A stretch of DNA of 64,000 nucleotides from Flavobacterium sp. LC2016-12. GTDB lineage: Bacteria > Bacteroidota > Bacteroidia > Flavobacteriales > Flavobacteriaceae. Positions within the stretch are counted from its first letter, which is position 1. Each line of letters opens with the position of its first letter. The position numbers and the translations under genes are program-made. The stretch is from assembly GCF_015351595.1 (NCBI RefSeq), contig NZ_JADKPT010000001.1:372001-436000 (forward strand), given 5' to 3'. The notes under the pieces are model-generated. The model was not told where the DNA came from. It was given only the letters and a program-made list of their open reading frames with translations, and made no database searches. Below, one piece after another: positions 1 to 64,000 of the stretch.

Positions 1-20
1 ATAGTATGAGTTTTGGAAAT

Positions 21-62
21 AAAAAAAAGACTGGTATTCAATTGAAAACCAGTCTTTTTTTT
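21..62. terminator. Rho-independent terminator, probably bidirectional
   Basis: The hairpin arms GACTGGT and ACCAGTC are preceded by a run of A and followed by a run of T, so it could work on either strand. It lies 82 bases beyond the stop of the minus-strand DUF421 gene. It could equally serve a plus-strand gene that ends left of the window. Confidence 0.75.
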
Positions 63-143
63 ATACAAATTCCAATAATTTAAAATTCCAAATTCCACTG
101 TTTTACACGTTTTTTAAATTTGGAATTTGAAATTTTTTACTTT

Positions 144-659
144 TTATTTCCTTAGATTCTTATGATTGTGCTTACGCTTGAAATGTGTTTCTTTTAAATT
201 AGTTTTATCTTTCGAGATAATACTAATTGTACCGTCAATTTCTAGCGTACAGAGCTTTATATCGGTCAAATGTTCTAAACCATGCTCACGTGCCGCTTCT
301 TTTAATTCTTCGTGTGAAATGTCTAATTTGCTCAAAGCATTAAAATCCAAAGTTCCATTATGAATTAGGATTTCGGGTTTGTCTAAAAGCAAATCACTGA
401 CTACTTTGTATTTGTGTGTTAATTTTTTGATGTTAAAATTGATCACAAATAAAGCTAATGCGGCAACCAAACCTCCCCAAAGACTCGTGTCCGGACCGAC
501 CATTGCATTTTGAACAGAATTACTTATCAATAAAATCAGAATAATATCGGCAGTATTTAATTGCGAAAGTTCTTTTTTGCCGAAGATTCGTAAAGCAATT
601 GTCATGAAAAAATAGACTGCGAGACTTCTGAAAATGATATCTAAGTAGGGGTTGAGCAT
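144..659 (-). CDS. DUF421 (YetF-like) membrane protein
   Basis: This is a 171-residue inner-membrane protein of the DUF421/YetF family, whose biochemical role is poorly defined. About three hydrophobic segments fill residues 10-80. A small soluble domain follows, with the family pattern LLDKPEILIHNGTL, then an amphipathic helix region and an 'LCTLEIDGTISII' strand near the C-terminus. The length is short but normal for the family. The gene stands alone between two terminators. A second, longer DUF421 gene with a cysteine-rich tail lies at 37315-38007; the two are diverged paralogues rather than a recent duplication. Family assignment is confident; function is not. Confidence 0.85.
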   Translation of the reverse strand: MLNPYLDIIFRSLAVYFFMTIALRIFGKKELSQLNTADIILILLISNSVQNAMVGPDTSLWGGLVAALALFVINFNIKKLTHKYKVVSDLLLDKPEILIHNGTLDFNALSKLDISHEELKEAAREHGLEHLTDIKLCTLEIDGTISIISKDKTNLKETHFKRKHNHKNLRK

Positions 660-678
660 TGTTTTTTATTTTAAAGGT

Positions 679-717
679 AAAAAAAAACTTTGTCAAAGTT
701 TAAGCTTTGACAAAGTT
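679..717 (-). terminator. Terminator of the RimB-RimK gene
   Basis: A perfect 13-bp inverted repeat (AACTTTGTCAAAG at 686-698, CTTTGACAAAGTT at 705-717) has an A-run on its left. On the minus strand this reads as hairpin then U-tract, 36 bases after the stop of the gene at 753-2126. Confidence 0.8.
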
Positions 718-752
718 GCTAAAATATTTATTGAATATTAAGTTAGAATGAA

Positions 753-2126
753 CTAACTAATTATTTTGAAGTTTTTTTCGATTGCTTTAATCATTTCTCC
801 GGCAATATCTTTGTTGGTTGCGCCTTCAATTCCTTCAAGTCCTGGCGAAGAGTTTACTTCAAGTAATAAAGGTCCTTTAGAAGAACGAATAATATCTACG
901 CCTGCCACTTTTAAGTCCATTGCTTTTGCAGCTTTTATAGCAATCTTTTTCTCTTCTGCTGTTACTTTAATTACAGATGCAGTTCCGCCAAGATGAATGT
1001 TAGCTCTAAATTCTCCCGGCATAGCTTCACGCTGAATAGCAGCAACTACTTTTCCGTCAATTACAAAACAACGAATATCTTTTCCGTTGGCCTCTTTAAT
1101 GAATTCCTGAACTAGTATATTAGCATTTAAACTTTTGAAAGCATTGATAACACTTTCTGCCGCTTTTTTGGTTTCAGCCAAAACAACGCCTTTTCCTTGC
1201 GTTCCTTCCAATAATTTCACGATTAAAGGCGAACCTCCAACCATCTTAATTAAGTTGTCAGTATCCAAAGGAGAATTAGCAAAACCAGTTGTCGGGATGT
1301 CAATTCCACTGTTTAAAAGCAACTGAAGCGAATATAATTTATCACGTGACTGTGTGATGGCTGTAGCTGAATTTAAAACAAAAACCTTCAAGGCTTCAAA
1401 CTGACGTGTCAGGGCACAACCGTAAAACGTAATGCTTGGACGAATTCTGGGAATAATTGCGTCAAATTGATTTAATATTTTTCCGCCTCTGTAATGAATC
1501 TCAGGAGTTTTGGCATCCAGTTTCATGTAGCATTCTTTGATATTCAAAAAATGCATTTCATGACCGCGCATTTCACCGGCTTCCATGATTCTTTTATTGC
1601 TGTATAACTCCGGATTACTTGCTAAAAGTCCAATTCGTAAACCAGAAGTTGCTTTTTCAGAATTTTGATATAATTCTTTAAGTGCTTCGGTTGTAGGTTG
1701 TCCTAATAGGTATTTTTCTTCAGGATCAACAAGTACACGTCCACTCATCGCTTCACGTCCTAAAAGCATGCGGAAACCCATTGAGTCACGATTCGTCAAC
1801 GTCATTTCGATTGGCCATTTTACATCGCCAATTTTTAGATTGGTCTGAATTACGTAGCGATGTTCTCTAAAACCGCTTGAGCTTTTTACAATTCTTTTGT
1901 CAACCAATGGAGCTTCACAATGGATGATGGTTTTAATATTATTCTGAATTGGATTAATATCAAATTTCACCCAATTGGCATCATTTTTTATAAAAGGAGC
2001 TATGTTGATGGCGTGCATTGCAGAAGTTTTGGCACCAGAATCAACACGAGCCTTGATTGTCGGGATTCCTAGTTCTGGAAATGAGCACCATTCTTCACTG
2101 CCTAAAATGACTTTATTTTGAAGCAT
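753..2126 (-). CDS. rimK: RimB-like aspartic-peptidase domain fused to RimK (S6 glutamate ligase)
   Basis: The 457-residue protein has two parts. Residues 1-145 match the retropepsin-like 'ATP-dependent zinc protease' family (RimB/DUF785), with the active-site-type DSGA at 29-32 and the second conserved LLGREAM at 121-127. From about residue 162 the sequence is RimK, an ATP-grasp amino-acid ligase known to add glutamate to the C-terminus of ribosomal protein S6. The ATP-grasp glycine loop ([13 protein letters not shown]), the basic stretch around '[10 protein letters not shown]' and the metal-binding EVNSSPG are all present. In pseudomonads rimB and rimK are separate genes of one operon, so this is a fusion of functional partners. 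The gene has its own terminator. The ligase substrate is inferred. Confidence 0.88.
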
Positions 2127-2198
2127 ACGTTGTTTTATTGTTATTTAATTTAAATTCAAAAATAGCTATTTGCTTTTACTAAAGATAGTAAATTATTC

Positions 2199-2240
2199 AA
2201 AAAAAATACCCGTTATGTTATGAAAACGTAACGGGTATAT
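2199..2240 (-). terminator. Terminator of clpC
   Basis: Arms ATACCCGTTATGT and ACGTAACGGGTAT form a stem with one wobble pair, with an A-run at 2199-2206 that is a U-tract on the minus strand. It starts 27 bases beyond the clpC stop. Confidence 0.8.
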
Positions 2241-2266
2241 TATTTTTGTTATAAAATTAAACTAAT

Positions 2267-4813
2267 TTATTGATTAGTTGGCTCTTCTGCTTTGTGTATT
2301 TCTACTGAAAGTTCCTGAGAGTCATCTTTCAAATCCATTAAGATTTCGTCTCCTGAATGAATTTTTGAAGTGATGATTTCTTCTGCCAATAAATCTTCAA
2401 CATATTTCTGAATCGCTCTTTTAAGAGGTCTTGCACCAAATTGTCTGTCAAAACCTTTTTCAGCGATAAACGCTTTTGCTTTATCAGTAAGACTTAGTTT
2501 ATAACCTAATTCAGCAATACGAGAATATAGTTTTTTAAGCTCGATCTCGATAATCAAATCAATGTCAGCTTTTTCTAAGGCATTAAATACGATTACGTCA
2601 TCAATTCTGTTTAAGAATTCAGGAGCAAAAGTTTTTTTCAATGCGTTTTCGATAATGCTCTTAGAATTTTCATCAGCCTGAGCCACTTTTGCAGCAGTTC
2701 CGAATCCAACACCTTGTCCAAAATCTTTCAACTGACGTGCTCCAACATTAGAAGTCATGATGATAATGGTGTTTTTAAAGTCGATTTTGCGACCTAAACT
2801 ATCTGTCAAATATCCGTCATCTAAAACCTGAAGCATCATATTGAATACATCTGGATGCGCTTTTTCGATCTCGTCTAAAAGAACAACGCAATATGGTTTT
2901 CTGCGAACTTTTTCAGTCAATTGACCTCCTTCTTCGTATCCTACGTATCCCGGAGGCGCTCCAACTAAACGAGAGATCGCAAATTTCTCCATGTATTCAC
3001 TCATGTCGATACGAACTAATGCATCTTCGGAATCGAATAATTCTTTTGCTAAAACTTTTGCTAACTGCGTTTTACCAACTCCAGTCTGACCTAAGAAAAT
3101 GAACGAACCAATTGGTTTGTTAGGATCTTTAAGTCCGGCTCTGTTACGTTGAATAGAACGTGCAATTTTTAATACAGCTTCATTTTGACCAATTACTTTA
3201 TTCTGAATCAATTCAGGTAATTTGGCTAATTTGTTACTTTCTGTTTGTGCAATTCTATTAACAGGAATTCCGGTCATCATCGAAACAACATCAGCTACAT
3301 TATCTTCTGTAACTTCAATTCTGTTATTTTTAGAATCTTCTTCCCATTGTTCTTGCGCAACTGCTAAATCTTTTTCAATTCGTTTTTCATCATCACGAAG
3401 TTTGGCTGCTTCTTCATATTTTTGTTTTTTAACAACCATATTTTTGTTTTCACGCACTTCTTCTAGCTGACGTTCCAAATCAAGAATTTGTTTAGGAACA
3501 TCTATATTAGTAATGTGTACGCGAGAACCGGCTTCGTCAAGAGCATCAATAGCTTTGTCCGGTAAAAAACGCTCAGACATATATCTGTTTGTTAATTTAA
3601 CGCAGGCTTCAATTGCTTCCTGAGTATAAGTAACATTGTGGTGATCTTCGTATTTATCTTTTACATTATTCAAAATTGCAATAGTTTCTTCAACAGAAGT
3701 TGGTTCTACAATTACTTTTTGGAAACGTCTTTCTAAAGCACCATCTTTTTCAATATATTGTCTGTACTCATCAAGAGTAGTAGCACCAATACATTGGATT
3801 TCTCCCCTTGCTAAAGCAGGTTTGAACATGTTTGAAGCATCAAGTGAACCAGTGGCTCCACCAGCACCTACTATAGTATGAATCTCATCAATAAAAAGAA
3901 TAATGTCGTCGTTTTTCTCAAGCTCGTTCATAACGGCTTTCATTCTTTCTTCAAACTGACCACGGTATTTTGTTCCGGCTACTAAACTAGCCAAATCAAG
4001 AGTAACCACACGTTTGTGGAAAAGAATACGAGATACTTTCTTTTGAATAATACGCAAAGCTAGTCCTTCTGCAATAGCAGACTTACCAACTCCTGGCTCT
4101 CCAATTAGAAGCGGATTGTTCTTTTTTCTACGGCTTAAAATTTGAGAAACACGTTCAATTTCTTTCTCGCGTCCTACTACCGGATCTAGTTTTCCTTCCT
4201 CAGCCATTTCTGTTAAATCTCTCCCAAAATTATCTAAAACCGGAGTCTTGGATTTTTTGTTTGACTTATTGGCCGGATTGTTAAAACTACTTTCTTTAAG
4301 ACTGTCATCTTGTCCTGAATCGTCATTGTACGATTCGTTTCTTGGCAAGTTTTCTAAGAATTCTTCTTCGTTTGGCGTCATGTTTAAATATTGTTCTTTA
4401 GCTATGTCATAATCTATTTTTAGCTTATTCAATAGCTTGGTTGTTGGATCGTTTTCGTTTCGTAAGATGCATAAAAGCAAGTGTGCCGTGCTAATCGACG
4501 AACTTTGAAATACTTTTGCTTCAAGAAAGGTTGTCTTCAGGGCTCTTTCTGCCTGTCGGGTAAGATGAAGATTTTTCTTTTCAGCATTTACTTCAACGCT
4601 CTGGTTGGCTGGACTCAGTATTTCTACCTTCCTGCGTAAATGGTCTAAATCGACTGCTAGGTTATTAAGTATATGAATAGCTTTTCCGTTACCATCTCTT
4701 AAAATGCCCAGCATTAGATGTTCAGTACCAATAAAGTCGTGTCCTAAACGAAGGGCTTCTTCCTTACTGTATGTAATAACATCTTTTACTCTTGGTGAAA
4801 AATTATCATCCAT
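2267..4813 (-). CDS. clpC: ClpC, AAA+ unfoldase subunit of the Clp protease
   Basis: ClpC unfolds proteins and feeds them to ClpP in the cytoplasm. The 848-residue protein has the full family layout: an N-terminal double Clp repeat (1-145), a linker rich in Ser and Asn (150-190), AAA domain 1 with Walker A GEPGVGKS (238-245) and Walker B ILFIDE, a UVR-type coiled coil near 450-490, AAA domain 2 with GQTGVGKT (575-582) and VVLLDE, and the ClpP-docking VGF loop (702-704). The UVR segment separates ClpC from ClpA and ClpB. It is divergent from gyrA with 258 bases between them, and no mcsB/ctsR-like partner is adjacent. Confidence 0.96.
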
Positions 4814-5023
4814 AATATATTTATTGGTATTGTAAATTTAGTGAATTACAGTTTGAAAAACAAAAACCGTACCCTTCGAGAACTACTGTCAGCTAATTGA
4901 CAAAAAAAATAACAATAAAAGCGTTAAAAAACGCTTAATTTATTAACTAAAAGAGCAAATAAAGTTGTTAATAAATCATTGAAATAAGTGTAAGTAAATA
5001 GCTGAAAAAATTCGAAAAAAACG

Positions 5024-5031
5024 TATCTTGG
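5024..5031 (+). promoter_or_regulatory. Possible gyrA -7 element
   Basis: TATCTTGG differs in one base from the TAnnTTTG -7 element of Bacteroidota. It would place the transcript start about 35 bases upstream of the gyrA ATG. No well-spaced -33 TTTG is visible. The clpC-gyrA gap (4814-5071) otherwise shows only AT-rich sequence. Confidence 0.25.
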
Positions 5032-5071
5032 CACGCTTTGAAACTAATATAATTATTTAATATAACAACTT

Positions 5072-7714
5072 ATGTCTGAAGGAGAAAAGTTAATTCCTAT
5101 TAACATAGAAGATGAAATGAAATCAGCTTACATCGATTATTCGATGTCAGTAATCGTATCTAGAGCACTTCCTGATGTTAGAGATGGCTTGAAACCAGTG
5201 CATCGAAGAGTTCTTTACGGAATGTATGACTTAGGAGTAACATCAAGATCTGCCCACAAAAAATCTGCGAGAATCGTAGGAGAGGTTCTGGGTAAGTATC
5301 ACCCACACGGAGATACCTCTGTTTATGATGCCATGGTACGTATGGCTCAGGAATGGAGTATGCGATATTTATTAGTAGACGGTCAGGGTAACTTTGGTTC
5401 TGTTGATGGTGACAGTCCGGCAGCAATGCGTTATACTGAGGCCAGAATGCGCAAAATTTCAGAAGATATTATGGCAGATATCGAAAAAGAAACAGTTGAT
5501 TTTCAATTGAACTTTGACGATACATTATATGAGCCAAAAGTAATGCCAACAAGAGTTCCGACTTTATTAGTGAACGGAGCGACTGGTATTGCGGTTGGTA
5601 TGGCTACTAATATGCCTCCACACAATTTAACGGAAGTAATCAACGGTACATTAGCGTATCTTGATAATAATGATATTGAAATTGACGAATTAATGACACA
5701 TATTAAAGCTCCGGATTTTCCAACTGGAGGTGTAATATATGGTTATGAAGGTGTTCGCGAAGCTTTTAAAACGGGTAGAGGACGTATTGTAATGCGTGCT
5801 AAAGTTGGTTTTGAAGAAGTTGACGGAAGAGAATGTATCATTGTTACTGAAATTCCATACCAGGTTAACAAAGCCGAAATGATCAAACGTACGGCTGATT
5901 TGGTTAACGATAAAAAAATTGAAGGTATTGCAAACATTCGTGACGAATCGGACAGAAATGGTATGCGTATCGTTTACATCCTGAAGCGTGATGCTACGCC
6001 AAACGTAGTTTTGAATACCTTATATAAGTTTACCTCATTACAATCATCTTTCAGTGTGAATAATATTGCACTTGTAAAAGGCCGCCCACAAATGTTGAAT
6101 CTAAAAGATATGATTCACTATTTTATTGAGCACCGTCATGATGTTGTAGTTCGTAGAACGCAGTTTGAATTACGTAAAGCAGAAGAAAGAGCGCACATAT
6201 TAGAAGGTTTGATTATTGCTTCTGATAATATTGATGAAGTAATTGCTATCATCAGAGGTTCTAAAAATACAGAAGAAGCTCGTGAGAAATTAATCGAAAG
6301 ATTTAATTTGTCTGATATTCAGGCTCGTGCAATTGTTGAGATGCGTTTACGTCAGTTAACTGGTCTGGAGCAAGATAAATTAAGAGCTGAGTTTGAAGAA
6401 TTGATGAAATTAATCGAACACTTAAAAGCATTATTAGCAGATGTTAATTTGAGAACTAACCTTATTAAGGAAGAACTTGAAGAAATTCGTGAGAAATACG
6501 GAGATGAGCGTCGTTCTGTAATTGAATATTCTGGTGGAGATGTAAGTATTGAAGATTTAATCGCAGATGAGAATGTGGTAATTACAATTTCGCATGCAGG
6601 TTATATCAAACGTACTAACCTGACAGAATACAAAACTCAAAATAGAGGTGGAGTTGGGCAAAAAAGTGCAGGAACAAGAGATCAGGATTTCCTTGAGCAT
6701 ATGTTCGTTGCTACCAACCACCAATATATGATGTTCTTTACACAAAAAGGAAAATGTTTCTGGATGCGTGTGTATGAAATTCCGGAAGGAAGTAAAACTG
6801 CAAAAGGTAGAGCAATCCAAAACTTAGTAAACATTGAAAGTGATGATAAAGTTAAAGCTTTCATTTGTACACAAGATCTAAAAGATAAAGATTACATCAA
6901 TAGTCATAACCTTGTAATGGTTACCAAACAAGGTCAGGTTAAGAAGACTTCTTTAGAGAAATATTCAAAACCAAGGGTAAATGGTGTTGCTGCTATTACT
7001 ATTAAGGAAGGTGACGAATTAATGGGGGCGCAATTAACTAATGGGGAAAGTCAAATTATCTTAGCAGTTAAGTCTGGTAAATTGGTTCGTTTTGAGGAAA
7101 CCAAAACACGTCCGATGGGAAGAACAGCTTCTGGAGTTCGTGGAATTACCTTAAAAGATGATACTGATGAAGTAATTGGTATGGTTACTGTAGACAAAAA
7201 CGATATTAATGATTCACAAATCTTGGTTGTTACTGAAAATGGATACGGAAAACGTACCAAATTAGTAGACGAAGATGGTGAAGATGTTTACAGAATCACA
7301 AACCGTGGAGGTAAAGGTGTTAAAACGCTTAATATTACAGAGAAAACAGGAAAACTGATCTCCATTAATGCGGTAACTGATGCTGATGATTTAATGATTA
7401 TCAACAAATCCGGATTAACAATTAGAATGGCTATTGAAGATTTACGTGTTATGGGTCGTGCAACACAAGGTGTTCGATTAATTAACCTAAAAGGTAAAGA
7501 TTCTATTGCTGCTGTAACAAAAGTTATGAAAGATGATGTTGAAGAGGTTGTTGTTGATGAAGAAGGAAATGTAGTAGGGCCAGTTATTGAAAGAGTTAAG
7601 CCAGACTTAGAAGTTCTTGAAGATGACGGAACCGCTGAAGACGACGACGATGACGATTCTGATGAAGAAATAGTAGACGAGGATGATTCTGAAGAAGAAG
7701 AGTCAGAGGAATAA
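5072..7714 (+). CDS. gyrA: DNA gyrase subunit A
   Basis: GyrA is the DNA-cleaving subunit of gyrase. Catalytic Tyr121 lies in 'AMRYTEARM'. The quinolone-resistance region reads [12 protein letters not shown], giving Thr82 and Asp86 at the positions of E. coli Ser83 and Asp87. The C-terminal beta-pinwheel carries a GyrA-box (QNRGGVGQ), which supports gyrase rather than ParC. The last ~40 residues form an extremely acidic Asp/Glu tail. The length of 880 is normal. A TPR protein follows after 44 bases with no terminator between them, suggesting co-transcription. Confidence 0.97.
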
Positions 7715-7758
7715 ATAAAACCACTTAAAATTAAAATTAAATACACAAATTGAATATT

Positions 7759-9030
7759 ATGAAAAGTAAATATGTAATACTTGCGTCAGCATTATTGATT
7801 TCAGTAGCTACTTTTGCTCAAAAAGATCAGATTAAAGGTGCTGAAAAAGCATTAAAAAGCGGAGATGCTCAAGGAGCAATTACGATACTAAAAGATGCAG
7901 AAAATCTAATAGTTAATGCTAAAGATGTTGAACAGGCACAATACTATTCTGTACAAGGAAATGCTTATTTGGAATTAGCTACAAAAAAAGTAGAAGAAAG
8001 TAAAAACTTATCTCTTGCAGCTGAAAGCTATAAAAAATTAATAGAGATTGAAAAAACTTCTGGAAAACAAAAATATTCTACACAGGCTGCAGCTTCAATA
8101 ACACAAATTAAAGGTTTATTGATTAATTCAGCTATTGCAGACACTCAGGCGAATAAAAATTCAGAAGGTGCAAAAAAATTGTATGATGCTTATTTATTAG
8201 ATAAAAAAGATACTATCAATTTATACTACGCAGCTTCTACTGCTGTAAATGCTCAGGATTTTGATGCGGCTTTACCAATGTATGAAGAATTAAAGAAATT
8301 GAATTATTCTGGTAAAGGTACTAGTTACACTGCTGTAAATAAAGCATCAGGAAATGATGATGGTTTTAATACTGCTAGTGAAAGAGATTTAGCTGTGAAA
8401 TTAGGAACTCACGAAAAACCGAAAACAGAAGCTATTCCTTCTAAAAGAGGTGAGATCTACAAAAATTTAGCTTTAATTTTAGTTCAAAAAGGACGTATCG
8501 AAGATGCTAAGAAAGCAGTTGCTGATGCAAGAAAAACAAATCCGGACGATACTTCTTTGATTCTTACAGAGGCTAATTTGTATCTTGAAACTAAAGATTT
8601 CGATACTTACAAAAAATTAGTTGGTGAGGCTTTACAAAAAGATCCAAACAATGCAGATCTAGTTTTTAATTTAGGAGTTATCAGTGCTAATGCTAATAAC
8701 AAAGAGGATGCTGAAAAGTATTATTTGAAGGCAATTGAAATTAATCCAAATTACACAAACGCATATTTGAATCTTGCTGCTTTAAAATTAGAAGCTGAAA
8801 AACCAATTATTGATGAAATGAATAAATTGGGAACTTCGGATAAAGATACTAAACGTTATGAAGTTTTAAAGAAGCAAAGAGAAGGCGTTTTTAAAGGTGT
8901 TATTCCTTACCTTAAAAAAGCAAATGAATTAGATCCTAAAAATGAAGATGTATCTAAAACATTATTAGGTGTTTATAAAGCTTTGGAGATGACTGCTGAA
9001 GCAAAAGCATTAAAAGCTACAATGAACTAA
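7759..9030 (+). CDS. Exported TPR protein downstream of gyrA
   Basis: The protein has a signal peptide (MKSKYVILASALLISVATFA, then Q) and about 400 residues of helical repeats. Clear TPR units occur near the C-terminus (for example 'NADLVFNLGVISANANN' and 'EKYYLKAIEINPNYTNAYLN'). I chose ATG 7759, although TTG 7750 is in frame, because it begins directly at the positively charged signal-peptide start. The protein is probably periplasmic and acts as a scaffold; no catalytic motif is visible. The gene is likely co-transcribed with gyrA and ends at the strong hairpin at 9041-9087. The connection to gyrase is positional only. Confidence 0.8.
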   Translation: MKSKYVILASALLISVATFAQKDQIKGAEKALKSGDAQGAITILKDAENLIVNAKDVEQAQYYSVQGNAYLELATKKVEESKNLSLAAESYKKLIEIEKTSGKQKYSTQAAASITQIKGLLINSAIADTQANKNSEGAKKLYDAYLLDKKDTINLYYAASTAVNAQDFDAALPMYEELKKLNYSGKGTSYTAVNKASGNDDGFNTASERDLAVKLGTHEKPKTEAIPSKRGEIYKNLALILVQKGRIEDAKKAVADARKTNPDDTSLILTEANLYLETKDFDTYKKLVGEALQKDPNNADLVFNLGVISANANNKEDAEKYYLKAIEINPNYTNAYLNLAALKLEAEKPIIDEMNKLGTSDKDTKRYEVLKKQREGVFKGVIPYLKKANELDPKNEDVSKTLLGVYKALEMTAEAKALKATMN

Positions 9031-9040
9031 TATTTCATTT

Positions 9041-9087
9041 AAACATAAAAAAAATCCCGTTTCATGAAACGGGATTTTTTTATGTTT
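9041..9087. terminator. Bidirectional terminator between TPR gene and osmC-like gene
   Basis: A near-perfect long palindrome has ATCCCGTTTCA/TGAAACGGGAT as core, flanked by A- and T-runs and by AAACATA/TATGTTT. It ends the plus-strand gyrA-TPR unit and the convergent OsmC gene. Confidence 0.85.
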
Positions 9088-9102
9088 AAAAATTACAATT
9101 CT

Positions 9103-9519
9103 CTATACTAAAGTTGCAGATAATGTAATTGTTGTATTTAAGAGTTTAGAAATCGGACAGATCTCTTTTGCTTTTGCAGCTGTTTTTTCAAATTCTTCAG
9201 CTGAAATTGATGGTACTTTTCCTTTTAGGTCCAAATGAATAAGTGTTATGGTTCCATCTTCAAAAGTTACTGTAGCTTCCGTAGATAAATCATCTGCCGT
9301 ATAACCTCCTTCATTCAATAAAAAGCTTAATTGCATTGTAAAACAGCCCGAATGCGCTGCAGCGACAAGTTCCTCAGGATTGGTTCCTACTCCATCTGCA
9401 AATCTTGTTTTAAATGATAATTGTGCATTATCTAAAGTGGTACTTTGAGTGCTAATAGTTCCTTTTCCTTCCATACCGGTTCCTTTCCAGTTGGCGTTTG
9501 CTTTTCTTGTAAATTTCAT
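9103..9519 (-). CDS. OsmC-family peroxiredoxin
   Basis: OsmC proteins are thiol peroxidases that reduce organic hydroperoxides. This 138-residue protein has both family cysteines, Cys59 in 'AAAHSGCFTM' and Cys121 in 'EICPISKLL', and the typical N-terminus MKFTRKANANWKG. The start is taken at 9519, because an upstream in-frame extension to 9558 adds 13 residues (MIIKILQTLIHYK) not typical of the family. The CAAATATA at 9556-9563 reads as TATATTTG on the minus strand, a -7 element consistent with the 9519 start. It is monocistronic and convergent with the gyrA-TPR unit. Confidence 0.9.
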   Translation of the reverse strand: MKFTRKANANWKGTGMEGKGTISTQSTTLDNAQLSFKTRFADGVGTNPEELVAAAHSGCFTMQLSFLLNEGGYTADDLSTEATVTFEDGTITLIHLDLKGKVPSISAEEFEKTAAKAKEICPISKLLNTTITLSATLV

Positions 9520-9555
9520 TTTATAATGTATTAAGGTTTGTAATATTTTGATAAT

Positions 9556-9563
9556 CAAATATA
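9556..9563 (-). promoter_or_regulatory. -7 element of the OsmC gene
   Basis: On the minus strand this reads TATATTTG, an exact TAnnTTTG match, 36 bases upstream of the chosen ATG. No TTTG at the normal -33 spacing was found, so the call rests on the -7 match alone. Confidence 0.35.
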
Positions 9564-9630
9564 ATCAATATTTTGCAAAATAGTTTTATCAAATTGTATA
9601 GCAATGTTAAGTTTGGTGGGATGAGAGTTT

Positions 9631-9693
9631 AACCGCAAAAAGCGCAAAAGGTTTGTGCAAGTTTGCAAAGCTAATCTTAACGTGCTTTGCGGT
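9631..9693. repeat. ACCGCAAA/TTTGCGGT intergenic element, copy 1
   Basis: The element starts with ACCGCAAA (9632-9639), ends with TTTGCGGT (9686-9693) as a perfect 8-bp terminal inverted repeat, and has internal GCGCAAAAG and TTTGCAAAG words. Related copies are at 28429-28495, 30735-30800 and 32640-32762, all in intergenic DNA. Confidence 0.6.
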
Positions 9694-9705
9694 AAAAAAA
9701 TGAAT

Positions 9706-9746
9706 AAAAAAAAGGAGCAATGAATTTTCTCATTACTCCTTTGTAT
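9706..9746 (-). terminator. Terminator of the DUF349 gene
   Basis: Arms AAAGGAGCAATGA and TCATTACTCCTTT pair fully as minus-strand RNA, with one G-U wobble, and are followed by a U-tract (A-run at 9706-9714). The hairpin lies about 20 bases after the stop at 9765. Confidence 0.75.
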
Positions 9747-9764
9747 TTTAAAATTAAATTAGAT

Positions 9765-11753
9765 CTATTCCTGGCCTAAATTACGTAATTGTTTTAATTT
9801 ATCTTTCCAAACTTCAAGGCTTTCCTTGTGGATGGCGATGTTTTTACGGACTTCAAGAACAATCGAATTTTCTTTTTTCGCGTTTTTAGTATTCGTGAAA
9901 AATTGAATATTATTCTCTAACTGAAAAATTTCGTTTTGAACTTCTTCAATCTTACGCATTAGGAAAATCTTTTCATTATCTAATTTACGTGTATCATTAC
10001 TTTCAGATAAAGAATCAATTCTGTTAGAAAAACGCATCATCTCCGTTTCTTTTTTACTCAAACTTAGTTTTTCAAAAAGTGCATCTAAAATTTTATTGAA
10101 TTTTCCTTCGATATGGCGTCTTGAAAAAGGTACTTTTCCATATCCTTTCCAGGTTTCAATATGTAATTTAATAGCGTCTAAATCGGTTTTATGATCTCCT
10201 GTTAACTGATAAGCTCTCAAAATATCTAAGTATGCCTTTTTGTTATCAAAAGCGGCTACTTCGTCTCCGTTTTCCTCAGATTTATGTTCTTTTAGTTTGT
10301 TGAAATAATGATTACAAGCATCTTTGAATTCTTTCCAGATCTTATCTGAATATTTTTTTGGAACATGACCAATTTGTTTCCACTCTTCCTGAATTTGTTT
10401 CATTATTGGAGTAGTAGCACCAAAATCAGTACTCTCTTGTAGTTCTTTTGCTTTGGCAACAAGAGCCATTTTTTTGTTTAAATTGTCGTTTTGATCTTTT
10501 TTAATGTCTTTATAAAATGAATTTTTAAAAGAATTAAAATTTCTAACGGCAGTCTTAAATGCAGCCCAGGTTTCTTCGTTTACTTCAGAAGGAACTTTTC
10601 CGGCAGCGAAAAACTCATTTCGAAGCGCTTCAACTTTTTGTATTTGAACAAGCCATTGCGAGTGCGAACCTACCTTTTCTGTTCCTAGAACCTCAAGTGT
10701 AGCAATAATACCTTTTTTAACTTCAAGATTTTGTTGCTCGTTTGCTCTTTGACTTTCAAATAAAAGTTCTCTTTTATCATGAATTTTTTTAGTTAGCTCG
10801 CTAAATTTATTCCAGATGGCATCGCGATGTTCTTTAGAAACAGGTCCGATATCTTCTTTCCAGATTCTGTGTAAATCTTGTAATTCTCTAAATGCTTTAC
10901 TGATATCAGTTTCATTTACTAATTCTTCAACACGAGCTATTATTTTTTGTTTTTGATCAAGATTGTATTTAAAATCTAAATCTCTTGCTTCACGATCTAA
11001 ATGTAGGTAATCATAGAAATTCTCTACATGAAAATGATAATTATTCCAAACGTGATTGTATTTATCTTTTGGGATTGCACCGGCATTTTTCCATCGTTCT
11101 CTTAAATCATTGAAATGTTTTAGAGTATCTTTAATGTTTTCCTGCGGATTTATAAGTTCTTTTAGTTCCTCAACAATAGCAAGTCGATTCTCTAAATTTG
11201 ATTTTAAGTTGGTTTGCAGATGTTTAAAATGGGCATTCCTTTTTTCTCTGAAAATATTGTAATATTCATCAAATTTAGATTTAAGCGGAGAATGATATTC
11301 AAATTCTTCGTTTGGATCTTGTTTCGAGGTGTTAAATTCCTCTTTTTTCTCCTCAATAAGATGATTGTATTGTAATAAAAATGATTTTTTAATTTCTTCG
11401 ATATGATCTTTTACAGACATTACTTTATCTGTATTAACAAGCTTTTTCAATTCATCAACAAGGGCATCTAAAGAAAAAGTATCATAATCCTGCATAGGAA
11501 AATCATGGCGCTCTTTTAGCGTCTCATCTTCACTTTCTTCAGCATTAGAATTTGTTATAGCGTCAAGTGCTGTTTGATGATTGGTTTCTTCAGTTTCTGC
11601 AGTATTTTCTATTTCAGTTTCAGGTGAAATTTCATTTTCTGGAGTTACTTCAGAACTCAATGTTTCAATTGCATCATTTTGTATAGAATCGCTTATTTCG
11701 ATTCCTGATTTTCCATCTGCTTCTTGCAGGTTATCATTCTTTTCTTCTAACAT
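9765..11753 (-). CDS. DUF349 repeat protein
   Basis: The 662-residue cytoplasmic protein has an acidic, low-complexity N-terminus (about 1-85, Glu/Thr/Asn-rich) followed by at least five helical DUF349 units. Their W-x-x-x-G signatures are visible, for example 'RERWKNAGAIPKDKYNHVW', 'EEWKQIGHVPKKYSDKIW' and 'IETWKGYGKVPFSRRHIEG'. A coiled coil closes the protein. The function of DUF349 is not established. The gene is monocistronic. GAAAGATA at 11788-11795 reads TATCTTTC on the minus strand and is a possible variant -7 element. The 293-base gap upstream of it (11754-12046) shows nothing else. Confidence 0.85.
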   Translation of the reverse strand: MLEEKNDNLQEADGKSGIEISDSIQNDAIETLSSEVTPENEISPETEIENTAETEETNHQTALDAITNSNAEESEDETLKERHDFPMQDYDTFSLDALVDELKKLVNTDKVMSVKDHIEEIKKSFLLQYNHLIEEKKEEFNTSKQDPNEEFEYHSPLKSKFDEYYNIFREKRNAHFKHLQTNLKSNLENRLAIVEELKELINPQENIKDTLKHFNDLRERWKNAGAIPKDKYNHVWNNYHFHVENFYDYLHLDREARDLDFKYNLDQKQKIIARVEELVNETDISKAFRELQDLHRIWKEDIGPVSKEHRDAIWNKFSELTKKIHDKRELLFESQRANEQQNLEVKKGIIATLEVLGTEKVGSHSQWLVQIQKVEALRNEFFAAGKVPSEVNEETWAAFKTAVRNFNSFKNSFYKDIKKDQNDNLNKKMALVAKAKELQESTDFGATTPIMKQIQEEWKQIGHVPKKYSDKIWKEFKDACNHYFNKLKEHKSEENGDEVAAFDNKKAYLDILRAYQLTGDHKTDLDAIKLHIETWKGYGKVPFSRRHIEGKFNKILDALFEKLSLSKKETEMMRFSNRIDSLSESNDTRKLDNEKIFLMRKIEEVQNEIFQLENNIQFFTNTKNAKKENSIVLEVRKNIAIHKESLEVWKDKLKQLRNLGQE

Positions 11754-12046
11754 TTTAAATGTATAAGGTTTTTATTTTAAACAGTGCGAAAGATAGTAAA
11801 GGTGTTTCTAAATACAAAATAAATCCTTTGTTTATACGCTATTTTACGATTAAATTCATGTTTATTCAAGGAATTTGCGATTATGATGTGATTTTTTTTA
11901 TTGATTTTTTAATGTTTATTTAAATTAGGAATAAATAGTGTTTTAAGAAAAACAGTCATAAATTTATATCGTAACTGAAGATTGGTTGTTTTTTCCGGAT
12001 ATTGATAGAGTATGGTATGATGAAGATTTTTTGAATTACTCGTAAA

Positions 12047-12796
12047 CTAGAATAAAATTAGAAAACCAGCTTCTATACCGTAATTGTATGTTTTATCTCC
12101 GCCAAATGCAACACTTGGATGAATATATATCAGATTTGTTGGGGTTATTTTTCTGCCATATTCAACGTATGCATTATTTTGGTAGCCATTGATAGTGCTA
12201 TTATATCGTAATGCTACATCACCTGCAATCCAGTTTTTTCCAAAAAAATGGAATAATACACTTTCGAGAACACCAATGCTAATATCATTGCGTTGACTTG
12301 ATCCAGCGAAACTTTGTTGGTATTCAAAGGAGGAAATCCACAGAAATTTTTTCTCATTAAAATATCTACCATAAAAAAAGGCCGGCATAATTACCCATTT
12401 TCCGGATCCAAATGCTGGATCTACTGCGGAATTAGCATAAACTCTTGCTCTTAGAGCAATGCCCTGGCTGTTTTTCATAAAGGGGATATAACTTATCCCC
12501 ATACCTACATCTCCAAGCCCGGTTTTGTTTGTCTCATTAGTATTTGCGGATACTAAAGGGAGGTCAAACCTTAAGTTCCATGCCTTGCTCCCAATAGGAA
12601 TTAAGGCACGTGCTTGTGTAGTATTAAACGAACCATTTTTGGTATCCAGGTATTCGTTGTAAAAAAGTAAAGTTTGCAGATAATAACGAAAACGCGGTTC
12701 AGTAAATGGAATTTTTTCTTCGACTTCTGTCCCTTGCGCTTTTGCGGATGTAATTCCTAGAAATATTAAAATACAAAGTAAGTATATTTTTCTCAT
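12047..12796 (-). CDS. Secreted outer-membrane beta-barrel-like protein
   Basis: The 249-residue protein has a clear signal peptide ending 'ITSAKAQ'. The rest alternates hydrophobic and polar residues in strands, with many aromatic residues and a terminal phenylalanine, typical of outer-membrane barrels. Segments such as 'ARALIPIGSKAWNLRFDLPL' and 'GLGDVGMGISYIPF' resemble the transporter/MetA-like barrel family often annotated in Bacteroidota. The substrate is unknown. It sits 67 bases downstream of aroE on the same strand, and co-transcription with aroE is possible. Confidence 0.65.
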   Translation of the reverse strand: MRKIYLLCILIFLGITSAKAQGTEVEEKIPFTEPRFRYYLQTLLFYNEYLDTKNGSFNTTQARALIPIGSKAWNLRFDLPLVSANTNETNKTGLGDVGMGISYIPFMKNSQGIALRARVYANSAVDPAFGSGKWVIMPAFFYGRYFNEKKFLWISSFEYQQSFAGSSQRNDISIGVLESVLFHFFGKNWIAGDVALRYNSTINGYQNNAYVEYGRKITPTNLIYIHPSVAFGGDKTYNYGIEAGFLILF

Positions 12797-12863
12797 AACT
12801 ACCTATTAATGAATAGACTAAGTTACGAAAATTACTTTAGCATTTTATTTGTTAAGATTTTTT

Positions 12864-13613
12864 TTATTTATTCCATATTTTCCACGCTTTTTCAGCTTGA
12901 AAAATAAGCATGTCGTATCCATTTTTAGTAATTGCTCCGTATTTTTTAGCATTTTTCATAAACTGTGTCTCTGCAGGATTATAAATTAAATCGTATGCAA
13001 TATGTTTGTCAGTAAAAAACTCGTAAGGCAAATCAGGACAAGCCTCAATATTAGGACTTGTTCCCACTGGAGTACAATTGATTATAATTTGGAAATTGTC
13101 AAAAGTCGTCGCATTGATTAGATCATAATCAATGATGTTCTCCTTAGCTTCTCTGGATACAAAAGTGTAAGGAATATCAAGCTCATCAAGAGCAAATGCA
13201 ACACCTTTTGAAGCACCACCTGTTCCTAAAATTAGTGCTTTTTTATGATGTGGTTCTAATAATGGTTTTAATGATTTCTTGAAGCCATAATAATCTGTGT
13301 TGTATCCTTTAAGTTTTCCGTTTTTGGTAAACTTAATGGTATTAACAGCACCAATTAATTTTGCTTTTGTTGATAGTTTATCCAAATAAGGAATTACTTG
13401 TTCCTTGTAAGGAATAGTAACATTTAAACCTTTTAAATCTGGGTTGTTTTTTAGCAATCCGGTAAAATGATTGATTTCAGAAATATCGAAATTTTCATAG
13501 CTGTTACCAACAAAAACTTCATCGCTAAATTTTTCTGTAAAATATCCTTTTGAAAATGAGTAGCTAATATTACGCCCTAATAAGCCAAAACGTCTTTTTA
13601 AAATATCAATCAT
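12864..13613 (-). CDS. aroE: Shikimate dehydrogenase
   Basis: AroE reduces 3-dehydroshikimate to shikimate with NADPH in aromatic amino-acid synthesis. The 249-residue protein has the shikimate-binding serines in 'ISYSFSKGYF', the catalytic pair Lys70 (NVTIPYK) and Asp107 (NTDYYGF), Asn91, the dinucleotide loop GTGGAS (130-135) and the C-terminal 'NGYDMLIFQA' glutamine motif. Length is slightly short of E. coli AroE but normal for Bacteroidota. Its start codon shares one base with the upstream TPR gene's stop (TAATG), indicating translational coupling. Confidence 0.95.
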   Translation of the reverse strand: MIDILKRRFGLLGRNISYSFSKGYFTEKFSDEVFVGNSYENFDISEINHFTGLLKNNPDLKGLNVTIPYKEQVIPYLDKLSTKAKLIGAVNTIKFTKNGKLKGYNTDYYGFKKSLKPLLEPHHKKALILGTGGASKGVAFALDELDIPYTFVSREAKENIIDYDLINATTFDNFQIIINCTPVGTSPNIEACPDLPYEFFTDKHIAYDLIYNPAETQFMKNAKKYGAITKNGYDMLIFQAEKAWKIWNK

Positions 13614-15010
13614 TATTGTTTTCTATGTTTTTCAATATAATTTTTTACCATTTTTTTTGTCCAGACTACAGGAAATAAATCTTCGATCAAAATATAATTG
13701 TCAAAGTTTAAACGTAAACCATTGCTTAAATGGAATTTTGCTTTTGTATTATCCTGAATCATGAAATACAATCCTGCCAAACGATATTCGATTTCGTTTT
13801 CCTCCGGAAAGTATTCTGAAGCTTGCAATAAGGTTTGAATAGCGCTTTCGAATTCACCTAAAAATTGTAAGATGTCAACCCAATATAACCAGGTATCCAA
13901 AGCATAATCACCAAATTCAACTGCTTTTCTATAGCCAAATTCTGCTTCCTCAAAAAAGTTCATTTGCTTGTTGATCGTTGCATAGCGTTTCCAATACAAA
14001 CGATTTTGATTGTCAATTGCTAAAGCCTTGTTGACAAAAAATAATGCTTTCTGAAAGTTTTTCTGGCGAACATAAAAGTCGGTAATGGCAATCCATCCTT
14101 TGTCTAAAAGAGGATCTTCATGAACGGTCTGGTTGTAATATTGAAGTGCTTTTACAGCATTTCCCAGTTTTTCGTAACATTTTCCAATACGCAATAGTGC
14201 ATATGAAGTTGCATCGTCTAATTCGATAGTTCTGTTGTAGCTTTCAATTGCTTCAGCGTATTTCTTCAAACGCTCGTAAGCTTTTGCTTTTTCCATGAAA
14301 GCGCCTAAAAACTCGTCATCGATTAACGTTGCATAATCAAAAGCACGAATCGCATTTTCATATTCTTTTACGCCATAATGCAAGCGTCCAAGCTGATGCC
14401 AGGCGATTTCGCTATATGGGTTTTTATTGATATAATCGTTTAGATAAACAATAGCTTCCTGATTTTGATCTAAAAATTCAAAACAATACACTACGTTATA
14501 TAAAGCAGATTGATCTTCTAAGTCTTCTTCAAGACATTTGATAAAACTGTCTTTTGCCATCTCAAGGTTATCCATGAAAAGATACTCCATTCCAATTAAG
14601 TTGTACACGTCAGCGTAGTCGTCAGTATATTGCAAGGCGATTTTAAGCAATTCTACCGCTTTTTCGTGTTGATCTCTTTTAGAACAAATATTAGCTTTCT
14701 GGATGTATATTTCCTCGTTATTAGGTTCAATTGCATACAACTCATTCAAAAGCTTTTCAGCAATCTCCAGTTTGTCGTCGTAAACCAGCATTTCTACTTG
14801 TACTAATTTTAAGCCTGTAGATTTTGGATGTTGGTCTAATGCAAGTTTTAAGGCCTTTTTTGCTAAATTAGCCTTGCCTATGTCTAAGTAATGAAGAATA
14901 ATTTCTTCAAATTCTTCAGAATCAAAAAAGAGTACTTTGTTAGTTTTTAACATTGACTCAAATTTGGATAGGGATAGGTTATAATCTTCTTCTTCGTTGC
15001 TTAATTGCAT
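13613..15010 (-). CDS. Cytoplasmic TPR protein coupled to aroE
   Basis: The 465-residue protein consists almost entirely of tetratricopeptide repeats from residue 45 onward, for example 'ADVYNLIGMEYLFMDNLEMA', 'AWHQLGRLHYGVKEYENAI' and 'SYALLRIGKCYEKLGNAVKA'. There is no signal peptide or membrane segment, so a cytoplasmic scaffold role is likely. Its stop overlaps the aroE start by one base, so the two are translated from one message. Partners are unknown. The 212 bases upstream (15011-15222) hold no recognisable feature. Confidence 0.85.
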   Translation of the reverse strand: MQLSNEEEDYNLSLSKFESMLKTNKVLFFDSEEFEEIILHYLDIGKANLAKKALKLALDQHPKSTGLKLVQVEMLVYDDKLEIAEKLLNELYAIEPNNEEIYIQKANICSKRDQHEKAVELLKIALQYTDDYADVYNLIGMEYLFMDNLEMAKDSFIKCLEEDLEDQSALYNVVYCFEFLDQNQEAIVYLNDYINKNPYSEIAWHQLGRLHYGVKEYENAIRAFDYATLIDDEFLGAFMEKAKAYERLKKYAEAIESYNRTIELDDATSYALLRIGKCYEKLGNAVKALQYYNQTVHEDPLLDKGWIAITDFYVRQKNFQKALFFVNKALAIDNQNRLYWKRYATINKQMNFFEEAEFGYRKAVEFGDYALDTWLYWVDILQFLGEFESAIQTLLQASEYFPEENEIEYRLAGLYFMIQDNTKAKFHLSNGLRLNFDNYILIEDLFPVVWTKKMVKNYIEKHRKQ

Positions 15011-15222
15011 ACTGTCTTTATTTGAAATTAGCCTGTTATAAATTTAGGCAACCATATTATTGTTGTGGGGAAAGGAAATTAATTGTTTTGAACAATTTAA
15101 TTAACAATATGGACAGAATTTCGATTCTGTTTTTAGTCATAATCTTCTGATATTTAAAAGATTATTTTGATTATTATTCTAATTTTTATTTTGTCGGATA
15201 ACAAATTCTGATAGCTTTAAAT

Positions 15223-16419
15223 TTAAGCTTCTTGCTGTTTTTTCACAATGTTATCCATAACGCTTAAAATTATAGCGCAACCTTCTTTTATTTCTTCTTC
15301 AGAAATGGTCAATGGCGGTGTAATTCGAATGGCGCATCCTTCAAACAGCAACCAGAATAAAATCAATCCTTTATCCTGACAATTTAGAATAACCTCATTG
15401 GTTATTTCGGCTGTTTCAGTCATCGCAGCAAGCATTAATCCTTTTCCTCTAACTTCCTTTATCAAAGGATGTACCAAAAGCGATCGAAAGAGTTTTTCTT
15501 TCTCTAAGGCTTCCTGCATTATGTTAGTCTCAGTTAATTCCTGCAAAGTCGCCAAACAAGCTGACGCAATGACAGGGTGACCACCAAAAGTTGTAATATG
15601 TCCTAACTTCGGATTTTCTGTTAAAAGATCCATTTTTTCTGCAGAAGCTGTAAAAGCACCAACTGGCATGCCGCCACCCATACCTTTTCCCATCACTACA
15701 ATATCAGGAATGACATCGTAATTTTGAAAGCCAAAAAGTTTTCCTGTTCTACCAAAACCAGGTTGGATTTCGTCTACAATCATCATGGCTCCAACTTCAT
15801 CACATCGTTTTCGTACCTTCTGTAAAAAGTTGTTTTCTGGTTGAATAAATCCGGCACCTCCCTGAATAGTTTCTAAAAGAATTGCTGCAGTTCGGGTTGT
15901 TATTTTTTGTAAATCGGCTTCGTTATTGAAAGTAATAAAATCGACATCTGGCAGCAAGGGACGGAAAGCTTGTTTACGCTCTTCAAATCCCATTACACTC
16001 ATCGATCCCATAGTGTTACCATGATAAGCATTGTGGCACGAAATAAGCTGACTACGACCTGTTGTTCGTTTAGCCAATTTAAGCGCGCCTTCGATAGCTT
16101 CTGTACCTGAGTTTACTAAATAGGTTTTATTAAGAGATTCTGGTAGGAGTGAAGCCAATAATTTACAATACTGAACGGCTGGGCTTTGTGAATATTCGCC
16201 ATAAACCATCACATGTGAATATTTATCTAACTGATCTTTTATAGCCTGATTCACTCTCGGATGCTGGTGTCCAAGCGTGCAAGCCGATACGCCGGCAACA
16301 AAATCTAAATATTTTTTATCGTTTGTGTCGTAAATATAAGAGCCAATAGCGTGTGAAACTTCCATTCCGAGTGGATAAGGAGAAGTTTGTGCCTGGTATT
16401 TTATAAAATCTGGATTCAC
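15223..16419 (-). CDS. Class-III PLP aminotransferase (acetylornithine/ornithine-type)
   Basis: The 398-residue fold-type I aminotransferase has the PLP lysine Lys245 in 'VVMGKGMGGGMPVGAF', the cofactor-binding 'VDEIQPGFGRTG' and the phosphate-binding 'NSGTEAIEGALKLAKRTTG'. It belongs to the ornithine/acetylornithine/4-aminobutyrate group, and the substrate cannot be read from sequence alone. No arginine-synthesis gene is adjacent. In flavobacteria this locus typically precedes an OstA-like gene, as here, with 187 bases of repeat-bearing DNA between. A biosynthetic role in amino-acid metabolism is the general inference. Confidence 0.85.
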   Translation of the reverse strand: MNPDFIKYQAQTSPYPLGMEVSHAIGSYIYDTNDKKYLDFVAGVSACTLGHQHPRVNQAIKDQLDKYSHVMVYGEYSQSPAVQYCKLLASLLPESLNKTYLVNSGTEAIEGALKLAKRTTGRSQLISCHNAYHGNTMGSMSVMGFEERKQAFRPLLPDVDFITFNNEADLQKITTRTAAILLETIQGGAGFIQPENNFLQKVRKRCDEVGAMMIVDEIQPGFGRTGKLFGFQNYDVIPDIVVMGKGMGGGMPVGAFTASAEKMDLLTENPKLGHITTFGGHPVIASACLATLQELTETNIMQEALEKEKLFRSLLVHPLIKEVRGKGLMLAAMTETAEITNEVILNCQDKGLILFWLLFEGCAIRITPPLTISEEEIKEGCAIILSVMDNIVKKQQEA

Positions 16420-16497
16420 TGTTATTTGTTTAAAAGTTTCAAGTTTCAGGTTTCAAGTTGACTGAAAACTGAAAATTACGAATGATTTATTTTAACC

Positions 16498-16523
16498 GCA
16501 ATCCCGATAGTTATCGGGAGCAA
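16498..16523. repeat. Palindrome flanked by GCAA duplication, copy 1
   Basis: An 18-nt near-palindrome (TCCCGATAGTTATCGGGA, 16502-16519) is bracketed by GCAA at 16498-16501 and GCAA at 16520-16523, inside a TTAACCGCAAAG-type word. The same arrangement occurs at 32652-32680. The surrounding 16430-16470 also has TTTCAAGTTTCAGG direct repeats. Confidence 0.6.
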
Positions 16524-16606
16524 AGTTTTTTTGTACTATAAACTGAGATTGGAGTCTTAATAAGGCCACACAGCTTTACGCTGAAAACTGAGACTGAGAC
16601 TGAAAA

Positions 16607-18292
16607 CTACTTCTTAGCCTTGGCAGTTTTTGTCGTATCCGCTTTAGCTGTACTTGTTTTTAATGCAGGTTTCTTTTTATCGTAATCACGCGTCTCTTTT
16701 CTGACTTTCATAGGGACGTCTTTATCTTTTGCTTCCTGGTCTTTTCCTTGCTGAATTAGTTTGTCATTTTCTTCATTGTCCTCAGCACTAAAAATATCAT
16801 CTTTCGATTTAATTCTTTCATCGCCACGCCAGACCAAACCTCTTAATTTTCGTGCATTTTCAGGTAAATCAGCTTCTGGATATATATCGCCATCTACTTT
16901 ATTATAAAAAGTAATCGTTTCAATAGCATTATTCTCTAAAATAAGATTGATTTTACTGCTGACATTTTTATTAATTCCGATGAGCTCATTGGCGTCATTT
17001 CGCATATAATAAATCACTTCGGTATTTTTGATGACATCAACATCGTGAAGTTTACCATCCCTGAATTTTCCAAATAAATTGAGCCCTTTTACCTGATTAA
17101 ATCCGGTTCCGAGTGTATCCCGCGAGACCAGAAAAGTGTTATTGAGCACCTTTAATGAATCTAGTTTTTTGGTAGTATTGTCACCAATTAAATGCATGAC
17201 ATCTCCGGTAATCTGGCTGTCTCCATTCCATAAAATAGGATTTCCTATTAATTTTGTCAAAGCCGTTTTGGAGTTTGAATGTATAGAATCACATTTTCCA
17301 CTCATATCAACCTTAAAAAAACGAACATTGTTAAAAGCTCTCAGGATTCGTTCACCTTCTTTTCCGGTAACCATTAATTTTTTTCCGTGAATGTAAACTG
17401 AATCGTTCTCAACAAAGTTAACTGCTACAGCTCTTTTCGTCACAAACATAGAATCTTTCAGTTTGTAAATTTCGGCATAATGTCCTTTTACAATTCCACG
17501 ATTTATGGAATCGGTAATTTTTACATTTCGCGTTGCTGATGCAAATTCGATATTCCGGTTATAATACAAGCTGTCACCTTCTATAAGTCGATCATCGTAT
17601 TTAATATAAGATTTTCTGAGAAAATGCGCGAGGTTTTTTTTGGTATCATAAAAACCTTTTTCCGTATAAATATAGTTGGCTTTACTTGTAATTGTTGAAG
17701 GTCCAAGTAAGTAAGTATGTCCTGAATTACTATAATAATCTAAGTGATTTGATTTTACTACATATTTAGGATTCGTTAGCGTTACCTCGGTCAAAAACTG
17801 AAACTTTTTTTCGGCTACATAATACCTACCTGACTTACTAACTAGTGTATTGTCTTTGTTAACGATTGTACCTTTTGTATTGTAAAAAACTTCCTGAACA
17901 TTACGGTCAAAATTAATAGTATCCGTTTGTAAAGTTGCATCAGGAGAAGTCATTACAGCATTTCCTGTCGCAAATGCCTTTTTCATATTTCCGTTATATT
18001 CAGCATATTTACTGTTTAAAAACAAAGTATCGCCCTGAACCAATTGTACATTACCAAAAGCTTTTAGATAATTTTCTTTTTGAAAAAAATAAGCTTTATT
18101 ACATGTCAGTACAACGCCATCATGATTTATTTTGACATTTCCTGTAAGTAAAAGGGCATCTGGTGCTGCTACTTGATCGACATCAGAAAAATCGGCATTT
18201 TCTACAATAATTTTTTTGGGTGCCTGAGCAAAAATGGTTTGAGCACTTAATAGAAACAAACAATAAGATATGAAAAAGAGTGATTTCTTCAA
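16607..18292 (-). CDS. OstA/LptA-like exported protein
   Basis: The 561-residue protein has a signal peptide ending 'AQTIFAQ' and, from about residue 28, an OstA/LptA-type beta-jelly-roll repeat ('LLLTGNVKINHDGVVLTCNKAYFF', broken into shorter strands). LptA-type proteins bridge lipopolysaccharide across the periplasm. The beta-rich region continues well past LptA length, with repeated 'LxGN/NxVxF' strands, and the C-terminal 70 residues are Lys/Asp/Glu-rich and probably disordered. CAAATTTA at 18309-18316 reads TAAATTTG on the minus strand, a possible -7 element. Role in outer-membrane LPS transport is inferred from the family. Confidence 0.8.
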   Translation of the reverse strand: MKKSLFFISYCLFLLSAQTIFAQAPKKIIVENADFSDVDQVAAPDALLLTGNVKINHDGVVLTCNKAYFFQKENYLKAFGNVQLVQGDTLFLNSKYAEYNGNMKKAFATGNAVMTSPDATLQTDTINFDRNVQEVFYNTKGTIVNKDNTLVSKSGRYYVAEKKFQFLTEVTLTNPKYVVKSNHLDYYSNSGHTYLLGPSTITSKANYIYTEKGFYDTKKNLAHFLRKSYIKYDDRLIEGDSLYYNRNIEFASATRNVKITDSINRGIVKGHYAEIYKLKDSMFVTKRAVAVNFVENDSVYIHGKKLMVTGKEGERILRAFNNVRFFKVDMSGKCDSIHSNSKTALTKLIGNPILWNGDSQITGDVMHLIGDNTTKKLDSLKVLNNTFLVSRDTLGTGFNQVKGLNLFGKFRDGKLHDVDVIKNTEVIYYMRNDANELIGINKNVSSKINLILENNAIETITFYNKVDGDIYPEADLPENARKLRGLVWRGDERIKSKDDIFSAEDNEENDKLIQQGKDQEAKDKDVPMKVRKETRDYDKKKPALKTSTAKADTTKTAKAKK

Positions 18293-18371
18293 TTGATTAA
18301 ATTTTTGTCAAATTTATGAAAAAGGATACAACCTTCATGGATATTAGGATTAATTTATATTTTTTAGATAC

Positions 18372-18454
18372 AAAGCTTCAGAGGGGCAAAGGTTCAAAGG
18401 TTTCTTTAAGTATTTGCAGTCTGTTCGTTTGAACCTTTGCTCTTATGAAGCTTT
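18372..18454. repeat. Two-part inverted repeat in the ostA-amylase gap
   Basis: The outer arms AAAGCTTCA (18372-18380) and TGAAGCTTT (18446-18454) and the inner arms GCAAAGGTTCAAA (18386-18398) and TTTGAACCTTTGC (18428-18440) are both perfect. The element lies in the 339-base gap at 18293-18631, which otherwise holds AT-rich sequence and the upstream region of the amylase gene. It uses the same AAGGTTCAAAGG words found in other gaps. Confidence 0.65.
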
Positions 18455-18631
18455 TAATTATCAACAAAATAAAGCACTCTCACGTTGTAGTAGATCCTTG
18501 TTAATCCATTTTTTGAGAAATTGAATTGAATTTGAGTTGAATTTTAAAAATTAGATTAAATTTAGAAAATGGTTTTGAAGGAATAATTTAATTATAAAGC
18601 CTCAAAAAAAGATCAGATTATAAATAAGAGT

Positions 18632-20503
18632 ATGATAAATAAAAAAATTATAGTTGCAGGAATGGCTGTAACCGTGCTGTTTTCGGCATGTAAAACAAAA
18701 GATTTGAAAATGAATACGTCTAAGGAAGAAATTGCTACAGAAAAGAAAATTGTAGTGTATCAGGTTTTTACACGCTTATTTGGAAATAAAAAGACAACGA
18801 ATAAACCATGGGGAACCATTGAAGAAAATGGAGTCGGAAAGTTTAATGATTTTACAGATACTGCACTTCATGAAATCAAAGATTTAGGAGTGACCTATAT
18901 TTGGTATACCGGCGTTCCTCACCATGCATTAGTTAGGGATTATACCGTTTACGGAATTTCAAATGATGATCCTGAAGTAGTGAAAGGCCGTGCGGGATCA
19001 CCTTACGCGGTTAAAGATTATTATAATGTAAATCCTGATTTAGCAGTAAATCCTGCAAATCGATTACAGGAATTTGAAGCATTAATTGCTCGTACACACA
19101 AAGCAGGTTTGAAGCTTATTATTGATATTGTACCCAATCATATTGCGCGAAAGTATGAGGGAAAAAATAATCCGGCAGGAGTTAGGGATTTTGGAGCTGA
19201 TGACGATGTAAATGTGGAGTATAAAAGAGATAATAATTTCTATTATATTCCAAAAGAGCATTTTCAAATTCCAGATGGAGATGTACCATTAAATGGTGAA
19301 AAGAATCCATTAGTTGATGGTGTCTTTGATGAAAATCCAGCAAAATGGACAGGTAATGGTTCCAGGAAAGTGAAACCGGATCAAAATGATTGGTACGAAA
19401 CGGTAAAAGTAAATTACGGAATTCGTCCCGATGGTTCGAAAGACTTTCCTGAACTTCCGGCTGGATTTGATCAAAAATCTTATCAGGAACATTTTGCTTT
19501 TTGGCAGGATAAAGATGTGCCTGATTCATGGAAAAAGTTTAAATCTATTGCTTTGTACTGGACAGCAAAAGGGGTTGACGGTTTTCGTTATGATATGGCC
19601 GAAATGGTTCCATACGAGTTCTGGAGCTATATGAATTCCGCTATTAAGATGAAAAATCCAAATGCTTTTTTGTTGGCAGAAGTTTACAATCCAAATGAAT
19701 ATCGTAATTATATTCGTTTAGGAAAGATGGATTATTTATATGATAAAGTAGAAACTTACGATAAGTTGAAAGATGTCATAAAAGGAAAATCATCACCAGA
19801 CGGTTTATCAGATATTCAAAAGGGAATGTCAGATATTGAGCATCATATGCTTCATTTTTTGGATAATCATGATGAGCAACGTTTGGCAAGTCCTGAATTT
19901 GCAGGAACACCAGAACGAGGAAAACCTTTAATGGTTGTTTCAACTACAATAAGTACATCACCAACAATGGTTTATTTTGGTCAGGAAGTAGGAGAGGCCG
20001 GAAATGAAAATGCAGGTTTCGGAACGCATTCCAGAACTTCTATTTTTGATTATATAGGAGTGCCCAATCATCAAAAATGGATGAATGAAGGAAAATTTGA
20101 TGGAGGACAACTTTCTGATTCAGAGAAAAATTTACGTGATTTTTATAAGCGTTTGCTGAATTTTTCAATTAATAGTTCAGCTTTGATGGGAAGCTATCAG
20201 GAAATTCAGTCTGTAAACCGTCAGAATAACGCAGGTTATGACGATTCTATTTATTCGTATGTGCGTTGGTCCGAAAAGCAAAAACTAATTGTTGTTGTGA
20301 ATTTCTCTTCTGAAAAAACAAGTGAATTTGAATTAAAGGTTCCTTCTGATGTTATTTCAAAATGGAATTTAAAAGATAGCGAATATCAATTGACAGATCA
20401 GCTTTATCGAATGAATTCTGTTAAGTTAAAAGTTATTAATGGAGAAGGAATTGCAAAAGTAAAAATTGCTCCTTCAGAATCCTTTATTTACGAATTGAAA
20501 TAA
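18632..20503 (+). CDS. Lipoprotein alpha-amylase family (GH13) enzyme
   Basis: This 623-residue GH13 hydrolase is predicted to cleave alpha-glucans at the cell envelope. The signal peptide ends in a lipobox (VLFSAC, Cys20). Conserved regions are region I DIVPNH (165-170), nucleophile Asp321 in 'GFRYDMAE', acid/base Glu350 in 'FLLAEVYNP' and the transition-state Asp414 in 'FLDNHDEQ'. It resembles SusA-like periplasmic amylases, but there is no SusC/SusD pair or SusR-type regulator in the window. It is monocistronic with a terminator at 20524-20559. Exact substrate is not readable. Confidence 0.9.
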   Translation: MINKKIIVAGMAVTVLFSACKTKDLKMNTSKEEIATEKKIVVYQVFTRLFGNKKTTNKPWGTIEENGVGKFNDFTDTALHEIKDLGVTYIWYTGVPHHALVRDYTVYGISNDDPEVVKGRAGSPYAVKDYYNVNPDLAVNPANRLQEFEALIARTHKAGLKLIIDIVPNHIARKYEGKNNPAGVRDFGADDDVNVEYKRDNNFYYIPKEHFQIPDGDVPLNGEKNPLVDGVFDENPAKWTGNGSRKVKPDQNDWYETVKVNYGIRPDGSKDFPELPAGFDQKSYQEHFAFWQDKDVPDSWKKFKSIALYWTAKGVDGFRYDMAEMVPYEFWSYMNSAIKMKNPNAFLLAEVYNPNEYRNYIRLGKMDYLYDKVETYDKLKDVIKGKSSPDGLSDIQKGMSDIEHHMLHFLDNHDEQRLASPEFAGTPERGKPLMVVSTTISTSPTMVYFGQEVGEAGNENAGFGTHSRTSIFDYIGVPNHQKWMNEGKFDGGQLSDSEKNLRDFYKRLLNFSINSSALMGSYQEIQSVNRQNNAGYDDSIYSYVRWSEKQKLIVVVNFSSEKTSEFELKVPSDVISKWNLKDSEYQLTDQLYRMNSVKLKVINGEGIAKVKIAPSESFIYELK

Positions 20504-20523
20504 TATTTGACATTAGAAGACGT

Positions 20524-20559
20524 AAAAAAAGCTGATACATTTTGTATCAGCTTTTTTTT
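20524..20559. terminator. Shared terminator between amylase and superoxide dismutase genes
   Basis: Arms GCTGATACA and TGTATCAGC are flanked by A7 and T8 runs. The right end overlaps the stop codon of the convergent SOD gene (20558-20560), so the hairpin serves both directions with almost no spacer on the SOD side. Confidence 0.85.
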
Positions 20560-21340
20560 ATACTTTTTTGACTTTCTTCAAAGCCTCTTTATAATTTTCG
20601 TTTACTTTCTCCCAGTTAACATGTTTGTAAAAAGCATCGATATAAGTTCCTTTTCTATTTTGGTAATCTAGATAATAAGCATGTTCCCATAAATCAATTC
20701 CCATAATTGGAGTTCCGGGAATCAAGGCGTTTTTCATTAACGGATTATCCTGATCTCCTGTAAGTGTCACTTGGAGTTTTCCATATCTGTCAACAACTAA
20801 CCAAACCCATCCCGAACCAAATTGTTTGGTGGCCATAGCTTTAAATTGGTTCGTTAAATTATTAAAGGAACCAAATTCTTTATTGATAGAACCAGCTAAA
20901 GTGTCTTTAGGAGTTTGTTCTTTTGGCGTCAAAAGATTAAAATACATGGTATGATTGTAATATCCTCCTGCGTTTTGACGAAGCTTTGCATTACTAAGAT
21001 CCATTTTTTTCAGAATATCTTCAATTGGCATGTTTTCAAATTCCGTCGAAACAATTTCTTTGTTTAAATTATTCGTATAGGTTAAATAATGTTTCGAATA
21101 ATGTGTTTCTAAAGTTAGAGAACGTATGTCAGGTGCTAATCCATCATAAGGAAAAGTCAATTTTGTAAGTTCAAATGAACCTGGATCGGCTTTTACTTCT
21201 TCAGGTGTTCCAATTGTTATTTTCTCTTCTTTTGTTGGTAGAGGAACTTCAACAACTTCGGTTAATTTATTGCTATCATTACAAGAAAATAATACGAAGA
21301 ATGAAGTTAAAATGCCAAAGCGAGTAAAATTTTTCTTCAT
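20558..21340 (-). CDS. Lipoprotein Fe/Mn superoxide dismutase
   Basis: SOD converts superoxide to peroxide and oxygen. The four metal ligands are His80 (LETHYSKHY), His130 (GGYYNHTMY), Asp216 and His220 (GIDLWEHAYY), followed by the C-terminal signature 'AYYLDYQNRKGTYIDAFYKH'. Unlike the usual cytoplasmic enzyme, it has a hydrophobic N-terminus with a lipobox (FVLFSC, Cys20) and a ~50-residue linker, so it is predicted to be exported and lipid-anchored. Fe versus Mn use is not assigned. It is the last gene of the LUD-cdsA-psd-ACBP run, 8 bases after the acyl-CoA-binding gene. Confidence 0.93.
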   Translation of the reverse strand: MKKNFTRFGILTSFFVLFSCNDSNKLTEVVEVPLPTKEEKITIGTPEEVKADPGSFELTKLTFPYDGLAPDIRSLTLETHYSKHYLTYTNNLNKEIVSTEFENMPIEDILKKMDLSNAKLRQNAGGYYNHTMYFNLLTPKEQTPKDTLAGSINKEFGSFNNLTNQFKAMATKQFGSGWVWLVVDRYGKLQVTLTGDQDNPLMKNALIPGTPIMGIDLWEHAYYLDYQNRKGTYIDAFYKHVNWEKVNENYKEALKKVKKV

Positions 21341-21348
21341 AATGTAAT

Positions 21349-21618
21349 TTATTTTGATGTTAGAGAATTTATGATTTCAATGTAATTTTCCTTTGCTTCG
21401 TCAATGGATATATGACTAATTTGCATCCATGCATTTGTTTTAAATGCATCACGTAAATCAAAGTTCTCAGATTGGTTGTATACTGCTGTGCCAAAAGTAG
21501 CCTGTTTATAATAAGCATACAGTCTTAGCTGCACATCTTGTGGCAGTGACGACTGGGTCATTTTTAAAGCAGTTTCTACAGCCTCTGAAAAACGAGTATC
21601 TAAATCTTTTTTGGTCAT
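21349..21618 (-). CDS. Acyl-CoA-binding protein (ACBP)
   Basis: This 89-residue all-helical protein matches the ACBP family, which binds long-chain acyl-CoA esters in the cytoplasm. The family signatures 'LRLYAYYKQAT' and 'KTNAWMQISHISIDEAKENY' are intact. ACBPs are best known from eukaryotes and are found in a minority of bacteria. The gene directly abuts psd (no intergenic base) and is 8 bases before the SOD gene, so it is probably translated with the phospholipid genes cdsA and psd. A role in supplying acyl chains to lipid synthesis is inferred. Confidence 0.9.
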   Translation of the reverse strand: MTKKDLDTRFSEAVETALKMTQSSLPQDVQLRLYAYYKQATFGTAVYNQSENFDLRDAFKTNAWMQISHISIDEAKENYIEIINSLTSK

Positions 21619-22272
21619 TTATGCTTTTGTAGCGATAATGGTTTTTCCACCAATTGCTTTTTGATTCAATTCTACATTAATTTGGGTACCTAAAGGTAAA
21701 AATAAATCTACTCTTGAACCAAATTTAATGAAACCTGCATCAGTACCCTGAACAACCTGCATTCCTTCTTGTGCGTAGTTTACAATTCTACGTGCTAAGG
21801 CACCGGCAATTTGTCTGTATAGTATCTGGCCAAAAGTTTCGTTTTCAATAACAACAGTGGTTCTTTCGTTTTCTTCACTTGCTTTTGGATGCCATGCAAC
21901 CAAAAATTTACCCGGATGATATTTACTGAATTTGATAATTCCGTCCATAGCATAACGCGTAACGTGTACGTTTATTGGTGACATAAAAATAGAAACCTGT
22001 AAACGTTTGTCTTTAAAAAATTCACCTTCATAAACTTCTTCAATAACCACAACTTTTCCGTCAACCGGAGCAAGAATGTGATCGCTGTTTCTGATTGCGA
22101 TTCTTTTTGGATTTCTGAAAAATTGCAGAATAATAATCAATACAGCTAATCCAGCTATTTGAACTAAAATTCTTAGCCAATTGATATCAATAAATTTTTC
22201 AGCTATTAAAATAACAGCAACTGCAAAAACAGTACCTAATAAAATGGATGGGCCTCCCTCTTTATGAAACAT
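21619..22272 (-). CDS. psd: Phosphatidylserine decarboxylase, short form
   Basis: Psd makes phosphatidylethanolamine by decarboxylating phosphatidylserine. The 217-residue proenzyme is the short (PSD-A-like) type: hydrophobic segments at about 8-24 and 32-52, the conserved 'ILAPVDGKVV' and 'MSPINVHVTR', and the self-cleavage site Gly185-Ser186 in 'FIKFGSRVDLFLP' that produces the pyruvoyl cofactor. Its first 11 bases overlap the end of cdsA, so the two are translationally coupled. The matching phosphatidylserine synthase is not in this window. Confidence 0.95.
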   Translation of the reverse strand: MFHKEGGPSILLGTVFAVAVILIAEKFIDINWLRILVQIAGLAVLIIILQFFRNPKRIAIRNSDHILAPVDGKVVVIEEVYEGEFFKDKRLQVSIFMSPINVHVTRYAMDGIIKFSKYHPGKFLVAWHPKASEENERTTVVIENETFGQILYRQIAGALARRIVNYAQEGMQVVQGTDAGFIKFGSRVDLFLPLGTQINVELNQKAIGGKTIIATKA

Positions 22273-23152
22273 AATATAAAATTTGATAAAATAAAAATAT
22301 AATTGGTGCTACAAATATAACACTATCTAGTCGATCTAAGATACCTCCATGGCCTGGCATTATGGAGCCGCTGTCCTTTACACCGGCAATTCTTTTAAAT
22401 TTTGATTCAATCAAATCTCCAATGGTGCCAAAAATGCTTACAATTAAAGCAATTATCGTCCAGATCAAAATAGATTTACTGCTAAATTCAGGTTTTGGCT
22501 GAATGTATAATTTAGAAATTAAAAATCCTGCAAAAGCTGCAAATACAACACCGCCAATAAAACCTTCAATAGTTTTTTTAGGAGAAACACGTTCAAATAA
22601 TTTATGTTTTCCCATCGATTTTCCGACTAGATAAGCAAAAGTGTCATTGGTCCAGATTAAGATGAATAAACCAAGAATAATTTTTGGATTATAATCATTG
22701 GTACCAAAAGAAATTTTAACAATAAATATAAATGGTAATACAATATATCCTAATAAATATAAATATTTTGAAGATGTACTGACACTTTGAATATTGTCAT
22801 AAAACAAAAACAAAATACACTTTATAGAAATTACTAATGTTACAGCCAGCAGCACAAGATCTAATTGCTGGATATTAGTATTTAAAACTAAGTCTGAATT
22901 GAATGTAGTGTTTAAAAACAAAGTAGTCTCCTTGTTGTAATGACTGATTAACAGAATTGTACTGTATAACAGAATACCAAAAAGAATAGAAAAGATTTTG
23001 CTAAGATTTACTAAACTGCAAAACTCATAAATTGTAATTATTAAGAAAAGACCAAAAAGGATGATAAAGCTTTCAGTTGAAAACAAAATTGCAGTTAATA
23101 ATAAAGCGATATAAACAGCACCAGAAATGGTTCTCTTGAGTGTTTCGTTCAT
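22262..23152 (-). CDS. cdsA: Phosphatidate cytidylyltransferase
   Basis: CdsA forms CDP-diacylglycerol from phosphatidate and CTP, the branch point of phospholipid synthesis. The 296-residue protein has about eight membrane segments and the C-terminal family signature 'SKFKRIAGVKDSGSIMPGHG' followed by GILDRLDS. It starts one base after the LUD-domain gene stop and overlaps psd, placing both enzymes of phosphatidylethanolamine synthesis on one transcript. Confidence 0.95.
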   Translation of the reverse strand: MNETLKRTISGAVYIALLLTAILFSTESFIILFGLFLIITIYEFCSLVNLSKIFSILFGILLYSTILLISHYNKETTLFLNTTFNSDLVLNTNIQQLDLVLLAVTLVISIKCILFLFYDNIQSVSTSSKYLYLLGYIVLPFIFIVKISFGTNDYNPKIILGLFILIWTNDTFAYLVGKSMGKHKLFERVSPKKTIEGFIGGVVFAAFAGFLISKLYIQPKPEFSSKSILIWTIIALIVSIFGTIGDLIESKFKRIAGVKDSGSIMPGHGGILDRLDSVIFVAPIIFLFYQILYYVS

Positions 23153-23153
23153 C

Positions 23154-23762
23154 TTAAAGGTCTTCTAAAAGCAGTAAATAAAGATTTTTTGCAACGCTTC
23201 CGTATTGTGTAAAATCTTCCTCTTTTGCTTTTTCGAAATATTTTATTGTAGTAATATTGGTAGGGTAGTCTCTTTCGTATTTTCTTTTAATAGCACTTAA
23301 TCCGTCGCTTTTCATTGGTAAGATCTGGCTGGTCGTGGCTATAATAACGATATTTGCCGGCAATTCATTTGGTTTGTCCTGTCTGATTTGTTTTGATGAA
23401 AATAAAATAGAACCTTCATCGGCTATAAGGTTTTCACAAGAAGCTAGTAAAAATTTAGGAGCTCTTGGTGAAACATAAATAAGTTTGTTCTCCTCCAGTA
23501 AATGAAAAAGACCCGGTTCGTAACATAAAACTTCGTTTTCGAACCAATCGTTTTCTTCTAAAATGTTTTCAAATTGTTCTGCAACTTCCTGTTTGTTTTC
23601 ACAATACAAAAATTTACCACCATTTTTCTTGAAATTGAAAATGAATTGCTCGTCAATAGATAAATGACTGTTCGGAATTGGATTTCCTCCTCCATATTCG
23701 CTTTCATGTTCTTCGTCAGATGCGGCGTCGCTAGAACCAAATATTTTTTTGAAAAAATTCAT
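23154..23762 (-). CDS. LUD-domain (LutC/YkgG-like) protein
   Basis: The 202-residue cytoplasmic protein has an acidic, glycine-rich N-terminus (about 10-35) and then a LUD-type alpha/beta domain, with 'YVSPRAPKFLLASCENLIAD', 'GSILFSSKQIR' and 'NELPANIVIIATTSQILPM'. LUD proteins such as LutC belong to lactate-utilisation systems, but no LutA or LutB is nearby, and the context with lipid genes suggests another role. It is the first gene of the cdsA-psd-ACBP-SOD unit, preceded by a terminator and a candidate -7 element. Function is unknown. Confidence 0.75.
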   Translation of the reverse strand: MNFFKKIFGSSDAASDEEHESEYGGGNPIPNSHLSIDEQFIFNFKKNGGKFLYCENKQEVAEQFENILEENDWFENEVLCYEPGLFHLLEENKLIYVSPRAPKFLLASCENLIADEGSILFSSKQIRQDKPNELPANIVIIATTSQILPMKSDGLSAIKRKYERDYPTNITTIKYFEKAKEEDFTQYGSVAKNLYLLLLEDL

Positions 23763-23799
23763 TTTATATGAAATACTTTACATGTTAATTGAAAACGTT

Positions 23800-23807
23800 C
23801 AAAGATA
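23800..23807 (-). promoter_or_regulatory. -7 element of the LUD-cdsA-psd unit
   Basis: On the minus strand this reads TATCTTTG, an exact TAnnTTTG match, 37 bases upstream of the LUD start. A TTTG lies 14 bases further upstream (23822-23825), which is closer than usual. The element sits just after the ftsH terminator, so the lipid genes can be expressed separately. Confidence 0.4.
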
Positions 23808-23848
23808 AAAAAATCTTAATTCAAAAGGCTATTTTGAATTAAGATTTT
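23806..23848 (-). terminator. Terminator between ftsH and the lipid-gene unit
   Basis: A perfect 17-bp stem (AAAATCTTAATTCAAAA / TTTTGAATTAAGATTTT) has a 5-nt loop GGCTA and an A-run on its left that is a U-tract on the minus strand. It lies about 28 bases after the ftsH stop. Confidence 0.8.
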
Positions 23849-23875
23849 AAAAAATATTACATATTTCTGAATAAT

Positions 23876-25801
23876 TTACGAAACCACTTCTTCCAGATTT
23901 TTGTCAAAAGTACGTTTTCCGAAAATTGTTTCTAAGTCATCTTTAAAAATAACTTCTTTTTCTATTAGTATATCAGCAAGCTGATTTAACTTGTCTTTGT
24001 TCTCTTCTAAGATTTGAATTGCTCTTTGGTATTGACCTTCAATTAATTCTGAAATTTCTTTGTCAATAACTTTTGCAGTTTCATCAGAATACGGTTTAGA
24101 GAAGTTGTACTCACTTTGTCCGCTTGAATCATAATAAGTCACGTTTCCGATTTTTTCATTCAAACCGTAAATCGTTACCATAGCACGAGCCTGACGTGTA
24201 ACTTTTTCTAAATCGCTTAGCGCACCAGTCGAAATTCGGTCAAAAGTCACTTTTTCAGCAGCTCTTCCTCCCATAGTAGCACACATTTCGTCTAACATTT
24301 GATCTGTTCTTACAATTTGTCTTTCTTCCGGCAAGTACCATGCAGCTCCTAAACTTTGTCCACGAGGAACAATTGTTACTTTTATAAGGGGTGCAGCATG
24401 CTCTAACATCCAGCTTACAGTCGCGTGACCCGCTTCGTGAATTGCAATTGCTCTTTTCTCTTCCGGAGTAATGATTTTGTTTTTCTTTTCAAGACCACCA
24501 ATGATTCTGTCAACAGCATCAAGGAAATCTTGTCTGTCAACTGCAGTTTTGTTGTTACGTGCAGCAATTAAGGCAGCTTCGTTACAAACGTTTGCAATAT
24601 CAGCACCAGAGAATCCTGGAGTTTGTTTTGCTAAGAAATCTAAATCAAGACCTTCGATTTTTTTGATAGGAGCTAAGTGAACTTTAAAGATTTCAGCTCT
24701 TTCGCGAATGTCTGGTAAGTCAACAAAAATTTGTCTGTCAAAACGTCCCGCACGCATTAAAGCTTTGTCAAGAACATCAGCCCTGTTGGTTGCAGCCAAA
24801 ACGATTACGTTAGAGTTTGTGCCAAAACCATCCATTTCTGTCAATAGTTGGTTCAAAGTGTTTTCTCTTTCGTCATTTCCGCCTGACATATTGCTTTTTC
24901 CTCTCGCTCTACCAACAGCATCAATCTCATCGATGAAAATGATAGCAGGCGATTTTTCTTTTGCTTGTTTGAATAAGTCACGAACACGTGAAGCACCAAC
25001 TCCTACAAACATTTCTACGAAATCAGAACCTGATAATGAGAAGAAAGGTACCTGTGCTTCACCGGCAACAGCTTTAGCTAATAAAGTTTTACCAGTTCCC
25101 GGAGGTCCTACAAGTAAAGCTCCTTTTGGAATTTTACCTCCAAGATTGGTGTATTTTTCAGGGTTTTTAAGGAATTCTACAATTTCTTGTATTTCTTCTT
25201 TTGCACCTTCTAGACCAGCAACATCTTTAAATGTTGTTTTGATATCTGTTTTTTCATCAAATAATTTAGCTTTCGATTTTCCAATGTTGAAAATTTGTCC
25301 GCCACCGCCACCAGCGCCGCCTGACATTTTACGCATAATGAAAATCCATACACCAATAATGATGATGATTGGAAGCAGACTGATTAAAATGTCGCTCCAA
25401 TTGTTTTTCTGTAAAAAATTAAAATCTTTTAGTTTGCCTTCGCCTACAGCTTTTTCAAGTTTAGTTTGAAAAATCTGGTCGTTACCAATTTCTAAAGTAT
25501 AGTGTGGACCTTTGTTTACTCTGTCAAACATGTCCTTTGCTACCTTTTTATTAGCTGCATCTTTAAGGGCAGCGGCAGTTAAATAAACTTCAGCTTCAGC
25601 TTTATTATAAACGATCACTTTTTCAATTTGACCTTTTTCTAATAAAACATTGAATTTAGAAGAAGTTAATTGAGCAGGTTCGCTTAAGTTAGATCCTCCG
25701 GTTGCAAAACTTATAAATAAAAAAACTAGAAGTATTGCGGTATATATTAACCAAGGACTTATTTTAAATTTACTCGGATTTGGATTATTATCTTTAGCCA
25801 T
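23876..25801 (-). CDS. ftsH: FtsH membrane AAA protease
   Basis: FtsH is an inner-membrane ATP-dependent zinc protease for membrane-protein quality control. The 641-residue protein has membrane segments at about 17-34 and 138-157 with a periplasmic domain between them, a Gly-rich patch (161-168), Walker A VGPPGTGKT (231-239), Walker B IIFIDE, the SRH region around 'MRAGRFDRQI' and the zinc site HEAGH (455-459). It follows rsfS by 15 bases. A strong terminator separates it from the downstream lipid genes. Confidence 0.97.
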   Translation of the reverse strand: MAKDNNPNPSKFKISPWLIYTAILLVFLFISFATGGSNLSEPAQLTSSKFNVLLEKGQIEKVIVYNKAEAEVYLTAAALKDAANKKVAKDMFDRVNKGPHYTLEIGNDQIFQTKLEKAVGEGKLKDFNFLQKNNWSDILISLLPIIIIIGVWIFIMRKMSGGAGGGGGQIFNIGKSKAKLFDEKTDIKTTFKDVAGLEGAKEEIQEIVEFLKNPEKYTNLGGKIPKGALLVGPPGTGKTLLAKAVAGEAQVPFFSLSGSDFVEMFVGVGASRVRDLFKQAKEKSPAIIFIDEIDAVGRARGKSNMSGGNDERENTLNQLLTEMDGFGTNSNVIVLAATNRADVLDKALMRAGRFDRQIFVDLPDIRERAEIFKVHLAPIKKIEGLDLDFLAKQTPGFSGADIANVCNEAALIAARNNKTAVDRQDFLDAVDRIIGGLEKKNKIITPEEKRAIAIHEAGHATVSWMLEHAAPLIKVTIVPRGQSLGAAWYLPEERQIVRTDQMLDEMCATMGGRAAEKVTFDRISTGALSDLEKVTRQARAMVTIYGLNEKIGNVTYYDSSGQSEYNFSKPYSDETAKVIDKEISELIEGQYQRAIQILEENKDKLNQLADILIEKEVIFKDDLETIFGKRTFDKNLEEVVS

Positions 25802-25816
25802 TAGAAAAAATTTTCT

Positions 25817-26188
25817 TTAGTATTTGTTTTCGATTGTAGTTATTTTGGCGTCACCCCAAAGGCTTTCGATATTATAGTATTCACGAATGTGTTTTTGGAA
25901 AACATGTACCACGATGTGCACATAATCCATAAGAACCCATTCCGCGTTATCGGTTCCTTCTACATGCCACGGTTTATCTTTTAAATCTTTAGATACTGTT
26001 TTTTGGATTGAGTTTACAATGGCGTTAACTTGAGTGTTAGAGCTTCCGTTGCAAATGACAAAATAGTCACAAACAGCCGTGTCTATTTCTCTTAAGTCAA
26101 GAATATCAATATCATTTCCTTTTACTTCTTCAATCCCCTTTATTATGTTCGCCAGTAGAACATCATTATTAATAGTCTTTTTCGCCAT
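25817..26188 (-). CDS. rsfS: Ribosome silencing factor RsfS
   Basis: RsfS binds ribosomal protein L14 and blocks joining of the ribosomal subunits when growth slows. The 123-residue protein has the family core 'DTAVCDYFVICNGSSNTQV', 'WHVEGTDNAEWVLMDY' and 'VHVFQKHIREYYNIESLW'. It is 15 bases upstream of ftsH and probably heads that transcript. It is divergent from birA across 93 bases. Length and motifs are normal. Confidence 0.95.
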   Translation of the reverse strand: MAKKTINNDVLLANIIKGIEEVKGNDIDILDLREIDTAVCDYFVICNGSSNTQVNAIVNSIQKTVSKDLKDKPWHVEGTDNAEWVLMDYVHIVVHVFQKHIREYYNIESLWGDAKITTIENKY

Positions 26189-26281
26189 GAATTATTTTAT
26201 ATGAATTTGTAAAGTTACCAAAATTTGTGATTATTTTTGAACCTTAACAAAATATTAAATTAAGTTATTTAAATTACTTGA

Positions 26282-27022
26282 ATGAAACTAATCAAACTCG
26301 ATGCCATAGATTCGACAAACGACTTTCTCAAGGCATTATCAAGCCAGGATGAACTTGATAATTTTACCGTGGTAACAGCTGAAAATCAGACAAAAGGCAA
26401 GGGGCAAATGGGGGCGAAGTGGGAATCAGAATCAGGTAAAAACTTAATTATGAGTGCCTTGGTCAAGGATTTTCTTTATAATAATGAACAGGTTTTTAAT
26501 TTGAGTCTAATCGTTTCCTTGTCTGTAATTGAGGTTTTAAAATCATTAAATATTCCTGATTTAAGTATAAAATGGCCTAACGACATTATGTCATACAATA
26601 AAAAGATTGGTGGCATACTAATCGAGAATACCATCAAAAGCGATGGCAGGATCGTGTCAGTAGTTGGATTAGGACTAAATGTAAATCAAACAAATTTTAA
26701 AGAATTGCCAAACGCGTCTTCTTTGGCTGTTATTTTAGGACATGCTTTTGACAAGGAATTGCTGCCTGCTTTAATTATTGAAAAAATACAGCAGAAAATA
26801 GAATACTGGGAATTAAACTCGGCTATTTTCTGGAAAGAATATTTTAATACTTTATTCCGAAAAGGTATTCCAATGCCCTTTAAAAACCTTTCTACTGAAG
26901 CTTACGGACAAAATTTCATGGGAATAATACAAGGCGTTTCTTCATTCGGAAAAATTCAAATTCTGCTTGAAGACGATTCTGTTTCCGAGTTTGATATTAA
27001 GGAAGTTCAAATGCTTTACTGA
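26282..27022 (+). CDS. birA: Biotin--protein ligase, monofunctional
   Basis: BirA attaches biotin to the acetyl-CoA carboxylase carrier protein. The 246-residue protein begins directly with the catalytic domain: biotin-binding 'STNDFLK', the adenylate loop 'TKGKGQMGAKW' (37-47), KWPND (97-101) and the lysine in 'NKKIGGILIEN'. There is no N-terminal winged-helix, so it cannot act as the repressor known from E. coli BirA. It is divergent from rsfS and monocistronic, and it ends just before AAGGTTCAAAGG-type repeats. Confidence 0.93.
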   Translation: MKLIKLDAIDSTNDFLKALSSQDELDNFTVVTAENQTKGKGQMGAKWESESGKNLIMSALVKDFLYNNEQVFNLSLIVSLSVIEVLKSLNIPDLSIKWPNDIMSYNKKIGGILIENTIKSDGRIVSVVGLGLNVNQTNFKELPNASSLAVILGHAFDKELLPALIIEKIQQKIEYWELNSAIFWKEYFNTLFRKGIPMPFKNLSTEAYGQNFMGIIQGVSSFGKIQILLEDDSVSEFDIKEVQMLY

Positions 27023-27095
27023 GAGGTTCAAAGGTTAAGAGTTACAAAGGTTCAGAGGTTTTAAAAACTTTGTGCCTTAGTGCCTTTGTGGCAGA

Positions 27096-27752
27096 TTAGA
27101 CTTTGACTAGATTTTCTTTTTTTGGTGCTATTTTTCTGTTCCAGTAAACGATATAAATTGTTCCTAAAACAGAAGGCATCATCCATGAAATTAAATTACC
27201 AATTCCCATTCCGGCAACGATAAAAGCAGTAATTGAGGCGATTAAAGCGCCAACCATTTTTCCAATATGTTTGGAAAGCCACTTTTTCCTGTATTCGGAA
27301 ACATTCTTGAAAAATATAAAGTCTTTTACAGTCATATAAAGTCCAAATCCGCCGAAGAAAGTAAACAATATGCCATTTTCAATTGAATTTAACTGGCAGT
27401 AAAAACCGATAGAAATCATTACCACAGAGAAGAACAACATACTTCCTGAAATTAATTTATCCATAAAATCGGCTTTTAATTTGTGTTTGAAAGAAGAAGT
27501 CCTGTTTCCTGAGATTACAAGATAAATAGTAAATAATCCAATTAGGAATAGAAATATGTTTTGATGACCGGGAAGCCAGCAAATAGGAAGAGAAATTAGA
27601 CAACTTGTAGTCATTCCGATAGAGAATAATTTTCCCATTTTTTTATGTAATGCGCTTCCTTTTTTAACCAAAACACTTCCAATTCCGGTCATTAAACCAA
27701 TTCCTCCAAAAAAAGCGTGAATGTAAATTAAAATCTTAATCGTAGTTTCCAT
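27096..27752 (-). CDS. Multi-pass membrane protein, DUF2306-like
   Basis: The 218-residue protein has about seven hydrophobic segments spread over its length, an N-terminal 'IHAFFGGIGLMTGIGSVLVK' and a short basic motif 'KKGSALHKKMGKLF' after the first hairpin, a pattern seen in DUF2306-type and related haem-handling-looking membrane families. I do not recognise a specific function. It is monocistronic. The 73 bases between birA and this gene contain AAGGTTCAGAGG and CTTTGTGCCTTAGTGCC repeat words, and the 259 bases upstream (27753-28011) contain more of the same. Confidence 0.6.
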   Translation of the reverse strand: METTIKILIYIHAFFGGIGLMTGIGSVLVKKGSALHKKMGKLFSIGMTTSCLISLPICWLPGHQNIFLFLIGLFTIYLVISGNRTSSFKHKLKADFMDKLISGSMLFFSVVMISIGFYCQLNSIENGILFTFFGGFGLYMTVKDFIFFKNVSEYRKKWLSKHIGKMVGALIASITAFIVAGMGIGNLISWMMPSVLGTIYIVYWNRKIAPKKENLVKV

Positions 27753-27943
27753 TATAGTTTGTGTTAGTTTTATGGGTCAAACTTCGATTAATTATTTTTT
27801 CTGCTATAATTTATAATTCCCAATTGTTGGTTTTTAAGGATGAATTGTTTTTTTGAAGGTTCAAAGGTTCATAGCAACAAAGGCTCAGAGGTTTATGGAA
27901 GTGATAAAGTGTAAAAAAACTTTGTGTCTTAGTGCCTTCGTGC

Positions 27944-27978
27944 AACAAAAAAAAAGCCCAATCATAAGATCAGGCTTT
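27944..27978 (-). terminator. Terminator downstream of the SRPBCC gene
   Basis: As minus-strand RNA, AAAGCCUGAUC pairs with GAUUGGGCUUU (two wobbles) and is followed by a U-tract from the A-run at 27946-27955. It lies about 33 bases after the stop at 28012. Confidence 0.65.
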
Positions 27979-28011
27979 CATTTATAATTCACAATTAATA
28001 ATTAACCATTA

Positions 28012-28404
28012 TTAAAGTTTAGTCATATTGTTAGCCAAAGTTTCAATGAATTTACTAATTGGTCCTTTGATCATCATCGCCATCATAGCGTTGAATTCTC
28101 CTTCAAAGAAAAGTTGTACTTCACTTGATGAATCTGAAACGCTATCGATGTTTGAAACCAAAGTAAAAGGAAGTTTATCACTTGCAGCTCCCAAAACAAT
28201 TTTGTTTGGCGCTGTTTTTTCCTTCATTTTTAGTTTTATTTCCGGCATACCTTTCAATCCAAAAATAAAAGCATCTTCGCCAATCACTTCAAATTTAGCG
28301 ATATTATCCGGCATTAATTTTTCAAAATTCTTAACATCAGATAATTGATCAAATAGATCTTGAGCTGATTTCTGAACAGTAACTTTTGGACTTTCTAAGT
28401 TCAT
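28012..28404 (-). CDS. SRPBCC-fold protein
   Basis: The 130-residue cytoplasmic protein has the START/Bet v1-like (SRPBCC) pattern: an N-terminal strand 'KVTVQKSAQDLFDQLSDVKN', a central beta-sheet region and a long C-terminal helix 'MIKGPISKFIETLANNM'. The family binds small hydrophobic ligands, and nothing here names one. It is 119 bases downstream of pyrE on the same strand, with an ACCGCAAAG-type repeat in the gap, so co-transcription is uncertain. Confidence 0.7.
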   Translation of the reverse strand: MNLESPKVTVQKSAQDLFDQLSDVKNFEKLMPDNIAKFEVIGEDAFIFGLKGMPEIKLKMKEKTAPNKIVLGAASDKLPFTLVSNIDSVSDSSSEVQLFFEGEFNAMMAMMIKGPISKFIETLANNMTKL

Positions 28405-28428
28405 ATTTTATTTTTTATTTTTTTTTTA

Positions 28429-28495
28429 ACCGCAAAGGGCGCAAAGGTTCTCTTAATATTGTAAATTTATTATAAACACAAAGTTCGCAAAGCTA
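28429..28495. repeat. ACCGCAAAG intergenic element, copy 2
   Basis: The copy begins AACCGCAAAGGGCGCAAAGG and ends CACAAAGTTCGCAAAGC. The left terminus matches the copy at 9631; the right end is less conserved. It lies between the SRPBCC gene and pyrE. Confidence 0.5.
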
Positions 28496-28523
28496 GATCT
28501 AATCTAAAATCTAAAATCTAAAA

Positions 28524-29168
28524 TTAATCCTGTCCCCAAGTTGATGGAATTGCATTCCATTCTTGTAAAGTAGATTGTTGCTCTTCTGTAATATATTGTT
28601 TTTGAACTGCTAGTTCCAATAAATTTTCATAATTGCTTAGCGTATATAAATCAATATTTGCGCTTTTGAAGTTTTCTTCGGCCACACCAAAACCGTAGGT
28701 AAAAATCGCAGCCATTCCTTTAATATTAGCACCTTCATTTCGTAAAGCTTCAACAGCCATCAAACTGCTGTTTCCGGTACTAATTAAATCCTCAACTACA
28801 ACTACATTTTGTCCTTTTTGTAAAAAACCTTCAACCTGGTTCTGTCTCCCATGTTTTTTTGCTTCAGGGCGCACATATACAAAGGGCAATCCAAGGCTTT
28901 CAGCAACAAGAATTCCAATTCCAATAGCTCCAGTGGCAACACCGGCAATAACATCTGGTTTTCCAAATTGTTTTTCAATGTTTTTCGCAAATTCATCACG
29001 AACGTAATTTCGGATGATCGGAAATGAAAGAATTAACCTATTATCACAATAAATAGGCGATTTCCATCCAGAAGCCCATGTAAAAGGATTTTCTGGATTC
29101 AATTTAATTGCATTTATTTGCAAAAGCAATTCGGCTGTTTTTTCGGCAGTATCTTTATTAAAAATCAT
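28524..29168 (-). CDS. pyrE: Orotate phosphoribosyltransferase
   Basis: PyrE makes orotidine monophosphate from orotate and PRPP in pyrimidine synthesis. The 214-residue protein has the PRPP loop 'VVVVEDLISTGNSS' (122-135), the flexible-loop lysines in 'RPEAKKHGRQ' and 'GVATGAIGIG'. I chose ATG 29168 (MIFNKDTAEK) over an upstream in-frame ATG at 29201. The reason is that a canonical promoter (TTTG, 18 bases, TACATTTG) lies at 29173-29202 and would start transcription at or next to 29168. The gene is divergent from the Nudix gene, whose ATG is only 8 bases away. Confidence 0.95.
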   Translation of the reverse strand: MIFNKDTAEKTAELLLQINAIKLNPENPFTWASGWKSPIYCDNRLILSFPIIRNYVRDEFAKNIEKQFGKPDVIAGVATGAIGIGILVAESLGLPFVYVRPEAKKHGRQNQVEGFLQKGQNVVVVEDLISTGNSSLMAVEALRNEGANIKGMAAIFTYGFGVAEENFKSANIDLYTLSNYENLLELAVQKQYITEEQQSTLQEWNAIPSTWGQD

Positions 29169-29172
29169 AATA

Positions 29173-29202
29173 CAAATGTATAAAGTTTTTGTGAACGACA
29201 AA
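29173..29202 (-). promoter_or_regulatory. pyrE promoter inside the start of the Nudix gene
   Basis: Reading the minus strand, TTTG (29202-29199) and TACATTTG (29180-29173) are separated by 18 bases, matching the Bacteroidota -33/-7 consensus. Only four bases separate the -7 element from the pyrE ATG, which implies a leaderless or almost leaderless transcript. The promoter overlaps the first codons of the divergent Nudix gene. Confidence 0.6.
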
Positions 29203-29787
29203 CCACTTTTTTTGACAAATGAAATCTCAAGAGAGACTAATTTTCAATTGTTCCTGTTGGAGAGTATTGATATTGAACAGCTTATAGTGAAAATTTTTCA
29301 AAATAAAATTCAAAAGGCTTATTTATATCATCCCGACGAAAGAGAGATTATGAAGACTCTCAAAGCTAAAATCCCTGTTAGTAAAGCGGGTGGAGGCTTT
29401 GTGTACAATAAAAATGGAGAAGTTTTATTCATTTTCAGAAACGGAAAATGGGATTTACCAAAGGGCGGAATCGAAAAAGGCGAGGAAATTGAAAACACTG
29501 CCATGCGCGAAGTCGAAGAAGAAACCGGCGTTGGCAAACTCCGAATCACCAATAAACTCCAAAAAACGTATCACGTTTTTAAACGTAACGGAAAATACAA
29601 ACTGAAAATCACGCATTGGTTCGAAATGTTTTCTGATTTTGAAGGAATACCGCAAGGTCAGATCGAAGAAGGTATCGAAAAAGTGGCCTGGCTAAATCCG
29701 GAACAAATTAAAGAAGCTTTGAAAAACTCGTACGAAAACATTAAATTGCTTTTTGAAGAGGAAAGTAAGATTTCTGTTGAAGAGTAG
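29176..29787 (+). CDS. Nudix hydrolase
   Basis: Nudix enzymes cleave nucleoside diphosphates linked to another moiety. The 203-residue protein has an N-terminal ~65-residue domain and then a Nudix domain with the intact box GX5EX7REUXEEXGU at about 98-120 (GGIEKGEEIENTAMREVEEE, then TGVG). 'RNGKWDLPKGG' precedes it. The substrate cannot be assigned. It is divergent from pyrE with overlapping promoter DNA. TATCTTTA at 29151-29158 is a possible -7 variant for this gene. Confidence 0.9.
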   Translation: MYKVFVNDKPLFLTNEISRETNFQLFLLESIDIEQLIVKIFQNKIQKAYLYHPDEREIMKTLKAKIPVSKAGGGFVYNKNGEVLFIFRNGKWDLPKGGIEKGEEIENTAMREVEEETGVGKLRITNKLQKTYHVFKRNGKYKLKITHWFEMFSDFEGIPQGQIEEGIEKVAWLNPEQIKEALKNSYENIKLLFEEESKISVEE

Positions 29788-29926
29788 GTTAGAGGCAAGA
29801 TGTTAGAAGCAAGAGGCAAGATAAGACTTTATTGCAACGCTTCGAGACAGAATATTAGTTGTTAGTAAATTTAAATTTTTATTTGTATTTTCGTACATAT
29901 AGATTAACTAACTAATAGATATTTTT

Positions 29927-30157
29927 ATGTCATTTCAAGGATATTTAAAAACAATTAAAGAAAAAACTGGTAATGGTCCGGCTGAATTCAGGACTTTGGC
30001 AGAACAAAAAGGCTTCACACAAGACGGAAAACTCAAACCCGATGTGAAAGCTGGAGATATCGTCACTTGGCTTAAAGAAGATTTTGACTTAGGTCAGGGA
30101 CATGCAATGGCAATTTATGCGCTACTCAAAGGTATCAAAGACGAGAATAGTCAATAA
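29927..30157 (+). CDS. DUF4287 small protein
   Basis: The 76-residue soluble protein matches the DUF4287 pattern: 'MSFQGYLKTIKEKTGNGPAE', a middle 'KPDVKAGDIVTWLKEDFDLG' and the C-terminal 'GQGHAMAIYALLKG'. The family is found in many bacteria and has no established function, although GHAMA-type helices are strongly conserved. It is monocistronic. The structured repeat at 30192-30307 lies just downstream. Confidence 0.8.
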   Translation: MSFQGYLKTIKEKTGNGPAEFRTLAEQKGFTQDGKLKPDVKAGDIVTWLKEDFDLGQGHAMAIYALLKGIKDENSQ

Positions 30158-30191
30158 TTCATTCAGTTTATTATTTATCGGATACATAATT

Positions 30192-30307
30192 TGGGCGTGC
30201 CACCATCCCAATAAGTGGGCAAATTACTTTGCGCATATACGCCCACTTATCGGGATGCTGTCGGGCTATCCACGCTACTTCGGTAGCTAGCTCCTATCCC
30301 TCACGCG
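30192..30307. repeat. Structured interspersed repeat with a UUCG hairpin
   Basis: The element has a 17-bp inverted repeat (30204-30220 and 30241-30257, one wobble in minus-strand RNA) with a 20-nt loop. It is followed by GTCGGGCTATCC and a short hairpin GCTAC-TTCG-GTAGC at 30274-30287, a C(UUCG)G tetraloop. It ends CTCCTATCCCTCACGCG. From memory such GGGCTATCC modules recur in Flavobacterium intergenic DNA; no second full copy is in this window. Confidence 0.65.
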
Positions 30308-30316
30308 AACTCATTT

Positions 30317-30697
30317 TCAAAAATTTGTTTCAGTTTTTATATTTATTTTCATTCTCCATTTACTCAAAATTAAAGAAGATAAAAATCCGAATAAAGCGAG
30401 CAGAATTAAAAACGAACTTCTTAAAGGTCTTTCATTAAATGCTGATAATGGTAAAATGCTAGTCAGAATTAAAAGCCAGAATGCAATCCAATACAAATTT
30501 CGTTTAAAAAATTCCAGATAAAAATTAAATGCAAGAATACAGAGTATAAAAATAATTCCGGTTAAAAAAAGAGTCAACCCAAATCCAACTGATCTATGTT
30601 GTATTGGGTAGAAATGATTTAAACTGTCATGAATTATTACTAAAACAACAATTTGAATTACTGAAATTATTATTGGGCTTAGTATTTTTCTAATCAT
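30317..30697 (-). CDS. Small four-helix membrane protein, unknown function
   Basis: The 126-residue protein has about four hydrophobic segments (roughly 7-24, 38-60, 68-88 and 94-112) with short polar loops and a lysine/threonine C-terminus. No known family signature is visible. It lies between a structured repeat and the M14 peptidase gene, on the same strand as the latter, and is separated from it by a CTTTGCG-type repeat. Base use is like its neighbours. Real but uncharacterised is my best call. Confidence 0.55.
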   Translation of the reverse strand: MIRKILSPIIISVIQIVVLVIIHDSLNHFYPIQHRSVGFGLTLFLTGIIFILCILAFNFYLEFFKRNLYWIAFWLLILTSILPLSAFNERPLRSSFLILLALFGFLSSLILSKWRMKINIKTETNF

Positions 30698-30734
30698 TTT
30701 TAATCCTCTATTTATTTACAAAGATTTTAACGAA

Positions 30735-30800
30735 CAGCTTTGCGATCTTAGAGTTTTTTCAACACACTAAAAAATAAACTCCTTTGCGAACTTTGCGGTT
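30735..30800. repeat. CTTTGCGGT intergenic element, copy 3
   Basis: The copy ends CTCCTTTGCGAACTTTGCGGT (last part 30782-30799) and contains AGCTTTGCGATCTTAG near its left end. It lies just downstream of the M14 peptidase stop. Confidence 0.5.
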
Positions 30801-30804
30801 AAAC

Positions 30805-32532
30805 TTAAAGCAAACGATAAACAGGATACTGCATATGCGCCTTTTCATAATGCACTGAGTTTTTATAAATCCAGTTTAACTGTGCTTCAGAGTTCTTCGC
30901 AAATTCGCGATCGTTTTGCTTTTTGGTTTCTAATTCAGCTTTTAATTGTGGATTCTCTTTTAGCAATTTAGCAGCAGTATCTTCAAAAATGTATTCTGAA
31001 TAATGCTCTTTTTGCTGTAGAATGGGATCAAAGAAATTCCAGTTAAAAAAGGAATCAACGCCTTCCGGTTCAAAAGCTTCTACCAGATATTTTACTCCTT
31101 TCTGCTTTGTTGAAATGAGATAGTCACCTTTAGCAAAAGCTATTTTTACGTTTTTAGAAGTTACTTTCGTATTGTAGTGTAAATAATGCCCTTCGTATGC
31201 ATTTGTGAACGTTTTGAAATCCGCAATTCTATAACTTTCCACTTCAATAATCGTATCATTTTTAAGTTGTGTATACGAGATGTTATTGTTCTTCAAAAGC
31301 TCAATAATATTCCAATAACCACGCGGAATGATATAAGCAGACGGAATAACAACGTCTTTTAGTGATTTGAATTCTTTTATATAAGGCACATCTTTTTTAT
31401 ACGGTTTGCTTCGATCATAATACAAACGATCTCCCGTTGTAGCGTCACTTTTTTTGTATCCGGCCTCATAACCTAAAAACGAAAAAGTGGTCGCTTTTGT
31501 GCTGTCCAGTTCCCATTTTAAAGTGTATGGTTTTTTAGGTTGATATTGCTCGAGATTTTTTACTCGTAATTCTTTGATTTTTTGATAATTCGCATCGGTA
31601 AAATCCATAGTTGATTTCATATATTCATACGTCATTTTTACACGCTCCGCATATTTCTTTAGCATATGTGTTTCAACCACAAATCCAATAGTATTAAACA
31701 AAGAAGTGTAACCCGTTGTATATCTCGGACTGTCAACAAACTGCCCAAAACCTTTATCTGGCGTGTCCTTAAAAGAATCGACATAAGGTGTTGTTTCGAT
31801 TTTCTTTTGCTGTAAATCTTTCACCAAAGCCGGCATCATTACATCATTCATATAATCACCCAAAACAGTTCCTAATTTATTATGTTGTGTCATAATATAA
31901 GTCAGTTTGTATTGGTAATCAGAACCATTACTCACATGATTATCGATAAAAACATCAGCATTTATTTTTTGGAAAATCTCCACAAAACTCTTGGTATTTC
32001 GGGTATCTGATTTCATTAAATCACGATTCAGATCATAGTTTCTGGCATTTCCTCTAAAACCATAAACTTCCGGGCCGTCCTGATTAGCACGTGTTGTAGA
32101 ATTTCGGTTTAAAGCACCGCCAATATTATAAACCGGAATACAAACTAAAACCGTGTTTTTGGGCGCTTTCATTTTACCAATAGCTAAATCTCTGTAGAAC
32201 TGCATAGTCGCATCGATTCCGTCAGGCTCTCCAGCGTGTATGCCATTATTAATGAAAAGTACTGCTTTATTTTTTTGTATTTTATCAAAATCAAATTCTT
32301 TATCAGGATTAAAAGTCACCATATGCAACGGTTCTCCCGAATCTGTAAGTCCCATTTCCTTTATTTGTATGGTCGGAAAATCATTCGCTAAAAGTTTAAA
32401 GTACTTAATAGTTTCCTCATAGGAGGCCGATTGATTTCCGTTTCCTTTCTCAAAAAAAGTATCGTATTTTTTATTGTTTTGAGCGAAAGCTGTTATTGTG
32501 AAAAGTGAAATGAAAATGGTAAAAAGTTTCAT
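30805..32532 (-). CDS. Exported M14-family zinc carboxypeptidase-like protein
   Basis: The 575-residue secreted protein has a signal peptide ending 'TAFAQ'. The M14 zinc site is intact: His99 and Glu102 in 'NNGIHAGEPDG' and His199 in 'DVFIDNHVSNG'. The substrate-binding 'GNARNYDLNRD' is also present. A C-terminal extension of about 250 residues follows the catalytic domain. Peptide cleavage in the periplasm or outside the cell is the likely role. A -7 element TATATTTG (minus strand, 32556-32563) lies 24 bases upstream. It is monocistronic. Confidence 0.88.
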   Translation of the reverse strand: MKLFTIFISLFTITAFAQNNKKYDTFFEKGNGNQSASYEETIKYFKLLANDFPTIQIKEMGLTDSGEPLHMVTFNPDKEFDFDKIQKNKAVLFINNGIHAGEPDGIDATMQFYRDLAIGKMKAPKNTVLVCIPVYNIGGALNRNSTTRANQDGPEVYGFRGNARNYDLNRDLMKSDTRNTKSFVEIFQKINADVFIDNHVSNGSDYQYKLTYIMTQHNKLGTVLGDYMNDVMMPALVKDLQQKKIETTPYVDSFKDTPDKGFGQFVDSPRYTTGYTSLFNTIGFVVETHMLKKYAERVKMTYEYMKSTMDFTDANYQKIKELRVKNLEQYQPKKPYTLKWELDSTKATTFSFLGYEAGYKKSDATTGDRLYYDRSKPYKKDVPYIKEFKSLKDVVIPSAYIIPRGYWNIIELLKNNNISYTQLKNDTIIEVESYRIADFKTFTNAYEGHYLHYNTKVTSKNVKIAFAKGDYLISTKQKGVKYLVEAFEPEGVDSFFNWNFFDPILQQKEHYSEYIFEDTAAKLLKENPQLKAELETKKQNDREFAKNSEAQLNWIYKNSVHYEKAHMQYPVYRLL

Positions 32533-32639
32533 GAATTTGGTTTTTTAATAGAAATCAAATATAGGAATTTTGATTTGTTTAAAAGGTTTCAGGTTTCAAG
32601 TTTCAGGTTGAAATGAGGATAGATTCACTTTGGCATTTT

Positions 32640-32762
32640 ACCGTAAAGAGCGCAACCCCGATAGCTATCGGGATACGCAAAGTTCACAAAGCTTTGCGAA
32701 CTTTGTGTTTTTCAATACATTCTAAACACAATCTATTTTAAAACCTTTGTGAACTTTGTGGT
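32640..32762. repeat. ACCGTAAAG/CTTTGTGGT element, copy 4, with inserted palindrome
   Basis: The element starts ACCGTAAAGAGCGCAA and ends CTTTGTGAACTTTGTGGT, a diverged version of the terminal repeats seen at 9631-9693. It holds the internal inverted pair CAAAGTTCACAAAGC/GCTTTGCGAACTTTG and an inserted palindrome. It occupies most of the 341-base gap 32533-32873, which also has TTTCAGGTTTCAAG direct repeats at 32587-32610 and 32785-32800. Confidence 0.6.
32652..32680. repeat. Palindrome flanked by GCAA duplication, copy 2
   Basis: GCAA at 32652-32655 and at 32677-32680 bracket a 21-nt insert containing the perfect 16-bp palindrome CCCGATAGCTATCGGG (32657-32672). It matches the arrangement at 16498-16523. 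Confidence 0.6.
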
Positions 32763-32861
32763 AAAAACTATAGACAATGTTTGGAAAACCTGAAACCTGA
32801 AACAATAAAAACCTGACACGAGGCTTTTGCCGAATTGGCGTAGCAAACAACTTTTTTTACC

Positions 32862-32869
32862 TACTTTTG
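32862..32869 (+). promoter_or_regulatory. -7 element of the DEAD-box gene
   Basis: TACTTTTG matches TAnnTTTG exactly and ends four bases before the ATG at 32874, the same spacing as at pyrE. A leaderless transcript is implied. The -33 region is weak (TTGG about 24 bases upstream). Confidence 0.45.
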
Positions 32870-32873
32870 CAAA

Positions 32874-34223
32874 ATGAATAAAAAACACCATTCCAACAAC
32901 ATACTTTCGAATTTAGGAATTGAGAGCCTAAACGAAATGCAAGAAGTTGCTCAAGACGCAATTTTAAACGATAACAATGTTTTACTGCTTTCTCCAACAG
33001 GATCAGGAAAAACATTGGCTTTTTTGCTTCCGGTTTTAGAATTATTACAGCCTGAAATTCTTTCAGTTCAATGTTTAATTTTAGTTCCTTCGCGTGAATT
33101 AGGTTTACAAATTGAGCAGGTTTGGAAAAAAATGGGAACGCAATACAAAGTAAATATTTGTTACGGAGGACATTCAATAGATACTGAAATTAAGAATTTA
33201 AGCAATCCTCCGGCAGTTTTAATTGGAACTCCAGGTAGAATAGCTGATCATATCGACAGAGATACTTTTCGCACAGATAAAATCCAGACTTTAATTTTAG
33301 ATGAATTTGACAAATCATTGCAATTAGGTTTCCATGAGCAAATGTCCTATATCATTGGAAAATTGGCGAAACTGAACAAACGCGTTTTGGTTTCGGCAAC
33401 TTCAGATATTGAGATTCCGAGATATACAAGAGTAGTTAATCCGACAGTTTTAGACTTTATTCCCGAAGAAGAAGAAAAAGCAAACCTTTCCATGAAGATG
33501 GTGGTTTCGCCAGCAAAAGATAAGTTAGAGAGTTTATTCAATTTGATTTGTTCGTTGAAATCACAATCGGCAATTATATTTTGTAATCACCGTGATGCTG
33601 CGGAACGTATTAGTGATACTCTAAACGAAAAGGGAATCTATGCTACCTATTATCACGGTGGAATGGATCAGGATGAACGTGAGCGCGCTTTGATTCAGTT
33701 TAGAAACGGAAGTATGAGTTATTTAATCACCACCGATTTAGCGGCACGTGGATTGGATATTCCTGAAATGAAACACGTAATTCATTATCATTTACCTTTA
33801 AAAGAAGACGAATTTACACATCGTAATGGTCGTACCGCACGTATGCAGGCTTCAGGAACGGCTTATATTATCATCCACGAAAGTGAAAAAAAATTAGATT
33901 ATATCGACTACGGAATGGAAGTTTTAAAAGTCGAGAATACTACAACATTACCAAAACCTCCAGAATACCAAACCATCTACATTAGTGGTGGAAAGAAAAC
34001 AAAACTGAATAAGATTGATATTGTTGGTTTCTTTTCTCAAAAAGGAAAATTGGAAAAAGGCGATTTAGGTTTGATTGAAGTAAAAGATTTCATTTCGTTT
34101 GCGGCGGTACGTTACAATAAAGTAAAAGACCTGTTGAAAAACATCAAAGATGAAAAAATGAAAGGCAAGAAATTTAAAATTGAGGTTGCCAGAAAAGTAG
34201 TGAAGAAGGAAGAGGAAAGGTAA
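32874..34223 (+). CDS. DEAD-box RNA helicase with DbpA-type C-terminal domain
   Basis: The 449-residue ATP-dependent RNA helicase has the Q-motif region, Walker A 'SPTGSGKT' (40-47), motif Ia 'PSRELGLQI', Walker B as DEFD (143-146) instead of DEAD, motif III SAT and the C-terminal 'DLAARGLDIP' and 'HRNGRTARM'. Residues ~370-445 resemble the DbpA RNA-binding domain, which in E. coli DbpA recognises 23S rRNA. A role in ribosome assembly is inferred from that domain. The gene is monocistronic. Confidence 0.9.
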   Translation: MNKKHHSNNILSNLGIESLNEMQEVAQDAILNDNNVLLLSPTGSGKTLAFLLPVLELLQPEILSVQCLILVPSRELGLQIEQVWKKMGTQYKVNICYGGHSIDTEIKNLSNPPAVLIGTPGRIADHIDRDTFRTDKIQTLILDEFDKSLQLGFHEQMSYIIGKLAKLNKRVLVSATSDIEIPRYTRVVNPTVLDFIPEEEEKANLSMKMVVSPAKDKLESLFNLICSLKSQSAIIFCNHRDAAERISDTLNEKGIYATYYHGGMDQDERERALIQFRNGSMSYLITTDLAARGLDIPEMKHVIHYHLPLKEDEFTHRNGRTARMQASGTAYIIIHESEKKLDYIDYGMEVLKVENTTTLPKPPEYQTIYISGGKKTKLNKIDIVGFFSQKGKLEKGDLGLIEVKDFISFAAVRYNKVKDLLKNIKDEKMKGKKFKIEVARKVVKKEEER

Positions 34224-34570
34224 GGTTTTTTGTTTCTGGTGTCTCGTTTCAGCTTTTTTTGAGGTTAAAGGGATATAAAATTGAAAACCTAGAGATGGAT
34301 TTTTAGTCATTTTTGTAGTAAAATTTTTTCTTTTTTTAAGCTTTTTGAGGTATGTAAAATCGGGATTTTAAGTTGTTTTTTAGGTCCTTTTAGATGATTA
34401 TAATCTGATTAATTTATTGATTTTCAATATTTTAATTTATTGTTTTCGCTAACGAAAATCCATTTTAAATAACAATCTTAATCTTTTGTTAATAAATTAA
34501 CCGCTAACGCTTTATTTTATCATAATTTCTGCGTTTATTGTACTAGTAAATAATAAACCCCAAATTAATT
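34224..34570. other. Gap with no recognised feature
   Basis: This 347-base AT-rich stretch lies between the helicase gene and a small secreted-protein gene. I see only the word CGCTAACG twice (near 34448 and 34502) and no convincing open frame, hairpin terminator or RNA motif. Confidence 0.5.
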
Positions 34571-35020
34571 ATGAAAAGAATTATTACGATTGCCGTTTTA
34601 TTGTTAAGTGTTGCCTCTTTCGCACAAATTAAAGTTCTTGAAACTGTTCCGGTTGAGAAGTTAGGAAAAGTAAATAACAACTATATTCAAAAAATCGGAG
34701 ATGAATACACGGTATACTACACAAGTATTCAGAACGACGATGAAGAAGGTTCGTCTTTGAGAAAGTTCACGTTTAAAAACGTTAATAACGATTACGCAAG
34801 TCTTTACAATATTATCATGAATGGTTTTGGAGCAAGCCCATTATATGATATTAAATTAGAATTGCCAAACAATTATATTTGGTTGCATTACACAGGAAGT
34901 GTTACTCCTGAGAAAGCTACAGTTCAGTTTATGGTTTCAAGCAAAGAAGCTTCTTCAGCAACAAGTAACGTTTCTGAGCCATTCGTAAAAGATCAAATCA
35001 ATAAATTATTCCAAAAATAA
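34571..35020 (+). CDS. Small secreted protein, unknown function
   Basis: The 149-residue protein has a signal peptide (MKRIITIAVLLLSVASFA, then Q). The mature part is mostly beta-strand with 'NNYIQKIGDEYTVYYTSIQ' and 'SLRKFTFKNVNNDYASLYNI', and ends with a polar helix. I do not recognise a family. Export to the periplasm or surface is the only supported inference. It is monocistronic and ends at the strong hairpin at 35093-35129. Confidence 0.7.
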   Translation: MKRIITIAVLLLSVASFAQIKVLETVPVEKLGKVNNNYIQKIGDEYTVYYTSIQNDDEEGSSLRKFTFKNVNNDYASLYNIIMNGFGASPLYDIKLELPNNYIWLHYTGSVTPEKATVQFMVSSKEASSATSNVSEPFVKDQINKLFQK

Positions 35021-35092
35021 TTTTTTTTAATTTCAGGTTTCAGGTTTTATTTGTTTCAAGTTAAACCTTTGTCATGAAATTTTAAATACAAT

Positions 35093-35129
35093 AAAAAAAA
35101 GGCTATTCACATTTGAATAGCCTTTTTTA
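35093..35129 (+). terminator. Terminator of the small secreted-protein gene
   Basis: Arms GGCTATTCA (35101-35109) and TGAATAGCC (35114-35122) lie between A8 and T6 runs. It is about 75 bases after the stop and also symmetrical enough to act on the minus strand. Confidence 0.75.
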
Positions 35130-35226
35130 TTTAGTTTCAGGTTTCAGGTTTTTTTAGTTTGCTTCGCCATTTCGACTAAAGTCTCGTGTCAAGTTTTAAA
35201 CCTTTGAACCTTTGCACCTTTATAGA

Positions 35227-35805
35227 TTATATTTTCTTCACATACTGCGTGATAATCACAATTTGCTGCCCATCAACTTTTCCCTCAATATACTCAGCAT
35301 TTTCGTGATCTAAGCGAATGTTACGTACAGCCGTTCCTTGTTTGGCAACCATACTAGATCCTTTTACTTTTAAATCTTTGATTAAAACTACAGAATCTCC
35401 ATGTTCTAAAATAACGCCGTTACTGTCACGGTGAACCAGTTTGTTTTCGTCATCTTCGCCTTCGCCAGTTGCTTGTGCCCAGGCCAAAGTATCTTCGTCT
35501 AAATACATCATGTCTAGCAATTCCTGAGGCCATCCTGCAGCGCGCATGCGGCTTAACATTCTCCATGCTACAACTTGTACGGCAAAATTTTCGTTCCACA
35601 TGCTGTCATTCAAACATCTCCAATGATTTAAATCAACATTATCCGGATTTTCAATTTGGTCAATACAAGTAGTACAAGCTAATATACTTTCGTCAAGTCC
35701 GCCTTTTTTAGTTGGCAAAACCTGATATACTTTTAAATTTTCTTCGGCGCCACAAAGTTCACATTTAGATCCGCTTCGTTTGTTCAATTCTCTTTCGATG
35801 CTCAT
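35227..35805 (-). CDS. PhnA-domain protein
   Basis: The 192-residue protein has an N-terminal zinc-ribbon-like pair of CxxC motifs ('KCELCGAEE', 'ACTTCIDQ') and a C-terminal PhnA/YjdM SH3-like domain ('ILEHGDSVVLIKDLKVKGS'). PhnA-family proteins are widespread and their function is unclear; the old link to phosphonate use is not supported by any phn gene here. I chose ATG 35805 (MSIERELNKRSGSKCELC) over an in-frame ATG at 35859 that adds 18 residues not seen in the family. It lies downstream of the coaD-hydrolase pair on the same strand. Confidence 0.85.
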   Translation of the reverse strand: MSIERELNKRSGSKCELCGAEENLKVYQVLPTKKGGLDESILACTTCIDQIENPDNVDLNHWRCLNDSMWNENFAVQVVAWRMLSRMRAAGWPQELLDMMYLDEDTLAWAQATGEGEDDENKLVHRDSNGVILEHGDSVVLIKDLKVKGSSMVAKQGTAVRNIRLDHENAEYIEGKVDGQQIVIITQYVKKI

Positions 35806-35893
35806 TATTTCTGTTTGTTTTAAAGATGCGAAATTACTTATAATTGCTTTCGCTTGCAAGTTTATGTTTTTTAGATTATAATAAAATTACAGT

Positions 35894-36757
35894 CTATTTA
35901 AGGTTTGTTATCCAGTTCACTATATCATTTACAGCCTTATTATCTATTTGATATAATGTATCAAATTCTTTTGTTTTTTTCCAGGCATCAGTATCAGCTT
36001 TCAGAAAGTGATTTAATCCGCTTAGAGTTTTGACTTCGATGTTTTTATTGTTTAAAGCATTTACTAGTGCTGCTGTTTTTTCGCAGTGAAAAAAACTATC
36101 ATTTGTACCTGCGATAAAAAGCATTGGGATCTCTAAATTTTGAAAAAGCGTTTTAGTACTTACCTTAATTTCGGGATTAGTTTTTGAACTATATTGAGGT
36201 TGATTAAATTTATGGAATTTTTCTATTGGTGTTGCCATCAAGATTAAAAAATCTATTTTTAGTCCTTCCTGATAAGCATCTATGGTTGCAATTCCACCTA
36301 AACTATGACCTAAAACACCAATTTCTTTTTTAGATAAAGTATCATTTTTTTGAATATTATCTAAAGCATAATAAAGATCTTTTATAATTTGATCAACACT
36401 AAAATTAACTTCTCCGCTTGATTTCCCAACCCCTCTGTCATCAAAGCGATAAACTGCTATTCCATTTTTTAATAATTCTTCGGCTAAGATATAATGCGAA
36501 TTGCGCGTATCATTTCCACTGCCGGGTACAATAACGACAATTTTTGAATATTTCGTTTTGGGGAATATTAAAGTTCCACTTAATTTAGTATTATCTTCTA
36601 AATCAATAAAGTTTATTTCTTCGAAATTATATTGGTCGGCATTTTGGATTTCTTTCCCAAAGTCATAACTCTTCTGAGCCATTAATCTTTTTACTGGGAG
36701 TAACATCAAACTTAAAAGTATAATCTTAGAAATGAAACAAATTTTGTTATCTGCCAT
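35894..36757 (-). CDS. Exported alpha/beta-hydrolase
   Basis: The 287-residue hydrolase has an N-terminal hydrophobic segment (about 7-28) that looks like a signal or anchor, the nucleophile elbow GHSLGG and 'VVIVPGSGNDTRNSHY' as oxyanion region, with the acid and His in 'FIAGTNDSF' and 'LSGLNHFLK'. It probably cleaves an ester or small acyl bond; substrate unknown. I place the start at 36757, one base after the coaD stop, because the longer in-frame version (from 36826) would overlap coaD by 68 bases. The pair is likely co-transcribed. Confidence 0.8.
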   Translation of the reverse strand: MADNKICFISKIILLSLMLLPVKRLMAQKSYDFGKEIQNADQYNFEEINFIDLEDNTKLSGTLIFPKTKYSKIVVIVPGSGNDTRNSHYILAEELLKNGIAVYRFDDRGVGKSSGEVNFSVDQIIKDLYYALDNIQKNDTLSKKEIGVLGHSLGGIATIDAYQEGLKIDFLILMATPIEKFHKFNQPQYSSKTNPEIKVSTKTLFQNLEIPMLFIAGTNDSFFHCEKTAALVNALNNKNIEVKTLSGLNHFLKADTDAWKKTKEFDTLYQIDNKAVNDIVNWITNLK

Positions 36758-36758
36758 T

Positions 36759-37217
36759 TTACTTTTTAACCCTAACCGCATCCGGTACCAACATTTCATA
36801 CTCACCGCCATTTCGCAATACATCACGAACGATGCTTGAACTGATGTATGAAGTTCTTGCAGCAGTTAATAAAAATACTGTTTCGATTTTAGAAAGGCGT
36901 CTGTTAGTATGTGCAATTGCTTTTTCAAATTCGAAATCGGCTGGATTACGCAAACCTCTTAAAATGAAATGCGCTTTTTCTTTATGCGCTAAATCTATGG
37001 TCAATCCTTCATAAGTGATAACGGAGATTTTTGGCTCATCCTTGAAAGTTTCTTCAATAAATTGCTTTCTTTCTTCGAGTGAAAACATGTATTTTTTTTC
37101 GGCATTGACACCAATGGCAATTACGATTTCGTCAAAAAGAGAAATTCCTCTTTTGATGATGTCTTCATGACCGAGTGTAATGGGATCAAATGATCCTGGA
37201 AATATGGCTTTTCGCAT
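36759..37217 (-). CDS. coaD: Pantetheine-phosphate adenylyltransferase
   Basis: CoaD makes dephospho-CoA from 4'-phosphopantetheine and ATP. The 152-residue protein has the nucleotidylyltransferase motif 'FPGSFDPITLGHEDI' (TxGH at 14-17) and the C-terminal 'ISSSIVRDVLRNGG' (KISSSxVR-type loop). Length is typical. It precedes the alpha/beta-hydrolase gene by one base and follows the DUF421 gene by 97 bases that carry AAAGGCACAAAGGCGCAAAGG repeats. Confidence 0.95.
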   Translation of the reverse strand: MRKAIFPGSFDPITLGHEDIIKRGISLFDEIVIAIGVNAEKKYMFSLEERKQFIEETFKDEPKISVITYEGLTIDLAHKEKAHFILRGLRNPADFEFEKAIAHTNRRLSKIETVFLLTAARTSYISSSIVRDVLRNGGEYEMLVPDAVRVKK

Positions 37218-37314
37218 TTTTTCTTTTTTTAAGGTTCAAAGCTGCAAAGGCACAAAGGCGCAAAGGCTTTTTTATTTTATTGGAATTTGGAATTTTTTAT
37301 TATTGGAATTTACT

Positions 37315-38007
37315 TTACGTTATTCTAAGTGTTTTGATTGCCGGAACCCATTCGTCTTTGTGGCAAACTTTACATTTTGCTGTTCCTGTTTTTTGTTCTT
37401 CGGTATGGCCGCAAAAAGTACAGGCTTGCATTCCTTCTTTTGCAATAATTTTACTTTTTTCATTAAATAAACCTGGTAAAATAGGCAGGCCGTATTTTAC
37501 CTCTTTATCCTCATAGAAAAACACGCTTATTTCTCCGCTAGTTTCTATAAATGCATGTTTTATTTGGCCTAAATGTTCGATAGATTTGATGCGTAATTCA
37601 GAGAAAAATTCATCTTGCGCCAGACTTTCTTTTTTAAAAGTTGTGATTGAAAATTTTCCATCCTGAATAAGGCATTCTGTTTTTCCTTCAATAAATTCTT
37701 CGAACTTTTTGCTTTTTCCTGTTAGCCAGGTTACGGAACGATATAGAATGATGATAACTAAAAATACAATTGCTGCTGGTACAATACCGACATCTTCATA
37801 AAACATTGGATCTCCGGCTGCAGAACCTAAGGCGATAATGATTACTGTTTCAAAAATCGATAATTGCTTTACACCTCGTTTTCCTGCTAATTTTAAAGTC
37901 AGCAATAAAATGATAAACATGACAGTAGAACGAAATACAACTTCTAAGGCAAAATTTGCCGGCAAATCATTGTAAAATAATCTATTCCATTCGAAGATTT
38001 CTTTCAT
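37315..38007 (-). CDS. DUF421 membrane protein with a cysteine-rich tail
   Basis: The 230-residue protein is a DUF421/YetF-family membrane protein with three hydrophobic segments (about 20-100) and the soluble domain 'EGKTECLIQDGKFSITTFKK'. Unlike the 171-residue paralogue at 144-659, it continues into a tail with two CxxC pairs, Cys196/Cys199 (ACTFCGH) and Cys212/Cys215 (CKVCHKDEW), spaced like a zinc ribbon. The tail probably binds a metal, which is inference. It lies between ddl and coaD on the same strand. Confidence 0.85.
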   Translation of the reverse strand: MKEIFEWNRLFYNDLPANFALEVVFRSTVMFIILLLTLKLAGKRGVKQLSIFETVIIIALGSAAGDPMFYEDVGIVPAAIVFLVIIILYRSVTWLTGKSKKFEEFIEGKTECLIQDGKFSITTFKKESLAQDEFFSELRIKSIEHLGQIKHAFIETSGEISVFFYEDKEVKYGLPILPGLFNEKSKIIAKEGMQACTFCGHTEEQKTGTAKCKVCHKDEWVPAIKTLRIT

Positions 38008-38083
38008 TTCTTTTTGAGGTTCAAAGGTTCAGAGTAGCAAAGGTTCAAAGTTTTTTTTGGAAACCAGATAAATTGTTTTTAAA

Positions 38084-38129
38084 TAAAAAAAGGTTCTGAG
38101 ATCTTAGTAACTTAGAATCTCAGAACCTT
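38084..38129 (-). terminator. Terminator of ddl
   Basis: A perfect 13-bp stem (AAGGTTCTGAGAT at 38090-38102, ATCTCAGAACCTT at 38117-38129) has a U-tract on the minus strand. It lies 8 bases after the ddl stop, and the loop word CTTAGTAACTTAG matches an intergenic repeat family. Confidence 0.8.
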
Positions 38130-38136
38130 AGTATCT

Positions 38137-39108
38137 TTAAGAGAGCGCTAGCTCGATTGCGTTTGTGAATAAATCTTCAAGAGAAATTCCGGCTGCTTTG
38201 GCTTGTTGTGGAATTAAACTTTCAGTTGTTAAACCTGGAATAGTGTTCATTTCAAGCATGTAAGGTTCGTTGTCTACGATGATGAATTCACTTCTTGAGA
38301 ATCCTTTCATTTTTAAAACTTCGTAGGCACGTTTTGCAGTTTCACCTACTTTCTGTGTTAATTCGTCTGAAATTCTGGCTGGTGTGATTTCCTGTGATTT
38401 TCCTTCGTATTTAGCTTCATAATCGAAGAAATCATTGTCTGAAACAATTTCGGTAATTGGCAATACTTTAATTTCTCCTTTGTAATTGATTACGCCGACA
38501 GAAACTTCTGTTCCGTCAAGAAAACTTTCGATGATGATTTCATTGTCTTCTTTATAAGCCACTTCAATCGCAATTGGTAATTCAGCTTCTGATTTTACTT
38601 TTGAAATTCCGAAACTTGAACCTGCTTTGTTTGGTTTTACGAAACATGGCAGACCCACTTTTTTAACGATTTCTGCAGTATCAATTACATCACCTTTATT
38701 TAGATAATAAGAGATAGCGGTTTTGATTCCGTATGGCTTTAAAACCGATAATAAATCACGTTTATTGAAAGTTAATGCCGATTGATAATAATCGCAAGAT
38801 GATTGTGGAATTCCTAATAATTCGAAATATGCCTGCATTAATCCGTCTTCTCCCGGAGTTCCGTGAATAGCATTGAAAACACAGTCAAAAGTGATTTTTT
38901 GATCGTTTACAGTTACAGAAAAATCATTTTTATCAATGGCAAATTCGGCGTTGTTTTCGTCTACATAAACCCATTTTTCTTTGAAAATATGAATGCGGAA
39001 TCCGTTGTATTTTGTTTTGTCAAGATATTGATGAACGACGTTTCCTGAGATTAGAGAAATTTTATATTCGCTTGAATACCCGCCCATGATAATGGCAATA
39101 TTTTTCAT
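38137..39108 (-). CDS. ddl: D-alanine--D-alanine ligase
   Basis: Ddl makes D-Ala-D-Ala for peptidoglycan. The 323-residue ATP-grasp enzyme has the N-terminal 'GGYSSEYKISLISG' loop, 'PCFVKPNKAGSSFGISKV', 'EIIIESFLDGTEVSVGV' and the metal site 'YMLEMNTIPGLT'. Length and motifs are normal. It is divergent from the PASTA-rluD pair across a repeat-rich 458-base gap and has its own terminator. Confidence 0.95.
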   Translation of the reverse strand: MKNIAIIMGGYSSEYKISLISGNVVHQYLDKTKYNGFRIHIFKEKWVYVDENNAEFAIDKNDFSVTVNDQKITFDCVFNAIHGTPGEDGLMQAYFELLGIPQSSCDYYQSALTFNKRDLLSVLKPYGIKTAISYYLNKGDVIDTAEIVKKVGLPCFVKPNKAGSSFGISKVKSEAELPIAIEVAYKEDNEIIIESFLDGTEVSVGVINYKGEIKVLPITEIVSDNDFFDYEAKYEGKSQEITPARISDELTQKVGETAKRAYEVLKMKGFSRSEFIIVDNEPYMLEMNTIPGLTTESLIPQQAKAAGISLEDLFTNAIELALS

Positions 39109-39230
39109 TATATATTTTTGTTTAAAGTTTTATTTTGTTTCACGTTTCAAGTTTTGCCACGACCCGAGCGATAGCGAACGGACGAAGCAATTGCAATTGC
39201 AATAATGTTCACTAATTCCTCCATTCTGTT

Positions 39231-39330
39231 TGTCATTTCGACGAAGGAGAAATCACACTAGAAGCTCCGTTTGCTGCGTCAATTCAGTGCGTTACTCTCT
39301 GGATGTGATTTCTCCTTCGTCGAAATGACA
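39231..39330. repeat. Perfect 27-bp inverted repeat
   Basis: The left arm at 39231-39257 reads TGTCATTTCGACGAAGGAGA then AATCACA. The right arm at 39304-39330 is its exact reverse complement. The 46-nt spacer is GC-richer than the surroundings. No A/T run follows, so it is not a typical terminator. Confidence 0.8.
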
Positions 39331-39357
39331 GAAGAGAAATCTTCTTTTGAAAAAGAG

Positions 39358-39447
39358 TGCCCTAGCCCCGATAGAGGCGGTATCCTTTTTTGAGGCGATT
39401 TTTCTTCGCCTTAAAAAAGATATAGCCGAAAGCGGGAAACAGCTCCT
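39358..39447 (+). repeat. 90-nt structured repeat, copy A
   Basis: This copy differs from copy B (54529-54618) at one base in 90. Its core is a 14-bp hairpin with 7-nt loop, arms CTTTTTTGAGGCGA (39385-39398) and TCGCCTTAAAAAAG (39406-39419), flanked by TGCCCTAGCCCCGATAGAGG on the left and AGCCGAAAGCGGGAAACAGC on the right. Similarity between copies extends weakly ~15 bases further left. Confidence 0.8.
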
Positions 39448-39538
39448 AAAAATTATCCTTCGACTTCGCTCAGGATGAGAATCACGCGACTTTCTTCCTT
39501 AAAACAAAATTATCATTTTTTTTGAAACGAAATAGCTT

Positions 39539-39546
39539 TATCTTTG
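39539..39546 (+). promoter_or_regulatory. -7 element of the PASTA-rluD unit
   Basis: TATCTTTG matches TAnnTTTG exactly and lies 20 bases upstream of the ATG at 39567. A TTTG at 39521-39524 is 14 bases further upstream. This placement shows that an in-frame ATG at 39522 is inside the promoter and is not the start. Confidence 0.45.
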
Positions 39547-39566
39547 CCACTAATAAAAATAAATTT

Positions 39567-40190
39567 ATGAGTTTACGTCAGTATTTAACAAGCCGGGTTT
39601 TTTTCGTGCAAATTTTAATAGCATTAGCTATTATTGCTGTTTTAGGTTATTTGTTTATGCATTGGTTGACTTTTACCACTGATCACGGACATGAAATTGC
39701 GGTTCCGAATTTGTCTAAATTGACTGAAGAACAAGTCGAAGAGAAATTGGATGAATTAGACTTGGATTACGTGCTTTTGGATAGTGTTGATTATAGAAGT
39801 GAATTCCCAAAATACAGTGTTGTTGAGCAAGATCCATTGCCGGGAACGAAAGTAAAAGTGGGAAGAAAAATATATATTAAAATTAATTCTTCAGGATTTT
39901 CATCTGTTAAAATTCCTGATTTAATTGAGAAAACATATCGTGAAGCAGTTCCGACTTTGAAGGCTTTAGGTCTTGAAGCAGGGACGATTACTTATATTCC
40001 GAACCTTGGAAAAGATATGGTTTTGGAGATGCGTTATAAAGGAAGAAACTTAAAAGTAGGAGACCGCGTGCTGAAAGCTTCTAAAATCGACTTGGTTTTA
40101 GGAGATGGAAAAGCAACGTATGTAGATGATAGTCAGGCAACAGATAGTTTAGCAGTGCCTGAGACAGAAACCCCAAAAGATGAACAATAA
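39567..40190 (+). CDS. Membrane PASTA-domain protein
   Basis: The 207-residue protein has one membrane segment (about 12-34) followed by two PASTA domains (roughly 42-107 and 113-180) and a Thr/Glu/Asp-rich tail. PASTA domains bind peptidoglycan fragments and are best known from Ser/Thr kinases and penicillin-binding proteins; here there is no kinase. Its stop overlaps the start of rluD by 11 bases, so the two are coupled. Being next to ddl suggests a cell-wall role. I chose ATG 39567, supported by the promoter at 39539-39546. Confidence 0.88.
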   Translation: MSLRQYLTSRVFFVQILIALAIIAVLGYLFMHWLTFTTDHGHEIAVPNLSKLTEEQVEEKLDELDLDYVLLDSVDYRSEFPKYSVVEQDPLPGTKVKVGRKIYIKINSSGFSSVKIPDLIEKTYREAVPTLKALGLEAGTITYIPNLGKDMVLEMRYKGRNLKVGDRVLKASKIDLVLGDGKATYVDDSQATDSLAVPETETPKDEQ

Positions 40191-41223
40191 TATTGAAAAT
40201 TTAGATCTGGAAGACGAATTATTCGAACATTTCAGATTTGAAGTACCTAAAGGTCAGGCGCTTTTGCGTATTGACAAATATTTAATGAATTTGATTCAGA
40301 ATGCGACGCGAAATAAAATTCAGAACGCCGCAACTGAAGGAAACATTTTTGTAAATGATATTCCGGTAAAATCAAATTATAAAGTAAAACCATTTGATGT
40401 TGTAACGGTTATGTTATCGCATCCGCCATTTGAAAACCATATTCTGCCGGAAGATCTTCCTTTGAATATTGTTTATGAAGACGATGCTTTGTTGTTGATT
40501 AACAAAGAGCCGGGAATGGTTGTGCATCCAGGTCACGGAAATTATACCGGAACTTTGGTAAATGCATTGGCACATCATTTTGATAATTTGCCAATGAACA
40601 GCAGTGAACGTCCAGGATTGGTACACCGAATTGATAAGGATACTTCAGGACTTTTGGTTGTGGCTAAAACAGAAGCGGCCATGACGCATTTGGCCAAACA
40701 ATTTGAAGCTAAAACGTCTGAACGTGAATATATTGCCCTGGTTTGGGGAAATGTTGCTGAAGAAGAAGGTACGATTGAAGGAAATCTTGCCAGACACTTA
40801 AAAGATCGCATGCAAATGGCTGTTTTTGCTGATCCTGAGATCGGGAAACCAGCGATTACACATTATAAAGTTTTGGAGCGTTTTGGTTATGTAACTTTGA
40901 TTTCTTGTAAATTAGAAACAGGGAGAACACACCAGATTCGTGCACACATGAAACATATCGGGCATCCGTTATTTAATGACGAACGTTATGGTGGACATTT
41001 AATTTTGAAAGGAACTACGTTTACGAAATACAAACAGTTTATTGAGAACTGTTTTAAAGCATTGCCACGTCAGGCTTTACATGCTAAAACACTTGGTTTT
41101 GTGCATCCGAATACTGGAGAAATGATGCGTTTCGATACAGAACTGCCTCAGGATTTTCAGGATTGTATTGAGAAATGGCGCAATTATGGAAAGACGCATA
41201 GTATTGAAGACGAGGAAAATTAA
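40180..41223 (+). CDS. rluD: RluD-family pseudouridine synthase
   Basis: RluD-type enzymes convert uridines to pseudouridine in 23S rRNA. The 347-residue protein has an N-terminal S4 RNA-binding domain (about 27-90) and the catalytic domain with Asp152 in 'GLVHRIDKDTSGLL', and 'TGRTHQIRAHM' further on. Exact target sites are not readable, so RluC or RluD assignment is by overall match. Translationally coupled to the PASTA gene. Confidence 0.9.
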   Translation: MNNNIENLDLEDELFEHFRFEVPKGQALLRIDKYLMNLIQNATRNKIQNAATEGNIFVNDIPVKSNYKVKPFDVVTVMLSHPPFENHILPEDLPLNIVYEDDALLLINKEPGMVVHPGHGNYTGTLVNALAHHFDNLPMNSSERPGLVHRIDKDTSGLLVVAKTEAAMTHLAKQFEAKTSEREYIALVWGNVAEEEGTIEGNLARHLKDRMQMAVFADPEIGKPAITHYKVLERFGYVTLISCKLETGRTHQIRAHMKHIGHPLFNDERYGGHLILKGTTFTKYKQFIENCFKALPRQALHAKTLGFVHPNTGEMMRFDTELPQDFQDCIEKWRNYGKTHSIEDEEN

Positions 41224-41331
41224 TTTGATAATTTGTCAATTAGAAAATTAGATAATTTCTTAAACACGAATTCCACTAATTTGCACTGATTAATTTCGTG
41301 TAAATTATTGGAATTTGTATTTAACTTCTAT

Positions 41332-41946
41332 TTATTCAATCGTTTTAATTGTTAAGTCTATTATTTTGGCTTCGCCGTTGGTTAGGAAACCTAATTTTCC
41401 TTGTTGGCTCAGCTTGCTTTTTTCGATGGAACACTCTAAGAAGGTTTCATTATTCACTGAAAAGTACAATTGATTATTGGCAACTCTTATTTTAACCGAA
41501 TACCATTTGTTGTTTTCTAACTTCAATGGCTTTTTGAATAAAGTTGGGCCGCCGCGTTTACCGTATTCATCGCTGTTTTTACTGTAAACCCCTTGTCCAA
41601 TCACGATGTTTTGATCGATTTGATAAAGATACGTTCGAATATATTTTTCTTTATCAATGTTTAGCATTATCTCAAATAAAGATTCTTTGGTCATGTTGAC
41701 CTTAAAATCGATTTCATAATTTTTAGGAAGCTGTTTTTTAGATTCTATAACTCCCCAGTGCATTGGACCTCCATTTCCGATTAAGGTATCTTTATGCAGC
41801 AACCATTCTTTTGCGTTAAAAACCCAATCTGATTTGAATCGGGAAACTTTGGTTATTTTGTATTCTTTATTTGCTGTTGAAATTGTTGTAGAACATGAGA
41901 TTCCCACTAACACAACTGTGATTACAGCTATTGATTTGATTTTCAT
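41332..41946 (-). CDS. Lipoprotein with a laminin-G/DUF1080-like fold
   Basis: The 204-residue protein has a signal peptide ending in a lipobox (VGISC) and a beta-rich domain with 'KNYEIDFKVNMTKESLFEIM' and 'NKWYSVKIRVANNQLYFSVN', which resembles concanavalin-like/3-keto-disaccharide-hydrolase (DUF1080) lectin-type folds. Carbohydrate binding is a guess from that fold. It is the last gene of a six-gene minus-strand run, 9 bases after the ABC ATPase gene. Confidence 0.7.
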   Translation of the reverse strand: MKIKSIAVITVVLVGISCSTTISTANKEYKITKVSRFKSDWVFNAKEWLLHKDTLIGNGGPMHWGVIESKKQLPKNYEIDFKVNMTKESLFEIMLNIDKEKYIRTYLYQIDQNIVIGQGVYSKNSDEYGKRGGPTLFKKPLKLENNKWYSVKIRVANNQLYFSVNNETFLECSIEKSKLSQQGKLGFLTNGEAKIIDLTIKTIE

Positions 41947-41955
41947 TTCTGGTTT

Positions 41956-43200
41956 TTAGTTCAATTCTGAATGGTATTTTATTTTTCCGATAGATCCCGT
42001 TGATGCTGGCAATAATTCAAAAACAGAAGTAGGAGCGAGGCCGTTTTCAATTCGATGTGAAACATATAAAATACTCACGTTGGTTTCTTGCTTTATTGTA
42101 TTGATTAACTGAATAACCATATCTACATTTTCGTCGTCTAAACCTTCTACAGGTTCATCTAAAATTAACAATGGAGGATGTTTTAAAACAGCACGAACAA
42201 TCAATCCAACTCTTTGCTGGCCTATTGAAAGATCGATGAAACGCTTTTTTCTTAAATGCGTCATTTCGATTACTTCAAGCCATTGCGAAACAATTTGTTT
42301 TTGATGCGTGGTTGGCTCGATATAAAGTCCAATGGAATCGAAAAATCCTGAAAGAATCATTTCTTCCAGCGTATGGCCCTTTTGAAATAAATCGGTCATA
42401 GAAGTAGTGAAGATTCCGATTTGCTTTTTGATGTCCCAAACGCTTTCTCCGGTTCCTTTTTTTCTTCCGAATAAATATAAATCCTGACCAAATCCTTTTG
42501 GATTATCTCCTGTAATCAAAGATAAAATGGTACTTTTTCCTGATCCGTTTGGACCGATTAATTGCCAGAATTCACCTTGTTTTATCGTCCATGAAATGTT
42601 GTCCAGAATTTTTCTTTCATCATAACTAACCGAAACATTTTCCATTTTGATTAATACACTTTCGTGGAAGGAATGCGGTTCAATTGCTTTTGGAATTGCG
42701 GCTGTATTTAAGGTTTTAAAATGATGATCTTCTGATTTTGAAATTGGATGCAATTCAAAGGAGTTGTCTTTAATCTGTGCCTTATTCGGAACAAAAGGAA
42801 GCACATCAACAACACGATTTACGATTTGAATAATAGCAATTATGTTAGCTAGGTCTTTTAAAGATTCGGCTAAAATTACTCTTGAAGCCTGATCTAAATG
42901 GTCAAACGGATTATCAAAAATGATAAAATCAGGTTTTTGATTGATGCAGTATTTTAAGAATTCTTTTTTGCGTTCGCCCGATGAAAAAGTTCTAAGTTGT
43001 CTGTGTGATTCCGGAGAAGCTTCTACCGAATCATATTGATATTCTTTTTCAATGAATTTTTCAATAGCGATGTCTGAAAACAGAATTCCTTTTTGGTTGT
43101 TAAAAACGGCTAATTCTCCTTTGGCTTCGCTGGAAAGCAATATGTCAATAAAGGCTTTTTTATTTACTAAGTTTGATAAAAGTATATCCCAATGCTGCAT
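41956..43200 (-). CDS. ABC ATPase with a degenerate first nucleotide-binding domain
   Basis: The 414-residue protein resembles ModF-type tandem ABC ATPases (cytoplasmic, no membrane segments). The C-terminal domain (about 185-405) is complete: Walker A 'IGPNGSGKST' (215-224), signature 'LSIGQQ', Walker B 'LLILDEPVEGLDDEN' and the H-loop 'VSHRIENG'. The N-terminal domain (about 1-165) lacks a Walker A; it keeps a signature-like 'FSSGERKKE' (73-76 core) and a Walker-B-like 'FIIFDNPFDHLD' with Asn where the catalytic Glu is expected. E. coli ModF has two complete domains. Role unknown. Located between the sulfurtransferase and lipoprotein genes. Confidence 0.85.
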   Translation of the reverse strand: MQHWDILLSNLVNKKAFIDILLSSEAKGELAVFNNQKGILFSDIAIEKFIEKEYQYDSVEASPESHRQLRTFSSGERKKEFLKYCINQKPDFIIFDNPFDHLDQASRVILAESLKDLANIIAIIQIVNRVVDVLPFVPNKAQIKDNSFELHPISKSEDHHFKTLNTAAIPKAIEPHSFHESVLIKMENVSVSYDERKILDNISWTIKQGEFWQLIGPNGSGKSTILSLITGDNPKGFGQDLYLFGRKKGTGESVWDIKKQIGIFTTSMTDLFQKGHTLEEMILSGFFDSIGLYIEPTTHQKQIVSQWLEVIEMTHLRKKRFIDLSIGQQRVGLIVRAVLKHPPLLILDEPVEGLDDENVDMVIQLINTIKQETNVSILYVSHRIENGLAPTSVFELLPASTGSIGKIKYHSELN

Positions 43201-43218
43201 TTCTATATCTTAAAATAA

Positions 43219-44073
43219 TTATTCTGTTTTCTGTGTAAACATTTCGCGATCGTTTCTCGACCATTCGCTCCAAGAGCCAATATATAATTTTGGAATTTCA
43301 ATTCCGGCATAATCCATTGCTAATAAAGTATGGCAGGCTGTTACGCCTGAGCCGCAATGTACAATTACATTATCCGGTTTTGTATCGCTTAAAAGGGCGC
43401 TGTATTTTTTATTTAATTCTTCTGCGGATTTATAGAAGCCATCTTCATTTAAATTTTCGCTAAACGGAACGTTAATCGCTCCGGGAATATGTCCGGCAAT
43501 CAAATCCAACGGTTCTGTGAGGCCATCAAAACGATTTTTGTCCCTAACATCAATTACAATATTTTCAGTGTTTTTTCGCGCTTTTTCGACTTCTTCGATA
43601 TCGGCAACAGCCAATTTCCATTCAGACACTTTGTATTCAGTAGCATCAAAACGTTCGATTTCTGAACTTGTTTTAAAACCTAATTTTATTGCAGCTTGAA
43701 TTCCTCCATTTAAAACCCGAACTTTTTCATGACCAATCGCTCTCAACATCCACCAAAATCTGGCTGCAGCGTTTGATCCGTTTTTATCATCATAAATAAT
43801 AACGTGACTTTTTGGAGAAATTCCGATTTTAGAAAGTACTTCTGAAAATTTTTCTAAAGAGGGTAAAGGATGTCTTCCGCCATTTGCAGGGGCTTTTTCA
43901 ACAGTTGCTAAATCCCGATTCAAATCAACATAACGCGCACCTTTTAAATGCTCGTTTTTATAGTTTTCTTCGGCATTGATTCCGGCTCGGGCATCAATTA
44001 AAACAATTTCTGCTGAATCTTTTAATTCGATTAACTCTTCAGGGTTTATTATTGGAGAAAATTTGTGTAACAT
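43219..44073 (-). CDS. Two-domain sulfurtransferase (rhodanese family)
   Basis: The 284-residue protein has two rhodanese domains. The first (about 10-135) is inactive, with 'IIYDDKNGSNAAARF' and no catalytic Cys. The second carries the active-site Cys240 in 'IVHCGSGVTACHT', a loop typical of 3-mercaptopyruvate sulfurtransferases (CGSGVTA). It transfers sulfane sulfur from thiosulfate or 3-mercaptopyruvate; the donor is inferred from the loop. There is no signal peptide, so it is cytoplasmic. Gap to the ABC gene is 18 bases and to ThuA 11 bases. Confidence 0.92.
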   Translation of the reverse strand: MLHKFSPIINPEELIELKDSAEIVLIDARAGINAEENYKNEHLKGARYVDLNRDLATVEKAPANGGRHPLPSLEKFSEVLSKIGISPKSHVIIYDDKNGSNAAARFWWMLRAIGHEKVRVLNGGIQAAIKLGFKTSSEIERFDATEYKVSEWKLAVADIEEVEKARKNTENIVIDVRDKNRFDGLTEPLDLIAGHIPGAINVPFSENLNEDGFYKSAEELNKKYSALLSDTKPDNVIVHCGSGVTACHTLLAMDYAGIEIPKLYIGSWSEWSRNDREMFTQKTE

Positions 44074-44084
44074 TTTGAAATCAT

Positions 44085-44909
44085 TTATTTTTTTGAATTT
44101 CCGAATAATTGTAAGGCATTCAGAACTATTTTGTTTTGATTCTCATTTTCAAAAGTATTTGAAAGCGTTTTATTCGTTCCGTGTTCGTAATCAATATCAT
44201 TATGACCCATGTTTACGTAGAGCATTTTATATTTTTTATTCGTCCAAACGACAGGATAGTAGCCGCTATGCCAAATTTCATGCGCTTTTGGTCCTGTTCC
44301 GAGCGGAAAACTGCTTTCGTCAATGGCTAATAGAATTTTGATATCCGGATTTTTTGTCAAATCATTGCTCCATCGGTACCATTCATTCGGTTGCGATGAA
44401 AAAGTTTCAGGAAGCCCTTTCGTTATTGGGTCCTGATTTTCAACTCTTAAAACTGCCGATGTTGGTCGCCAGGTATTGCTTCCGTATTCGCCGGAACCTA
44501 AAAACGTATTATGGTACCAATCCCAGTTCTGCGTGTAAGACGAATCATTTAAGGCAAAGGCGGAAAAATGAAATCCAATAAATGCACCACCGTTTTCCAT
44601 ATATTTCTGAAATGCTTCTCTTTGGCTTGGCGTTTCTGGTCTTGTGTCTAAAAATAAAACAACTTTATATTGCGCTAAAAATTTGACATTCAGATTATCC
44701 CAATTGCTGGTTGAATCATATTCAAAATGATTTGCTTCAGCAACTTTTGGAAACCATTTATTGGCTTCGTGAACAAAACTGATATGCGCCTGATCGTTTT
44801 TTGCAGTATAAAAGGCAATGACTTTAAATTTTGGATTTGTTTTTTTTGATTGTGAAAATCCTAAAAAGCAAATCGAAAAAAGAGCAATCAGAATATATTT
44901 TTTAGACAT
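44085..44909 (-). CDS. Exported ThuA-domain protein
   Basis: The 274-residue protein has a signal peptide (ending 'CFLGFSQ') and a ThuA/trehalose-utilisation glutamine-amidotransferase-like domain: 'VIAFYTAKNDQAHISFVHEA', 'YMENGGAFIGFHFSAFA' and the C-terminal 'YVNMGHNDIDYEH'. ThuA proteins occur in carbohydrate catabolism gene clusters; the substrate is not established and no sugar gene is adjacent here. Gaps to its neighbours are 11 and 20 bases. Confidence 0.85.
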   Translation of the reverse strand: MSKKYILIALFSICFLGFSQSKKTNPKFKVIAFYTAKNDQAHISFVHEANKWFPKVAEANHFEYDSTSNWDNLNVKFLAQYKVVLFLDTRPETPSQREAFQKYMENGGAFIGFHFSAFALNDSSYTQNWDWYHNTFLGSGEYGSNTWRPTSAVLRVENQDPITKGLPETFSSQPNEWYRWSNDLTKNPDIKILLAIDESSFPLGTGPKAHEIWHSGYYPVVWTNKKYKMLYVNMGHNDIDYEHGTNKTLSNTFENENQNKIVLNALQLFGNSKK

Positions 44910-44929
44910 AAAGATCCATTTTTATCAGA

Positions 44930-45319
44930 CTAGCCTGGAATTTTTTCGATTAGTATTTCGTTACCGGCCAGATCAAAATAAATACAAGTCATTTCAATAA
45001 TATCAACTCTCCATTTTGCTATTCCGCATTGCCCACATTGATTACAAAAAGTCATATAGTCACTCTGTCCGTCCTGATGTGCTACTAAAAACTCGATAAA
45101 GCGTTCTTTATTTACTGTTGACGAAATTGGTATTAAGTCATATTTTTCATCAGAGGCAACGGTATAATTGTTCACGCCATAATATTCAGTGTGTCCGTCA
45201 TTTACAAACGTATCATAGCCTTTTACACCTAAAATGATTAAGTCTTGTATGTAATTTGGGAAATCTGCTCCGCTTTTTACTTTAGCATGTGCTTCTTTGA
45301 TTTGTTCTATTGTAAACAT
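44930..45319 (-). CDS. DUF1398-family protein
   Basis: The 129-residue soluble protein matches DUF1398: 'FTIEQIKEAHAKVKSGADFP', 'GVKGYDTFVNDGHTEYYG' and a C-terminal region with 'CNQCGQCGIAKWRVDIIEM'. The Cys pattern in the last motif could bind metal, which is not shown. The family has no known function. It is the second gene of the minus-strand run, 26 bases after the alpha/beta-hydrolase. Confidence 0.85.
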   Translation of the reverse strand: MFTIEQIKEAHAKVKSGADFPNYIQDLIILGVKGYDTFVNDGHTEYYGVNNYTVASDEKYDLIPISSTVNKERFIEFLVAHQDGQSDYMTFCNQCGQCGIAKWRVDIIEMTCIYFDLAGNEILIEKIPG

Positions 45320-45345
45320 ATATTTTAGTTTTAGATTGTCAATTA

Positions 45346-46338
45346 TTATTGTTTCAAAAATACAATTAATGGTTTTATAAATTGGTCGAAAGATTCAATG
45401 TGAGGTAAATGTCCTGTGTTTGGAACTTCAACTAATTTTGAATTCAGAATCGCTTTTTGTGTTTTTTTGCCTAATTCGGCATAATTTCCCATTGTTTTTC
45501 TGACTTCTTCAGAAACCAAATTTTTACCCAAAGCGGTTTTATCTCTTGTTCCAATAATTAAAAGTGTCGGACTTTTGATGTTTTTGAATTCATATACAAC
45601 TGGCTGCGTAAAAATCATATCATACAAAAGAGCTGAATTCCATGCCACGCGATCATAGTCGGGAGCAGACGTCCAACCGGCACCAAGCTCAGCCCATTTT
45701 TGGAAATCGGCATTCCATTTTCCATCATAATAATTAGCCATTTGATACTTTTTGATGGCTTCGTAATTTTGTTTTAATTCTGATTCGTACCACCAATCGA
45801 CTGGTTTGTAAGGAACGACTAATTTCCAGTCTTCTAAACCAATTGGGTTTTCGAGTACTAATTTTTCTGTAGTTTCCGGATACATTAAAGAGAATCTTGT
45901 CGCCAGCATTCCGCCCATCGAATGCCCCAGAATTGTTGTTTTTTCAATTCCCAAATGGTCTAAAAGTTTTTTAGTATTCTCAGCCAATTGCTGAAAGGTA
46001 TATTGAAAATTATCTGGTTTGGTAGATTTTCCAAAACCAATCTGATCCGGAACAATGACGCGGAAACCTTCTTTAGTTAAAGCTTTAATAGTAGTTTCCC
46101 AATAGGCTCCATTGAAGTTTTTTCCGTGAAGCAATACAATGTTTTTGTTGTTGTAATTTTCAGGAATGATATCCATATAGGCCATTTTTAGAAGTTGACG
46201 CTGATTGCTCAATTCTATGAATTTTACTGGAAAAGGATATTCGTAATTGGTTAAGTTGATGTCTAATGGCTTAATACTTCCTTCTTGAGAAAAGCAAAAA
46301 ATAGGAAAAAGCAGCAAAAGCAATTTTATAATTTTCAT
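45346..46338 (-). CDS. Exported alpha/beta-hydrolase
   Basis: The 330-residue protein has a signal peptide ending 'IFCFSQ' and an alpha/beta-hydrolase fold with 'NIVLLHGKNFNGAYW', nucleophile motif GHSMGG, the acid in 'IGTRDKTA' and His in 'VPNTGHLPHIE'. Substrate unknown; similar proteins are annotated as haloalkane dehalogenase- or lipase-like. It heads the six-gene run that ends with the lipoprotein at 41332. The gap upstream (46339-46609) has no other feature. Confidence 0.85.
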   Translation of the reverse strand: MKIIKLLLLLFPIFCFSQEGSIKPLDINLTNYEYPFPVKFIELSNQRQLLKMAYMDIIPENYNNKNIVLLHGKNFNGAYWETTIKALTKEGFRVIVPDQIGFGKSTKPDNFQYTFQQLAENTKKLLDHLGIEKTTILGHSMGGMLATRFSLMYPETTEKLVLENPIGLEDWKLVVPYKPVDWWYESELKQNYEAIKKYQMANYYDGKWNADFQKWAELGAGWTSAPDYDRVAWNSALLYDMIFTQPVVYEFKNIKSPTLLIIGTRDKTALGKNLVSEEVRKTMGNYAELGKKTQKAILNSKLVEVPNTGHLPHIESFDQFIKPLIVFLKQ

Positions 46339-46609
46339 TTTCTAACAGGTTTAGGGTTAAGAACTATAAAATTAACGTTAACCATTTTGAAATGCAAAAA
46401 GTAAAGTCTTAAAGTTATCAGAAAATTAAAATAGAAAAGACTTTTTCTGCATGACATACTTATTTTTTTAAGTTTTAATTGGTTTTAAGTGCTTGATTAT
46501 AAAAATATTGCATTTTAACGAGTAATGCGGTACTTCAAAGGACTTCTTTTATTAACAGGAAAATAGTCTTTAAATTAGAGTAAGAATATTGTCAGCTAAA
46601 CTTAGTATT

Positions 46610-47302
46610 ATGAAAAAAACAATACTTTTACTCTTACTCACAGTTCCCACATTTGCTCAGGAAATCAACACATTTGATTTCGCAGTAATAAACTCTACAT
46701 TAATCTCTGCCAATATCGATCTCGATAAGGGACGGAGCGTTGTCGCGGCCAATGAAGATCAATATTCGGCCTATTTTCAGTATGCATTTAATATGTGTGA
46801 CGACGATATTATTTTTGGTGCCGGAATAGATAAATCAGAAATTGACCGAACTTATATTGGTTATATCGGGAAAATTTGTGGCAAGTTTAGGGCTACAATT
46901 GGTCTGGGTTATCTGGAATCGAGAAGTGGTTATGACGGAACCTTTACCGGTTTTAGTGTATCGTGGCATTTTTCTGAAAACACTTATATTGGAGTAAATC
47001 TTGAAAACCTGCATTCAACAAGTGTTGATTACGAAACAGATGAAAGTTTTGATTACTATAAAAAACTGGTTCCCAAAGTTTTTGGAAGTTATGAAGTTAT
47101 CCGCAACGTTATTGTTTTCGGGCAATTGAGCAGTAGGGTAAATGATATTGCTTTGAAATATCAGGTGCGTCGTTTTTCAGCCGGCGGATTTTATTCCGGA
47201 CATGGAGTAGAAGGAATTTTTGGAACCGTTAATTTGGGCCGATTTGCAATTTCCTGCAGTACAACTTTTGATAAAGTGAATTTTGGATTGAAATTTCAGT
47301 AA
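46610..47302 (+). CDS. Secreted beta-barrel-like protein
   Basis: The 230-residue protein has a signal peptide (MKKTILLLLLTVPTFA, then Q). The mature part is rich in strands with aromatic and glycine residues ('YIGYIGKICGKFRATIGLGY', 'FSVSWHFSENTYIGVNLE') and ends 'VNFGLKFQ', a typical outer-membrane barrel end. Function unknown. I chose ATG 46610; an in-frame TTG at 46589 would only prepend seven residues before the signal sequence. Confidence 0.7.
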   Translation: MKKTILLLLLTVPTFAQEINTFDFAVINSTLISANIDLDKGRSVVAANEDQYSAYFQYAFNMCDDDIIFGAGIDKSEIDRTYIGYIGKICGKFRATIGLGYLESRSGYDGTFTGFSVSWHFSENTYIGVNLENLHSTSVDYETDESFDYYKKLVPKVFGSYEVIRNVIVFGQLSSRVNDIALKYQVRRFSAGGFYSGHGVEGIFGTVNLGRFAISCSTTFDKVNFGLKFQ

Positions 47303-47323
47303 TGTATTAATCTATAGATTTTG

Positions 47324-48190
47324 CTATTTTGCAGATTCCTCTGTGTTTGTTTTATCTTTTTTTAATGTGACAACCCTCTGTGGATACGGAATATCTATGT
47401 TTGCTTCATCAAAACGTTTTTTAATGCTTTGCAGCAAATCACAGTACATTACAAAACCATCTGTCGAATTTTTTGCCCAGGCCCATGCTTTTAAAGTTAC
47501 ACTTGAATCGGCTAGTGCGACAACGCGCGCGACAACCAAAGGTGCTTTTTGTTTCCTGGTCTCAGCCGTTCTGGTGTCGATAAAAAGGGGATGTTTGGCA
47601 ATTTCATCTTTAATGATTTCTAATGCTTTTTCGACATCAGAATCATAACCAATTCCAATTTCGATTATTTTACAGCATTTTGTGCCATGCATGTTGGTGT
47701 TGACAATAATCTGATTGCTAATGACCGCATTCGGAATAATGATGCGATTGTTTTCGGCATCTTTCAAAACTACTTGTCTTAAATTTATGTCTTCAACAGT
47801 ACCGACAAAATTGCTGATCGTGATTTTGTCATTGATTCTGAAAGGCTTAAAAATGACCAGGAAAATTCCGCTGACAATATTGCTTAAGGCTTGTTGCGAA
47901 GCTAAACCAGCAACTAAAGAAATCATTCCTGCACCTGCTAAAACCGAGTGCCCAATAATTTTAAACTCCGGAATTTGTATTAAAGCAAAAGCAAACCCCA
48001 GAATATAAATTACCGTTATGATTAAATGTTTTAAAAACTTGAATCCGGTTGCATCATAATCTTTATTGGCCTGTTTGCGATACAGAAAATAACGAAGCAC
48101 TTTATCAGTTATCGCACCGAGAATAATTGTTGTAATGGCTATAAAGGCGATAAAGAAACCTATTCTAAAGTCTTTTAAGTAATCAATCAT
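47324..48190 (-). CDS. MscS-family mechanosensitive channel
   Basis: MscS channels release solutes on osmotic downshock. The 288-residue protein has three membrane segments and the beta-domain with 'FKPFRINDKITISNFVGTVE', followed by a C-terminal mixed domain ('VARVVALADSSVTLKAWAWA'). I chose ATG 48190 (MIDYLKDFR) because the longer in-frame version from 48226 would begin inside the terminator of the thioesterase gene at 48209-48248. It is convergent with the preceding secreted-protein gene. Confidence 0.88.
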   Translation of the reverse strand: MIDYLKDFRIGFFIAFIAITTIILGAITDKVLRYFLYRKQANKDYDATGFKFLKHLIITVIYILGFAFALIQIPEFKIIGHSVLAGAGMISLVAGLASQQALSNIVSGIFLVIFKPFRINDKITISNFVGTVEDINLRQVVLKDAENNRIIIPNAVISNQIIVNTNMHGTKCCKIIEIGIGYDSDVEKALEIIKDEIAKHPLFIDTRTAETRKQKAPLVVARVVALADSSVTLKAWAWAKNSTDGFVMYCDLLQSIKKRFDEANIDIPYPQRVVTLKKDKTNTEESAK

Positions 48191-48208
48191 AATTTTTGAT
48201 TTAAGAAA

Positions 48209-48248
48209 AAAATCCAAAAAACACATTTAATAAATGTTTTTTGGATTT
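48209..48248 (-). terminator. Terminator between the thioesterase and mscS genes
   Basis: On the minus strand AAATCCAAAAAACATTTA pairs with TAAATGTGTTTTTTGGATTT, with two bases bulged in one arm, and a U-tract follows. It separates the thioesterase transcript (stop 48278) from mscS. Confidence 0.7.
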
Positions 48249-48277
48249 GATAAAGTTATGAAAAAGGATGTTTCTTT

Positions 48278-48715
48278 TTATAAACCAACGAAATCATCAC
48301 TTTTTGGAAAAATGCTTAAAGCTTCAATAGCGATTTCCGGAGTAGGAGAAGCTAATTTACGAAGTTTTGTATCCATCCAGGCGCCATCAACGGTAATGGT
48401 AGCACAAAGAGTATCATCTTCTCTTCTAAATTCGTGAATGATTGACCAACGCGAAGCATCGGCTTTCATTTTTGATGTTTTGGTATGAATAAATATTTTG
48501 TCTGAAAGTTTTAGTTCTTTTCTAAAAACACATTCTTCTCTAAATAAGACCGGACCAAAGCCCTGCGTTTGCATCACTCTCAGCGTTAAACCCAATTCTT
48601 CAAGAATTTCGATACGATGTTGTGCGCCAAAATCGTAGTAAGCACTATGACGAACGTGAAAATTAGGGTCAAGATCTGACCAGCGAAAAGAAATTTCTTT
48701 AATAAATGAAGCCAT
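48278..48715 (-). CDS. Acyl-CoA thioesterase (hot-dog fold)
   Basis: The 145-residue protein matches the 4HBT hot-dog thioesterase family, with the catalytic loop 'RWSDLDPNFHVRHSAYYDFG' and the long central helix 'AQHRIEILEELGLTL'. It is YbgC-like in general shape, but the loop has His/Arg/His rather than HVNN. The acyl substrate is unknown. It is monocistronic with its own terminator. Confidence 0.85.
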   Translation of the reverse strand: MASFIKEISFRWSDLDPNFHVRHSAYYDFGAQHRIEILEELGLTLRVMQTQGFGPVLFREECVFRKELKLSDKIFIHTKTSKMKADASRWSIIHEFRREDDTLCATITVDGAWMDTKLRKLASPTPEIAIEALSIFPKSDDFVGL

Positions 48716-48917
48716 TTTTATTGTATTTTAATTTTTATTACGACCGTTTTGCAAAGATTTGATTCTTTAATAAACAGTCCTTTTTAGAAAATCGAAATTA
48801 CAAATTAAAAAGGAAATGTATGATATAAATTAAAATTATTATGCATGCATATAAAAAAAACTTACGTTTTTACTTCATTATAAAGTTTTCAAAAAAGAAG
48901 AGTTGCTTTTATTTGAA

Positions 48918-49385
48918 TTACAAACTTTCAAGATTATCCCATTCATATTCAATTTTATTTATTTTGATGTAATAAGGAATAAGCAAAAGAATTTCTAACC
49001 TAATAGGGATGTGTCCATCGCCGGAAGTAAATGGTAAAACAAACATTGACGCAATACAAATTACAATTCCTACGATGGCATCAATTTTGGCGATTATTAT
49101 GGCATTTGGCTTCTCAAACCATAATGAATACGCTGCAAAACCTTTGAGTGTCATAACTGCAATAATAAAAATACCAACTCCCGAATATGCTGTATTGCTT
49201 GAGAAACCATAAAGAGATAAACTAACATTGTCTGTAAAAGCATTTCCAATTAATGATGCCAGACCGCAGACCGCTAATAACATAAAAATCCAACAGAAAG
49301 TTTTAATCCACCATGGCAGGAGTTTTCTTCTAATAATTTCTGGTTTGTCAAATTCATCAAATTTGCTTTCTAGTTCCTGATTCAT
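48918..49385 (-). CDS. Four-helix membrane protein, unknown function
   Basis: The 155-residue protein has about four hydrophobic segments (roughly 26-48, 66-84, 95-117 and 130-142) with a polar N-terminus ('MNQELESKFDEFDKPEIIRR'). I do not recognise a family. It is 49 bases downstream of the ECF sigma factor gene and may share its transcript. No anti-sigma-factor motif is visible. The 202 bases beyond it (48716-48917) show nothing. Confidence 0.65.
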   Translation of the reverse strand: MNQELESKFDEFDKPEIIRRKLLPWWIKTFCWIFMLLAVCGLASLIGNAFTDNVSLSLYGFSSNTAYSGVGIFIIAVMTLKGFAAYSLWFEKPNAIIIAKIDAIVGIVICIASMFVLPFTSGDGHIPIRLEILLLIPYYIKINKIEYEWDNLESL

Positions 49386-49434
49386 TTTTTTAAGTTTATG
49401 GTTTTGGTTGACGAATATAGATTAAATTTTAATA

Positions 49435-50664
49435 TTATTTTATTGAATTAATGTTTTTGATTATTGTCGCCTTATCTGCTGGAGAAGTAGTTATTTGCAA
49501 CGCTTTTTCAAAATTTTCTATGGCTTTTTTATTGTCAAAATCAGTATAAAGATTGCCTAATAACGAATAATAAAAAGGATTTTGAGTAAGATTTAATTTT
49601 TCGGCTTCAATAATAGCTTCCTTTTTTCCATTTGTTTTGGCTAAGGCAAAAGTTCTGTTAAGAGCTGCAATAGGCGAATATTCTAAAAAGAGTAAATGAT
49701 TATAAAGCTGCAGGATATTTTGCCATTTTTCAGGAGTATCTTCTTTTTGTGTATGCCAATAGGCAATGCTGGCTTCAAGATGGTATTTTGAAAGTATATT
49801 TCCGGTTGATGCCTGTACCAGATAATATTGGCCTTTTTCGATTAATTCCTGATTCCACAATGATTCATCCTGATCCTGATACAAGATTGTTTCACCATTT
49901 TCATTTGTTCTGGCATCAAATCTTGAGCTATGAAAACACATTAAGGAAAGTAAAGCGTTTACAGCTGGTAAATTAGTTGTTGGATTTTCGATCAATAAAA
50001 AAGTCAATCTCATGGCTTCTGCACAAAGGTCTTTTCTGAGAATCGTGTTTTGCGAAGTCGAATAATAACCTTCAGAAAATAATAAATACAAGGTCGTTAA
50101 AACCGTTTCCAGACGATCATTGATTTCAGCAATGGTGGGTTGTTCAATTTTAATTTTGGCTTCTTTGAGTTTTTCTTTGGCGCGATTGATTCTTTTGTAA
50201 ATGACTTCTTTATTGGTTAAAAAGCCATCTGATATTTCCTGAATTCCGAATCCGCATAATAAATTTAAAGCCAGTGCAATTTGTGCTTTGGCAGAATTTA
50301 CCGGATTACAAACTGTAAATATCATAGCCAATTGGCTGTCATTGATGTTTTTGTTAGATAAATCAATTTCAATTTCTTCTGACTTATTTGCTGTGTGTTT
50401 TATTTCGATAGCAAGTTTTTGTTCGAAAATGGCATCTCGTTTTAAGTAATTTTTGGTTTTGTTTTTTGCCACTGTATAAAGCCAGGCCGTCGGGTTTTCA
50501 GGAATTCCTTTTATGCTCCATGTTTCGGTTGCGGTAAGGAAAGTATCGCTTGTAATGTCTTCGGCAATTTCGATATTATCGATTCCAAACAAATAACAGA
50601 GTACCGAAACTATTTTTCGATACTCTGTTCTGAATAAATGGGGTAAAAGCTGACTTTCTTCCAT
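49435..50664 (-). CDS. ECF sigma factor with TPR-like C-terminal extension (ECF42-type)
   Basis: The 409-residue protein has sigma region 2 (about 10-80, 'AEDITSDTFLTATETW', 'NPTAWLYTVAKNKTKNYLKR') and region 4 (about 120-175). A ~220-residue helical extension follows, including the DUF6596-like 'RKDLCAEAMRLTFLLIENPT' and TPR-like segments ('AALNRTFALAKTNGKKEAII', 'PFYYSLLGNLYTDFDNKKAI'). This long form is typical of the ECF42 group, which occurs next to YCII/DGPF proteins and lacks an anti-sigma factor; a YCII gene is 29 bases upstream here. The promoter it recognises is unknown. Confidence 0.92.
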   Translation of the reverse strand: MEESQLLPHLFRTEYRKIVSVLCYLFGIDNIEIAEDITSDTFLTATETWSIKGIPENPTAWLYTVAKNKTKNYLKRDAIFEQKLAIEIKHTANKSEEIEIDLSNKNINDSQLAMIFTVCNPVNSAKAQIALALNLLCGFGIQEISDGFLTNKEVIYKRINRAKEKLKEAKIKIEQPTIAEINDRLETVLTTLYLLFSEGYYSTSQNTILRKDLCAEAMRLTFLLIENPTTNLPAVNALLSLMCFHSSRFDARTNENGETILYQDQDESLWNQELIEKGQYYLVQASTGNILSKYHLEASIAYWHTQKEDTPEKWQNILQLYNHLLFLEYSPIAALNRTFALAKTNGKKEAIIEAEKLNLTQNPFYYSLLGNLYTDFDNKKAIENFEKALQITTSPADKATIIKNINSIK

Positions 50665-50693
50665 AATTTTAAAAATGCAATCAGGAAATAAAA

Positions 50694-51044
50694 TTAATAG
50701 GTTCCTGTAACCGCCATGCGTATTTCAACATTGCCGCCTAAATCTAATATTGGGCATCCGTTTGCAATAGCAACAGCTTCGCCATAATCTGCTGCTTTTA
50801 TCATAATTAATCCGCCAATTGACTCTTTGATTTCGACATAAGGTCCGTTTATTACGCTTTTATTTTTCGTTACAATTTTTCCTGTGCCATCCCAGCGTTG
50901 CAAAGGTTTTGCCAGTTTGTCCTGCGCTGCAATTCCGCCCAGCCAGTCTTGCCATAATTTTAATGAATCTTGCAATTCCTGTGGTGAAGGCTGGGTTTCT
51001 TTAGTGCTAAAATCTCTGCGAAATATTAATACAAATTCGTTCAT
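50694..51044 (-). CDS. YCII/DGPF-family protein
   Basis: The 116-residue protein matches the YCII-related DGPF family with 'SVINGPYVEIKESIGGLIMI' (DGPFAETKE-like) and 'YGEAVAIANGCPILDLGG'. Family members are accessory partners of ECF42-type sigma factors; their reaction is not known. The gene is 29 bases upstream of the sigma gene and 46 bases downstream of the AhpD-like gene, so all three probably share one message. Confidence 0.9.
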   Translation of the reverse strand: MNEFVLIFRRDFSTKETQPSPQELQDSLKLWQDWLGGIAAQDKLAKPLQRWDGTGKIVTKNKSVINGPYVEIKESIGGLIMIKAADYGEAVAIANGCPILDLGGNVEIRMAVTGTY

Positions 51045-51090
51045 ACTATTATTTTTTTGATGTTATAAATCAGTTTCTTTTTAGGTTTAA

Positions 51091-51543
51091 TTAACCAAAT
51101 TGTCCTACTTTGTAAGTTCCAGGTTCATTAGGAAAAGCAAGATTAATACGGTTCCAGGTATTAATGTTTGTGATAGCTAAAGTTAAATCAATTAATTCTT
51201 GTTCTGAAAATTCTTTTGCCGTTTCGTTGTAAACTGAATCGGTTACCTCACATTTTGTTAAAGCTTCTGCCCAGGCAAATGCAGCTCTTTCACGGTTAGT
51301 GTAATATCTTGCTTCTCTCCATGCACTTAATCCGTATAATCTTTGTTCTGTTTCGCCTTTGTCACGGGCATCTTTGTAATGCATATCAAGACAATAAGCA
51401 CATTGATTGATTTGAGAAACTCTAAAAAGAACTAATTCGATAAGGGATTGCTCTAGAGGAGATTTTTTCAAATACCCTCCAATTGGATAAAGTGTTTTTA
51501 ATGCGTTTTGTCCTTTTTCGTGAATGTTAATTCGATTTTCCAT
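51091..51543 (-). CDS. AhpD/carboxymuconolactone-decarboxylase-like protein
   Basis: The 150-residue protein is a CMD-family alkylhydroperoxidase-like enzyme with the redox motif Cys48-x-x-Cys51 and His55 in 'INQCAYCLDMHYKDA'. A thiol-based peroxidase or reductase role is typical of this motif. The gene heads the AhpD-YCII-sigma run; CMD proteins are a known partner type of other ECF groups, so finding it beside an ECF42-type sigma factor makes a plausible redox-stress cluster. Confidence 0.9.
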   Translation of the reverse strand: MENRINIHEKGQNALKTLYPIGGYLKKSPLEQSLIELVLFRVSQINQCAYCLDMHYKDARDKGETEQRLYGLSAWREARYYTNRERAAFAWAEALTKCEVTDSVYNETAKEFSEQELIDLTLAITNINTWNRINLAFPNEPGTYKVGQFG

Positions 51544-51635
51544 TTTGTTTAAATTTTATATTTATAAATGTTGTTATAATGGAATAACAATCGAACTTTC
51601 AGAATTGGACAAATTATTTTATTTTTTTTAAAAAA

Positions 51636-52901
51636 TTATTTTTCTTCCTCTTTAATATTTAATTTTTTGACAATCCACGGAAGCGAAAGTCCTTGTCCTA
51701 CAATGGTTAAGAGTACAACCGCTACAGAAATAAATAATATTGCATTTCGTTCCGGAAACGCGCTTCCGTCCGGAAGATGTTTTGGTAAACCTAAAGCAAT
51801 GGCAAGCGAAACGATGCCACGCATTCCGGACCAGGCAATAACTAAACTGTTTTTAGAATCAAGTAAGGCATGTTCGCTGACTTTTCGTTTTTTTCGATCA
51901 TTTTTTTGAAAAGCTTTTTGCAGATTTATTTTCTGAAAAAAGATTCTTATCATTCTGGTTAATAATGCTACGACGGTTATAATGGCGGCGTAAGCAATAT
52001 AAGGCAGAATCATATCGTTATCAATGTCTTTTAGAATATATCTAAAATTGAGTCCGATTAGGATAAAGATTAATCCGTTTAGAATGAAAATAATGACATC
52101 CCAAAGGTTTTTAGAATTGTTTTTTAAACTCTCCGGAAAGATTTTTTTACTGAAACGAGATATCGATAAACCTAAGCAAACAACAGCAATTACTCCTGAA
52201 ACGTGCAGATGTTCCGCAACCAGATAGGTTACAAAAGGCATTAAAAGCATAAAACTAACGGTAACATTTATGTTTTTACGGACTTTAGTAAGAATGAACG
52301 CCAGAATTTTAGCCATTACAAAACCAACTAAAAATCCGCCTGCCAATAAAAGGACAAACTGAAATGTCGCTTTCCAGATGATAAAAGCAGAACCCATTGC
52401 GGTCGCCACAGCAAAACGATAAGCAACTAACGCAGATGCGTCATTAATTAAACTTTCACCTTCGAGTATGGTAATGGTTTTTTCAGGTATTCCGAGGCCT
52501 TTTGTTACGTTTACAGCAGCAACCGCATCAGTAGCTGATAATATAGCTCCAAGTACAAATGATAACGGCCAAGTCATTCCGGGAATCATATAATGGGAGA
52601 CTACGGCAATCCAAAACGTTGTTAGAAAAACAAGAGGTATTGCTAAAGTACTTATGGTACTAAGATTTGTTCGGAAATGTTTGGGAGAGATATTAAACGA
52701 AGCATCATATAATAAAGGTGGAAGAAATATCAGGAAGATAATCTCCGGATTGATTTCGATTTCTGCCATTGTTGGTATGAAACCAATGGCAACCCCAACA
52801 ATCACTAAAAGAATTGGATAAGGAATTTTTGATTTGTCAGCAAATGCAGAAAGACCAATAACAATGGCTAGAATAAAAATGATGATGGTGTAATTTTCCA
52901 T
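51636..52901 (-). CDS. CPA1-type Na+/H+ antiporter
   Basis: The 421-residue inner-membrane protein has 11-12 membrane segments and the CPA1 signatures 'LPPLLYDASFN', 'ILSATDAVAAVNVTKGLGIP' and the ion-binding Asn-Asp of 'EGESLINDASALVAYRF'. It exchanges Na+ or K+ for protons; specificity is not readable. Its start shares one base with the tlpA-like stop (TAATG), so it is coupled to the upstream gene. Confidence 0.92.
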   Translation of the reverse strand: MENYTIIIFILAIVIGLSAFADKSKIPYPILLVIVGVAIGFIPTMAEIEINPEIIFLIFLPPLLYDASFNISPKHFRTNLSTISTLAIPLVFLTTFWIAVVSHYMIPGMTWPLSFVLGAILSATDAVAAVNVTKGLGIPEKTITILEGESLINDASALVAYRFAVATAMGSAFIIWKATFQFVLLLAGGFLVGFVMAKILAFILTKVRKNINVTVSFMLLMPFVTYLVAEHLHVSGVIAVVCLGLSISRFSKKIFPESLKNNSKNLWDVIIFILNGLIFILIGLNFRYILKDIDNDMILPYIAYAAIITVVALLTRMIRIFFQKINLQKAFQKNDRKKRKVSEHALLDSKNSLVIAWSGMRGIVSLAIALGLPKHLPDGSAFPERNAILFISVAVVLLTIVGQGLSLPWIVKKLNIKEEEK

Positions 52902-54397
52902 TATGGATTAGTTTCATTCAATTGTTTTTCCAGATTTTCAATTTCAGATGGACCGCTAACACTTTTTTTAATGATATTTCCATTTTCATCAGTCAGGAAA
53001 TGCCACGGAATACCCATCGATTGATTCCCGTATAGATTTCGTAAATTGGCATCTAATTTTTCATTGGCTCTAATATGATATCCTTCTAAATTGTAAAAAT
53101 GAATCATATCCTTCCATTGGTTTTCACGGCTCTCTTTGTCTATAGAAATGTAAACCATAGTAATGTTCTTAGATTTTAATAATTGATATAGTTTGGTGTT
53201 GTTTTTAAATTCGGCTTTGCAGGGACCACACCAGGTTGCCCATATATCAATATAATATTGTTTTCCATTCAATCCTTTTAAAGCATCTTTAACGGAATTG
53301 ATGCCTGCAGCATTATCAATAAACTTAGTTTTTTCGTTTAAAGGCTCTACCTGCTTTTTATGAAAGGTAATAATTGGAATTATAAGAGGTTCCAAAAAAG
53401 TTGTATAAGCACTTGAAGGATATTCTGTTTTGAACTGTTCAAAAAGTGCAATTAATTCCTTTTCATAATTCTTGTTGATTGCTTCGTAATAAATATAGGC
53501 TGCAAAATAGTATTCTAATTGCTGACCGGATAAGTATTTTTTTGCATTGTTAATGTTATGAGTGTGAATTAACCCTTGTTTATGCAACTCTGCGAGTGAC
53601 GCAGTACTTGTTGCTTCTATGATTAATTCTTTGTAGCGTAAATAATTTTGGATATAATAAAAAAACCAGGGAGAGCTTAAAAGTTCAGGATTCGTTATTG
53701 GATTTGATACAAAAATCGAGGACCAGAGTTCAGTATATTGTTCTTTTGTTAATGCATTTTTATTTTGTGCAGTATTTAAATAATTTATAAAAGAAACGCT
53801 TCCGTGCATCCCTTTATAGAAGTAGTCTCTGTCAGTTTGTACAAGGGCATAAAAATCTTTAGAAATAATTTTGTTTTTTAATAATTTCTTAAATTCAGCT
53901 ATTTCAATTTCTCGACGCTGTTCTGTTTTTTGTTTTATATCAGCTATAACAGAATCTTTAAGGTATGCTTGGGATTGAAGTTCAAAATGGCCTTCACCAA
54001 CAATCATATTTCTATTAGGAATCTTATTATACAACTGCTGGCCTTTTTCATTTTTAGAAGTTACGATAAACTTATTTTCTTGATTTTCAGTGTTTATATA
54101 AACCTTGTAATTCATCTTCGGTTCTGTAATTAAGGTTCCGTAAGACTTATAATTGGTTGATAGTTCTATGAAGGAAGTTTTGTTTAAAGGAAGTTTTATT
54201 TGAAAATTACCTAATGAGTCTGGCTGAACCGAATTTGTAAATCCGAAATAATCGATTCCGTTTACAGGCAAAGTATATTCGATGGTTTCAGGAATTTTTC
54301 CGGTGATTTTTCCTGTGATTGTTGTTTCACTTTTTTTTTGCTGACATATTGCAAAGGCAGGAAGAAGTATTATCAAAAGGAGTTGAGATAGTTTCAT
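52901..54397 (-). CDS. TlpA-like thioredoxin-domain protein with DUF4369-type N-terminus
   Basis: The 498-residue exported protein has a signal peptide (ending 'PAFAICQ'), a beta-rich N-terminal domain ('TTITGKITGKIPETIEY') typical of DUF4369 proteins, a helical middle and a C-terminal thioredoxin domain with the CGPC motif (Cys390, Cys393, 'IDIWATWCGPCKAEF'). Periplasmic thiol-disulfide reduction is likely. It is coupled to the Na+/H+ antiporter gene. The electron donor is unknown; no DsbD/CcdA is in the window. Confidence 0.88.
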   Translation of the reverse strand: MKLSQLLLIILLPAFAICQQKKSETTITGKITGKIPETIEYTLPVNGIDYFGFTNSVQPDSLGNFQIKLPLNKTSFIELSTNYKSYGTLITEPKMNYKVYINTENQENKFIVTSKNEKGQQLYNKIPNRNMIVGEGHFELQSQAYLKDSVIADIKQKTEQRREIEIAEFKKLLKNKIISKDFYALVQTDRDYFYKGMHGSVSFINYLNTAQNKNALTKEQYTELWSSIFVSNPITNPELLSSPWFFYYIQNYLRYKELIIEATSTASLAELHKQGLIHTHNINNAKKYLSGQQLEYYFAAYIYYEAINKNYEKELIALFEQFKTEYPSSAYTTFLEPLIIPIITFHKKQVEPLNEKTKFIDNAAGINSVKDALKGLNGKQYYIDIWATWCGPCKAEFKNNTKLYQLLKSKNITMVYISIDKESRENQWKDMIHFYNLEGYHIRANEKLDANLRNLYGNQSMGIPWHFLTDENGNIIKKSVSGPSEIENLEKQLNETNP

Positions 54398-54528
54398 GTT
54401 TTTGGTTTAAATATGAATCAATAAATCTGGTTTTGATTATTTCAAATATATAGTATTTATATGATAATTTGAAAAATGGGTTTTGAGAATATTGTTTTTA
54501 ATCAGAATAACTTTCTTTTGAAAACTGA

Positions 54529-54618
54529 TGCCCTAGCCCCGATAGAGGCGGTATCCTTTTTTGAGGCGATTTTTCTTTGCCTTAAAAAAGATATAGCCGA
54601 AAGCGGGAAACAGCTCCT
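54529..54618 (+). repeat. 90-nt structured repeat, copy B
   Basis: This copy matches copy A at 39358-39447 except for C to T at 54578. That change turns a G-C pair of the hairpin into a G-U pair in plus-strand RNA, keeping the stem. It lies between the tlpA-like gene and dnaK, about 200 bases upstream of the dnaK start. Confidence 0.8.
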
Positions 54619-54635
54619 TAAAATAGCAACAGAAA

Positions 54636-54738
54636 TGTCTGATAATGACACGTAAAGTACTGATATGCCACGTCTGTCAGGTTTTAAAAATGTCATGTTG
54701 TCAGATGATTTTTATTGTGCCGACATGAAAACTGACAA
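54636..54738 (+). promoter_or_regulatory. Cluster of GTCA/TGAC half-sites upstream of dnaK
   Basis: TGTC...GACA (54636-54650), CTGTCAG (54674-54680), TGTCA (54691-54695), TTGTCAG (54698-54704) and CTGACAA (54732-54738) lie within about 100 bases. The last two form a perfect 7-bp inverted repeat 34 bases centre to centre. They sit where an enhancer-binding activator would be expected relative to the sigma-54-like sequence downstream. Confidence 0.35.
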
Positions 54739-54757
54739 TTTACTTTGGTTTTTTATA

Positions 54758-54773
54758 TTGGCACAAAGATTGA
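54758..54773 (+). promoter_or_regulatory. Sigma-54-like -24/-12 sequence of dnaK
   Basis: TTGGCACAAAGATTGA matches the RpoN consensus TTGGCAC-N5-TTGC with GG at 54760-54761 and the -12 G at 54772, a 12-base spacing. The base after that G is A instead of C. Transcription would begin near 54785, giving a ~39-base leader before the ATG at 54824. No good TAnnTTTG element is present in this gap. Confidence 0.45.
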
Positions 54774-54823
54774 CTTATGCCACCTGAGTTATAAAATGTA
54801 TATCAAAATTAAATATATAAAAA

Positions 54824-56707
54824 ATGGGTAAAATAATCGGAATTGACTTAGGTACGACGAACTCTTGTGTTTCTGTAATGGAAGGTAACGAAGCAGTTGT
54901 TATTCCTAACGCAGAAGGAAAAAGAACAACGCCATCTATCATCGCTTTTGTTGAAGGTGGAGAAATTAAAGTAGGTGATCCTGCAAAAAGACAAGCGGTA
55001 ACGAATCCTACAAAAACGATTGCTTCTATTAAACGTTTTATGGGACACACTTTTGCTGAAACTCAGGATGAGGCAAAAAGAGTTCCTTACAGTGTTGTAA
55101 AAGGTGACAACAATACTCCACGTGTGGATATTGACGGTCGTTTATACACTGCTCAGGAATTGTCAGCAATGACACTTCAAAAAATGAAAAAAACTGCTGA
55201 AGACTATTTAGGTCAAACTGTAACTGAAGCGGTTATTACTGTTCCTGCTTACTTTAACGATGCACAACGTCAAGCTACAAAAGAAGCTGGAGAAATTGCT
55301 GGTCTTAAAGTTATGCGTATCATCAACGAGCCAACTGCTGCTGCACTTGCTTACGGATTAGATAAAAAAGGAACTGATCAAAAAATTGCTGTTTACGATT
55401 TAGGTGGAGGTACTTTTGATATCTCTGTTCTTGAATTAGGAGACGGTGTATTTGAAGTATTATCTACAAATGGTGATACTCACTTAGGTGGAGATGATTT
55501 TGACCAGGTTATTATTGACTGGTTAGCTGACGAATTCAAATCTGAAGAAGGTATTGATTTACGTTTAGATCCAATGTCATTGCAACGTTTGAAAGAAGCT
55601 GCTGAGAAAGCTAAGATTGAATTATCATCTTCTGCTGAAACAGAAATCAACTTACCTTACGTAACTGCTACTGCTTCTGGACCAAAACACTTAGTGAAAA
55701 AATTAACCAGAGCTAAATTTGAGCAATTATCTGATACTTTAGTAAAACGTTCTATGGAGCCAGTTGCTAAAGCATTAAAAGATGCAGGTTTATCTACATC
55801 TGATATCGACGAAGTAATCCTTGTTGGAGGTTCTACTCGTATGCCAAGAATCGCTGACGAAGTTGAAAAATTCTTTGGTAAAAAAGCATCTAAAGGAGTT
55901 AATCCTGATGAAGTTGTTGCTATTGGAGCAGCTATTCAAGGTGGAGTTTTATCTGGAGATGTAAAAGATGTATTGTTACTTGACGTTACTCCTTTATCTT
56001 TAGGTATCGAAACTATGGGTGGTGTAATGACTATCTTAATTGAGGCTAACACAACTATTCCAACTAAAAAATCTCAAGTATTCTCTACTGCTTCTGATTC
56101 TCAACCATCTGTTGAGCTTCACGTATTGCAAGGAGCTAGAGCAATGGCTGTTGATAACAAAACTATCGGTCGTTTCCACTTAGATGGTATTCCACCAGCA
56201 CCAAGAGGAGTTCCTCAAATCGAAGTTGCTTTTGATATCGATGCTAATGGTATCATCAAAGTAACTGCTACTGACAAAGGAACAGGTAAATCTCACGATA
56301 TTCGTATCGAAGCTTCTTCTGGATTAACTTCTGAAGAAATCGAAAAAATGAAGCAAGATGCTGAAGCTAATGCTGAATCTGACAAAATCGCAAGAGAAAG
56401 AGCTGAAAAATTGAACGAAGCTGACGGAATGATCTTCCAAACTGAGTCTCAATTGAAAGAGTTAGGAAGTAAATTAGCTGACGATCATAAAGTTGCTGTA
56501 GAGTACGCTTTAACTGAATTGAGAATGGCTCACCAGTCTCAAGACATTCCAGCTATTCAAACTGCTCTTGACAACATCAATGCAGCTTGGAAAACAGCTA
56601 CAGAAGCTATGTATGCTCAAGGTGAACAAGGTCAACAAGCTGCTCCACAACAAGAGCAATCGCAAGGTGACAATGTTGAAGACGTTGAATTCGAAGAAGT
56701 AAAATAA
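54824..56707 (+). CDS. dnaK: Chaperone DnaK (Hsp70)
   Basis: DnaK is the ATP-dependent Hsp70 chaperone. The 627-residue protein has the ATPase signatures '[17 protein letters not shown]', '[17 protein letters not shown]' and '[13 protein letters not shown]', the substrate domain from about 385, and a Gln-rich C-terminal linker ending in the conserved 'VEFEEVK'. No dnaJ or grpE is adjacent. It ends at a terminator related to the one after the next gene. Confidence 0.98.
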
Positions 56708-56727
56708 TTCTTCTTTCACAATAATAG

Positions 56728-56758
56728 AAAACCGGACTAGAAATAGGCCGGTTTTTTT
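56728..56758 (+). terminator. Terminator of dnaK
   Basis: Arms AACCGGACT and AGGCCGGTT (one A-G mismatch) with a 5-base loop AGAAA are followed by T7. The whole stem-loop is nearly identical to that at 57474-57503. Confidence 0.8.
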
Positions 56759-56894
56759 ATGCAAAATAATGAGCGTTCATCTATTAAAAAAAGGTTCTAT
56801 ATATTTATTTTTATGAATGAGGTTTCCCGTACGTTTTTTAAAATTTTTAGTGGTTATTTTGAAAAAAAATAAACCAAAACTTAACCTAAAAACT

Positions 56895-57449
56895 ATGAAA
56901 AAAATTCTTGGAGGATTACTGTTATTATCTATTTTGTTTACAAGCTGTAGTAGTGATGAAAACGACGATAATAACAGCTCAATTTCGGCAACCATAAACG
57001 GAGTAGAATGGAAGCCAACTAAAATCAATAGTGTTACTTTAATTAAAATTTCCGGAAGTGGACAAAGATTTGATATAAATATTCAGGATGATTCGCAAAT
57101 GCTTATGCTGGCTTGTGAAAGTGATTTTACAAGTAAAGATGCAATGCCCTTGAAAGAATATAACTTTTATGAAGATTTAGAAGATACTGATGGGGATGAA
57201 TGGATTCCTAGCGATGCCTTGTTTGTAAATACTTATTTAATAGACGGAAACACTTATACGGAGCATATGCCAGTGGTTGGAAAAATGACAATTACTGCAA
57301 TGGATCCTGAGAAAAAAACAGTATCAGGAACTTTTAGCTTTAAGGCGGAAAAAGGTGGTGCTCTTCAAACTAAAATTGTAACTCCTGATATTTTTGAGGT
57401 TAAAAATGGAGTTTTTAATAATTTATCTTATACTGTGCTGTCTCAATAA
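56895..57449 (+). CDS. Small lipoprotein, DUF6252-like
   Basis: The 184-residue protein has a lipoprotein signal peptide (lipobox LFTSC) followed by a Ser/Asp/Asn-rich linker and a beta-sandwich beginning 'ISATINGVEWKPTKINSVTL', a pattern seen in DUF6252-type Bacteroidota lipoproteins. Function unknown. I chose ATG 56895 (MKKILGGLLLLS) because an in-frame ATG at 56817 adds 26 residues before the signal peptide. Confidence 0.7.
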   Translation: MKKILGGLLLLSILFTSCSSDENDDNNSSISATINGVEWKPTKINSVTLIKISGSGQRFDINIQDDSQMLMLACESDFTSKDAMPLKEYNFYEDLEDTDGDEWIPSDALFVNTYLIDGNTYTEHMPVVGKMTITAMDPEKKTVSGTFSFKAEKGGALQTKIVTPDIFEVKNGVFNNLSYTVLSQ

Positions 57450-57473
57450 AACTTTGTAGTGTACATAATTATG

Positions 57474-57503
57474 AACCGGACTAGAAATAGTCCGGTTTTT
57501 TTT
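57474..57503 (+). terminator. Terminator of the small lipoprotein gene
   Basis: A perfect 9-bp stem (AACCGGACT / AGTCCGGTT) with a 6-base loop AGAAAT is followed by T8. Apart from one base it repeats the dnaK terminator. Confidence 0.85.
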
Positions 57504-57632
57504 ATGACTTAGTTTTTAAGATCAAGAAGTTAGCAATAGCAGGTTTTTACTATTTGTATATCTTCACAAAATGACAAATGTCATTTCCCGTTCAAAATCT
57601 TTTTTGTAATATTACTATATAAATCATTTTGA

Positions 57633-58703
57633 ATGAGAAAGATAAAATACAAAAAAGGCCGTAAACTGCAACATACTAGTTTAGAGTATACTGGATCTCA
57701 TAAAGATCATGAAACAGAAATGCAGCTTTTTGTATATAACGATGCTGACGTTATCGAATATGAAAAATTTACCGTTTTTGCCTTAAATACCTGCATAGAT
57801 TACACTAAAAATAATTGGCTAAATATTCACGGATTAAATAATCTTGAATTAATTAAAACGATTGGTGCGCATTTTAAGCTGGATGATTTTTTATTAGCAG
57901 ATATATTAAATACTACCAAAAGAACAAAATTAGAAGAGCAGCAAAATGTTTTATTTTTTAATATTAAATCGCTTTTACCTTCAGAATACTCTGATGGCTT
58001 GAAAGTAGAACAAATTAGTTTTATTCTTAAAGACGGAATTTTAATTTCATTTCAGGAAAAAAGAAGCGATTTCTTCACTCATATACGCGAACGTTTACGC
58101 ACGCACGCCGGAATCGTAAGAACGAAAAAAGTAGACTATTTACTGTATTTATTGCTAGATGCCGTTATGGAAAATTTTTATATTACGATTGAAGATGAAG
58201 AAGATAGTATCGAAGAATTAATTGACCTGACTAAAAAAGGTGCTGATCCTATTATTCTGGAAAAGATTGAAAATCACCGCGATAATTTTAATTTTTTAAA
58301 GCGTTCTATCATACCACTTCGTGACTCTTTATATTATTTGAAGACAATTAAAGACGATGATACCAATGAATTGATTCAGAAAGAAACGTTCAATTTTTTC
58401 GTCAGATTGCATCAAAAAAGTTTAGAACTATTGGAACAAATTGATTCCGATATGAGTTCATTAGAAAGTGCTTCTAACTTTTATTTTTCGGAACAAAGCC
58501 GAAAAATGAATGAAATAATGAAAACACTGACGATCATTTCTGCCATCTTTATTCCGCTTACTTTTATTGTTGGAGTGTATGGAATGAATTTTGAGTATAT
58601 GCCGGAGCTTAAAGAAAGAAACGGCTATTTTATGGTGATGGGAGGCATGTTTTTATTGGTAATAGCCCTCATTATCTATTTCAAAAAAAGACGTTGGTTT
58701 TAA
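57633..58703 (+). CDS. corA: CorA-type Mg2+/Co2+ channel
   Basis: CorA carries divalent cations across the inner membrane. The 356-residue protein has a long cytoplasmic funnel domain and two C-terminal membrane segments with the selectivity motif GMN in 'IVGVYGMNFEYMPEL', ending in basic residues (KKRRWF). Magnesium is the usual substrate; cobalt is possible. The start ATG follows ATCATTTTGA, which resembles a -7 element one mismatch away from TAnnTTTG. The pta gene starts 34 bases downstream. Confidence 0.95.
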   Translation: MRKIKYKKGRKLQHTSLEYTGSHKDHETEMQLFVYNDADVIEYEKFTVFALNTCIDYTKNNWLNIHGLNNLELIKTIGAHFKLDDFLLADILNTTKRTKLEEQQNVLFFNIKSLLPSEYSDGLKVEQISFILKDGILISFQEKRSDFFTHIRERLRTHAGIVRTKKVDYLLYLLLDAVMENFYITIEDEEDSIEELIDLTKKGADPIILEKIENHRDNFNFLKRSIIPLRDSLYYLKTIKDDDTNELIQKETFNFFVRLHQKSLELLEQIDSDMSSLESASNFYFSEQSRKMNEIMKTLTIISAIFIPLTFIVGVYGMNFEYMPELKERNGYFMVMGGMFLLVIALIIYFKKRRWF

Positions 58704-58736
58704 CGTTTATTAATTATTATTTCAAAAAATTAAATT

Positions 58737-60830
58737 ATGAGCAAAGCAGTATATATAGCTACCAGCGACCATAATAGCGGAAAATCTATCATTACCTTAG
58801 GCTTGATGAGCATTTTAATTGGTAAAACGGCTAAGGTGGGTTATTTCAGACCTATAATAGAAGATTTTGTTGATGGAGAACAGGACAATCATATTGAAAC
58901 AGTTTTGTCTTATTTTAATCTTGATATTAAGTTTGAAGAAGCTTATGCTATTACCAAAAGCAAACTGATCAAGAAAAAAAATAAAGGAAAAATAGGGGAG
59001 GTTCTTGATTTGATTATTGAGAAATATAAAAAACTGGAAGAACGTTTTGATTTTGTTTTGGTTGAAGGAACCAGTTTTACAGGAGAAGGAACGTCAATAG
59101 AATTAGATTTGAATGTTTTAATTGCTAAAAACCTCGGAATTCCAACCATGATTATTGGATCTGGAGTAGGGAAAACTTTAGAAGAATTAGTAGATAGCCT
59201 TTATTTGGTTTACGACTCCTTTAAAGTAAAAGAGGTTGAAGTTTTATCCGTTTTTGCCAATAAAGTACAGCCTGAAAATATTGAATTGGTAACCAAAGGC
59301 CTTCAAAAAAGTTTGCCGGCCAATGTTTTGATTAATACAATTCCGTTAATTTCAAGTTTGAATAATCCGACAATGCAGGAAATTGTTAATCAGCTTAACG
59401 CGAAAGTTTTGTTTGGAAGCGCTTATCTGAATAATGAAATTGGGCATTATAGCGTAGGAGCTATGCAATTGCACAATTATCTGGTTCATTTGCATGATAA
59501 TGCATTGGTGATTACACCTGGTGACCGTTCTGATATTATTCTTGGTGCTTTGCAGGCTAATGAATCGGTAAATTATCCAACTATTTCAGGAATCATTTTA
59601 ACGGGAAATATTATTCCGGAAGACAGCATCTTAAAACTTATTGAAGGACTTTCGGCAATTGTCCCAATTATTGCTGTAGATGGTGGTACTTATAATATAA
59701 CCAATAAAATAGGCTCGATACGATCTGAGATCTATGCTAATAATACGCATAAAATCGAAACTTCAATTACTACTTTTGAAAAATATGTAGCAATTGAAGC
59801 TCTATCTGAAAGAGTGATCACTTTTGTGCCCGAAGGAATGACGCCGAAAATGTTTCAGTACAATATGGTCAAAAGAGCCAAACAATATCGTAAACATATT
59901 GTTTTGCCTGAAGGAAATGATGACAGAATCATTACTGCTGCGTCAAGATTGTTAGATATGGATGTGGTTGATATTTCGATTATTGGAGATAAAAAACAAA
60001 TAGAAAATAAGGTCGCTGAACTCGGAATAACATTTGATTTTTCAAAAATAAAAATAATTAATCCAGCTGAGTCTGAGTTTTATGAAGATTATGCCAATAC
60101 GTATTATGAGCTTCGAAAAGCCAAAAATGTGAGTATTACAATGGCAAGGGATTTAATGGAAGATGTCTCGTATTTCGGAACTATGATGGTGTATAAAGGC
60201 CACGCTGACGGAATGGTTTCGGGAGCTGCACATACTACACAGCATACTATTTTACCGGCATTACAATTCATAAAAACGAAACCGAATTCATCCGTAGTTT
60301 CTTCTGTGTTTTTTATGTGTTTAGAAGACAGGGTTTCGGTTTTTGGAGATTGTGCTATTAATCCAAATCCAACAGCAGAACAGTTGGCAGAAATCGCTAT
60401 TTCATCAGCTGATTCAAGTGCGGCGTTCGGAATTGAACCTAAAATTGCTATGCTTTCGTATTCTTCCGGAACTTCAGGAAAAGGAGATGAAGTAGAGAAA
60501 GTAAGAACGGCAACGGAAATAGTAAAACAAAAACGACCGGATTTAAAAATAGAAGGACCAATTCAATACGATGCCGCAGTAGATCGCGCCGTAGGGAAAA
60601 GCAAAATGCCCGATTCTGAAGTAGCAGGGCAGGCAAGCGTATTAATTTTCCCGGATTTAAATACAGGAAATAATACCTATAAAGCCGTTCAAAGAGAAAC
60701 AGGAGCATTAGCCATCGGACCAATGTTACAAGGTTTAAACAAGCCTGTAAACGATTTAAGCCGTGGTTGTACTGTAGATGATATTATAAATACGGTAGTA
60801 ATCACAGCGATTCAGGCGCAGGGACTTTAA
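58737..60830 (+). CDS. pta: Phosphate acetyltransferase, DRTGG-domain form
   Basis: Pta converts acetyl-CoA and phosphate to acetyl-phosphate. The 697-residue protein has an N-terminal P-loop BioD-like domain ('ATSDHNSGKSIITLGL'), a DRTGG-type regulatory domain in the middle (about 210-330) and the C-terminal PTA_PTB catalytic domain ('KHIVLPEGNDDRIITAAS', 'VSGAAHTTQHTILPALQF', 'SYSSGTSGKGDEVEKV'). It has the long form seen in E. coli. AckA follows after 167 bases of partly repetitive DNA, and together they form acetate from acetyl-CoA. Confidence 0.96.
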   Translation: MSKAVYIATSDHNSGKSIITLGLMSILIGKTAKVGYFRPIIEDFVDGEQDNHIETVLSYFNLDIKFEEAYAITKSKLIKKKNKGKIGEVLDLIIEKYKKLEERFDFVLVEGTSFTGEGTSIELDLNVLIAKNLGIPTMIIGSGVGKTLEELVDSLYLVYDSFKVKEVEVLSVFANKVQPENIELVTKGLQKSLPANVLINTIPLISSLNNPTMQEIVNQLNAKVLFGSAYLNNEIGHYSVGAMQLHNYLVHLHDNALVITPGDRSDIILGALQANESVNYPTISGIILTGNIIPEDSILKLIEGLSAIVPIIAVDGGTYNITNKIGSIRSEIYANNTHKIETSITTFEKYVAIEALSERVITFVPEGMTPKMFQYNMVKRAKQYRKHIVLPEGNDDRIITAASRLLDMDVVDISIIGDKKQIENKVAELGITFDFSKIKIINPAESEFYEDYANTYYELRKAKNVSITMARDLMEDVSYFGTMMVYKGHADGMVSGAAHTTQHTILPALQFIKTKPNSSVVSSVFFMCLEDRVSVFGDCAINPNPTAEQLAEIAISSADSSAAFGIEPKIAMLSYSSGTSGKGDEVEKVRTATEIVKQKRPDLKIEGPIQYDAAVDRAVGKSKMPDSEVAGQASVLIFPDLNTGNNTYKAVQRETGALAIGPMLQGLNKPVNDLSRGCTVDDIINTVVITAIQAQGL

Positions 60831-60997
60831 TCAATTATTAATTATTAGTTATAAATTATTAATGATTGAGTTTTGCGCAGTACGGCAGTACGTAGAAAAA
60901 AGCCCTATATAAAATAAATCAAATATTGAAATGCTTTGAGCATTTGAAAAAAAACTCAGAACCTTAGTGTCTTAGTACCTTAGTAACTATAAAAAAA

Positions 60998-62182
60998 ATG
61001 AAAATACTAATCATAAACTCAGGAAGTTCATCCATAAAATATCAATTAATGGTTATGCCAACAAACGAAGTAATTTGTTCGGGTATGATTGACAGAATTG
61101 GTTTAGAAACTTCAAATATTACTTTTAAATCGGTGTCTAATTCGATAGAAGAAACATTGGCTATTCCCAATCATAAAGTAGGTTTGCAAAAAGTGGCTAA
61201 TATGCTTTTGGATGCTGAAAAAGGAGTTATTAAATCAACTTCAGAAATTGCAGCGGTTGGTCATCGTGTAGTGCATGGAGGAAGTGATTTTAGCGATACA
61301 GTAAAAATTGACGAAAAGGTAAAAGCAAAAATCAAACAGCTTTTTGAGCTGGCTCCTTTACATAATCCGGCTAACTTAGAAGGAATTAATGTTGCAGAAG
61401 AGATTTTTAGTTCAGCTGAGCAAATTGCCGTTTTTGATACTGCTTTTCATCAGTCTATGCCAGAAGTGGCTTATAAATATGCAATTCCAAATTACCTTTT
61501 AACAGAAAATAAAGTGCGTGTGTATGGTTTTCACGGAACGAGCCACAAATATGTTTCTGAAAAAGCAATTGGCTTTTTAGAGAACAATTCTAGAATCATT
61601 ACTATTCATTTAGGCAATGGCTGTAGTATGGCTGCGGTTAAAAATGGAAAATGTATTGATACCACAATGGGATTTTCACCATCGAATGGGTTGATTATGG
61701 GAACACGTTCCGGTGATATTGATCAGTCGGTTGTTTTTTACATGATTAAAAATCTTGGATATACAGCGGATGAAGTAAATGCCGTTTTATTGAAACAAAG
61801 CGGTATGCTGGGACTTACTGGCTACAGTGATTTACGTGATATTGAAGGCGAAGCTGAAAAGGGTAATAAAGAATGTCAGTTGGCTTTGTTAATGAATGCT
61901 TATCGTATTAAAAAGTTTATTGGTGCCTATACTGCAGCATTAAATGGTTTAGATGCTATTGTTTTTACGGCTGGAATTGGCGAAAATTCTTCGTATATGC
62001 GTAAATTAGTTTGTACGGACATGGAATATTTTGGAATAGACATAGATGAAGAAAAAAATCAAATTCGCTCTAAAGCTGTTAGAGAAATCAACAAAGCAGA
62101 CTCCAAAGCTAAAGTTTTGGTAGTTCCAACAGATGAGGAATATGAAATTGCAAATCAGGTTTATCATTTGCTACATAATTAG
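60998..62182 (+). CDS. ackA: Acetate kinase
   Basis: AckA uses acetyl-phosphate to make ATP and acetate. The 394-residue protein has 'LIINSGSSSIKYQL', the catalytic His/Arg region 'YGFHGTSHKYVSEKA', 'TTMGFSPSNGLIMGTRSGDI' and 'VFTAGIGENSSYMRKLV'. Length and motifs are normal. It is downstream of pta and followed by a terminator at 62202-62232. The 167-base gap upstream carries a CCTTAGTGTCTTAGTACC word. Confidence 0.97.
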   Translation: MKILIINSGSSSIKYQLMVMPTNEVICSGMIDRIGLETSNITFKSVSNSIEETLAIPNHKVGLQKVANMLLDAEKGVIKSTSEIAAVGHRVVHGGSDFSDTVKIDEKVKAKIKQLFELAPLHNPANLEGINVAEEIFSSAEQIAVFDTAFHQSMPEVAYKYAIPNYLLTENKVRVYGFHGTSHKYVSEKAIGFLENNSRIITIHLGNGCSMAAVKNGKCIDTTMGFSPSNGLIMGTRSGDIDQSVVFYMIKNLGYTADEVNAVLLKQSGMLGLTGYSDLRDIEGEAEKGNKECQLALLMNAYRIKKFIGAYTAALNGLDAIVFTAGIGENSSYMRKLVCTDMEYFGIDIDEEKNQIRSKAVREINKADSKAKVLVVPTDEEYEIANQVYHLLHN

Positions 62183-62201
62183 ATTATATCCGGTTCAGAA
62201 T

Positions 62202-62232
62202 AAAAAAAGCTTCTCATTTGAGAGGCTTTTTT
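62202..62232 (+). terminator. Terminator of ackA
   Basis: Arms AAGCTTCTCA and TGAGAGGCTT pair with one G-U wobble and are followed by a T-run. The hairpin is about 20 bases after the ackA stop. Confidence 0.75.
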
Positions 62233-62252
62233 ACTTATTAAATATTTGTCAG

Positions 62253-62260
62253 TATCTTTG
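62253..62260 (+). promoter_or_regulatory. -7 element of the right-end propeller gene
   Basis: TATCTTTG matches TAnnTTTG exactly, 17 bases upstream of the TTG start at 62278. No TTTG at the usual -33 distance is visible. Confidence 0.4.
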
Positions 62261-62277
62261 ACATAAAACTGAATATT

Positions 62278-64000
62278 TTGAAATCGATACTTCTAAAATC
62301 ACTTTTCTTCTTTTTCATCGCTTCACAAATTCAAGCACAAGAATTACTTCCTTTCGTTGAAAATTATAATAAATCAAACTATCAGGGCGACAACCAAATT
62401 TGGAACGTTGTCCAGGGTAAAGATAATGCCATGTATTTTGCTAATAACCATTATTTACTGCGATATGATGGTGTAAAATGGGAAAAATATTCATTACCTA
62501 ATAAAACGATTATTCGTTCGATTTTAATTGAAGGAGATCGAATTTATTCTGGTTCTTATAAGGAATTTGGTTATTGGTATCGAAAAGAGGGTAAAATGCA
62601 ATACATTTCAATTACCAAAAACCTGCGTTTGTTTGATGAGAAAGACAATGAAGAAATCTGGAAAATTTTCAGATTTAATGGCTCGTTATATTTCCAGTCC
62701 TTCAATGATGTTTTTATTTATAACGGAAAACACATTCAGAAAATTAAATTTCCGTTTTTAATTTCGTATTGTTTTGTAGTCGATCAAAACCTTTATGTTG
62801 CGTCAGTAGCGAAGGGAACTTTTAAAATGAACGGATCTAGAATTGCAAATCCAAAAGGGTGGAATGTTCTTAAAAACTGTGTTGTTCATGCTATCGAAAA
62901 ATATCAAAACAAGACTTACATTTTTACGCAGAAAAAAGGAATTTTTACTGTAGAAAAAGAAGGTTTAAAGCCTTGGAATAATCCATTAAATGAAATTTTA
63001 AAAAGCTCCACAATTAACGTTGGTAAGTTTACTAAAAACAATAAACTTATTGTAGGTACCGGAAACCGAGGTGTTTTTATATATGATTTTAAATCTGGTA
63101 CCTATAAAAATATTGATAGAAAAAATGTCTTAATGAATAACTCCATTTTGAGTATTGGTTTTGACAAAGAAAATGATTTATGGCTGGGTTTAGATAACGG
63201 AATCGCTCATGTTGAGATCAATTCGCCTATTTCAATCTTTTATGATAATTCAGGTATTTTAGGCTCTGTCTACTCAGTAGCTACAACAAACAAAGGTTAT
63301 TTAATAGCGACAAACCATGGCGTTTTTGAATTTGATTCGGGGAAATTCAAAATGATGCCCAATACTCAGGGACAAGCGTGGAATATTACAGAAATTAATA
63401 ATAAATATATTATAGGCCACAATGATGGTACATTTTCTTATGCTAATGGTTCGTTATCTAAAATAAATAATATTAGTGGAGGCTGGAATTTATCGAAAAG
63501 CAGTATAAATAATACTTATTTTCAATCAACTTATAGCGGTGTTATCGCATATGATGATCTTTCAGATTTAAGTCATAGGAAAGTGATTAAAGATCTTTCG
63601 AAACCAATAAAATATGTAGCCCAGAACAAAAAGAATGAAATTTGGGCTGCTGATAATTATCGCGGTCTTTATCGGGTTGTATATGATGATAATTTTAAAA
63701 CTAAAAAGGTTGAAAATATCACACAACAAAGCAAGATTAAAAACGACTTTGGAGTTAAAATATTTGAGTTTAGAAATGAAATTCTATTTCTGATCAATAA
63801 TTCGTGGTACACTTATAATTCGATAACGAACAAACTAGAGGAAAACGAATTATTTAATCAGAACTTTAAAAATGTTTCGGATATAATAAGCATAGATGAA
63901 GATCATTTTATGGTGCTTCAGGATGGAATTCTTTACCATATTAAAGCGACGGGAAATAAATTTTTATGGAATATTATTCAGGCAAAATATTACAAAGGAA
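62278..64000 (+). CDS. Large exported beta-propeller protein (two-component-regulator type), 5' part
   Basis: An open frame of 574 codons runs from a TTG start to the window edge without a stop. The N-terminus is a clear signal peptide (MKSILLKSLFFFFIASQIQA, then QE). The body has repeated Reg_prop-like strands, for example 'MYFANNHYLLRYDGVKWEKY', 'DLWLGLDNGIAHVEINSP' and 'GYLIATNHGVFEFDSGKF'. Such propellers are the periplasmic sensor half of hybrid two-component or LuxR-type regulators in Bacteroidota; the signalling half would lie beyond the edge. The TTG start is supported by the signal peptide and the -7 element at 62253-62260. The first in-frame ATG after TTG (62440) would remove the signal peptide. 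Confidence 0.85.
   Translation, partial: MKSILLKSLFFFFIASQIQAQELLPFVENYNKSNYQGDNQIWNVVQGKDNAMYFANNHYLLRYDGVKWEKYSLPNKTIIRSILIEGDRIYSGSYKEFGYWYRKEGKMQYISITKNLRLFDEKDNEEIWKIFRFNGSLYFQSFNDVFIYNGKHIQKIKFPFLISYCFVVDQNLYVASVAKGTFKMNGSRIANPKGWNVLKNCVVHAIEKYQNKTYIFTQKKGIFTVEKEGLKPWNNPLNEILKSSTINVGKFTKNNKLIVGTGNRGVFIYDFKSGTYKNIDRKNVLMNNSILSIGFDKENDLWLGLDNGIAHVEINSPISIFYDNSGILGSVYSVATTNKGYLIATNHGVFEFDSGKFKMMPNTQGQAWNITEINNKYIIGHNDGTFSYANGSLSKINNISGGWNLSKSSINNTYFQSTYSGVIAYDDLSDLSHRKVIKDLSKPIKYVAQNKKNEIWAADNYRGLYRVVYDDNFKTKKVENITQQSKIKNDFGVKIFEFRNEILFLINNSWYTYNSITNKLEENELFNQNFKNVSDIISIDEDHFMVLQDGILYHIKATGNKFLWNIIQAKYYKG

Follow-up and report, generated by a model that had tools for sequence, protein, structure and literature searches.

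Lineage-specific changes near the glutamate-chain site of a RimB-like protease–RimK ligase hybrid from Flavobacterium

In Escherichia coli and Pseudomonas, the C-terminal glutamate of ribosomal protein S6 is the acceptor for the ligase RimK. The glutamate chain bound to P. aeruginosa RimK contacts S68, S7, R8, R64, S14, N262, and R189, and residues 211, 215, and 216 are oriented differently between RimK enzymes (PMC10092738). In vitro, E. coli RimK makes free polyglutamate, and free polyglutamate synthesis by the RimK of Pseudomonas strain SBW25 is stimulated by the protease RimB (PMC11957791). According to the same source, RimB cuts glutamate stretches from about five or six residues upwards, also cleaves polyglutamate on other carrier proteins, and shows no detectable cleavage as the SBW25 D31E variant. 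In the homologous RloA retropepsins of Pseudomonas, polyglutamate is coordinated by K46, R114, and R137 (PMC12239564).

Proteins in which the two activities are joined have already been named RimBK hybrids and described (Little et al. 2025, PMC11957791), so that the architecture itself is not new. In the account given there, 12% of the 2226 accessions with rim genes carry a hybrid, chiefly those of Flavobacteriales and Rhodobacterales. The hybrid of Desulfotalea psychrophila (DP2392, Q6AKK4) cleaves polyglutamylated S6, and glutamylation of SBW25 S6 by this protein is reported as not observed; the assays used Pseudomonas S6 and not that of D. psychrophila. That paper left open whether hybrids have no S6 activity or do something else. 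The designation 'rimBK' in PMC7343187 refers to a deletion of both genes.

Domain architecture and lineage of the hybrid

The window (the whole stretch of 64,000 nucleotides analysed, from Flavobacterium sp. LC2016-12) contains a rimBK-type gene on the reverse strand at 753..2126, open from its ATG for 457 codons. The 457-aa product comprises a RimB-like retropepsin domain (aa 7-140; PF05618, E 1e-34), a linker (about aa 141-162), the RimK pre-ATP-grasp domain (Rimk_N, aa 163-257, E 4.4e-37), and the RimK ATP-grasp domain (aa 261-449, E 2e-66), with all three domain matches exceeding their Pfam cut-offs. As in the RimBK hybrids of Little et al., the RimB-like domain is N-terminal to RimK in one frame and carries an aspartate in a D-S/T-G-A motif; the D. 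psychrophila protein has this same order in one chain, going by its published description. The motif reads DSGA (aa 29-32, codons at 2031..2042, reverse strand), and D29 is the predicted catalytic aspartate, which by motif would be equivalent to D31 of SBW25 RimB and D48 of RloA. The initial annotation had described this gene as a RimB-like protease fused to RimK with a DSGA motif, and both points were borne out, as was its statement that RimB and RimK are encoded separately in pseudomonads, for which PMC10092738 provides the literature support.

Using NCBIfam models, the ligase domain passed the cut-off of the RimK S6--L-glutamate ligase equivalog (NF007764; 397.5 against 331 bits), and the models for MptN and LysX matched it below their cut-offs. 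The protease half fell short of the RimB equivalog (NF052261; 134.9 against 200 bits) and is therefore RimB-like, not RimB in the sense used by NCBI. In the source genome (5.0 Mb, 38 contigs), the gene gave the sole PF05618 match, and one RimK match was obtained at E ≤ 1e-60. The same two activities as those of Pseudomonas RimB and RimK are predicted for one polypeptide, where Pseudomonas has two proteins.

The distribution of fused and unfused forms was examined in 296 Bacteroidota genomes, 83 of which gave PF05618 matches. Fused single frames of 456-490 codons were found in all 18 genomes of the source genus (source genome included) and in one other genome of the same family (G182), so that the fusion, recurring across genomes, is not an assembly artefact. 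The matches in the remaining 64 genomes were unfused, and in 63 of these rimK lay directly downstream of rimB, as separate genes like those of Pseudomonas, with 15-222 bases (median 32) between the profile matches. Since unfused rimB adjoins rimK, a hybrid could arise by loss of the stop between the neighbouring genes. The sole exception among the 64 (G231:C1:1458883-1459296) has its PF05618 match in a frame of 354 codons, a long way from rimK.

For relatives beyond this sample, contigs were scanned with eight aligned RimB domains, that of the window heading the alignment, and the best 80 of at least 579 relatives were taken, a hybrid-led selection that carries no estimate of frequency. Full-length single frames were present in 79 of these best 80, the remaining locus (L191) being split into two frames. 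Far from being lost in most homologues, the outcome that the initial annotation had named as counting against it, the DSGA motif was kept in 80/80 of this best-scoring set. Going by record titles, hosts among the best 80 included Flavobacterium, Myroides, Draconibacterium, Shewanella, Marinomonas, Microbulbifer, and Granulosicoccaceae, together with four MAGs, one alphaproteobacterial, one Rickettsiales, and two verrucomicrobial; titles naming Rhodobacterales were absent from the best 80 of at least 579. The protease domain of the window protein is up to 99% identical to Flavobacterium records. One locus assigned to a Candidatus Nitrotoga MAG (L183) has the clpC-rimBK order typical of Flavobacterium and is probably a contaminant contig.

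Fused and unfused forms could be told apart by a single residue of the protease motif. After removal of identical sequences from the BLAST set, and with the split hybrid set aside, 90/90 fused domains carried DSGA versus DTGA in 24/24 unfused domains, the latter being those of the 64 unfused genomes with loci in hand; Pseudomonas RimB likewise differs from the hybrids in having DTG for DSG. The comparison of fused and unfused phylogenies that had been proposed was then carried out on each half. In an unrooted tree of protease domains (46 fused, 24 unfused; one in five Flavobacterium sequences retained, L191 left out), the fused sequences formed one side of a branch with support of 100/99. An unrooted tree of ligase domains (43 fused, 28 unfused; L191 excluded, together with L196, L211, and L209, which formed long branches) gave the same division with support of 100/100, and one fused/unfused change was obtained in 100% of 200 bootstraps. 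The hybrids thus read as one lineage in both trees, and the mixture of phyla within the fused group suggests transfer.

The protease site and the chain-binding pocket

Profile comparison of the protease domain with solved chains gave E values from 8.5e-28 to 7.6e-19 for 9g59, 9g58, and 2pma, with the active-site aspartate aligned, placing the domain among the retropepsin-like aspartic proteases. Chains 9g58 and 9g59 we take to be RloA-type, going by the chain names and PMC12239564. R27, D29, G31, A32, R90, and R113 were invariant in 28 hybrids, and from alignment and spacing R27, D29, R90, and R113 appear to match K46, D48, R114, and R137 of RloA. The likeness to RloA would thus extend to the presumed polyglutamate-contact positions; the RloA proteins differ in being secreted, in having a disulfide, and in standing outside any RimK chain (PMC12239564). 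In a Foldseek search with the structure model, all 50 matches listed were ATP-grasp enzymes, and the assignment of the protease fold accordingly comes from sequence, through the profile match to solved chains. The model itself (single chain, mean pLDDT 78) has poor stretches within 280-343, for which reason distances were not used.

The ligase domain of the model is 56% identical to solved E. coli RimK (5zct) in the structure match; the E. coli enzyme differs in having no protease domain, in its S6 acceptor, and in its canonical S7-R8 and G66. To compare the pockets, 88 hybrid ligase domains (L191 counted as a hybrid) were aligned together with 30 others, namely 28 unfused domains and the chains of P. 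aeruginosa and E. coli. A column was taken as separating when the hybrids were at least 90% uniform and a different residue stood in at least 80% of the remaining 30 sequences. Nine of 288 columns separated the two groups. In P. aeruginosa numbering, these were S7 to A (87/88 hybrids), R8 to S (85/88), T15 to N (87/88), I41 to L (82/88), G66 to R (80/88, with K in the remaining 8), A67 to P (86/88), S212 to A (85/88), L250 to I (85/88), and I282 to M (83/88). The remaining catalytic-site residues are retained in the hybrids, R64, R189, and N262 among them. Separate Pseudomonas RimK keeps S7-R8 and G66. In the parts of the rim literature surveyed, no comparison between the ligase pockets of hybrids and of unfused RimK was found.

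In the window protein, Ala-Ser at aa 169-170 (1617..1622, reverse strand) replaces, by alignment, the chain-contacting Ser7-Arg8 of P. aeruginosa RimK, and Arg-Pro at aa 229-230 (1437..1442, reverse strand) replaces Gly66-Ala67, which lies between the contacts Arg64 and Ser68. Five of the seven polyglutamate contacts (S7, R8, S14, R64, S68, R189, and N262) are kept, S7 and R8 being the two changed. Of the nine separating columns, six were no more than two residues away from one of the ten site positions taken from the literature (hypergeometric 3e-4), and five of nine were so when the seven direct contacts alone were used (8e-4); both values are rough, the two-residue margin having been chosen after the columns were seen and neighbouring sites of one lineage having been treated as independent.

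Sixteen more distant RimK paralogues were used for comparison. These keep S7 (15/16), T15 (15/16), G66 (14/16), S212 (13/16), and R8 (7/16); A212 occurs in 3/16, and R or K at 66 or P at 67 was absent from all 16. As S7, T15, and G66 are mostly retained and R/K66 or P67 never occurs, the hybrid states look derived. The 66-67 change appears in this alignment as the clearest hybrid-specific one, the loss of R8 and the presence of A212 not being unique to hybrids. R or K at 66 may relocate the charge rather than remove it.

Product and acceptor

The reading we prefer, at a probability of roughly 0.55, is that the hybrid makes and trims poly-alpha-L-glutamate, which would be free or attached to something other than S6. 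The protein would combine an alpha-L-glutamate ligase of the RimK ATP-grasp type with a retropepsin-like endopeptidase, at its N-terminus, that cleaves glutamate runs. If the hybrid works as RimB and RimK of P. fluorescens do, its protease domain would pair with another copy to form the active site, within a dimer or tetramer, and would stimulate the ligase in cis and trim its product. One polypeptide would then both build and shorten poly-alpha-L-glutamate, and the product could be either free polyglutamate or a tail carried by a different acceptor from S6. The invariance of the protease site and of the presumed polyglutamate contacts in 28 hybrids suggests a polyglutamate product.

A related explanation is that the hybrid glutamylates one particular protein other than S6 and that the fused protease reverses the modification. 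Changes in the pocket could suit a new acceptor, and the cleavage by RimB of polyglutamate on other carriers (PMC11957791) is in keeping with this. Downstream of rimBK, a terminator-like hairpin with a T run (686..717, reverse strand; a pattern match only) precedes a gene for a DUF421/YetF C-terminal domain protein (144..659, reverse strand), found in 35/49 Flavobacterium-group loci and 0/31 others. On the other side, a second hairpin flanked by A/T runs (2206..2238; the pattern was listed on the forward strand only, and its A run was seen by eye) lies between rimBK and a ClpC-type ATPase gene (2267..4813, reverse strand), a neighbour in 45/49 Flavobacterium-group loci and 0/31 others. Divergent from clpC is gyrA (5072..7714, forward strand), which like clpC was named from its sequence and has a long acidic tail ending SEEEESEE. 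The usual Flavobacterium order is gyrA, clpC, rimBK, DUF421. With hairpins on both sides rimBK may be transcribed alone, and such autonomy is in keeping with a self-sufficient enzyme.

No conserved partner gene was seen across the 80 hybrid loci, some of which are shortened by contig ends. Flavobacterium and the other hosts have no common neighbour apart from single cases, which speaks against one particular protein substrate; besides the hybrid, the commonest gene cluster in the other 31 loci, LysR-type as judged by eye, was found in 5 of them and the next in 3. The GyrA tail was considered as an acceptor. It ends in E in 34/44 copies and in EE in 28/44, the copies coming from 41 Flavobacterium-group loci, the window, and L198, with one copy in two pieces. 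Compared with hybrid-free genomes of the same family (5/11), this frequency is borderline (Fisher 0.06). Compared with all hybrid-free genomes (11/17), it is not significant (Fisher 0.34), and E-ended tails were found in 6/6 same-order genomes with neither PF05618 nor RimK, in 3/6 with separate genes, and in 2/5 with RimK-like genes only. GyrA as acceptor is thus not supported. Tails already encoded as polyglutamate were sought as four Glu codons followed by TAA or TGA; two forward matches were found in the genome against one in the control, both ending open frames, 107 and 234 residues from the previous stop. Taken together, a single dedicated protein substrate seems unlikely.

A further explanation is that the hybrid still glutamylates S6, by accepting a C-terminus other than glutamate or after processing of S6, with the protease setting tail length as in Pseudomonas. 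The score of the ligase domain against the S6--L-glutamate ligase model would favour this, as would the presence of one S6 match and one RimK match in the source genome. The S6 in question, however, ends ...RRRAKLKSTKA: the tail, which the initial annotation had suggested checking for terminal glutamates, is basic and without glutamate, in contrast to the DNADE ending of SBW25 S6. In 81 Bacteroidota genomes (80 plus the source genome), glutamate-ended S6 was found in 0/19 with the hybrid, 5/40 with separate rimB and rimK, 2/8 with RimK-like genes only, and 0/14 with neither; 10 further S6 of the 40 end in D. In the family of the window, S6 tails were basic in every rim class read. This organism's S6 thus lacks the acceptor residue, but S6 tails in the family do not track rimBK.

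Hybrid-holding genomes from the wider set gave a more varied picture. Of 35 searched for S6, 34 gave matches, 30 loci were returned, and 29 were parsed (G309 was missed). With hosts assigned by record title, glutamate-ended S6 was present in 0/7 Bacteroidota (one ends in D), 14/21 Gammaproteobacteria (005FR1 counted among them), and 0/1 Rickettsiales, giving 0/26 for hybrid-bearing Bacteroidota in both sets. A glutamate-ended S6 is therefore not shared by all hybrid hosts, though common in gammaproteobacterial ones, in which S6 could be a target. In the present organism the acceptor is probably not S6, and continued S6 glutamylation here is quite improbable, the more so given the changed chain-site residues of the ligase.

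The initial annotation had offered two options, that modification and processing of the S6 tail are coupled within one enzyme or that the substrate differs. It is still plausible that a single chain couples ligation with cleavage; S6 as the substrate fails on the basic tail. A different substrate is favoured by the S6 tails, by the lineage-specific changes at the glutamate-chain site, and by the D. psychrophila hybrid, for which PMC11957791 reports no S6 glutamylation, a result that is suggestive only, foreign S6 having been used.

It is very unlikely that the ligase acts on a small molecule, as do its relatives MptN and LysX, with the protease domain being structural or regulatory. The versatility of the RimK superfamily and the changed acceptor site would allow it, but the protease active site and the presumed polyglutamate contacts do not vary among 28 hybrids, and no shared biosynthetic neighbours were seen among the 80 hybrid loci. 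That the protein is a polyglutamate protease with an inactive ligase domain can be given hardly any weight, for although PMC11957791 reports protease activity alone for a hybrid, R189 is conserved in 88 of 88 hybrids, R203 in 87, and N262 in 86, and numerous other positions of the ligase show no variation among 28 hybrids.

Synthesis and trimming of poly-alpha-L-glutamate, whether unattached or carried by an acceptor that is not S6, therefore continues to be the preferred reading. A broader view, held tentatively and at somewhat less than even odds, is that the hybrid is not an S6 system at all: its acceptor site would have been rebuilt with or after the fusion, through changes of Ser-Arg to Ala-Ser, Gly-Ala to Arg/Lys-Pro, and Ser to Ala, yielding an autonomous poly-alpha-L-glutamate synthesis-trimming enzyme that moved between phyla as a single gene. 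If polyglutamate is an end in itself for this lineage, many genes scoring as S6--glutamate ligase are misnamed. The residues listed above, the DSGA/DTGA marker, and the S6 tails make the question left by Little et al. testable.

In 4/35 hybrid-holding genomes, a stand-alone RimK (441-481 bits) was found in addition, which fits a separate role. Two genomes with a stand-alone RimK, of 481 bits in G318 and 472 bits in G308, have S6 that does not end in glutamate. Two or three RimK-family matches each were obtained in the Granulosicoccaceae genomes G300, G302, G310, and G320 (loci L193, L195, L203, and L213), and in G300, G302, and G320 two of these lie in frames of 475-514 codons, the length of a hybrid. 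RimK paralogues with no B domain detected are present at G307:C2:39300-40166, G300:C177:33126-33992, and G310:C68:11082-11948; their frames are of 358-372 codons as truncated by the stretches retrieved (403-423 in the genome search) and extend some 70 residues past the ligase.
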